34,130 nt of DNA from Nitrospirota bacterium (GTDB taxonomy: Bacteria > JACPQY01): assembly GCA_016190245.1 (NCBI GenBank), contig JACPQY010000069.1:1-34130 (forward strand). The letters run 5' to 3'. Made by a program: the position numbers and the translations under genes. Each line of letters begins with the position of its first letter. Position 1 is the stretch's first letter. This document shows, piece by piece, positions 1 through 34,130 of this stretch. The notes below the pieces were generated by a model. It was not told the DNA's origin. It worked only from the letters and a program-made list of their open reading frames with translations, and ran no database searches.

Positions 1-132
1 CATCTGGCGAACGCAGGAGGAGGCGAGGAGAGAGAGAAAGGTGAGGAGAGATAGAGATGAAGCAACTCGGACTACCCGCATACTCCCCGCCACATGACGC
101 TGGTACCATGTTCACGTTGTGGTGTCAAGTGA

Positions 133-173
133 TTGTGATCACACAATACACTAGAAATGTGACATATGTCACA
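133..173. promoter_or_regulatory. CRP/FNR-like palindromic operator pair
   Basis: TGTGACATATGTCACA (158-173) is a perfect 16-bp palindrome matching the CRP-type pattern TGTGA-N6-TCACA. A second, shorter palindrome, GTGATCAC, sits 27 bp upstream at 135-142 within TTGTGATCACACAA. CRP/FNR-family dimers bind such sites. No gene in the window clearly lies downstream, so the target may be outside the window or a small unrecognised transcript. Confidence 0.45.
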
Positions 174-638
174 CACGGATTATTTCGAAAAGTCAATTGG
201 TTCTCGAAGTAAGACGAAAGCCAGCGCTTGATGTTTGGCAATATTTATTGTCAACATATTCATACCGACGTGGCTTGTGTCCGAGTAGAACTTTTGGACT
301 TTTCTTGGTCACTACGGCGGGGTGATGAAACCCTGTGGATTGACATCCGGAATCACGCAGCGCGGGGGATCGGTCCTGGTCGCTTGGAAGGGTGCGAGTA
401 CATCCCAGCGGGATGAAGATCATGGTGCGAGGAAGAGGGAACCTAAGAAAACGGCTGCCCCATGCTCTGGGGGCAGATCGTGAGAGCTACTAGGAGGGCT
501 TGGTGACCTACCTTCCAGGGAACACAGGGCAGCCTCAGTTCTTAGATCTTATTCAGTGGTCCGCAGCCACCTCCCTTGATTCGGAGAAGCTCACCGGCGC
601 TTTGATGCCCTTCATGTGAATCGCTGGGGCGCCGTCCT

Positions 639-717
639 GGATTCCTGCTTCCCGCCTGTCCGCCCAACGGCGGATCGGCGGGCAGGTCGCAGGAATGACG
701 GGGAATGAAATCATTCC
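639..717. repeat. Nested palindromic repeat
   Basis: Outer arms ATTCCTGC (641-648) and GCAGGAAT (689-696) are perfect inverted repeats. They enclose a GC-rich hairpin (CGCCTGTCC ... GGCGGGCAGG) that is a degenerate relative of the elements at 8327-8396 and 20010-20083. A further inverted repeat, GGAATGA-AA-TCATTCC, follows at 702-717. The outer arms resemble the widespread GTCATTCC...GGAATCC interspersed repeats of bacterial genomes. It lies just beyond the stop codon of the diguanylate cyclase gene and may end its transcript. Confidence 0.6.
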
Positions 718-743
718 GCCAATGTGACACCCTTCCCCACCTT

Positions 744-2687
744 TCAATGCTCCGAGACCGCCTGTTGGGCACCCGGATAGAGCTCGCGGAACAGGAGGCG
801 TGAGACCGCGCGGGAGAGCATCCCGCGTGTTTCATCGGGCAGGCCCTCGAACTGGACACCGGCGTTGTAGCCAGACCCGTCCTCCCCCGCGGGGCGACAC
901 CAGACCACTCTGGAATCCGCCCGCAGGAGCGTCGGTCCCGTTCCCGTCGCGGGCCCAATCTCCAAGTCCACCCTGGCCCCCGGTTCGAGGATCTCCTTCA
1001 CGCTCAGGGCGGCCCCGCCGACCGAGATGTCCTGAAGCACCGCCTGCCGCACGGACGGCTCGGGCGGGATCCCGTAGCGCACGCCCATGGTCATGCGGCA
1101 GCGCAGGGCGCTCCTTCGCTCCTGGTAGTAATACACCCGATTGCGTCCGCGGCGTTTGGCCTCGACCATGGCGCGTTCGGCGTGTCGCACCAGTTGGCTT
1201 GCGTGCATGATTTTCGACGAGGGGAAAGAGGCCACTCCGAGCGAAACCGTGAGCCGGATCCGCCGCCCGGCCGCGTCGAACTCGTGCGACGCCACCCGCG
1301 CGCGAATCCGCTCGGCTAGCATGGAGGCCCCTTCGAGCGTCGTTTCCGGAAGGATCGCGGCGAATTCCTCCCCTCCGTACCTGCCCACGACATCCACTTC
1401 CCGCACCGCCTCGCGCACCACTCCGGCCAGCTCCCGCAGGAGAGCCTCTCCCACGCCATGCCCATAGGTGTCGTTGACGCGCTTGAAGTAGTCGATGTCG
1501 AGCAGCACGCACGAAAGCGGGCGCGCGTAGCGCAGAGAGCGCAAGAGTTCGAGGTGCAGCCGCAGGAAGAGCTGCTTGTGATTGAGGAGCCCCGTGCCGG
1601 GATCCAAGGTCGAGATGGAGCGGACTTTTTCGTACAGGCGTGAGTAGGAGACCGCGAAGGCGATCGCCGGCTCCACAGCATCGGTCGCGCGGACATCCAC
1701 ACCCTCGAACTTCCCCTCGTCCGCGTTGGCGAGGTTGAGGACGCCGACGACCTCTCCCGCCACCTTGAGCGGGGCTAGAAGGGCCTCGTCGTGCAGGTAC
1801 TTGGGGCGTATCTCACCGCCCCTGCGGGCGCGGGCTCCACGCAGCAAGAGGGTTGACTCTCGGCCCAGCGCCTCCACCATCAGCCCCGCCGAGGCCGGGG
1901 CGAGGACGAGACCGTCCGGGAGATCGGAGTGGTTGTGCACGAACAACTCGAGTTGGCCCGAATCCGGATCGCGGAGGAAGATCGAGAAGAGGCGGCTGCG
2001 GAGGGCTGACGGCAACTCTTTCCGAAACAGCTCCCGGAGTTCGCGGGGGTCGGCACGATGGACGTGTTCGCGGAAAGCCGCCGCGCGCTCCGTGATCGAG
2101 GGTTCTTCCGGGTGGGCGTCACCGGCCTCCGGCCTCTCCGGGGCGATTTCGAGCGGTGTGGGGCGCGCAGCGCCCTGTGCAACGCCGACCCCCTCAACGC
2201 CCCGTTCCACAACAGTTTCGCGATGGTCCTCAGAGGCCGCGAGTGGCTCCGAGACGGGATGCGAGACCTCATGACCACCCTTGGCCCTGCGCAGGGCGGC
2301 GCGCAGGGCGGCCCCGAACATCACGGGGTGAATCGGCTTGAGGAGCACCAAATCCGCCCCCATGTCCAGACAGCGGGCATGATACTGCGGCGACCGCTCC
2401 GAGGTGAGGACGATCATCGGCAGGCGGGCCATCTCCCCCCCAACACGGAAATGACGAAGCGTCTTCAGGTCCTCCTGATGGCCCTCCATTGGTTCCACCA
2501 CGAGGACGTCGGCCGCTCCGGGAACGGTTGCCGGATTCCCCGCTTCCGACGGCGACTGCCCGGCCCAGCGGTAGCCGAGGCCGTTGAGCAGATCGCCCAC
2601 CCTCTGGTCGCGGCCGAGGTAGAAAACGAGCGGGCCTGCCGCGGCTGGACGAGTCTTCGATCCTCCGAGGTCACTCTCAGCGGTCAC
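744..2687 (-). CDS. Diguanylate cyclase: receiver-like, GAF, GGDEF and PilZ domains
   Basis: Predicted 647-residue cytoplasmic enzyme that makes cyclic di-GMP from two GTP. In order: a receiver-like domain (about 18-135), a Pro/Glu-rich linker, a GAF-type sensor domain (about 205-355), a GGDEF domain (about 360-522) with an intact GGEEF at 438-442, and a C-terminal PilZ domain (about 524-640, DISVGG at 553-558). An RxxD inhibitory site (R429-D432) precedes GGEEF by the usual five residues, so product inhibition is likely. The receiver has Glu65 where the phospho-accepting Asp is expected (VVEP), so it may not be phosphorylated; the conserved Lys117 is kept. The GTG start at 2687 is chosen because AGGAGGT lies five bases upstream; a longer frame to 2837 has no such site. 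It lies 273 nt downstream of the response regulator on the same strand and may share its transcript. Confidence 0.9.
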   Translation of the reverse strand: MTAESDLGGSKTRPAAAGPLVFYLGRDQRVGDLLNGLGYRWAGQSPSEAGNPATVPGAADVLVVEPMEGHQEDLKTLRHFRVGGEMARLPMIVLTSERSPQYHARCLDMGADLVLLKPIHPVMFGAALRAALRRAKGGHEVSHPVSEPLAASEDHRETVVERGVEGVGVAQGAARPTPLEIAPERPEAGDAHPEEPSITERAAAFREHVHRADPRELRELFRKELPSALRSRLFSIFLRDPDSGQLELFVHNHSDLPDGLVLAPASAGLMVEALGRESTLLLRGARARRGGEIRPKYLHDEALLAPLKVAGEVVGVLNLANADEGKFEGVDVRATDAVEPAIAFAVSYSRLYEKVRSISTLDPGTGLLNHKQLFLRLHLELLRSLRYARPLSCVLLDIDYFKRVNDTYGHGVGEALLRELAGVVREAVREVDVVGRYGGEEFAAILPETTLEGASMLAERIRARVASHEFDAAGRRIRLTVSLGVASFPSSKIMHASQLVRHAERAMVEAKRRGRNRVYYYQERRSALRCRMTMGVRYGIPPEPSVRQAVLQDISVGGAALSVKEILEPGARVDLEIGPATGTGPTLLRADSRVVWCRPAGEDGSGYNAGVQFEGLPDETRGMLSRAVSRLLFRELYPGAQQAVSEH

Positions 2688-2960
2688 AATCCACCTCCTG
2701 TGAATGGCACGCGGGGCAACGGCCCCGTGCATGGCCTCGAACCGCATTCGAGACTGCATGCGGGGCACGGCCTCGGGCCCGGTCCGAGACGACCCGGCCC
2801 GAGGCGCAGTGAAGTTCAGGTTGCGTGGCCCCAGCACCGGGGCGGATCAGGGAGTGGCGGGCTACGGTAGCCTTGCCTGACGGCCCGGGGTGCACAGAAC
2901 CGCCGCAACCTTCCGAACCGGCTTTGGGGCCGGCCCAGAGACTTTTTCCTGGCTTCATGT

Positions 2961-4049
2961 TCAACTCAGCTTTCCGAGGCTACGCAGAACTTCCTCGGAC
3001 TCGCAGGGTTTCGCGAGGACGGCACGGGCCCCCAGACGCAACGCCTGGATCGCCGCCGTGCCCATCGCACCGATGGTCGAGACCATGATGACCTTCGCCT
3101 CGGGGTCGTGGTCGAGGATCACTTTGAGCGCTTGGAGGCCGCTCATCACCGGCATGAGGATGTCCATCAGGACGACGTCCGGCTGCAGGGCCTTGTAGAG
3201 GCGGACGGCTTCAGCCCCGTTGAGCGCCTGGCCGACCACCTCGTACTGCCCGGTCTCCTCAACGATCTTGCGGAGCCGGAGGATGGCCGTGCCGCTGTCG
3301 TCCACCACCAGAACTTTCCGGGGGGCGGGGACGGCGGCAGGGATGGCCTTGGCGGGTGCGAGGTGCGGACGTTCGGCGGGTCGCGCCACGACGCCGTTGC
3401 TCCCTCGCACCGATCCTGCTCCTACCGATCCAGAAGCCTTGATCATGCGGGCGGACGCTTTTTTCCTGATCTCCGAAAGGAACGCGGCCAATGCGTCGGG
3501 GGCCGCTGCAGAGCCGAGTGCATGGTCCCGAGTCGCATTCGGGTTTTCGTGCGGGACCCCGGTCCGGACTTGCCTGGTCCCATGCGCCTCCACCGGTGCC
3601 CGAACCGCCGGCGCCGCAGCATCCGGCTCCGCTTCCACCCCCGCGCCCCGGCGACGCCGCAGGGCTGCCCGCACGGTGGAAATGAACTCGACGCGGTGGA
3701 CGGGCTTGGTCAGCACCTGGTCGGCTCCCATGTCCAGCCACTTGGCTCGATATCTAGGAGAGGTGATGTGAGTCAAGACGACGACCTGCGGGGCCTTGGA
3801 AGTGTGTCTCTTGAGGCCGGTCAACCACCTCAGATCCACTTTCCGTTGCTCGGACTCGTCGAGCACAATGAGGTCGGGTGCCTCCTCACCACCGTGATCG
3901 TCCGATCCATCGGTGTCCGCGGGCGGTCGGCTGATCACTCTCCCGAACCCGGCCAGCACCCCACCCAGCGTGGGGTCCGTCCCCACGTAGAGCACTCGTG
4001 TCGAGTCCGCCATCATGTCTTGCTCCAAACCGTCGAATTGTGTCTCCAT
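2961..4049 (-). CDS. Double-receiver response regulator
   Basis: A 362-residue protein with two receiver domains and no DNA-binding or enzymatic output. The first (about 17-135) is receiver-like with Asp64 (VLDES) and Lys115. It is clearly related to the N-terminal domain of the neighbouring diguanylate cyclase: both share an LDMGAD segment followed by a K-P-[IV]-H motif and a basic R-A-A-L-R-R end. A low-complexity linker (about 136-243) leads to a canonical CheY/CheB-like receiver (245-362) with the acidic pair at 250-251, phospho-acceptor Asp296 (LMDILMP) and Lys347. The ATG at 4049 has a strong purine Shine-Dalgarno (GGGGGGAGGG) a few bases upstream, which excludes the longer frame to 4160. 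Two tandem ECF-type promoters lie about 250 and 440 nt upstream on the same strand. It probably relays phosphate or binds a partner; the partner kinase is not in the window. Confidence 0.88.
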   Translation of the reverse strand: METQFDGLEQDMMADSTRVLYVGTDPTLGGVLAGFGRVISRPPADTDGSDDHGGEEAPDLIVLDESEQRKVDLRWLTGLKRHTSKAPQVVVLTHITSPRYRAKWLDMGADQVLTKPVHRVEFISTVRAALRRRRGAGVEAEPDAAAPAVRAPVEAHGTRQVRTGVPHENPNATRDHALGSAAAPDALAAFLSEIRKKASARMIKASGSVGAGSVRGSNGVVARPAERPHLAPAKAIPAAVPAPRKVLVVDDSGTAILRLRKIVEETGQYEVVGQALNGAEAVRLYKALQPDVVLMDILMPVMSGLQALKVILDHDPEAKVIMVSTIGAMGTAAIQALRLGARAVLAKPCESEEVLRSLGKLS

Positions 4050-4115
4050 CGCTACCCTCCCCCCGGCAAGACCGATCTCTCTAAGCCTTGGAACTCCCCG
4101 CACGACGTTGTGTGA

Positions 4116-4189
4116 AGGGGCGCCCGGGTGTGGTGGCAGTGGCGGTGTCCGAGTGGCCAACTACCTGTTACCCTGGCCCAGGCGCCCCT
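4116..4189 (-). promoter_or_regulatory. Inverted repeat in the response-regulator leader
   Basis: The 9-bp perfect arms AGGGGCGCC and GGCGCCCCT, extended by three further pairs after one mismatch, enclose about 50 nt in the predicted 5' leader. The stem would lie about 70-140 nt before the start codon. It could be a structured leader or attenuator. I do not recognise a known riboswitch. Confidence 0.35.
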
Positions 4190-4301
4190 CAAGTCCTTCT
4201 CCCCACCCTCAGAGGGCGGCGGAACATCGGGCACACCCCCACTGTGTCCCTCGGGGTCTGCTTCCGTTGCTGCTGTTTCCAAAATCATGCCTCTCTTAAG
4301 A

Positions 4302-4330
4302 TTAGACTCCTGAGAAGGTCGTTTTGTTCC
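4302..4330 (-). promoter_or_regulatory. ECF-type promoter, proximal copy
   Basis: On the minus strand GGAAC (4330-4326), an 18-nt spacer and GTCTAA (4307-4302) match the RpoE/ECF promoter form (GGAAC -35, TCTAA -10). The spacer itself is nearly identical to the copies at 4493-4521 and 14207-14235. It points at the response-regulator gene, with a predicted transcription start near 4295. Confidence 0.75.
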
Positions 4331-4492
4331 AAACACCCCCAAGAATCTGATCGCGGACACTTCTGGCCCTTTGTCCGAGGCTGCGTGTGCGGCATTTTGG
4401 CGCTGGATGGCTATTTCCAGCCAATCGAAGGACTGGCCGGCCTCTTGTTTTCTGACTGCGTTCGTTCTCATGAATATGGTCCCCTATTAATA

Positions 4493-4521
4493 TTAGACTC
4501 CTGAGAAGGCCGTTTTGTTCC
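4493..4521 (-). promoter_or_regulatory. ECF-type promoter, distal copy
   Basis: GGAAC (4521-4517), an 18-nt spacer and GTCTAA (4498-4493) on the minus strand. It is 191 bp upstream of the proximal copy in the same orientation, making a tandem pair for the response-regulator and diguanylate cyclase genes. Confidence 0.72.
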
Positions 4522-4541
4522 AAAGGAGTGGCGGATCGGTG

Positions 4542-4781
4542 GGCCGGCGCACCCGTGAAGGCCATGTTCCATGCGGCCCTTCCTGGGCCGCAACCTATCA
4601 TGGCCCCATGCCATCCTCGGCAAGGGGGTGCGGCTACCGGGGAATGCGCAATCGGGACGCGCGATCGGCTCGGACGATGGCCGGCGCACCCGTGAAGGCC
4701 ATGTTCCATGCGGCCCTTCCTGGGCCGCAACCTATCATGGCCCCATGCCATCCTCGGCAAGGGGGTGCGGCTACCGGGGAA
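4542..4781. repeat. 103-bp perfect direct repeat, two copies
   Basis: Positions 4542-4644 and 4679-4781 are identical over 103 bp and separated by 34 bp of unrelated sequence (137-bp period). Each copy holds a 7-bp perfect hairpin, GCGGCCC-TTCCT-GGGCCGC (4573-4591 in the first copy). The second copy ends 20 bp beyond the stop codon of the YCF48-repeat lipoprotein gene, so the hairpins could end that transcript. Perfect identity implies recent duplication or ongoing homogenisation. Confidence 0.9.
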
Positions 4782-4801
4782 CGATGGTCTGGAGGGGGGG
4801 C

Positions 4802-7800
4802 CTACTGGCCGCCGGTGGTGGTCTTCAGGATCGCCCCGGCATCACCGACGATGAATCCGGTGGTTCCTCCACCGGGGAAGACGACGGAGTACAGGGTGAC
4901 ATTCGCCCGGTTCGCCTGCGAGAACCACGTGCTTCCGCCATCGGTCGTCTTGAGCACAGTGCCGTTTCCGCCCACCGTGTATCCTGTCAGCTCATCGGGC
5001 AGGAAACGGATACCGATCAAGCTGTAGCCTGTCCCCGAGGTCTGTGGGGTCCAGTTCGATCCTCCGTTTATCGTCTTGAAGATCTGGCCGCTGTTGCCGG
5101 CAAGGAAGCCGAGCGTGGCCGATTTTGGGAAATGAATGCCATTGATCGAGGCCCCGCTGTTGTCCAAGTTGAGCGGCTGGGTCTGGGTCCACGATCCCCC
5201 GCCATTGGTCGTCTTGAAGACGTAGGCACGAGAGATCACGTAGCCCGTGGACGAATCCGTCGGGAAGCTCTGGCCGACGTACTCGTTACCCACAGGGATA
5301 GAGCCGCCATTCTGCCCCTGGCCCGGTACGGCCCCACCTCCGCCCCCCCCCGCAGTGGGCCCCATGTTTGTCCAACTGGCCCCGCCATTCCCTGTCTTCA
5401 GGACGTTGCCCCCACCGCCGCAGACGTAGCCCGTGGTTGCGTCCTGCGGGAAGCGCACCCCCGTGAGCGTCTGGGTGGTCCCGGAGTTCAGCGCACTCCA
5501 AGAGGCACCCGAGTCCGAGGTCTTCAGAATCGTGCCGCTTGTTCCGACGGCGAAGCCCGTGGACCCATCGTTCGGGAACTGGATGGAGAGGAGCATGGCG
5601 GTTGTGGTGGAGTTCGCGCTCGACCACGTGGCGCCCCCATCGGTGGTCTTGAGGATCGTGCCGAGGTCTCCAGCGGCGAAACCGGTCATCCCATCGGCGA
5701 AGAAATAGGCCGCCTTCAGGTTGGTGGTGGACCCGCCCGCCAGAGAGGTCCAAGTCGTGCCGCCGTCCGTGGTTCTCTGGACGGCTCCGCCCCAGCCGAC
5801 GAGGTACCCTGTGTCGGCCCCACCTGGGAAGTCGACATCCAGGAACGGAGCCGTCGTGCCGGTAGGCTGTCGCGTCCACGTTTGGCCTCCATCCACGGTC
5901 TTGTAGGCGGTCCCCATGTCGCCCACCACGAATCCCGCGGTCGTGTCCGAAGGGAACTCCATGGCCGTGAGGCTGTAGTTAAGTGAGGTCGAAACGGTCC
6001 AGATCGTCCACGTCGCCCCTCCGTCTGTGGTCTTGAGGACCTTTCCTCCGAGAGTCAAGACGTATCCTGTGGTCGTATCCAATGGGAAAGAAAGGTCCGT
6101 CAGGTCCTCGGTGGTTCCCAAGAACGTCGTGGGAGTGGCCCACGTGGTGCCGCCATCGGTGGTCTTGAGAAGGGTTCCGTTGCCGCCGACGATGAATCCT
6201 GTCGAGCCTCCACCGGGAAACTCTATCCGACGGATGGTTTTGCTCGTCCCCGACGTGACCGCGCCCCAGGTCGCTCCTCCGTCGGACGTCTTGAGGATCA
6301 CGCCGGATGTTCCTGTGGCGAACCCCGTGGTGGCGTCCGAGGGGAATTCCACGTCCCCCAGGGCGGCCATCGTTGGCGTTGTGAGCTTCGTCCACGTAAT
6401 CCCGCCGTCCGTGGTCTTGAGGATGGTGCCCGCCCCGCCCACGACGAAGCCGGTGGTGGTATCCAGCGGGAAGTCAATGGCACTGAGGTTCTCGGCCACG
6501 CCTGAGGACAGACAGATCCAGGTGGCTCCCCCGTCATCGGTTTTCATGATCAGGCCGCCATCTCCCACTGCGAAACCGACCGACCCGAGGAACTGGACCT
6601 CGCGGATGGCAAATACGGTGGGGACACGCTGGATCAGGGTCCACCCCCCGGCAGGGCAGCTCCCCGGCCTTGCCGACACCTCCGCGGACGCCGCACTCCG
6701 GTTGCCCAACTCGTCCACCGCCCGAACGGCGAAATAGTAGGGGATGACCACCTCCAAGCCGCTCAGCGTCTGTGCCAGAACACCCGCTCCGGTCGATTGG
6801 GAAACCGCGAACTGGGATGTGCACTGGCCGGACGTTTTCGACCAGCAGAGCTCGTAGGTGAGCATCGAGGGCGGCGATCGGTTGTCTTTGCCAGGGGACC
6901 ACTGGAGATGGACGCGGTCGATCCCCGCGGCCGTGGCGAGGAGAATGGACCCGATGCTCGGCCCGGTTCGATCTATCGTCCACGTGAAGGCTGCGGGGGT
7001 CTCGTCCACGTTGTCCGAGGGGTCTATCGCCCGGACGGAGAAGGTGTGCGGGCCGTCGAAGAGCCCTGTGTAGGCGACGGGGGACACGCACGGGGTGAAG
7101 GCCTGGGCGTCGAGCTGGCATTCGAACGAGCAGCCCACCTCGTCGCAATCCAGAATGAAGCTGACGTCATTCAGGGTGATGACGGCCCCGGTGGAGAGTG
7201 GCGCCGAGGCCGAGAGGGCGGTGAGGAACGTTTCAGGGTCCCGAAGGTCAATGGGAAACTCGCTCGGGGAGCGGAGGACGCTCGAGATCCTGATCTCGTC
7301 CATCCAGCCGCTGAAGACGGCCGGGTCGTTTTGCGGCGTGGCCCTGCGACCGATCCGGAGCGGGCCTGCGGCCGCCACCGCGCCCACCAGATCCAGCGGG
7401 ATCGCCGCCTGCGCCTGTTGAACACCGTCCTGGTAGAGGCGGATGGAGAGGTCGGTCGGATCGTAGGTGAAGGCGATGTGGGTCCATTTCTCCAGAGGCA
7501 GGGGAGTGCTCCCCTCCGCGCCGGCGGCCAACTCGGCGATCCCACCGGCCCGCACCTCAGCCCTGAGCTCCAGCGTTTCGGCCTGCTCCACCCAGACGTC
7601 AACCTCGAACCGGCCCGTCTCGGAAGCCTTGTTGTGACGCCTCGAAAAGATGGGCTGTACGGACTGAGTTGGGTCGGCGGCCAAGCGGACCCACGCCTCG
7701 AGAGTCAGAGAGTTGGAACCCGCGAAGGGGCTTGGAACGGAATCGGCAATCTCGATGAAATCGTCCTGCCCGTCGAAGCGACGCGCCGGGCCGAACCTTC

Positions 7801-8320
7801 CGCCCTCTTCCGGCTGAGGGCCGGCGATCGCGCCATCGGGGAGACCCGGCTTGCACTCGTTGGCGGCCACGTAGCCAGTGTCCTCGTCCAGGTGATAGAG
7901 ACCCAGCGTGTTGGCGTCGCACTGGCCGGGGTTGGTGAAGGGCCTTTTGGTGGCGGTGACGACCACCTTGTCCTCGGGGCTGTCGCATCGGCCGTCGGTC
8001 ACCTTCAAGGCGAAAACGTAGCGCCCTTCGACGTCCGGAATGAGGCCCACGCGGCTCCCGTCCGCGTCGTCAATGGCCGCGGTGCTCCCTTCCGGCTTGG
8101 TCAGGAGAGACCACTTGTAGGCAATGGGGTCCCCGTTGCGATCCGAGCTGTGCCCGGCATCGAGTTCGTTGATCTCGCCCACCTGCGCAAAACGGTCCTC
8201 CCCAGCGTTGGCTGCCGGGCACAGGTTCTTCTTTTCGAAATCGAGGCCACAGGCAGAGGAAAGTACCGCGACGGCCGCGCCGATCACCCTCACCCGGTCT
8301 TTCCGCCGGCAGGCGGACAA
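4802..8320 (-). CDS. Large lipoprotein with PKD-like, LamG, FN3 and YCF48 repeats
   Basis: About 1172 residues, predicted exported and lipid-anchored. A basic start (CRRKDRVR) and hydrophobic VIGAAVAVL lead to Cys24 in LSSAC. Then come a PKD/cadherin-like domain (about 30-125), a LamG/concanavalin-like domain (about 140-350), FN3-like segments (to about 560), and 14 YCF48/BNR-type repeats of roughly 42 residues with the pattern GF-VG--GTILKTTDGGATW. Fourteen could make two seven-bladed propellers. The last repeat stops at TTTGGQ, before the usual Trp. The start is uncertain: TTG at 8320 has GGGAGAGG nine bases upstream, and the frame is open to 8434, but the upstream part is repeat DNA. It lies 151 nt after the caspase gene on the same strand and may be the last gene of the sigma operon. 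Surface adhesion or binding is a guess; YCF48 proteins in phototrophs assist photosystem assembly, which is not implied here. Confidence 0.8.
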   Translation of the reverse strand: MSACRRKDRVRVIGAAVAVLSSACGLDFEKKNLCPAANAGEDRFAQVGEINELDAGHSSDRNGDPIAYKWSLLTKPEGSTAAIDDADGSRVGLIPDVEGRYVFALKVTDGRCDSPEDKVVVTATKRPFTNPGQCDANTLGLYHLDEDTGYVAANECKPGLPDGAIAGPQPEEGGRFGPARRFDGQDDFIEIADSVPSPFAGSNSLTLEAWVRLAADPTQSVQPIFSRRHNKASETGRFEVDVWVEQAETLELRAEVRAGGIAELAAGAEGSTPLPLEKWTHIAFTYDPTDLSIRLYQDGVQQAQAAIPLDLVGAVAAAGPLRIGRRATPQNDPAVFSGWMDEIRISSVLRSPSEFPIDLRDPETFLTALSASAPLSTGAVITLNDVSFILDCDEVGCSFECQLDAQAFTPCVSPVAYTGLFDGPHTFSVRAIDPSDNVDETPAAFTWTIDRTGPSIGSILLATAAGIDRVHLQWSPGKDNRSPPSMLTYELCWSKTSGQCTSQFAVSQSTGAGVLAQTLSGLEVVIPYYFAVRAVDELGNRSAASAEVSARPGSCPAGGWTLIQRVPTVFAIREVQFLGSVGFAVGDGGLIMKTDDGGATWICLSSGVAENLSAIDFPLDTTTGFVVGGAGTILKTTDGGITWTKLTTPTMAALGDVEFPSDATTGFATGTSGVILKTSDGGATWGAVTSGTSKTIRRIEFPGGGSTGFIVGGNGTLLKTTDGGTTWATPTTFLGTTEDLTDLSFPLDTTTGYVLTLGGKVLKTTDGGATWTIWTVSTSLNYSLTAMEFPSDTTAGFVVGDMGTAYKTVDGGQTWTRQPTGTTAPFLDVDFPGGADTGYLVGWGGAVQRTTDGGTTWTSLAGGSTTNLKAAYFFADGMTGFAAGDLGTILKTTDGGATWSSANSTTTAMLLSIQFPNDGSTGFAVGTSGTILKTSDSGASWSALNSGTTQTLTGVRFPQDATTGYVCGGGGNVLKTGNGGASWTNMGPTAGGGGGGAVPGQGQNGGSIPVGNEYVGQSFPTDSSTGYVISRAYVFKTTNGGGSWTQTQPLNLDNSGASINGIHFPKSATLGFLAGNSGQIFKTINGGSNWTPQTSGTGYSLIGIRFLPDELTGYTVGGNGTVLKTTDGGSTWFSQANRANVTLYSVVFPGGGTTGFIVGDAGAILKTTTGGQ

Positions 8321-8326
8321 GCTGAC

Positions 8327-8396
8327 CACCCTCTCCCATACGCGGGACCTGCCCGTCCGTCCGCCGTGGCGGACTGGACAGGCGGGGAGGACTGGG
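8327..8396. repeat. GC-rich palindromic repeat, copy 2
   Basis: An inverted-repeat element centred on CCGTCCGCCGTGGCGGAC, with outer CACCCT and GGGGTGA arms. It is the reverse complement of the element at 20010-20083 and related to the core at 651-686. It occupies the gap between the caspase gene and the YCF48-repeat gene and appears to supply the latter's Shine-Dalgarno. Confidence 0.75.
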
Positions 8397-8471
8397 GTGA
8401 GGGAAGTCACCTCAACATCCCCACACCGCGGCAATGCCCGCGCAAGCGACCCCCCGCCGGGGCGGGTCCGG

Positions 8472-9986
8472 TCAGCGGTTGAGCTGGAGCGTCACACCCC
8501 AGCCATCCCGGCCCGCGGGCCCCCACCCGAGATCCATCCCCTGCGGCAGCGCAGGGAACGGATCGTGCGTGAACCACAGGTAGGTCCCGAGACCCATCGT
8601 CAAAGCGGACACCCCTCCTCCGATGAGGCTCATCTTGCGAATTTCCGAGTAGTCCTGCCGCGCGGCAGACACGTCTTCGTCCGTGTACAGATCCCGTCGC
8701 GCGAGATCGTTGTAGGAGACGCCGTAGTACCCCGCGGAACCGACCAGACCCGCAAGCCCCGTGCCGAACAGTGACCTGCCCCAGAAGGCGCGGTCCCACC
8801 GCGGGTACCTGAACCGCGGCCCGAACCCGAACCAGAGCGTCTCAGACTCCCCGTCGTGGATCTTGAGCAGGCGGTCGTACGTTTCGCCGTCCTCGCGCCG
8901 CGCGACCACGCTGTACGACCCTTCACGCACGACCCGTGTGTAGGTCTTCTCATCCGCGGTGGACACCCAGACCGAGCGGCCGTTGAGGAAAAGCTCCACG
9001 TCGGGCATGTTGACTTCCACGCTGATTTTTCCGGAGGGGGACGAGCGCAGGATGAGGTCGCCCGCTCCGGGCGCCATGGCCAGGACGATTTCGCCCCGCA
9101 TCGCGCCCCACAGGACGGGGTGCTGACTCCCCCCCCGCCGGCGGGAGTGGCCAACGACGCGGTCATAGACATAGTCGTAGATTTCCTGCACCGTGATTCG
9201 CCCGTCCGCATCCTGGTCCGCTTCACCCCGCATCCCGCGCAGGAGATAGTGGGTGAAAAGCCCATGGCCCGTCTCGGGCAGCTCGATGGCAACCTCGTTT
9301 GAGTCCGAGGAGGTCACCACCACCCTCCCCTCGCCTTGCGCGATGTCGCGCATGAACTCGCGTGAGATGTTGAGGGCTCGTTCGGTCGGTCCGTTGTAGA
9401 ACGTACGGCCGCCCGCCACGCCGCTGTAGCAGGCGTCCGCGAGCAGGACGAGCCGTTTGGACGGGATGCGCGCGAAGATGCGGTTGAGATCCGCCATGGG
9501 GATCGCGGTCGAGAACAGGTCATCCGGATCCGCATCGTGGGGCACGATGTACTTGGTGAAGCCGTCAATGGACGTGCTGGTGGGATCGATCTCGGGCGCC
9601 CCGTGCCCGGCGTAGTAGATAATGACCGTGTCATCCTCGCCCGCATTGCGGGAGAGCCATGTCCCCAGCGCGGCGAGAACCGCCCCGCGGGTCGCCTCCT
9701 CATCCACGAGGACCTTGAGGTTGGACTCGGGAATGCCTCCCGCGAACGGATCCGAGAGGAGCTTCGCAAACGAACGCGCGTCCTCGGCGGCGAAGCGAAG
9801 CTCAGGAATACGAGGATCCTTGTACCGCCCGACGCCGATTACGACGGCGAATCGCTCGCCGACGGCATAGCTTGATCCCGCCAGTACGAACGTGCTCAGG
9901 AGGAGCGCGGCCGGCAGACTGACAAACAGACCCGCCCGCCACGAGGCCCTCCGAGCAGTGCTGCGAGTGCCACTCAGTCCCGTCAT
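8472..9986 (-). CDS. Exported caspase-like (C14) protease with EF-hand loop and PEGA-like domain
   Basis: Clan CD cysteine protease of 504 residues. A basic, then hydrophobic N-terminus (about 8-40) is a signal peptide or membrane anchor. The p20-like caspase domain (about 44-250) has catalytic His128 (YYAGHG) and Cys186 (DACYSG). A canonical 12-residue EF-hand loop, DQDADGRITVQE (257-268), follows, then a PEGA-like beta domain (about 320-385) and two C-terminal hydrophobic segments (about 400-425 and 455-475). Relatives cut after Arg/Lys or Asp; specificity here is unknown. The calcium loop suggests calcium control, as in metacaspases. Its ATG overlaps the stop of the CHAT gene (TGATG), so the two are probably translationally coupled. 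It is probably active in the periplasm or at the membrane. Confidence 0.9.
   Translation of the reverse strand: MTGLSGTRSTARRASWRAGLFVSLPAALLLSTFVLAGSSYAVGERFAVVIGVGRYKDPRIPELRFAAEDARSFAKLLSDPFAGGIPESNLKVLVDEEATRGAVLAALGTWLSRNAGEDDTVIIYYAGHGAPEIDPTSTSIDGFTKYIVPHDADPDDLFSTAIPMADLNRIFARIPSKRLVLLADACYSGVAGGRTFYNGPTERALNISREFMRDIAQGEGRVVVTSSDSNEVAIELPETGHGLFTHYLLRGMRGEADQDADGRITVQEIYDYVYDRVVGHSRRRGGSQHPVLWGAMRGEIVLAMAPGAGDLILRSSPSGKISVEVNMPDVELFLNGRSVWVSTADEKTYTRVVREGSYSVVARREDGETYDRLLKIHDGESETLWFGFGPRFRYPRWDRAFWGRSLFGTGLAGLVGSAGYYGVSYNDLARRDLYTDEDVSAARQDYSEIRKMSLIGGGVSALTMGLGTYLWFTHDPFPALPQGMDLGWGPAGRDGWGVTLQLNR
9183..9218 (-). other. EF-hand calcium-binding loop in the caspase
   Basis: Codes for DQDADGRITVQE, with Asp at loop positions 1, 3 and 5, Gly at 6, Ile at 8 and Glu at 12. 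This is the full canonical calcium-ligand pattern, placed about 70 residues after the catalytic Cys. Confidence 0.8.
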
Positions 9987-12454
9987 CACCGCCAGTCGCC
10001 GACCAGAATCATACTCGCCCAGAAAAAAGGATGGGACCTCAACTCGGACACTCTTACCGTCCCCCTTAAGGCGATCTCATCCTGATCGCGCTTAGCGGTG
10101 GTGATAACACGTTTTTGCGGGTTTGTCAAGTCCTTTTGCGCGCCCCTGAGAGCGGCCGCGCGCGACTCACCATTATTGATGCGCTCGAAAAAACCGGCCA
10201 CGACCTCGGGGGTGACTTGGTCCGGGACACGCCAGAGCGTCCCCACGACCGTGCGGACACCGGCTTGAAGGAATCCGCGCGCGAGACTCACCCATTCGTC
10301 GCCTCGCCCGAGATCCGCTCCGCTGGGACCGGTTCCCAGCGCCGTCTGACAGCCGCTCATGACGACGAGATCCGGCTTGAGGCGGAGGCCGAACAGGTCG
10401 GCCACCGTGAGCTTCCCCTCTTCCCCCGGACCTGATGCCAGATACATGGGGCTGTCGAGCGGCGAATCGGGCAGGAGTTCCGCGTGCGCGGAGATGAGCA
10501 GCGCATCGGCTTGATCGGCCATGGCTAGCAGTCGGCCCCGAGAAGCGGACTCCCCTACCAGAACATCGGCCTTGCGGAAGTGCCGCGCCACCGCGCGCAC
10601 CTCGGCCTCGGATTGCGGGAGGGGCGGCCGGTCGGTCTTGGGATTGCCCAACGCCAGAAGGCGGTTCAGCGGACGGGGCTTGCCTTCCAGATACAGCGGG
10701 AGCGCCGAGGCGGAAGGGAGATAGGAGACGGACCATCGCTCCACGAGGTAGCGTCCCTCCGAGTCCACGAGGGCGGCAAAAGGCAGGTAGTACAGTTCGC
10801 GGGTGGGCACGATGACGAGGTGAGAGGCCGGGCCGATCGCGCCCTCGAGCGGGGCCACCAGCGCGGCGTAGAGCTGTTCGAGCACCTTCACGTAGGCTCT
10901 GCCTTGAAGCGTCTCGAGGGATACATCTTCGACGACGTCCGCCCTGAATCGGCGGATTTGCGCGCCGAGGGCCAAGGGCGCCTCGGGCAGTTCAACCCGC
11001 ACCCATCGTTCCGGGGTCACCACGTAGGCCACCGAACGTCCGCCCATCTGGGCGTATTCGATCAGAGCCGTTTTGGGAGGCAGGTGGGCCCGCACTTGAT
11101 CCGGCGAGAGGACGGGCACCGACTCGGCCGACAGGGCCGGTCGGGCGTCGCGTGGAGCCGCCTTCAGCCTGGGACGGGCCGCGCCCTCACCCGAGTCAAA
11201 GGCGGCGTACACCAATCCGTACGAAAGGCCTTCAGGCTCGTCAAGCGGATCGGATTCCCGCTGCACGGCGCTGGTAGCGGGGGCGGTCGCGGAGCCGGCG
11301 CCGTAGAGAACATCGAGGAGCGTTCGCGCCCGGCCCCGCTCGAGGAAGGCGAAGCTTTCGTCGAATCGGCCTTGTTTGGCGGCCAGCGCGGCTCCGCTTT
11401 CATAGACCTTGTGCTTGTCGTCGTGGAACCGGATTTTGTTGGAGGGCAGGAGGAGGCTCATGCGGAGACGATCCACCTCGCCGGCGGCGCGCCCATAGGC
11501 AGCCATCGCGCCCTCGGCATCGCCCACGGCCTCCAGGATCCCGGCCAGGACGTAGGCGGCGCGCCAGCACAGGTCCGGGTCGGCCTCTCTGGCGCGGACA
11601 CCGGCTTCCACGCCGGTGGCGATCTGGAGGGCCCGCTCCGTCCGGCCCATCACGAGGTAGTCTTCCGCCAGGTTGATGCTGATGGCGTCCCTGAGATCGG
11701 CATCGCCCTGCTCCGCGCGGTCGAGCGCCTTGAGGTGATCGCGGACGGCGCGTGTGGCTTGGCCCCGGGCCTTGGCCAGCTCGCCCAGGTTGTTGTGAAG
11801 GATCGCGAGAGTGGGCGGGTGATCGAGCCGCCCCGCGAGCTCGAGGGCGGCGAGTTGCGCGCGCTCGGCAGTGGGATGGTCTCCCATGGAGAAGGCGCTG
11901 ATGCCGAGCACGATGAGCGAATCGAGAGCGCCTCGCCGTTCTTCGAGTTTGTCGTAGCCCGCCAGGGCCAACTCCGCCGAGCGGCGCGAGGCTGGATAGT
12001 CGGCCAATCGGACATAGGCGAGCGAGAGTCCGAGACGGGCGTCGGACTCGCCCCGCGCGCTGGAAAACTCCCGGGCCAGTTCCAAGGCCGTGGTGAAGTG
12101 GTCCACAGCCTGTTCATGGCGGCCAAGATCCAACGAGGCGGCACCCATCGCCGTCTGAAGGCCCCACGGGCTGGGTCCGGACTCGACCAGTTGCTTCTTC
12201 GAGGCGAGGAGGATCTCGCGTTCAGAAGAGGGGGCGGCCTCCCGCTTCCGCTCTTCCTCGATCCGCCGCTCCATCTCGATGTAGGCCCTTTTCCAGGTAT
12301 CGAGCGCACCCGTGCGGTCCCCTTTTTCGTAGAGCTTCAGTCCCTCGCGGTAGAGGGAGTCCGCGGTCTTTGCGTCCGCCCGGGCAAGAATCGGAACGGG
12401 AAGCCCGAGCACCAGACCCAGACCCAGCGTGAGCACCCGCCGCATCGGTTTCAT
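9986..12454 (-). CDS. Exported TPR-CHAT protease
   Basis: An 822-residue protein with a signal peptide (MKPMRRVLTLGLGLVLG then ARADA, about 1-27), TPR-type helical repeats (about 30-380) and a C-terminal CHAT domain (about 520-820). The CHAT catalytic pair is His657 (ISAHAEL) and Cys702 (MSGCQTALG), followed by the typical conserved GTLWRVPD. CHAT proteases share the caspase/separase fold (clan CD); some are triggered by partner binding to their TPR arm. The start at 12454 is supported by GAGG five bases upstream and by the signal peptide; the frame stays open to 12691 but overlaps the anti-sigma gene. It lies 34 nt after the anti-sigma gene and overlaps the caspase gene. The export signal is notable because well-studied CHAT proteases such as Craspase act in the cytoplasm. 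Confidence 0.9.
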   Translation of the reverse strand: MKPMRRVLTLGLGLVLGLPVPILARADAKTADSLYREGLKLYEKGDRTGALDTWKRAYIEMERRIEEERKREAAPSSEREILLASKKQLVESGPSPWGLQTAMGAASLDLGRHEQAVDHFTTALELAREFSSARGESDARLGLSLAYVRLADYPASRRSAELALAGYDKLEERRGALDSLIVLGISAFSMGDHPTAERAQLAALELAGRLDHPPTLAILHNNLGELAKARGQATRAVRDHLKALDRAEQGDADLRDAISINLAEDYLVMGRTERALQIATGVEAGVRAREADPDLCWRAAYVLAGILEAVGDAEGAMAAYGRAAGEVDRLRMSLLLPSNKIRFHDDKHKVYESGAALAAKQGRFDESFAFLERGRARTLLDVLYGAGSATAPATSAVQRESDPLDEPEGLSYGLVYAAFDSGEGAARPRLKAAPRDARPALSAESVPVLSPDQVRAHLPPKTALIEYAQMGGRSVAYVVTPERWVRVELPEAPLALGAQIRRFRADVVEDVSLETLQGRAYVKVLEQLYAALVAPLEGAIGPASHLVIVPTRELYYLPFAALVDSEGRYLVERWSVSYLPSASALPLYLEGKPRPLNRLLALGNPKTDRPPLPQSEAEVRAVARHFRKADVLVGESASRGRLLAMADQADALLISAHAELLPDSPLDSPMYLASGPGEEGKLTVADLFGLRLKPDLVVMSGCQTALGTGPSGADLGRGDEWVSLARGFLQAGVRTVVGTLWRVPDQVTPEVVAGFFERINNGESRAAALRGAQKDLTNPQKRVITTAKRDQDEIALRGTVRVSELRSHPFFWASMILVGDWR

Positions 12455-12488
12455 TGTGACCTCGGCATTCTTTCTACACTCACCCCCC

Positions 12489-13328
12489 CTACTTCGCCGC
12501 GGCGGCCTCGATCGCCGACTCGGCCGCTTTGCGAACGGCACGCGACAGAGCCTCGGGAGTTGACGTCCATTCCTGCGTTTCGGCCAGAACCGCACCCGAG
12601 CGATCCACCACCCGGGCGGATACCCGGTACCGCGTTGGGCCATCGATTCGGACAATCGGGAGAAGGAACCGGGACTCCTCACGCCCTGCAAGCATGGCTT
12701 GGACGGAGGCGGCGTCGGGTTCCTGCCCGAACCAAGGGGCGGCGCCAGGGGACTGCATGGAGGCCATCTTCATCGCGTGGATGGCCTGCTCGACCTCCAG
12801 CCGCACCCGGTCGCGGTCCGATGGAGAGTCGCCGCCGCGCAGGACGATGGTAGTTTCCTCGATGACCGGCGGCAGGGACGCCACCACGGAGGGACCGGAC
12901 GGGCCGGTGCCGCGCCGGAGCATCTCACCCGCGGCGAGCGCCACGAGCAAGACGGCCACGGCCGCGCCCACATGCACAGGCGTAGCGAAGGCACGTGCCT
13001 GCTCGGTCAACTCCGCCCACCGGCGCCGAGCCCACGCCACCAGGCCGCCCTCCGCCCGATCGCGGGCGCGCTGGAGAATCGCATCCGGATCCAAGGCCAC
13101 GGGCGCGGCGGCCTCGCGCGACAGCAACCCCTGTTCGAGGCGCTTCTCCATTCCATCAAGGACCAGATGCGTGGCCGCCAGCCGGATGAACTCAGCGTCG
13201 CGCCGGCAGGGATCGCATCCTTTCAAGTGCAACTCGACCCGCCGCCGCTCAGTGGCGGCAAGGGCGTTCTCGACGTAGGCCAGCAAGGCCTCCGTGGGAT
13301 GTTCGGTGGAGGGAGAATTGGCGGTCAT
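12489..13328 (-). CDS. Membrane zinc-finger anti-sigma factor
   Basis: A 279-residue protein with an N-terminal anti-sigma zinc finger, H34-x3-C38-x2-C41, within a helical domain (about 8-60). A single transmembrane helix (about 118-135) and a C-terminal domain of about 140 residues follow, the last predicted periplasmic. It should bind and hold the sigma factor encoded just upstream. Its start overlaps the sigma stop (ATGA), and a strong AAGGAGG Shine-Dalgarno lies within the sigma gene's last codons. The C-terminal domain (strand-rich, with TRYRVSARVVDRSG) is not one I recognise. It may sense a signal or be cut to free the sigma factor, which the two exported proteases nearby make attractive but unproven. 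Confidence 0.85.
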   Translation of the reverse strand: MTANSPSTEHPTEALLAYVENALAATERRRVELHLKGCDPCRRDAEFIRLAATHLVLDGMEKRLEQGLLSREAAAPVALDPDAILQRARDRAEGGLVAWARRRWAELTEQARAFATPVHVGAAVAVLLVALAAGEMLRRGTGPSGPSVVASLPPVIEETTIVLRGGDSPSDRDRVRLEVEQAIHAMKMASMQSPGAAPWFGQEPDAASVQAMLAGREESRFLLPIVRIDGPTRYRVSARVVDRSGAVLAETQEWTSTPEALSRAVRKAAESAIEAAAAK

Positions 13329-14068
13329 GGTTTTTCCTCCTTGTTAGGTGGGGGCGACTCACGCATTGCGGCCTCGGGCTGCTCAGGAGGCCCCGGAGGG
13401 ACGGGCTGGCCCTCCTCCCGGCCTTGGTAGTCCTTGAGCAGACTCCGCAACTCGATGAGTGCGCGATAAAGCGTTGAAGACACCGTACCCGTTGGAATGT
13501 CGAGTTCCTTCGAGATTTCTTCGTAACTGAGTTGCCCGTAGAACCTCAACTCGACGACCTGCCGATAGAAGGGATTCAACCGGCCGACGCAGCGGAGAAC
13601 GTCGTTCTTCAGGTCCTCTCGAAGCTCGTCAAACTGAAGGTCCGCGAGAGGTTCGAACAGTTCGGTCCGCTCGATGTTCTTCGAACCGCCGTCATGGGCG
13701 GTGCGCAGGCGTTCGTGACGGGCATAGCTGGAGCAGGTGTTGAGGACCACGGCCAAGACAAACGTGTCGAGGCGGCTCCGGAAATCGAAATACCGCAGGC
13801 TGTCAAAGAGACGCATGAAGACCTCTTGGGCCATGTCCTCGAAGTGCGAGTTCGCTACACCCCACCGGTTCCACGTGACCATCTGCCGGATCTTGGGCCA
13901 ATACCGTTTCAGAAAGGCATCCCAAGCATCCCGACGCCCTTCGACACAGCCCCGCACGAGCTCGCGCTCGTCCGCCTCCCCGAACCGCACACCCCAAGAT
14001 AAAGCACGCCAAGGCGGCAAAGTCAAAACCGGGAGGGCAAGGGTGGCATTCATGGCCACGGTTCCCAT
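13325..14068 (-). CDS. ECF (extracytoplasmic function) sigma factor
   Basis: RNA polymerase sigma-70-family factor of about 247 residues with region 2 (about 48-122, including FEDMAQEVFMRLF) and region 4 (about 163-213, including LSYEEISKELDIPTGTVSSTL, the -35-binding helix-turn-helix). A short acidic linker joins them and a Pro-rich tail follows. It is longer than the usual 160-200 residues at both ends. The start is uncertain: ATG at 14068 and 14053 and GTG at 14137 are in frame with no clear Shine-Dalgarno. The next gene is its anti-sigma factor, overlapping by 4 nt. A promoter of the ECF type lies upstream at 14207-14235, which is the usual autoregulation arrangement, and two near-identical promoters lie upstream of the response-regulator gene. 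Confidence 0.9.
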   Translation of the reverse strand: MGTVAMNATLALPVLTLPPWRALSWGVRFGEADERELVRGCVEGRRDAWDAFLKRYWPKIRQMVTWNRWGVANSHFEDMAQEVFMRLFDSLRYFDFRSRLDTFVLAVVLNTCSSYARHERLRTAHDGGSKNIERTELFEPLADLQFDELREDLKNDVLRCVGRLNPFYRQVVELRFYGQLSYEEISKELDIPTGTVSSTLYRALIELRSLLKDYQGREEGQPVPPGPPEQPEAAMRESPPPNKEEKP

Positions 14069-14206
14069 CCGTCGGCCGCGGTGCCACACGATCTTGCAGC
14101 CCCATCGGACGCGGGAACGCAATCCCACCAGATCCACAGGATCTCGCCGGGGTCTACTCTGGCGTCCCTTGCATCCATCCTCACGGAAATTGGCCTCATA
14201 AATAGA

Positions 14207-14235
14207 TTAGACTCCTGAGAGTGTCGTTTTGTTCC
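14207..14235 (-). promoter_or_regulatory. ECF-type promoter of the sigma operon
   Basis: On the minus strand GGAAC (14235-14231), an 18-nt spacer and GTCTAA (14212-14207). The block TTTGGAACAAAACG, then TCTCAGGA and GTCTAAT, is shared with the two copies near 4300-4520. The predicted transcription start is near 14200, about 130 nt before the sigma start. This is very probably the autoregulated promoter. Confidence 0.8.
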
Positions 14236-14361
14236 AAACCCTCTCAGTTCACCCATGAAAAGGGAGAGAAACATCAAAAAAACGGCGTTTTCGTGCTCGA
14301 CGCGCCATTTTGGCGTGGCGAAAGGAGGGAATTCGAGGTGGGCCGTATTGGAACAGGTCTT

Positions 14362-14391
14362 TTGACTTCTGCGCTGGAGAGAGGGTATATG
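14362..14391 (+). promoter_or_regulatory. Vegetative-type promoter of the hydrolase lipoprotein gene
   Basis: TTGACT (14362-14367), an 18-nt spacer and TATATG (14386-14391). The -10 ends 8 nt before the ATG at 14400, so the transcript would have almost no leader. Confidence 0.5.
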
Positions 14392-14399
14392 GGGGTGGA

Positions 14400-15584
14400 A
14401 TGCGCCGATCCACGCTTGTCCCCGCGCTCGTCCTGCCGCTTGCCCTCTGCGGTAGCTGCTCGGACAGCGGTGGTACCGAATTCGAGGCTGAGCTCGAGTC
14501 CGTGCTCTACCTTGCCGCCACGGATTCGGCGCTGCCTGGGGACATCGTCAATCCACACCTAGGCTCCGGCTGGCGTTCGCCTATCCACCGGTACCGCGTG
14601 CCGGCCTACGCCTGTGTGAGGGAGGGCGGAACGGATTGGACCACTCTGCCTGAGGCGGCCCGTGTCCCTGGCACGTATTCGTATTTCGACGTTGTGTTGC
14701 CGGCCGGAGGCGCACCCGAGGGAAACCGACCGATTCTGATGCATCTGCACGGGAGCGGGCTCGAGTTCATGGAGGCGATCGCGCTCACGGCGTTGCGCCG
14801 GTTCCCCGCCATCGCCGCGCAGTTCGGGATCGTACAGGGGGCGAGTTTGATGGATGTGGAGCAGACCACGCAGGACTGGTCGCGCCAGACGCTGGCGAGC
14901 AGCGAGGCGCAGCCGTTTCTGGCGGTGGCCTTGGAACGCGGGTACACCGTGATCTTCCCCGCCAACTGCTGGGGGGACGGGGGCCACGGCGAGGGCGAGA
15001 CCGTGGACGGGTTCTATACCGCCCCGCGCTACGGCGCCCTTCTGGACGCAGGCGCATGGGCATGGGCGCGTGAGAACCTCGCCCACGAAGGGGAGATCGC
15101 CTTCTCATGCTCCGGGGGCGGCCATCGCACGGCGGAGATGATGATTCGAGATCCCGCCGTATTCGATGCCGTTGTGGTGGACAGCCCTGCCGACTACCTC
15201 CCGGGCTTGCTCGAAGCCCCGCAGCCGACGCTGCTGGCGGTGGCCTCGCAAGTGCTGGCGAAGGAATATGACCAACTGGTGACTGACTTCTTTGGCGGGT
15301 TCTTCGGGGGGATCGAGGAGGCCGGACGCTGGGCGCTCGGAACCCGGATCGGAGAAGCGCGGATCGAGGTTCCGATCTACCTCGCCTACAGCGAAAAGGA
15401 TCCGCTCGTCACGCCCCCCATCTCGGGTCCCCTTGTGCGCGCGCTCTCAGACCCGTCACGCTATCCGGTCGAGCGCGGGCGGCTCTGGAACAACCCGGAG
15501 ACGCTGCACTGCCAGCTCAACACGAGGGAGCGCAGCGCGGACGGGTTGGACTGGTTGGAGCGGTCCGCGGAGCTCAGCCGATAG
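14400..15584 (+). CDS. Alpha/beta-hydrolase-fold lipoprotein
   Basis: A 394-residue predicted lipoprotein: MRRS then a hydrophobic run to Cys20 (LCGSC). Hydrolase signs include HGSG (117-120, oxyanion region), a nucleophile elbow SCSGG with Ser238, Asp334 (YSEKDPLV) and His370 (LHCQL), in the correct order for a Ser-Asp-His triad. The elbow has Ser236 where Gly is usual (G-x-S-x-G). The substrate is unknown; esterase or peptidase activity at the envelope is likely. The start at 14400 gives a proper signal peptide and is preceded by GGGGGTGG. It is divergent from the sigma operon and shares the intergenic region with its promoter. Confidence 0.75.
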   Translation: MRRSTLVPALVLPLALCGSCSDSGGTEFEAELESVLYLAATDSALPGDIVNPHLGSGWRSPIHRYRVPAYACVREGGTDWTTLPEAARVPGTYSYFDVVLPAGGAPEGNRPILMHLHGSGLEFMEAIALTALRRFPAIAAQFGIVQGASLMDVEQTTQDWSRQTLASSEAQPFLAVALERGYTVIFPANCWGDGGHGEGETVDGFYTAPRYGALLDAGAWAWARENLAHEGEIAFSCSGGGHRTAEMMIRDPAVFDAVVVDSPADYLPGLLEAPQPTLLAVASQVLAKEYDQLVTDFFGGFFGGIEEAGRWALGTRIGEARIEVPIYLAYSEKDPLVTPPISGPLVRALSDPSRYPVERGRLWNNPETLHCQLNTRERSADGLDWLERSAELSR

Positions 15585-15604
15585 GTCAGATCCGTCCTCT
15601 TCCG

Positions 15605-15630
15605 TAGCGGAACCCTAGGGCTCCGCTACA
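15605..15630. terminator. Palindrome between convergent genes
   Basis: GTAGCGGA and TCCGCTAC form 8-bp arms around an inner CCCTAGGG palindrome (26 bp in all). It lies between the convergent hydrolase and serS genes and could act as a two-way terminator, though no T-tract follows. Confidence 0.4.
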
Positions 15631-15711
15631 CGCCGCCGTGCCCTCGGACTTCGCTTGGAGATCACAGGCCTCCGTGGGGGAGCCTTATGGCTCATCTTCG
15701 GCGACGACTGC

Positions 15712-16989
15712 TCAGCAACGCGTGATGCGATCCAGGCCGTCCAGATAAGGCCGCAGCGCCTCGGGCACACGGACGCTCCCATCCGCCTGTTGATACTGCT
15801 CCAGGATGGCCACTACCGTTCGCCCCACGGCCAGGGCTGATCCGTTGAGGGTGTGGACGAAGTCCGTTTTTCGGTCCGCCTTCCGCCGATAGCGGATGTT
15901 CGCCCGCCGAGCCTGGAAGGCCTCGAAGTTCGAGCACGAGGAAATCTCTTTGTATTCGTTCTGACCGGGCAGCCAGACCTCGAGGTCATACGTCTTCGCG
16001 GAGGAGAAGCCGAGGTCGCCGGTGCACAGCGCGACGACTCGGTAGTGGAGGCCCAATCGCCGGAGCACTTCCTCCGCGTTGCCCAGCAACTCCTCCAGGT
16101 GAACGTACGAAGTTTCGGGCGTGCAGAACCGGACGATCTCCACCTTGTTGAATTGATGCTGGCGGATGATTCCCTTCACGTCCTTCCCGTACGATCCGGC
16201 CTCTTTCCGGAAGCACGGCGTGTAGGCGGTGTACTTGATCGGGAGGTCTTCCTCGCTCAGAAGCTCTTCGCGCAGGAGATTGGTGAGGGGGACCTCGGCG
16301 GTGGGCACAAGGAAGTGGTCCCACCCCTCCACTTTGAACATGTCCTCTTCGAACTTCGGGAGTTGGCCGGTGCCGATCATCGAGTCGCGCTTCACCATGA
16401 AAGGCGGCAGGATCTCTAGGTAGCCGTGCTCGCGCGTCTGGAGATCGAGCATGAAGTTGATGAGTGCGCGTTCGAGACGCGCGCCGAGGCCCCGACTGAC
16501 CACGAAACGAGCGCCCGCGAGTTTCGCCCCCGCCTTCGGGTCGAGGATTCCGAGGGTCTCCCCGAGATCCGAGTGGTCGCGGGGCTCGAAATTGCAGGTC
16601 GGCTTCTCCCCCCAGACGCGAACCACGGGGTTGTCTTCCGGGCCCATGCCCTTGGGAACGCTCTCGTGGGGGAGGTTCGGCACGAGGAGGGCCGCGGCAT
16701 GGAGCCGGGCCTCGACATCCTGCAGTTCAGACTCGAGCCGCGCGATCTCGCCCGCGAGTTCCCGCACCTTCGCTTTCTCGGCCTCGACATCGCCCCCGGC
16801 CTTCTGAACCTTGCCGATCGCCTCGGACTGGACCTTGCGCCGGCTCCTCAATCCTTCAAGTTTGGGAATGAGCGTGCGCCGCTGTTCATAGAGTGGCAGA
16901 AGGGCCTCCAGACCGCCCAGGTTCCCGCGACGCCCCAGGCGCTCTCTCACCTCGTCCAAGTGCTCGTAGACGTGTTTCAAGTCGAGCAT
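15712..16989 (-). CDS. serS: Seryl-tRNA synthetase
   Basis: Class II aminoacyl-tRNA synthetase of 425 residues that charges tRNA-Ser (and tRNA-Sec) with serine. The N-terminal coiled-coil arm (about 30-105) is followed by the catalytic domain with the class II motif 2 ([12 protein letters not shown] ... [12 protein letters not shown]) and motif 3 ([17 protein letters not shown]). Length is normal for the bacterial enzyme. The start at 16989 (MLDLKHVY) matches family N-termini; a few extra in-frame codons upstream are not needed. A TATCAT -10 preceded by TGC ends 9 nt before this ATG. Confidence 0.97.
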
Positions 16990-17602
16990 CGCCGGCGGAT
17001 GATAGCACACGCCCCCCTTCGCTCAACCGATCGTAACCCCGGCTTCCGGGCCGTGTTCCCTGCAGGGGGCCCCGTCTCATGAAATCGGCACGGGGGGCCG
17101 AACATCTAGATAGGGAGCGTCATGAGCACGAGTGATTGGCCGCTTCGATACCGAGTCCGATGCTTCCTCCGCCGCCAAGTGTCCAGACTCGAAGACCTTC
17201 GCATTCAGGCCGAGGCCGACCGCATCGAGCGCGAGTTGAACCGATCGGTCGAGCGCCCCTTCCCCGCCCCTCGCCCCATTCTCAGGCCCGCGCCGCTCGT
17301 CTCCTGATCGCCTGGCGGCCGGCCTCTGGCGCTGCTCGATCGGGCATCCTCCCGTCAACTACAAGGCAGAAATCAGATCAGGGTACCGCGGCTGCCTCCG
17401 ACCGTCTGTCATCCCCATCACAAGCCAAGCCACGGCCGCAAGAACGTGACGATTTCGGGCCTCGTGAGGTCGTTCAACTCCAGGCCCAATTCGCCCTCGC
17501 GGAGCTACTCGCACGACTCCCCTGCGCGTTCCAACGGACTCCGCGGCCGGTGCGAGTTGGCGATTCGCTGGAAACTGGGCTACGCTCTGGAGACCTGGCT
17601 TT
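16990..17602. other. Intergenic region with a possible small ORF
   Basis: About 610 bp between serS and tRNA-Cys. The serS -10 (TGC then TATCAT, minus strand, 16999-17004) is at the left end. A 61-codon plus-strand frame from 17122 to 17307 has GGGAG a few bases before its ATG and a charged helical middle, but no recognised motif, so I list it only as possible. From 17308 to 17602 I see nothing. Confidence 0.4.
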
Positions 17603-17674
17603 GGCGCGGTAGCCAAGTGGTAAGGCGGCAGTCTGCAAAACTGCTACACATCGGTTCAATTCCGATCCGCGCCT
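17603..17674 (+). tRNA. tRNA-Cys (GCA)
   Basis: The acceptor arms GGCGCGG (17603-17609) and CCGCGCC (17667-17673) pair fully. The anticodon stem GCAGT/ACTGC surrounds the loop CTGCAAA with anticodon GCA. The T-arm carries GGTTCAATTCC. The discriminator base is U, as is usual for cysteine tRNA. CCA is not encoded. Confidence 0.95.
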
Positions 17675-17829
17675 CCTTGGCGGATCGCCGCCGGCAAAGT
17701 GGGCGACCTTCCGTGGTCGCCGATCAAGTCATCCCCCGGTCCGATCCGCGCCTCCAGCCTGATCGCCACGGCTATGTACGCGGCCCTCCACGGCCGCCAT
17801 ACGGCCCCACCGCTCCGATCCGCGCCTCC
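17661..17829 (+). repeat. Three copies of the tRNA-Cys 3' end
   Basis: The 16-bp sequence TCCGATCCGCGCCTCC occurs at 17661-17676 (the end of the tRNA), 17740-17755 and 17814-17829, spaced 79 and 74 bp. Only the T-arm/acceptor end is repeated; the DNA between shows no clear tRNA likeness. Such copies are typical of integrase attachment sites left by past insertions, or of decayed tandem tRNA genes. No integrase is seen nearby. Confidence 0.8.
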
Positions 17830-17857
17830 TGAGCAGATCGAGCCGGAACGGAAGTGC

Positions 17858-17863
17858 TATAAT
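17858..17863 (+). promoter_or_regulatory. Extended -10 of pabB
   Basis: A consensus TATAAT preceded by TGC (an extended -10), with no good -35. It ends 8 nt before the pabB ATG, so the transcript should be leaderless or nearly so. Confidence 0.6.
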
Positions 17864-17871
17864 GCCGCGCC

Positions 17872-19209
17872 ATGCATTCCATCCCCTGGCGCGGGAGCGC
17901 GGCCGACCTCTTCGAACGCCTCGCCCCGCTCAACCCCGCGGTCTTCGTCCGGCGTCCCGAACTCGTCTTTGCCGGATTCCACGCCACCGACGTCTTCCGG
18001 TTCGATTCGCGCCTGTCCGATGAGAATCCCCTGAAGGCCCTTCAAGAGTGGGTTGACCGCCGATTCACAGATGAACTCGGCCCCCACCTCGCCGCGGGCT
18101 ACATCAGCTACGACCTGAAAAACCTGCTCGGCGACTTTCGAAGACGTCCCGGCTACACGCCCCTCTATCCTGAAATGACTTTTCTGCACTTCGAGGAAGG
18201 ACTCTACGCAGACCTCCACAAGGGCGAGATCCTCATCCGGACCTCCTCGCCTGCCGAACGCAACCGCCTGAGGGACCTGCTGTCCGCCACGCCGTCCGCC
18301 TCCGAGATGGTTCCGGCGGCACCGTCCTCCGTCGAGTTCCCTCCCTTCCCTGTCTACGCGAAGAAGATCGCCCGACTGAAGGAATACTTCAGGGCAGGCG
18401 ATCTCTATCAGGCCAACCTCACCGAGCGCCTCCGCTTCAGGTACCCCGGGCAGCCCGCGCGACTCTTTGCTCGGCTGCTCGAGTGCTCCGACGCTCCCTG
18501 GGCCTGCTGGATGCAGGACGGCCCTTTGTGCATCCTCTCGGCCTCGCCCGAACACTTCGTCATGGCGAGGGACGGAGTCATCCGGTCACGTCCGGTCAAG
18601 GGCACGCGGCCCGCCACGGGAGAGGCCGAAGAAGACGAGCGGGCACGCCGCGAGCTCGCGTCAAGCGAGAAAGACCGGGCCGAGCACGTGATGATCGTGG
18701 ATGTCGTCCGCCACGACCTGGGTCGGATCTGCCGGGCAGGCACCGTAAGCGTCGAAGAACCGATGCGGATTGACAGCTTTCCGACCGTGCACCACATGGT
18801 TTCCACCGTCAGGGGTGCCCTCAGGTCCGAGGTTACGATCTCGGAGATCCTGGGCGCGGTCTTCCCCGGCGCCTCGATTACCGGCGCCCCCAAGATCCGC
18901 GCCACCGAGATCATCGATGAGATGGAGGACTCGCCTCGCGGCATCTACACCGGCGCCCTCGGCATCATCGGCAGCCGCCGGGATCTGGACCTGGGCATGG
19001 CCATTCGCACGCTGACGCTTCTCAACGGGGATGCGGTCTACGGCACGGGGGGGGGGATCACGATCGATTCGGACGCCCGGTCCGAATACGAGGAATGCTC
19101 GTCGAAAACACAGGTGCTCATCCAGGCGCTCTTTGGGAAGGCGGTGTCGGATGACCGCGAGGAAGGATCTCGTTTGCTTCCTCAACGGTCGGTTCGTCCG
19201 TCTGTCTGA
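17872..19209 (+). CDS. pabB: Aminodeoxychorismate synthase component I
   Basis: A 445-residue chorismate-binding enzyme that converts chorismate plus ammonia (from a PabA glutaminase) to 4-amino-4-deoxychorismate for folate synthesis. Family motifs: YQANLT (179-184), PVKGTRP (241-247), EHVMIVDVVRHDLGRI (about 265-280), GASITGAPK and RGIYTGALG near the end. Lys243 in PVKGT marks PabB rather than TrpE, which has Ala there. The overlapping downstream lyase gene supports this call. No pabA is present in the window. The C-terminus after FGKAV is basic and unusual because it runs into the next gene, overlapping it by 59 nt. Confidence 0.9.
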   Translation: MHSIPWRGSAADLFERLAPLNPAVFVRRPELVFAGFHATDVFRFDSRLSDENPLKALQEWVDRRFTDELGPHLAAGYISYDLKNLLGDFRRRPGYTPLYPEMTFLHFEEGLYADLHKGEILIRTSSPAERNRLRDLLSATPSASEMVPAAPSSVEFPPFPVYAKKIARLKEYFRAGDLYQANLTERLRFRYPGQPARLFARLLECSDAPWACWMQDGPLCILSASPEHFVMARDGVIRSRPVKGTRPATGEAEEDERARRELASSEKDRAEHVMIVDVVRHDLGRICRAGTVSVEEPMRIDSFPTVHHMVSTVRGALRSEVTISEILGAVFPGASITGAPKIRATEIIDEMEDSPRGIYTGALGIIGSRRDLDLGMAIRTLTLLNGDAVYGTGGGITIDSDARSEYEECSSKTQVLIQALFGKAVSDDREEGSRLLPQRSVRPSV

Positions 19210-20083
19210 GGCCCACCTCAGCCCCCTCGATGCCGGTTTCCTGTACGGCGACGGCGTGTACGACACGCTCCGCGTCTACGAGGGCCGCCCCTTCCGTCTG
19301 ACCGACCATCTCGCGCGACTCCGGGACAACCTGCGGCGGCTCGATCTCCCACTCCGCGGCCTACCCGACCTCGTCTCGGTCGTCACGCGCCTGATCCGGC
19401 TCAACCGTGCCCCGAACGCCGTCGTCCGCGTCCAGATCACGAGGGGCATCCAGATCGCCCCCCCCCCGGCCCCGCGATTCGGTCGGCCCACGGTCTTCGT
19501 CTACCTCCGGCGCTTCGGAGGTTACCCCCCGGCCTTCTATCAATCAGGAGTTCGAGTCCGCATCGAAAATCTTGCCTCGGCCCCCGCCCCACGGCCGAAG
19601 GCGAAGACCACCAACTTCCAGGTGAACATCCTCGCCCGCCTCCACGCGGTTCGCCGGGGGTGTTTCGAAAGCGTGTTCAGCTCCACCGGCCTTCTCCTCG
19701 AGGGCAGCATGTCCAACGTGTTCCTCGTTCGCGGCCGGCGGATCGCCACACCACCCCTGCGGGGGATTCTCGAGGGCATCACGCGCTCGGTCGTGATCCG
19801 ACTCGCTCGGCGCCATGGCTACGTCGCGGTCGAGAGGGAATGCCCCGTGGCGGAGTTGCGAACAGCGGACGAGGTCTTCCTGACCAGCACCACCATCGAG
19901 GTGATGCCCGTCAGGGAAGTGGCCGGGCCGGGGTGGCGCCGGCGGTACGCGTCGCACACGGCCGCGACGGATCTGAGGGCGGCCTACCGGACCCTTACCC
20001 GACCTTCGGTCACCCTCCCCGCCTGTCCAGTCCGCCACGGCGGACGGACGGGCAGGTCCCGCAAGCGGGAGAGGGAAGGGTGA
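19151..20083 (+). CDS. pabC: Class IV aminotransferase, probable aminodeoxychorismate lyase
   Basis: A 310-residue PLP enzyme of fold type IV. The likely role is release of pyruvate from aminodeoxychorismate to give p-aminobenzoate, inferred from its overlap with pabB; branched-chain or D-amino-acid aminotransferase activity is the alternative. Motifs: FLYGDGVYDTLRVYEG (about 30-45), the PLP lysine in AKTTNFQVN (Lys152), LLLEGSMSNVF and GILEGITR. The ATG at 19151 lies inside the end of pabB. The last 25 or so residues (from TLPACPVRHGG) are encoded by a palindromic repeat whose terminal TGA is the stop codon, so the native C-terminus seems to have been replaced. Confidence 0.82.
   Translation: MTARKDLVCFLNGRFVRLSEAHLSPLDAGFLYGDGVYDTLRVYEGRPFRLTDHLARLRDNLRRLDLPLRGLPDLVSVVTRLIRLNRAPNAVVRVQITRGIQIAPPPAPRFGRPTVFVYLRRFGGYPPAFYQSGVRVRIENLASAPAPRPKAKTTNFQVNILARLHAVRRGCFESVFSSTGLLLEGSMSNVFLVRGRRIATPPLRGILEGITRSVVIRLARRHGYVAVERECPVAELRTADEVFLTSTTIEVMPVREVAGPGWRRRYASHTAATDLRAAYRTLTRPSVTLPACPVRHGGRTGRSRKREREG
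20010..20083. repeat. GC-rich palindromic repeat, copy 3
   Basis: Outer perfect arms TCACCCT (20010-20016) and AGGGTGA (20077-20083) enclose a hairpin centred on GTCCGCCACGGCGGAC. It is the same family as 8327-8396 in opposite orientation. It forms the end of the pabC reading frame and provides its stop codon, 27 bp from the convergent acyl-CoA synthetase gene. Confidence 0.8.
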
Positions 20084-20110
20084 GGGACCCGGAAGCGCGG
20101 CCCGGAAGAG

Positions 20111-21904
20111 CTACTTCCCGGCGTACATCGAGTCCAGCACGGACTCGTACTTGCGCGTCACCTCTTTGCGCCGAACCTTCAGGGTGGGGGTCAGCATTCC
20201 GTTTTCCTGAGTGAAATCCTCGGGGACGAGGGCGAACTTCTTCACCTGCTCCCAGCTCCCGAGCTTGGCGTTCACGGCATTGACCGAGGCCTGAATCCTC
20301 TCCACCACCTTCGGTTCGCGCGCCGCCTCGCTCAGCCCCGCGGAATCGTTGAGCCCGGCTCCCTTCAGAAAGGGCTTGAGCTCTTCGGCGTTGAGCGCGA
20401 TGAGGGCGGAACAAAATGGCCGCTTGTCGCCGTGGACCATGGCCTGGCTGATCAGAGGGTCCTTGGCCTTCAAAAGATTCTCCACGTACTGGGGCGCAAC
20501 GTACTTGCCTCCCGCGGTCTTGATCAGGTCCTTCTTCCGGTCCGTGATGCGCAGGAAACCGTCGGGATCGAACTCGCCGATGTCGCCGGTTGCGAACCAC
20601 CCGTCCTCCAGAAAGGCCTGCTTCGTTTCGTCCGCGAGCTTGTAGTAGCCGAGCGCGATGTTGGGGCCGCGGCCGAGGATTTCGCCGTCTTCCGCGATCT
20701 TGATCTCCACGCCCGGGATCGGTTTTCCGACACTGCCGAATCGGAACTCCTCCAGCCGGTTGATCGTCAGCGCGGGGCAGGTCTCGGTGAGCCCGTACCC
20801 CTCGATCACGAGAATGCCCGCCGCGTGGAAAAACTCGGCGATCTCCCGGCTGAGCGGTGCCCCGCCGGAGATGCAGAACCGGATCCGACCGCCGAGCCTT
20901 GCGTGGAGCTTGGAGAAGACGAGCTTGTGGGCGAGCTTCTGCTGCAGGGCCAGCCCGACGGGGACGGACTCCTTCTTCTGCACCTTCTGGCTGACCTGAC
21001 GCCCCACCGTGAGGGCCCAATCGAAAATCTTCTTCTTGACAGGTGATTCCGCGGCGCCGGCCTGGACCTTCGCGTACACTTTCTCATACACCCGCGGCAC
21101 GCTCGCAAAAATCGTGGGCCGCGACTCGCCGAGGTTGTCCGCCACCTTGTCGATGCTCTCCGCGAACCAGGTTTCGTAGCCCAGGTAGATCCCCGCGTAT
21201 TCCTCCGAGCGCGCGAACGAGTGCGCAAGGGGCAGGAAGAGCAGGTTGGAATCCCCCTCGCGGAAATCGCCGATCGTGGCCAGCATCTTCGCCATGCTCA
21301 CGTGATTGGTGTGGCTCTGCATCACGCCCTTGGGCAGCCCGGTGGTGCCCGACGTGTAGACGATGGTCGCCAGATCGTCCGGCTTGATCGCCTGGATGCG
21401 CTTCTCCAAGGCCTTCAGATCGCCGCTCCGTCCGGCCTCGCGAACCTCGTCGAGGGACTTGACCCCCTTCCCCTTGCGGTCCTCGATCGCGATGACGTGT
21501 TTGACGGTCTTGAGTTGATCCCTCACCGCTTGCAGTTTCTCGAGTTGGGCTGTGTTCTCCGCGATCACGGCCACGGACTCCGAATCATTCAAGATGTAGG
21601 CCACCTGCTCGGGCGTGCTGGAGGGGTAGATGGGGATGGTCACGCCGCCCGCCGACATGATCGCCACATCGCACCACACCCACTCGGCGCGGCTCGCGCT
21701 CAGGATCGCGACGGCCTCGCGCTCTTTCACACCGAGGGCCATGAGCCCGAGCGCGATCTCGTCCGCGATCTGCCGCACCTCCAGCCAGGTCTTCGTCTCC
21801 CAGCCGCCTGCCCGCTTGTAGTGCTGGGCCGTCTTCGGGCCGGACTTGTTCACCCGCTCGCGGAAGATCGCGGGGATCGTTTTCCCCTGAAGTTCGTTCG
21901 CCAT
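20111..21904 (-). CDS. Long-chain acyl-CoA synthetase (AMP-forming)
   Basis: A 598-residue ANL-family enzyme that activates a fatty acid with ATP and CoA. The P-loop motif YTSGTTGLPKGV is at 183-194; YGLTE, the adenylate-binding TGDIGEFDPDGFLRITDRKKD and the C-terminal Lys-rich region are intact. Length and layout match the FadD15/FAA long-chain group (AMP-dependent synthetase with an insert around 290-330). The ATG at 21904 has GGGAGG five bases upstream; the frame is open to 21997 without such support. It may work with the FadL/PorV-like outer-membrane protein encoded nearby, but they are on opposite strands. Confidence 0.93.
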   Translation of the reverse strand: MANELQGKTIPAIFRERVNKSGPKTAQHYKRAGGWETKTWLEVRQIADEIALGLMALGVKEREAVAILSASRAEWVWCDVAIMSAGGVTIPIYPSSTPEQVAYILNDSESVAVIAENTAQLEKLQAVRDQLKTVKHVIAIEDRKGKGVKSLDEVREAGRSGDLKALEKRIQAIKPDDLATIVYTSGTTGLPKGVMQSHTNHVSMAKMLATIGDFREGDSNLLFLPLAHSFARSEEYAGIYLGYETWFAESIDKVADNLGESRPTIFASVPRVYEKVYAKVQAGAAESPVKKKIFDWALTVGRQVSQKVQKKESVPVGLALQQKLAHKLVFSKLHARLGGRIRFCISGGAPLSREIAEFFHAAGILVIEGYGLTETCPALTINRLEEFRFGSVGKPIPGVEIKIAEDGEILGRGPNIALGYYKLADETKQAFLEDGWFATGDIGEFDPDGFLRITDRKKDLIKTAGGKYVAPQYVENLLKAKDPLISQAMVHGDKRPFCSALIALNAEELKPFLKGAGLNDSAGLSEAAREPKVVERIQASVNAVNAKLGSWEQVKKFALVPEDFTQENGMLTPTLKVRRKEVTRKYESVLDSMYAGK

Positions 21905-21998
21905 GCGTGCCTCCCTTCCCGATCGGCGGCGGCCGCTGACCGCGACCGGAGCCGCACCGAGCCGGTGGGATTCTACAGCACGAATCGCGTTTTTCAAC

Positions 21999-22026
21999 TT
22001 GACAATTCACAGCCGGCGAGTATCGT
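21999..22026 (+). promoter_or_regulatory. Vegetative-type promoter of the Gly/Thr-linker lipoprotein gene
   Basis: A consensus TTGACA (21999-22004), a 16-nt spacer and TATCGT (22021-22026). The -10 ends 10 nt before the chosen GTG start at 22037, so the leader is only a few bases. Confidence 0.55.
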
Positions 22027-22036
22027 ACCTCGTCGA

Positions 22037-23716
22037 GTGGTCAAGGTAGCCGTCAGCGCCGCCCTTATCTTTTCCTCCTTTGCGGTTGCCGCATGCAGCG
22101 GCCCGGACACGGAGAAGTGCCAGCTCTGCGTGGACGAGGGCGATTGGGCATGCGCGCTCGACATCTGCGGCACCATCGCCAACGATCTCGGCGGGAGCAC
22201 CGCCCCCACGGACGCCACCGATCTCGAAAAGTGGATCCTCGCGAAGTTCAACACCGGCACCGCCTACATCGGCCGGGCCGGCTTCGATACGCGCAGGTTT
22301 CTCGATGTGGCCGTGGAACTCGACAAGGCGAAAGCCAAGGGCAAAGACATTGGGATTTTCGATCAAATAAAAGAGAGCGTCTTCCAGATCAGCACCACCG
22401 CCTCGGAGTCCACATGGGTGGCCCAGGCCAACCGCGCCCTCCTCGACGTTTTTGCCGCGCAGCGCCAGTTCGAGGAGGTCCTTTACGACACCTCCAAGTC
22501 AACTCTGGACGGACGGAAGGGCCCCGACAAAAAGACCGCGACCAGCGCGGTGGACCTCGGGTCGAGCGATTGCAAAGCGAAGGAAACCACCACTTCTACA
22601 AAGACGGGCTCCACGGGGGGATCCACGGGGGGCAAGACCGGAACGGGGACCACCGGTGGGACGGGCACGACAACCAAGAAGCAAACCGGACAGACGGGGA
22701 CCACTGGAACCACCGGCACGACGGGAACGACCGGGACAACGGGCACCACGGGAACAACCACCTCCGGGACCAGCAATTGCCGCACATTCCCCGAGGGGCT
22801 CGCGGCCGAGGCCCGTTTCCTGGTGGACGACTCGGAGTTCGTCCTCGCGATCACTCTCATCGCGCGCACGGTTATCGAGTCCACACTCATGGGTCTGGAC
22901 CAGGCCCTCAGCGGCAAGACGGACCTCTCAAAAACCCCGTTGTGCTGCGAGTTCGCCGCCGATGTCGCCGATTTCGATCCCTTTGGGAAGGAGAAGCCCT
23001 ATACCGTCCAGCAAGCCGTCACCGACATCACCGGGGCCTTCAGCCTCATGGTAAACAGCTTCAACGTGGATAAGGCCAAGCTCGAGGGGGAGAGCTACGG
23101 CAAGGTGGTCACCGACATTCAGAACCAGATTACGGAACTGCGCGAAAACGGAATCAAGGTGGCTTGCGGTGCCATTGATACCTTGGCCAGCACGTTGCAG
23201 AGCGGTCTCTCGGGCATCTCCAATCTCCCGTCCGGCACCACCACGGCCTGCACGCTCTCGACGGGCAACATCAACTGCAAGCTCGAGTCCACGATTCAGG
23301 GCCAGAAGATCACGGTCGAACTGCCCGTGACCGTGGGGGACCCCACACTCGAGTGCGTTGATGAACTGGGCACCGAGGAGTTTGTGGATGACCTCTTCTG
23401 CAAGGTGACCGATGCAGGCGGCTCATTCGTGGTGCTCTCTGCGGTCACGCCCGTGATTGGAGCCACCAAGATTGAACCGACCACGATCGCCGGCGTGGAA
23501 GTCAAGTCGGCGGTAAAGACGATTACGGGCTTCGACATCGACAAGGACCTCGTGGCCAAGTTCAATACCCTGATCAGCACGGGCACCGAGACGATTTCGC
23601 AGACCATTGACAACGGGTTTGGGGACTCCGTCCAACGCTGCGGGAAGGTCGAGGTCTCATCGTCCTCTACCTCCTCGTCTTCGAGCTCGACAACCAAGAA
23701 GACAGAAAGGCGGTAG
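22037..23716 (+). CDS. Lipoprotein with Gly/Thr-rich linker, unknown function
   Basis: A 559-residue protein not matched to any family I know. The N-terminus is a lipoprotein signal (VVKVAVSAALIFSSFAVAAC, lipid Cys20). A small Cys-rich segment follows (C-x2-C within KCQLCVDEG, then CALDIC). A helical domain (about 60-175) is joined by a Thr/Gly linker (about 185-245) to a second domain (about 250-540), and the protein ends in a Ser-rich, Lys-rich tail. The GTG at 22037 is chosen because it directly begins the signal peptide and lies just after a promoter; the frame is open far upstream but that part is antisense to the acyl-CoA synthetase. It ends 1 nt before the next gene, so the two are likely co-translated. 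Confidence 0.75.
   Translation: MVKVAVSAALIFSSFAVAACSGPDTEKCQLCVDEGDWACALDICGTIANDLGGSTAPTDATDLEKWILAKFNTGTAYIGRAGFDTRRFLDVAVELDKAKAKGKDIGIFDQIKESVFQISTTASESTWVAQANRALLDVFAAQRQFEEVLYDTSKSTLDGRKGPDKKTATSAVDLGSSDCKAKETTTSTKTGSTGGSTGGKTGTGTTGGTGTTTKKQTGQTGTTGTTGTTGTTGTTGTTGTTTSGTSNCRTFPEGLAAEARFLVDDSEFVLAITLIARTVIESTLMGLDQALSGKTDLSKTPLCCEFAADVADFDPFGKEKPYTVQQAVTDITGAFSLMVNSFNVDKAKLEGESYGKVVTDIQNQITELRENGIKVACGAIDTLASTLQSGLSGISNLPSGTTTACTLSTGNINCKLESTIQGQKITVELPVTVGDPTLECVDELGTEEFVDDLFCKVTDAGGSFVVLSAVTPVIGATKIEPTTIAGVEVKSAVKTITGFDIDKDLVAKFNTLISTGTETISQTIDNGFGDSVQRCGKVEVSSSSTSSSSSSTTKKTERR
22694..22759 (+). repeat. 9-bp tandem repeat coding a Thr-Thr-Gly linker
   Basis: About seven 9-bp units coding Gly-Thr-Thr in tandem, inside the lipoprotein gene. 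Codons vary among GGN and ACN, so the repeat is kept at protein level more than at DNA level. Related Gly/Thr runs extend upstream to about 22590. It probably serves as a flexible linker and is prone to length change. Confidence 0.75.
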
Positions 23717-23717
23717 C

Positions 23718-24971
23718 GTGAAGAGACACGCCATCCTATCAGCCTTGTCCTTGGCCGGTCTCGTGTGGGCGCAGGGAACACCCGCCCGCGCCGGCGAGAT
23801 CCCACGCTCCTACCGCAGTACGCGCGTCCTCGCGATGGGCGGGGCGCACGCGGCGATTGCCGATGACGACGCCACCCTGTTCATGAACCCGGCGGGTCTC
23901 CACGACGCCCGAAGCCTCGACATCGTCACCCTGGAACTCGAGACGAACCAGGACACCGTCGGAACCGTTCAGGACGCCATCGACACGTTCGGCTCCAAAG
24001 GGGACAAGACGGAGCAGTCAGCGAACTTATTCGATCAAGCCTTCGGTAGGAAGTTCGGGGGTGGCCTTCGCCTGTCTCTGATCAATGTCATCGCCGGCGG
24101 TTTCGGGTTCGGCTTCCTCATCGATGAGAACCTGAGGCTTGGCGTCGTCAACCCGGCCATCACGCAGCTCGACCTCGTCGAGGTCTTCCAAGCGGGCTTG
24201 GCCTTGGGGTACGCGCACAGCTTCCTTGATCGGTCTCTCCGGGTGGGCGTCGTGCCCAAGGTGTTCGCTCGTGTCACCGGTAACGCCGGAATGAAAATCA
24301 ACCGATTGCTCGGTTTTGTCTTCGCCTCGGAGGACGACCGGGAGGATCTTTCGCCTGCGTTGACCGGAGACAGCGGCGTCCCCAAGAGCGCCTATCCGGA
24401 CATGCAGGGCGGTGTTGCGGCGAACGTGGATGTGGGCGGGTTGTACAATCTCCCCGCTTCGAATGATACACTCCAGTCGTTGCGGCCGACGGTTGCGCTC
24501 GTGCTGCGGGACCTGCCGGTTTTCGACATGGGCGCCTCCGACTTCGCCGATTTGTTCGGCATCAGCATTGAGGACCAAGCCAAGCTCAAGCTCTCGTCGG
24601 AAGATACTCCCATCATCCCCTGGTCGGTAGCGGTCGGCGCCGCCATCGCCCCCAAGCTCGGACCCTTCCGCGTGAAGAGCGGCCTCGATGTGGAGGACAT
24701 CTTTTTCAACACAACGGACGACACGTCTCTGCTCAAGCGATTCCACCTGGGCGCCGAGCTTCAGATCCCGCCCTTCTTCAAGCAGCGCAAGCGCAAGGAG
24801 GTGCCGTTCCTCGCCCTCCAGGGCGGCGTGAACCAAGTTTACCTGGGCGGCGGCATCAGCATGAATATCTGGCGTCTCATTCAGATCGGCGTGGCTACGT
24901 ACGCCGAGGAGATCGGCCCCGTCGCCGGCGATCGGGCCGATCGCCGGTACGTGTTCCGGCTGGCGCTTTAG
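23718..24971 (+). CDS. FadL/PorV-like outer-membrane beta-barrel protein
   Basis: A 417-residue protein with a signal peptide (about 1-25, cut near ARAGE). The mature N-terminus carries the hallmark MGGAHAAIADDDATLFMNPAGL, as in FadL/OmpP1 transporters and PorV/PorQ proteins, where the NPAGL segment forms part of the plug. Alternating hydrophobic strands continue to a C-terminal aromatic/Leu strand (YVFRLAL), typical of barrel insertion. Likely roles are transport of hydrophobic substrates or support of secretion. The GTG start at 23718 is 1 nt after the stop of the upstream lipoprotein, which suggests the two act together at the outer membrane. Confidence 0.75.
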   Translation: MKRHAILSALSLAGLVWAQGTPARAGEIPRSYRSTRVLAMGGAHAAIADDDATLFMNPAGLHDARSLDIVTLELETNQDTVGTVQDAIDTFGSKGDKTEQSANLFDQAFGRKFGGGLRLSLINVIAGGFGFGFLIDENLRLGVVNPAITQLDLVEVFQAGLALGYAHSFLDRSLRVGVVPKVFARVTGNAGMKINRLLGFVFASEDDREDLSPALTGDSGVPKSAYPDMQGGVAANVDVGGLYNLPASNDTLQSLRPTVALVLRDLPVFDMGASDFADLFGISIEDQAKLKLSSEDTPIIPWSVAVGAAIAPKLGPFRVKSGLDVEDIFFNTTDDTSLLKRFHLGAELQIPPFFKQRKRKEVPFLALQGGVNQVYLGGGISMNIWRLIQIGVATYAEEIGPVAGDRADRRYVFRLAL

Positions 24972-25063
24972 GCGCGAACCCGCGAACCGAGAATCTGGAA
25001 CCGGACCTGCCGGAGCGCAGGCGGCAGACGGAGCAGTCCGTTGAGTCGAGTGCGGACCCGTGC

Positions 25064-25069
25064 TAGTCT
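25064..25069 (+). promoter_or_regulatory. Candidate -10 of the aspartic protease gene
   Basis: TAGTCT preceded by TGC (the same GTGCTA context seen before pabB and serS). It ends 9 nt before the GTG start. A TTGAGT at 25041-25046 sits 17 nt upstream as a possible -35. Confidence 0.4.
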
Positions 25070-25078
25070 AATCCGAAG

Positions 25079-25459
25079 GTGGGAATCTTCTCCGTCGAGT
25101 TCGAGATCAGCGGGCTGGCCGAAGGCGCGCCGCGTGAAACGGTACGCGGAATTGTGGACACCGGCGCCCTCTACACTCAGATTCCGCGTCCCCTGGCCGA
25201 CCGCTTGGGGCTGCACGCATCCGAGAAGCGATCGTTTCGCTTGGCCGATGGGAGCACAACGGAACGCGAGCTCGCGGGCGCCGTCATCAAGCTGGACGAA
25301 AGGCACACACCCGTCTTGATCGTACTCGGCCCGCCGGACGCACCGGTGCTCTTCGGCGCGACAACCATGGAGGGTCTCGGCCTCAAACCCGATCCCATCC
25401 GCCAGGTCCTGGAACCGACCACTCTGTATCTTCTCTTGCTGAACGCCGACCACCGATAG
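25079..25459 (+). CDS. Retropepsin-like aspartic protease
   Basis: A 126-residue stand-alone clan AA protein. The catalytic motif is Asp27-Thr-Gly (VDTGALYTQIP), preceded by a beta strand and followed by LADG (flap region) and the later LFGATTMEGLGL, matching the single-domain retroviral-type fold that works as a dimer. No signal peptide is seen, so it is cytoplasmic. The GTG start gives the whole domain. It is convergent with larB, ending 7 bp from it. The substrate is unknown. Confidence 0.82.
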   Translation: MGIFSVEFEISGLAEGAPRETVRGIVDTGALYTQIPRPLADRLGLHASEKRSFRLADGSTTERELAGAVIKLDERHTPVLIVLGPPDAPVLFGATTMEGLGLKPDPIRQVLEPTTLYLLLLNADHR

Positions 25460-25466
25460 CTGACAG

Positions 25467-26216
25467 CTACAACCGGTTGATCACCGCCGCGAGATAGCCC
25501 GCGCCGAAGCCGTTGTCTATGTTGACAACGGCCACGCCCGGCGCGCAGCACGTCAGCATCGCCAGGAGCGCCGAGAGGCCGCCGTAATTCGCCCCGTAGC
25601 CCACGCTCGTCGGAACCGCGATCACCGGCGCCTCCACCACCCCTCCAACCACGCTGGCCAGCGCGCCTTCCATGCCGGCCACAACGATGACCACCCGCGC
25701 GCGCTGAAGATCGGGCCCGGATCGAAACAGCCGGTGGATTCCGGCCACGCCGACATCGTAGAAGGTGCGGACTGGGCTCCCCATCAACCACGCCGTCAGT
25801 CGGGCCTCCTCCGCCACGGGCAGGTCTGACGTCCCTGCGGCAACCACAGCCACGACGCCCCTCCCCACACGCTTCCAAGGGCCGGGCCGCAGCGTAAGCA
25901 TCCTCGCCACGGGGTCGTACTTCATCTCCGGCACCTGCCGTCGCACCGCGCCCGCCTTGTCCGGATCCACACGCGTGGCGAGCACCGCATGACCGTGCCG
26001 GCGATAGACCCGAATCAATCCCACGATCTGCTCGGCCGTCTTGCCGGCGCCCCAGATCACCTCCGGGAACCCCTTGCGGAGGGCGCGATGCGTGTCCACC
26101 TTGGCGAAACCGACGTCTTCGAAAGGTAGGCTCCTCAGTTCCTCGAGGGCCAGCCGCACGGGCGTGCGCCCCGCCCGGACGCGACGGAGGAGCTTCTCGA
26201 TCCGCGCCCGATCCAT
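25467..26216 (-). CDS. larB: Nickel-pincer cofactor biosynthesis protein LarB
   Basis: A 249-residue member of the PurE-related NCAIR-mutase-like family. LarB carboxylates and hydrolyses nicotinic acid adenine dinucleotide in the first step of nickel-pincer nucleotide synthesis. The N-terminal helical part (about 1-85) and the C-terminal PurE-like domain (VVAAGTSDLPVAEEA, VAGMEGALASVVGG, PTSVGYGANYGGLSALLAML) match the family. The start is 3 nt after the rlmN stop (TGA-GAG-ATG), so the two genes are coupled. No larA, larC or larE is in the window. Confidence 0.93.
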   Translation of the reverse strand: MDRARIEKLLRRVRAGRTPVRLALEELRSLPFEDVGFAKVDTHRALRKGFPEVIWGAGKTAEQIVGLIRVYRRHGHAVLATRVDPDKAGAVRRQVPEMKYDPVARMLTLRPGPWKRVGRGVVAVVAAGTSDLPVAEEARLTAWLMGSPVRTFYDVGVAGIHRLFRSGPDLQRARVVIVVAGMEGALASVVGGVVEAPVIAVPTSVGYGANYGGLSALLAMLTCCAPGVAVVNIDNGFGAGYLAAVINRL

Positions 26217-26219
26217 CTC

Positions 26220-27287
26220 TCAGGCTGCCGCCCCGCGCGTTGCCGGCTCAGGCAATCGCACCGCCAACTGACCACAGGCCGCCCCGATGTCGGCTCCACG
26301 GCTCCGGCGCACCATCACGGTGGCGCCCTCCCTCGCCAGCACCGCTGCAAAACGATCCACCTCGACGTCCGTGGGCCGACGGAGCCCCGGCGCGAGAGGC
26401 TCTGCGCCCCCCGCCGGTGGATTGAAGGGGATCACGTTCACGCGCGCGTTCGCATCCCGTCCCATCCCCGCCAGGAGACGCGCCTCATCCTCTCCATCGT
26501 TCAGCCCGCCAAGCAGCACGTACTCGAAAGTCAACCGCCCCTTCGACGATTCGCCGAACCTCTTGGCCGCCACCAGCACGTCCGCCAGTGAGTGCGTCTT
26601 GTTCACCGGCATAAGCCTCGTCCGGAGGTCATCCCTCACGGCGTTGAGGGAGATGGCCAGCCCCACACCCCACCGCGCGAGCGCAGCGATGCCCGCGGGC
26701 ACCCCGACCGTGGAAACCGTGATCCGCCGCGGCGAGAAACCCAGTCCGCTTCGATCGGTGAGAATCCGGATCGCCCTGCCGACGGCCTCCAGGTTCGCGG
26801 TCGGTTCGCCCATACCCATGAAGACCAGATTGAGCCCCGCGGCCGCGTCTCTGCCAGGCCCCTCCAGCACGGTGAGCAACTGGGCCACAATCTCACCCGG
26901 CGACAAGTTCCTGCGCCACTTCATCGTGGCCGTGCTGCAGAAGACACATCCGAAGGCGCAGCCCACCTGGCTGGAGAGACACAGCGTGCGCCGCGTCCCA
27001 TCCGGAATGAGAACGGTCTCTATCGCCAGCCCGTCGGCCAAACCCAGCGCCCACTTCTGCGTTCCGTCCGCGGATCGAACGTACGCCCGCACCTCCGGAC
27101 GGAGGATTTCGAAGCGGCTGGAGAGCGACTCGCGAAGTGAGGTCGGGAGGTTCGCCATTGCATCGAAGCGCGGGACCCTCTGCACGTAGGTCCAGTGGAA
27201 GATCTGGCGCGCGCGATAGGGCGCCTCCTGCGCGCGGTTGAGTTCGCGCGTCAAGTCGTCGAGCGTCAGGTCAAGGAGATTCTCCAC
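26220..27287 (-). CDS. rlmN: Radical-SAM rRNA/tRNA methyltransferase RlmN
   Basis: A radical-SAM enzyme of about 355 residues that methylates C2 of A2503 in 23S rRNA and A37 in some tRNAs. The iron-sulfur motif is C110-x3-C114-x2-C117. The two catalytic cysteines are Cys103 (TLCLSSQ) and Cys338 (GAACGQL), and the SAM-binding FMGMGEP is present, so it should be active. The start is uncertain: GTG at 27287 gives the usual N-terminus (NLLDL) and length and lies 13 nt after a TAGCAT -10; ATG at 27353 would add 22 residues without a Shine-Dalgarno. Confidence 0.93.
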   Translation of the reverse strand: MENLLDLTLDDLTRELNRAQEAPYRARQIFHWTYVQRVPRFDAMANLPTSLRESLSSRFEILRPEVRAYVRSADGTQKWALGLADGLAIETVLIPDGTRRTLCLSSQVGCAFGCVFCSTATMKWRRNLSPGEIVAQLLTVLEGPGRDAAAGLNLVFMGMGEPTANLEAVGRAIRILTDRSGLGFSPRRITVSTVGVPAGIAALARWGVGLAISLNAVRDDLRTRLMPVNKTHSLADVLVAAKRFGESSKGRLTFEYVLLGGLNDGEDEARLLAGMGRDANARVNVIPFNPPAGGAEPLAPGLRRPTDVEVDRFAAVLAREGATVMVRRSRGADIGAACGQLAVRLPEPATRGAAA

Positions 27288-27346
27288 ATCCCGGCAGGAG
27301 ATGCTACCACAGGGTGTCGGCGCGCACGAGCCGCGCTCGCCTAGAG

Positions 27347-27375
27347 TTGACATCCGAGGGAGAACACCATAAGAG
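27347..27375 (+). promoter_or_regulatory. Candidate promoter of the DJ-1/PfpI gene
   Basis: A consensus TTGACA (27347-27352), a 17-nt spacer and a weak -10 TAAGAG (27370-27375). It would give a leader of about 58 nt. Confidence 0.4.
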
Positions 27376-27439
27376 TAGGCAGTCACCGCCGGCCACGGCG
27401 ACGCCGGAGGGCGCGCGGGGCGCAGGTTGCCACCCATTC

Positions 27440-27964
27440 ATGAACGTTGAGCAGTGCCATGCCGCAATTTTGGTTGAGGATCTCTACCAGGACCAGGAAG
27501 TCTGGTATCCCCTCCTCCGGTTCAAAGAGGCCGGCGCCTCGGTCACCGTCGTGGGGACGGGGTCCAAGATCAGCTACGCGAGCAAGCATGGGTATCCCAT
27601 CCAGGCCGATCGAGCCGCGGCCGACGTTCGGGCCCGGGACTTCCACTGCGTCATCGTCCCCGGCGGCTACGCCCCGGACATCCTTCGGCGCTACGAGCCT
27701 GTCCTGAAATTCGTGCGAGAGGCCGACCGCGAAGGGCGAATCATCGGCGCCATCTGCCACGGCCCCTGGGTCCTGTGCAGCGCGGGAACGCTCCACGGGC
27801 GGCGGATGACCTGCTTCTCGGCCATCAAGGACGATGTCACGAACGCCGGCGCCCAGTACACGGATGAAGAGGTGGTGGTGGACAAGAACCTGGTGACCTC
27901 ACGCAAGCCCGAGGACCTGCCCGCCTTCATGGCCGCGATCCTCCGGCTTGTTCAGGCATTCTGA
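27440..27964 (+). CDS. DJ-1/PfpI family protein
   Basis: A 174-residue single-domain protein of the DJ-1/PfpI group (YhbO/YraA-like). The nucleophile-elbow cysteine is Cys106 (GAICHGPW) with His107 next to it; GGYAPD (75-80) and an acidic residue near position 13 complete the pocket. Members act as glyoxalase- or deglycase-like enzymes or stress chaperones; which applies here cannot be told. It is followed by the split transketolase on the same strand after 44 nt. Confidence 0.88.
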   Translation: MNVEQCHAAILVEDLYQDQEVWYPLLRFKEAGASVTVVGTGSKISYASKHGYPIQADRAAADVRARDFHCVIVPGGYAPDILRRYEPVLKFVREADREGRIIGAICHGPWVLCSAGTLHGRRMTCFSAIKDDVTNAGAQYTDEEVVVDKNLVTSRKPEDLPAFMAAILRLVQAF

Positions 27965-28008
27965 CCGCAGGTGATCCCTCCCATGACGGTCCCCACCCAG
28001 CCGGAAAA

Positions 28009-28902
28009 ATGAACCTTCGCGCTCCCCAACCCGTGGACACCGCGCCGAGCCGCGCTGCAGACGCCCTGTCCGCGGAAGACATACGCGAGCTCCGTCGCGG
28101 CGCCTATGAACTGCGCAAAGACGTCGTCACCATGGTCTACAAGGCCAAGTCGGGCCACCCCGGCGGGGCCCTCGGCCACCTCGACGTGCTCTGGACCCTC
28201 TTCGCGCGGGTTCTCAGGCACGATCCGAAAAACCCGAAATGGCCGGACCGCGACCGCTTCGTCCTGTCCAACGGCCACACCTGTCCGGGCCTCTATTCCG
28301 TCCTTGCCCGCTGCGGCTACTTCCCCCGCGAGGACCTCTGGACCTTCCGAAAACTCGGAAGCCACCTCCAGGGTCACACTTCGAGCAAGCACACGCCGGG
28401 CGTGGAAACGGACGGAGGCTCGCTCGGCCTCGGCCTCTCGCAGGGCAAGGGCATGGCGCTGGCCGCCCGACTCGACGGCCGCCCCACGCGCGTGTACGTG
28501 CTCATGAGCGATGGCGAACAGCAGGAAGGGCAACCCTGGGAGGCCGCGATGGGCGCGGCCCATTTCAAACTCGACAACCTCTGCGGCATCATCGACTACA
28601 ACCGGATCCAGATCGACGGCCCCCTGCCGAAAATCAAGGAGATCGAACCGCTCGCGGACAAGTACCGGGCCTTCGGCTGGGAAGTGTTCGAGGTGGACGG
28701 CCACGACATCGCAAGAATCCACGACGCCTTCGTCCGCTGCCGCAAGGTCCGCGGACGCCCCCAGATCGTCATCGCACGTGTCATCCCAGGCCGGGGCGTC
28801 TCCTTCATGGAGAACGACTACAAGTGGCACCACGGGTCGCCCACGCCGGATCAGTACTCGAAAGCGATGGAGGAACTCGATGCAGCTATCCGTTCCTTCT
28901 GA
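28009..28902 (+). CDS. Transketolase, N-terminal subunit
   Basis: A 297-residue thiamine-diphosphate-binding half of a split transketolase, which moves two-carbon units between sugar phosphates. SGHPGGALG (48-56) is at the start of the domain. The TPP/Mg motif begins MSDGEQQEG (166-174, Ser replacing the usual first Gly) and ends near Asn198. Split transketolases of this type are common in archaea and many uncultured bacteria. The C-terminal subunit gene starts 23 nt before this one ends, so they are coupled and form one enzyme. Confidence 0.93.
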   Translation: MNLRAPQPVDTAPSRAADALSAEDIRELRRGAYELRKDVVTMVYKAKSGHPGGALGHLDVLWTLFARVLRHDPKNPKWPDRDRFVLSNGHTCPGLYSVLARCGYFPREDLWTFRKLGSHLQGHTSSKHTPGVETDGGSLGLGLSQGKGMALAARLDGRPTRVYVLMSDGEQQEGQPWEAAMGAAHFKLDNLCGIIDYNRIQIDGPLPKIKEIEPLADKYRAFGWEVFEVDGHDIARIHDAFVRCRKVRGRPQIVIARVIPGRGVSFMENDYKWHHGSPTPDQYSKAMEELDAAIRSF

Positions 28903-29842
28903 TCGCCAAGCCTTCACAAGGGACGCGTACGGCGACGCCCTCGCCGAACTCGGGGCCCGGCGGCCGGAGGTGGTCGTGTTGGATGCTGATCTCTCCGGGT
29001 CCACCAAGACCTCTGTCTTCGGCAAGAAGTTCCCGGAACGATTCTTCAACGTCGGCGTCTCGGAGGCCGACTTGATGTGCACGGCGTCGGGCCTCGCCCG
29101 CTCCGGCAAGATTCCTTACGCGAGCACCTTCGCCGTGTTCGGCGCCGGGAAGGCGTGGGAGATGATCCGCCAGGCCATCGCCTATCCCGGCCTTCGCGTG
29201 CGGATCGTCCTCAGCCATGCCGGCGTCACGGTCGGGGAGGACGGCGCCTCCCACCAGATGCTGGAGGACCTCGCCCTGATGAGGGCCCTTCCTGGCATGA
29301 CCGTAATCGTCCCCGCGGACGCGGCGGAGACGCGCCAGGCCGTGCTGGGCACCGTAGACGTGCCCGGACCCGTCTACATCCGCCTGAGCCGGAACAAGAC
29401 GCCCGTGTTCCTACCGGACTCCTACGAGTTTCGCTTGGGCCGTGCAACCGTGCTGCGCGACGGCTCGGACGTCAGCCTCATCGCCTGCGGCCAACTCGTG
29501 TACCCGGCCCTGCTTGCGGCCGATCTGCTGCAACGAGACGGCATCCGGGCCCGAGTGCTGAACATGTCCACGCTCAAGCCGCTCGATCGCGAGGCCGTGC
29601 AGGCCTGCGCGCAGGAGACCGGCCGGATCGTCACGCTGGAAGAGCACAACATCTATGGCGGGCTGGCGGAGGCCGTGGCCCGTGCCCTCGTGGAAACGCA
29701 CCCCGCCCCCCTGCACGCGATCGCCGTGCAGGATCGGTTCGGGCTCTCCGGCACCGCGGACGAGTTGCTCGACTACTTCGGGTTCACGCCGCAGAAGATC
29801 GCGGACGAGACGCGAAAATTCCTGAAGGCCACCCCCGCGTAG
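28880..29842 (+). CDS. Transketolase, C-terminal subunit
   Basis: A 320-residue partner carrying the pyrimidine-binding domain (about 10-175, with the SEADLMCTASGLA and GEDGASHQMLEDLALMR motifs) and the transketolase C-terminal domain (about 190-310). Glu in the first domain activates TPP in the active site shared with the other subunit. The ATG at 28880 follows AGGAACTCG within the end of the upstream gene. A DXS-type role is less likely because DXS is a single long chain. Confidence 0.93.
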   Translation: MQLSVPSDRQAFTRDAYGDALAELGARRPEVVVLDADLSGSTKTSVFGKKFPERFFNVGVSEADLMCTASGLARSGKIPYASTFAVFGAGKAWEMIRQAIAYPGLRVRIVLSHAGVTVGEDGASHQMLEDLALMRALPGMTVIVPADAAETRQAVLGTVDVPGPVYIRLSRNKTPVFLPDSYEFRLGRATVLRDGSDVSLIACGQLVYPALLAADLLQRDGIRARVLNMSTLKPLDREAVQACAQETGRIVTLEEHNIYGGLAEAVARALVETHPAPLHAIAVQDRFGLSGTADELLDYFGFTPQKIADETRKFLKATPA

Positions 29843-29860
29843 CCGGGAGGCTGCGCGGGC

Positions 29861-30520
29861 ATGGTCCAGCTCTTCCACGTCTCCGCCGGCTACGGGAAAG
29901 ACACCCCCGCCCTTTCCGAGATCTCCTTCAGCCTGGACAAAGGTGAGTTCGCCTTCCTGACCGGCCCGAGCGGGGCGGGCAAGACGACCCTGCTCCGCAT
30001 CCTCTACGCCGCGCTCCGGCCGGCCTCGGGCCAAGTCCTCGTCGGCGGACGAAATCTCGCAAGAATCCGACAATCCGAAATCCCCTACCTCCGTCGGATG
30101 ATCGGTGTCGTGTTCCAGGACTTCCACCTGCTCTCCCGGCAGACGGTCTTCGAGAATGTCGCCCTCCCACTCGAGATCCGCGGTTTCCCGAAGAGGGAGG
30201 TCCACCGCCGCGTCGCCTCCATCTTGAAGCTCGTCGGGCTCGGTCACCGCAGCCAGGCCCGTGCAGAGCAGCTCTCCGGCGGCGAGCAGCAGCGCACGGC
30301 CATCGCGCGGGCGATCGTGGGCGAGCCTGCGCTCGTCCTTGCCGATGAGCCCACGGGGAACCTGGACGACGCCCTGGCCGGCGAGATCATGGAACTGCTC
30401 GACCGGATCAATTTCAAGGGCGCGACCGTGGTCGTGGCCACGCACAACCGCTGGCTCCTCCAGCAATACCCCCGTCGCACCCTCACCCTCGAACACGGCC
30501 GTCTCGTGGGAGACACCTGA
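29861..30520 (+). CDS. ftsE: Cell-division ABC ATPase FtsE
   Basis: A 219-residue ATPase that pairs with FtsX to couple division to cell-wall hydrolysis. Walker A is GPSGAGKTT, the signature is LSGGEQQR, Walker B is LVLADEPTGNLD and the switch His is in VATHN. Family length is usual. GGGAGG lies about ten bases before the ATG. ftsX follows after a 178-nt gap that holds a repeat element, unlike the usual overlapping pair. Confidence 0.94.
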   Translation: MVQLFHVSAGYGKDTPALSEISFSLDKGEFAFLTGPSGAGKTTLLRILYAALRPASGQVLVGGRNLARIRQSEIPYLRRMIGVVFQDFHLLSRQTVFENVALPLEIRGFPKREVHRRVASILKLVGLGHRSQARAEQLSGGEQQRTAIARAIVGEPALVLADEPTGNLDDALAGEIMELLDRINFKGATVVVATHNRWLLQQYPRRTLTLEHGRLVGDT

Positions 30521-30542
30521 GCCGGCCCCGTCACGCGTTGAT

Positions 30543-30662
30543 GAGATTGCTTCGCTTGCTACTCTGCGAAGCGCTGTGTAGCACGAGTCGCTCGCATGAC
30601 AGGCGGTCGTCGTCATCGCGAGGGAGTCCCCGCCACCCGGCGGGGACGACCGAAGCAATCTC
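30543..30662. repeat. MITE-like inverted-repeat element between ftsE and ftsX
   Basis: Terminal inverted repeats GAGATTGCTTCG (30543-30554) and CGAAGCAATCTC (30651-30662) are perfect over 12 bp. Inside are further inverted segments (CTCGC-ATGAC with GTCATCGCGAG; CCCCGCC with GGCGGGG). The ends match a repeat type widespread in bacteria (GTCATTGCGAGGAGCGAAGCGAC...GCAATCTC). It carries no gene and is probably a non-autonomous element or structured RNA repeat. Confidence 0.8.
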
Positions 30663-30698
30663 GGCCACGACGTGTCCCCCGGACCGTTCGACCCGCAT

Positions 30699-31595
30699 AT
30701 GGATCGCCTGACCTACTTCCTGCGCCGGACCACCCGTCAACTGCGGGGCGCCTCCGCGCTCAGCACCCTGAGCCTGCTCACCTGCTCGGTCTCCATGACC
30801 ATCTTCGCCGTCTACGCCCTCCTCTTCGGGAACGTCCGCGACCTCACCCAGGCCTGGAACCGTCGCATCGAGGTCCACGCCTTCCTCGTGGATCGCCTCG
30901 GCCATCCGGAGGTGCAGGAACTAACCCACCGCGTGGAAGCCCTGCCGGGCGTGCGCGAGGTGCGGTACATCTCGAAAGATGAGGCCCTCCGCGACGTGCG
31001 GCGAACGCTCGGCGACTCCGCAGATTTTCTCGAGGGTCTTGACTCGAACCCCTTTCCGGCATCCCTCGAAATCTCCCTCGAACCCCGCTACCGCCACCCG
31101 GATCACATCCGCGAGATCGCCGAAAACGTCCGATCGTTGCCGGGCGTGGAGGACGTCGAGTACGGCGAGGCGTGGGTGCGCAAGTTCGCCTCCATCCTCT
31201 CCATCGTGCGCGTCGGCGGCTATCTCCTGGGTTTCGCGCTCTTCGTGGGCGTCGTCTTCATCGTCTCCAACACCATCCGTCTGTCCTTCCTGGCCCGCCA
31301 GGAGGAGGTGAACGTCATGCGGCTCGTGGGGGCGACCAACACATTCATCAAGGTCCCGTTCTACATCGAAGGCATCCTGATGGGCGCCGCCTCCGGCGTC
31401 CTGGGCCTGGCGCTCGCCTATGCCTTCTACCTCGCGGTGAGCCAACGGATCGACGTGTCGCTCTTCCTCCTCCTGGGCGGCGAACGCTTCCACTTCTTCT
31501 CGACGGCGGAATCGCTGGGCCTCATCGCCCTCGCGTCCGCTCTCGGCCTCCTCGGGAGCGTCTTCTCCCTTACCCGCGCCCTCCGACAAACATGA
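30699..31595 (+). CDS. ftsX: Cell-division protein FtsX
   Basis: A 298-residue membrane partner of FtsE. Four transmembrane helices are expected: one near 20-45, then a large periplasmic domain (about 50-160, with the VREVRYISKDEALRD region) and three near 170-195, 220-245 and 270-290. It signals to the periplasmic activator encoded next. The ATG at 30699 gives the usual start (MDRLTYFLRR); a GTG nine codons upstream is possible. Its stop overlaps the start of envC. Confidence 0.92.
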   Translation: MDRLTYFLRRTTRQLRGASALSTLSLLTCSVSMTIFAVYALLFGNVRDLTQAWNRRIEVHAFLVDRLGHPEVQELTHRVEALPGVREVRYISKDEALRDVRRTLGDSADFLEGLDSNPFPASLEISLEPRYRHPDHIREIAENVRSLPGVEDVEYGEAWVRKFASILSIVRVGGYLLGFALFVGVVFIVSNTIRLSFLARQEEVNVMRLVGATNTFIKVPFYIEGILMGAASGVLGLALAYAFYLAVSQRIDVSLFLLLGGERFHFFSTAESLGLIALASALGLLGSVFSLTRALRQT

Positions 31596-32737
31596 TCGCC
31601 GCGCTCTCGGCCCTGTTGATCCTCTCCGGCGCCCCGGCTGACACGGCAACCGCATCCTCCCGCCCGGCCCTGAAAATGGAACTGGAACGGCTCAGGACGC
31701 AGATGAGGGACGTCGAGGCGCAACTCGATCGCATCGGCCGGAACGAGTCCGATGCGCTCAAGGAGCTCGAGAACATCGATCGCTCGGTGCAGCAGGCCCG
31801 GAGGTCGGTGGAACGCCTCGAATCCGACCTCAAGCTCCAGAACCGGCAGCTTTCGAGCCTGCGCGACGATGAAACGCGACTCCGTCGCGAAGTGGAGGAG
31901 AAAAAGGGCGAGATGAACGCGCGATTGCGCGCCTTCTACAAGTTTGGTAGATTGGCTTGGCTCAAGATGCTCTTCAGCCCCGCCGACTTGCAGTCCCTGC
32001 CCCGCCACGTGAAGTACCTGTCCTCGCTGGGGGGGTACGATCTCCAGCGCCTTCGCACGTTCACCTCCAGTCTGGACCATCTAAAGCGCAAGGAGAAAAG
32101 AATCCAGGAGGCCAAGAAAGCCATCCAGGTGAGACTGGCCCGACTCGATCGCGAGAGGGCGGCGCTCGAAAGCCGAAGCTCGCAGAAGCAAACACTCCTC
32201 ACTGAGCTTCATGGCCGCAGGGAGTTCAACATCGGACTCCTCAAGGAGCTCGAGCGCGCGGCCGGGGAACTCCAGCAACTCCTTTCCCGCCTCGACACCG
32301 ACACTCGCCCCGAGGACGCGGGCGCCTGCCGGATCGAGCAGGAAAAGGGACGGTTGCCGTGGCCGGTCCGCGGCCGGTTGGCGACCAGTTTCGGCCCGCG
32401 GTTCGATGCCGGCCTCGGGGCCCGGCTCTACTCCAACGGGATCGTCATCGAGGCCCAGCCCGGGGTGCCCGCCCGGGCCGTCTGCGACGGCGTCGCAATC
32501 TTCGCGGACTGGTTCCGGAGCTACGGACAGATCCTCATCGTCTCCCACGGCGATCACTACTACTCGATCTACGGCCACGCCTCGGAGCTTCTCAAACGGA
32601 AAGGCGAGCCGGTCGCGGCGGGGGAGCCCGTCGCGCTCACCGGAGAGACGGGGGCGGCCGGCGGCAGCGGCCTCTACTTCGAGATCCGCCACCGGAATAC
32701 GCCTCTCGACCCCCTCGAATGGCTCATCGCCCCATGA
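31592..32737 (+). CDS. envC: Murein hydrolase activator EnvC-like
   Basis: A 381-residue exported protein with a short signal peptide (about 1-17), long coiled coils (about 28-240) and a C-terminal LytM/M23 domain (about 250-378). The metal site is degenerate: YSNGIVIE stands where active enzymes have HxGxD, and YSIYGHAS lacks the usual His pair. It is therefore an activator of amidases rather than an enzyme, as in EnvC, working with FtsEX. It overlaps ftsX (ATGA) and ctpA by 4 nt each. Confidence 0.9.
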   Translation: MIAALSALLILSGAPADTATASSRPALKMELERLRTQMRDVEAQLDRIGRNESDALKELENIDRSVQQARRSVERLESDLKLQNRQLSSLRDDETRLRREVEEKKGEMNARLRAFYKFGRLAWLKMLFSPADLQSLPRHVKYLSSLGGYDLQRLRTFTSSLDHLKRKEKRIQEAKKAIQVRLARLDRERAALESRSSQKQTLLTELHGRREFNIGLLKELERAAGELQQLLSRLDTDTRPEDAGACRIEQEKGRLPWPVRGRLATSFGPRFDAGLGARLYSNGIVIEAQPGVPARAVCDGVAIFADWFRSYGQILIVSHGDHYYSIYGHASELLKRKGEPVAAGEPVALTGETGAAGGSGLYFEIRHRNTPLDPLEWLIAP

Positions 32738-33990
32738 TGCTTCGACGCCGCCAGACCTGGCTTCTCGTCGGCCTCCTCGTGGCCGCCCTCGCCGCGGTCC
32801 AGGTACTCCTCGGCCGGGGCCTGCTCAGCGCGAAGGAGGACCTGCAGATCCAGAAACTCCGCATCTTCAGCGAGGCCCTGGACTACGTCGAGAAGAACTA
32901 CGTGAAGGAGGTAGACCTCTCGGATCTCGTGCACGGGGCGATCGGCGGCATGCTCAACTCCCTCGACGCGCACAGCTCCTTCATGAGCAAGGACGTCTAC
33001 CAGGAAGTCCAGATCGAGACCTCGGGCCAGTTCGGCGGACTGGGCATGGAGATCACGATGCAGGACGGCGTCCTCACCGTGGTCTCCCCGATCGAGGACA
33101 CGCCCGCCCACCGCGCGGGCATCCAGGCGGGTGACCGGATCCTTCAGATCGACGGCGAGAGCACCGCCAACATGTCCTTGGCCGAGGCCCTGAAGAAACT
33201 GCGCGGCCCCAAGGGATCGAAGGTCACGCTCGTCATTCACCGGGAGGGGCTGGAGGAACCCGAGACCGTCGCCATCACGCGCGACCTCATCCACCTGCAG
33301 AGCGTGCGCTGGGCAGACTTGGGCGAGGGCTACGGCTACCTGCGCATCCGCTCGTTCCAGGATGCGACGGCGGAGGATCTGGACAAGGCCCTCAAGGAAC
33401 TGGAGAAAGCTCATCCCCAGCCCGAAGGCGTGATCCTCGACCTTCGGAACAACCCCGGGGGACTCCTCGAGGAGGCCGTGTCCGTCAGCGATCTCTTCCT
33501 CGAATCGGGCGACATCGTGAGCATCAAAGGCCGTCGGGTGAGCCGCAAGGTCTTCACCGCCAAACAGGAGGGGACGCACCCGCCTTTTCTCATGATCGTG
33601 CTGGTGAACAAGGGTACAGCCAGCGCATCCGAGATCGTGGCGACCGCCCTGCGGGATCACGATCGGGCGCTCCTGATGGGTGCCCGAACCTTCGGCAAGG
33701 GCTCCGTGCAGACGATCGTGCCCCTCTCGGACGGCTCGGCCATCCGCGTCACCACCGCGTACTATTACACGCCCAAGGAAGTCTCCCTGCAGGACAACGG
33801 AGTGCTCCCCGATGTTCCCGTGGACGAGAAGGAACTCTACAGCCGACCGGCCCCGCAGACCGAGCAAGGCGAGGCCAAGCTCCAGGCGCCCCGCCGCTAC
33901 GATCCGGGCCAGGACCCCATGGTCAAACAGGCCCTTGCGCTCCTCAAGAGCTGGGAAATCTTCTCCAAGACACTCAAGAAACCGAGCTAG
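32734..33990 (+). CDS. ctpA: S41 C-terminal processing protease
   Basis: A 418-residue serine protease. It has an N-terminal membrane anchor (about 9-30), an S41 N-terminal part, a PDZ domain (about 95-170) and a catalytic domain with the Ser297/Lys322 dyad (GTASASE and TFGKGSVQ, 25 residues apart as in Prc). CtpA-like enzymes trim periplasmic proteins and can control peptidoglycan hydrolases, which fits the FtsEX-EnvC setting. The start overlaps the envC stop (ATGATG). Confidence 0.94.
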   Translation: MMLRRRQTWLLVGLLVAALAAVQVLLGRGLLSAKEDLQIQKLRIFSEALDYVEKNYVKEVDLSDLVHGAIGGMLNSLDAHSSFMSKDVYQEVQIETSGQFGGLGMEITMQDGVLTVVSPIEDTPAHRAGIQAGDRILQIDGESTANMSLAEALKKLRGPKGSKVTLVIHREGLEEPETVAITRDLIHLQSVRWADLGEGYGYLRIRSFQDATAEDLDKALKELEKAHPQPEGVILDLRNNPGGLLEEAVSVSDLFLESGDIVSIKGRRVSRKVFTAKQEGTHPPFLMIVLVNKGTASASEIVATALRDHDRALLMGARTFGKGSVQTIVPLSDGSAIRVTTAYYYTPKEVSLQDNGVLPDVPVDEKELYSRPAPQTEQGEAKLQAPRRYDPGQDPMVKQALALLKSWEIFSKTLKKPS

Positions 33991-34001
33991 ACCGCATCGA
34001 C

Positions 34002-34130
34002 ATGACCCCCGCACGGACGCGGGACAGCGGATTCCTCGCCGTCGGGGTCGCCTTGGTCCTGTTGGGCGCTGCCGTTGCCTTCCTCGCGGTCGTGCAAGTT
34101 CTGCCTCGCCCCCGCCAGGCCCTTGCCGCC
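34002..34130 (+). CDS. Membrane-anchored protein, cut by window edge
   Basis: The first 43 codons of a gene beginning 11 nt after ctpA. It has a short basic start (MTPARTRD), then a single hydrophobic helix (about 11-31) and a basic-Pro segment, so an anchored or exported protein. A divergent polysaccharide deacetylase often follows ctpA in such clusters, but too little is visible to name it. Confidence 0.6.
   Translation, partial: MTPARTRDSGFLAVGVALVLLGAAVAFLAVVQVLPRPRQALAA

Follow-up and report, generated by a model that had tools for sequence, protein, structure and literature searches.

In Myxococcus xanthus, the ECF factor DdvS has DdvA as its anti-sigma; the promoter that depends on DdvS is that of ddvS itself (PddvS), which requires DdvS, and DdvS is active once DdvA is inactivated (PMC4374960). 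In the type III-E CRISPR system Craspase, the TPR-CHAT protein Csx29 cleaves Csx30, relieving the inhibition of an ECF sigma factor (PMC10028731). The genomic context of ECF54 sigma factors includes conserved CHAT, subtilase and carboxypeptidase genes, and proteolytic control has been proposed for this group (PMC8999054). ECF genes also occur in many EACC2-caspase loci (PMC8195603).

The locus considered here lies in a stretch of 34,130 nucleotides (the window), which is contig C53 of a 3.29-Mb genome (G000) that is 85% complete. Four minus-strand genes follow one another in overlapping or adjacent order. Their products are, in turn, an ECF sigma factor, an anti-sigma with a zinc finger and a membrane segment, a TPR-CHAT protein and a C14 caspase; a fifth gene lies 142 nt downstream on the same strand.

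13325..14137, minus strand: ECF sigma factor, 270 aa from GTG, shorter from internal starts; Pfam Sigma70_r4_2 8.1e-14, Sigma70_r2 3.4e-6; TIGR02937 4.2e-25
12489..13328, minus strand: zinc-finger membrane anti-sigma, 279 aa; zf-HC2 4e-8; one TM near residues 111-138
9986..12454, minus strand: TPR-CHAT protein, 822 aa; CHAT 1.1e-63 plus TPRs (Pfam); predicted signal peptide; dyad H657/C702
8472..9989 (GTG start) or 8472..9986 (ATG start), minus strand: C14 caspase-like protease, about 505 aa; Peptidase_C14 (PF00656) 5.4e-16, 59 bits; predicted signal peptide; dyad H128/C186 (Met numbering)
4802..8329, minus strand: large lipoprotein-like surface protein with PKD and YCF48/BNR-type repeats (Pfam)

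The initial annotation of this DNA had the coordinates and order of the first four genes right, and all four products have Pfam matches; given this support and the overlapping order typical of an operon, chance is not an issue. The spacing that it described is also there: the sigma and anti-sigma genes overlap by 4 nt (ATGA), the CHAT and caspase genes overlap by 4 nt (GTGA; TGATG if the caspase starts at ATG), and 34 nt separate the two pairs. No minus-strand terminator-like site was found by a scan between the caspase gene and the surface-protein gene, which is a possible fifth member of the operon. The sigma factor has sigma2 and sigma4 domains and lacks sigma3 (Pfam, NCBIfam); its candidate starts are at 14137 (GTG), 14068 (ATG) and 14053 (ATG), with conservation beginning near 13990. 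In the anti-sigma, the zinc motif Hx3Cx2C is H34-x3-C38-x2-C41, and all three residues are invariant across ten aligned anti-sigmas. Its periplasmic part comprises about 140 residues and was modelled by AF2 with low confidence (pLDDT 64); a search for its fold gave no confident match, the best Foldseek hit (E 1.5e-3) being to unrelated beta-sandwich proteins.

Both proteases belong to clan CD and keep their His/Cys pair, as had been claimed, and both have the predicted export signals attributed to them, here judged by eye from the sequence: MKPMRRVLTLGLGLVLGLPVPILARADA/KT for the CHAT protein and ...LPAALLLSTFVLAGSSYA/VG for the caspase, the slash marking the predicted cleavage. In the CHAT protein of the window (9986-12454), residue 653, where HxATH has its first His, is a Leu. 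His fills this position in 99% of aligned CHATs; it is also missing from the Craspase TPR-CHAT chains in the PDB. Modelled by AF2 (pLDDT 83, pTM 0.83), the mature TPR-CHAT protein matches the structures of Craspase Csx29, Myxococcus DdvA and separase; Csx29 and DdvA are its closest relatives of solved structure, and the superposition of the model on DdvA residues 404-991 gives a Foldseek E of 7e-16 (Z 22.9, 569 residues, rmsd 5.0). The DdvA entry 8ROT, annotated as a CHAT domain-containing protein, was also found by sequence profile searches; against the Csx29 model NF041237 the protein scores 37 bits, where the cut-off is 300. DdvA is apparently the fused form of an arrangement that is split here. 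The caspase matches metacaspase structures by sequence, has weak Ig-like matches in its C-terminal region, and scores 121.3 bits against the EACC1-associated caspase model NF047832, under the 140-bit cut-off. What the sequence supports is an operon for envelope signalling that includes two clan-CD proteases, both potentially active and predicted to be exported.

The explanation that we favour, tentatively, is an autoregulated trans-envelope ECF sigma/anti-sigma operon in which the exported TPR-CHAT protein is the periplasmic partner of the anti-sigma, as in a split version of DdvA, and the caspase has been recruited as an extra exported protease. At rest, the zinc-finger domain of the anti-sigma would keep the sigma factor at the membrane, as expected from its family, and family resemblance likewise suggests that both proteases are exported. 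CHAT would be engaged by an envelope signal, which is probably a protein or peptide that the TPR superhelix binds, and may then cut or otherwise disable the periplasmic domain of the anti-sigma, by analogy with Csx29-Csx30 and with the DdvA fusion. The initial annotation had suggested such a cut as one possibility, without drawing on these two precedents. Once free, the sigma factor would transcribe about a dozen loci besides its own operon from predicted TTGGAAC...GTCTAAT promoters, and the output would be more of both proteases together with surface proteins and proteins of c-di-GMP signalling. The caspase probably serves either as an output or as a second protease that cuts substrates in the envelope.

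The predicted promoter is represented three times in the window, and two of the predicted regulon genes lie there as well.

14206..14237, minus strand: promoter-like motif, copy 1, TTGGAACAAAAC-N6-CTCAGGAGTCTAAT, ECF-type, upstream of the sigma gene
4492..4523, minus strand: promoter-like motif, copy 2, upstream of the receiver-domain and GAF-GGDEF-PilZ genes
4301..4332, minus strand: promoter-like motif, copy 3, from the same motif search
2961..4049, minus strand: predicted regulon gene, two response-regulator receiver domains (Response_reg 2.9e-30, two stretches)
744..2723, minus strand: predicted regulon gene, GAF-GGDEF-PilZ with a weak N-terminal receiver-like match (GGDEF 5.3e-41, PilZ 1.7e-13)

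Copy 1 reads TTGGAACAAAACGACACTCTCAGGAGTCTAAT (32 nt), contains an ECF-like GGAAC / GTCTAA pair and lies 69 nt upstream of the earliest candidate start of the sigma gene; copies 2 and 3 stand in tandem, about 190 nt apart. A generic GGAAC-N17-20-TCTAA pattern has 13 matches in the genome, 12 of which are the same extended motif. At up to three mismatches, the extended motif has 15 sites (the one upstream of sigma and 14 others), compared with none for a reversed-pattern control and none in a genome of the same family (G001). Across all 15 sites 22 columns are identical, a variable stretch of five lies within the spacer, and the flanks are alike only at random level (25-27%), so the motif is not part of a longer repeated element. 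None of the sites overlaps a called gene, though 85% of the sampled sequence is coding, a placement with a probability of about 5e-13 if sites were independent and randomly placed. Among the sigma genes found (RpoD-like, FliA-like and two further ECFs), none other than that of this operon has the motif upstream. An RNA element was considered as the source of the motif and set aside, the only RNA found in the window being a tRNA. The same promoter was also sought at other ECF-CHAT loci, where 2 of 61 had it against 0.65 expected, which is nothing to build on. On this evidence we predict that the motif is a promoter which drives autoregulation of the sigma operon and its regulon. Two considerations count against the favoured explanation at this point: ECF promoters do not usually have so strongly conserved a spacer, and both promoter function and the assignment to this sigma factor are read from the sequence of one 85%-complete genome.

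The genes downstream of motif sites include the double-receiver protein, two GAF-GGDEF-PilZ proteins, an SBBP-repeat protein, large Ig-like/RCC1-like proteins, an acyl-carrier/enoyl-CoA-like gene set, and weak TrbC-like and TraE-like matches. The first genes often begin 100-500 nt past the motif, which makes some assignments uncertain; the predicted regulon would include c-di-GMP signalling and surface proteins. Three motif loci (L273, L276 and L269, on contigs C79, C31 and C63 of the same genome) have the weak TrbC/VirB2- and TraE-like matches along with related large exported proteins, and possibly encode a type IV secretion-like surface apparatus. An Ig-like module shared by a neighbouring 1175-aa protein and two regulon members was discarded as a sign of coherence, having 50 matches across many genes of the genome.

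Within its own lineage the operon stands apart. G001 was the one genome of the same family compared, the remaining comparison genomes sharing only the domain. It has caspases and no CHAT; its closest match to the sigma factor shows 28% identity, and its anti-sigma match is a 20-bit zinc-finger hit only. With CHAT, sigma and anti-sigma all lacking there, the operon is not a family trait. The source genome has one CHAT gene and three caspase matches. A second caspase of the source genome (L128:4658-8993) and one of G001 (L130:7298-11621) share a similar gene set, in which the upstream protein resembles, by eye, a CHASE2-type membrane protein.

We surveyed 180 CHAT loci of other genomes, comprising a sample of 80 of the nearest among the GTDB matches listed and 100 from diverse genomes, with simple purpose-built HMMs and regular expressions, so that all counts are approximate. 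The initial annotation had proposed a gene-neighbourhood search for the four genes together; in the search the full set proved unconserved elsewhere, which by the annotation's own test speaks against the set as a whole being a conserved system. Within 3 kb of CHAT, an ECF gene occurred at 58 of the 180 loci, a caspase at four and both at none (among the matches listed). ECF genes numbered 1.4-1.8 per 10 kb at up to 1 kb from CHAT and 0-0.3 beyond 3 kb, an enrichment of about tenfold. When the two genes were co-directional (n=34), sigma was upstream in 25 pairs; a TM-bearing ORF lay between them in 14 of these 25, seven of the 14 with a zinc-finger motif, and the periplasmic parts of the in-between proteins were TPR-like or beta-sandwich-like by eye. 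No relatives of the periplasmic domain of our anti-sigma were present in the survey, which counts against the favoured explanation. So does the history of the sigma factor, considered as a subfamily co-evolving with CHAT: none of its 20 nearest relatives has a CHAT gene within about 6 kb, so that clear co-evolution is not indicated. A viral origin was rejected, CHAT relatives in viral contigs numbering only three.

The core of ECF sigma, anti-sigma and TPR-CHAT thus recurs across many bacterial lineages and is related to known systems; as far as could be seen, the caspase has joined this three-gene module only here. CHAT-caspase pairing also arises independently of ECF, with same-strand adjacent genes and no ECF nearby at L202:3-9927 and L150:662-14139. 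At another locus (L192:2649-6907, plus strand), zinc finger, TM and TPR-CHAT are fused in a single protein, whose gene overlaps that of an ECF sigma factor, an arrangement like that of DdvA.

Nearly as likely as the favoured explanation is that the proteases are outputs of the system and take no part in its regulation: the sigma pair would answer an unrelated envelope signal, with CHAT and caspase processing or degrading exported and surface proteins. Both protease genes follow sigma within one transcription unit, which places them under its promoter, and the predicted regulon contains large surface proteins. A signal-peptide-like N-terminus, moreover, is equally common in CHATs without a linked ECF (87/138) and in those with one (35/59). 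CHAT export is therefore common by this sequence criterion and not specific to ECF linkage, and with 122 of 197 surveyed ORFs carrying such an N-terminus overall, an exported TPR-CHAT is not out of the ordinary. Regulatory coupling is suggested, on the other hand, by the enrichment of ECF genes beside CHAT, by the fused anti-sigma-CHAT architecture, and by the precedent of Csx29, Csx30 and their sigma factor.

It is conceivable, if improbable, that the CHAT protein works without proteolysis, as a TPR sensor or scaffold which, as DdvA does in cis, binds directly to the anti-sigma and leaves it uncut, DdvA being an anti-sigma with a CHAT-like region. In two ECF-linked CHATs (L158:1605-4586 and L177:3643-6864) the catalytic His is replaced by Tyr and the Cys is kept, so catalysis is not essential everywhere, a further point against the favoured explanation; the two loci have similar anti-sigmas, whose periplasmic part is beta-sandwich-like. 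Against this reading, the dyad is intact both in the present CHAT protein and in 57 of the 59 CHATs linked to an ECF gene. Least probable of all is a defence or programmed-death module whose proteases, once triggered, would act against an invader or leave the cell dead or disabled, like Craspase or EACC-type caspases: the caspase does resemble EACC1-associated and PADLOC caspase models, and ECF genes occur in EACC2 neighbourhoods (PMC8195603), but the predicted signal peptides would place both proteases outside the cytoplasm, none of the neighbouring called genes was recognised by eye as belonging to CRISPR or another defence system, and the CHAT protein has no strong PADLOC match.

Coming back to CHAT as the partner of the anti-sigma, about one third of sampled bacterial CHAT loci adjoin an ECF sigma gene; an anti-sigma often lies in between, and most of these ECF-linked CHATs keep their dyad. 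If CHAT does control the anti-sigma, this would provide a function for a large caspase/separase-fold protease family known mainly from Craspase, hint at the origin of the sigma branch of Craspase, and bear on the signal sensed by DdvS/DdvA. With promoter and regulon predicted, the idea lends itself to a reporter test. A bolder version, which we consider unlikely though worth stating, is that ECF, anti-sigma and TPR-CHAT form a class of signalling by periplasmic proteases that is widespread and has gone unrecognised, in which CHAT would be the regulated site-1 protease of its anti-sigma, DdvA the fused form, and Craspase (Csx29-Csx30-CASP-sigma) an RNA-triggered cytoplasmic offshoot; the caspase added here would make a two-protease relay with positive feedback.

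In the open literature, which leaves out most subscription papers, we found no description of an ECF-anti-sigma-TPR-CHAT operon; linkage of ECF and CHAT had been noted before for ECF54 (PMC8999054), as had ECF genes near EACC2-caspase loci (PMC8195603). The likeness to ECF54 is one of gene context, with a CHAT gene beside an ECF sigma factor; ECF54 is described as lacking an anti-sigma (PMC8999054), whereas the present operon has one. With the EACC1/EACC2 systems the operon shares a C14 caspase of the same broad type, although its model score is below the cut-off and no EACC gene was recognised here; in the portion of their description available to us (PMC8195603), those systems are not presented as sigma/anti-sigma operons with exported proteases. 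As in Craspase, a TPR-CHAT protease is found beside an ECF sigma factor and its inhibitor. Unlike in Craspase, the CHAT protein is predicted to be exported, the inhibitor is a membrane zinc-finger anti-sigma instead of Csx30, and an RNA trigger is not expected; neither a CRISPR effector (Cas7-11) nor another CRISPR gene was recognised by eye among the window's called genes. DdvS/DdvA (PDB 8ROT, 8RW5) likewise joins an ECF sigma factor and a membrane anti-sigma to a TPR-CHAT-like region; in contrast to DdvA, which is one polypeptide, anti-sigma and CHAT are here the products of two genes, the CHAT protein carries a separate predicted signal peptide, and the operon has a caspase in addition.
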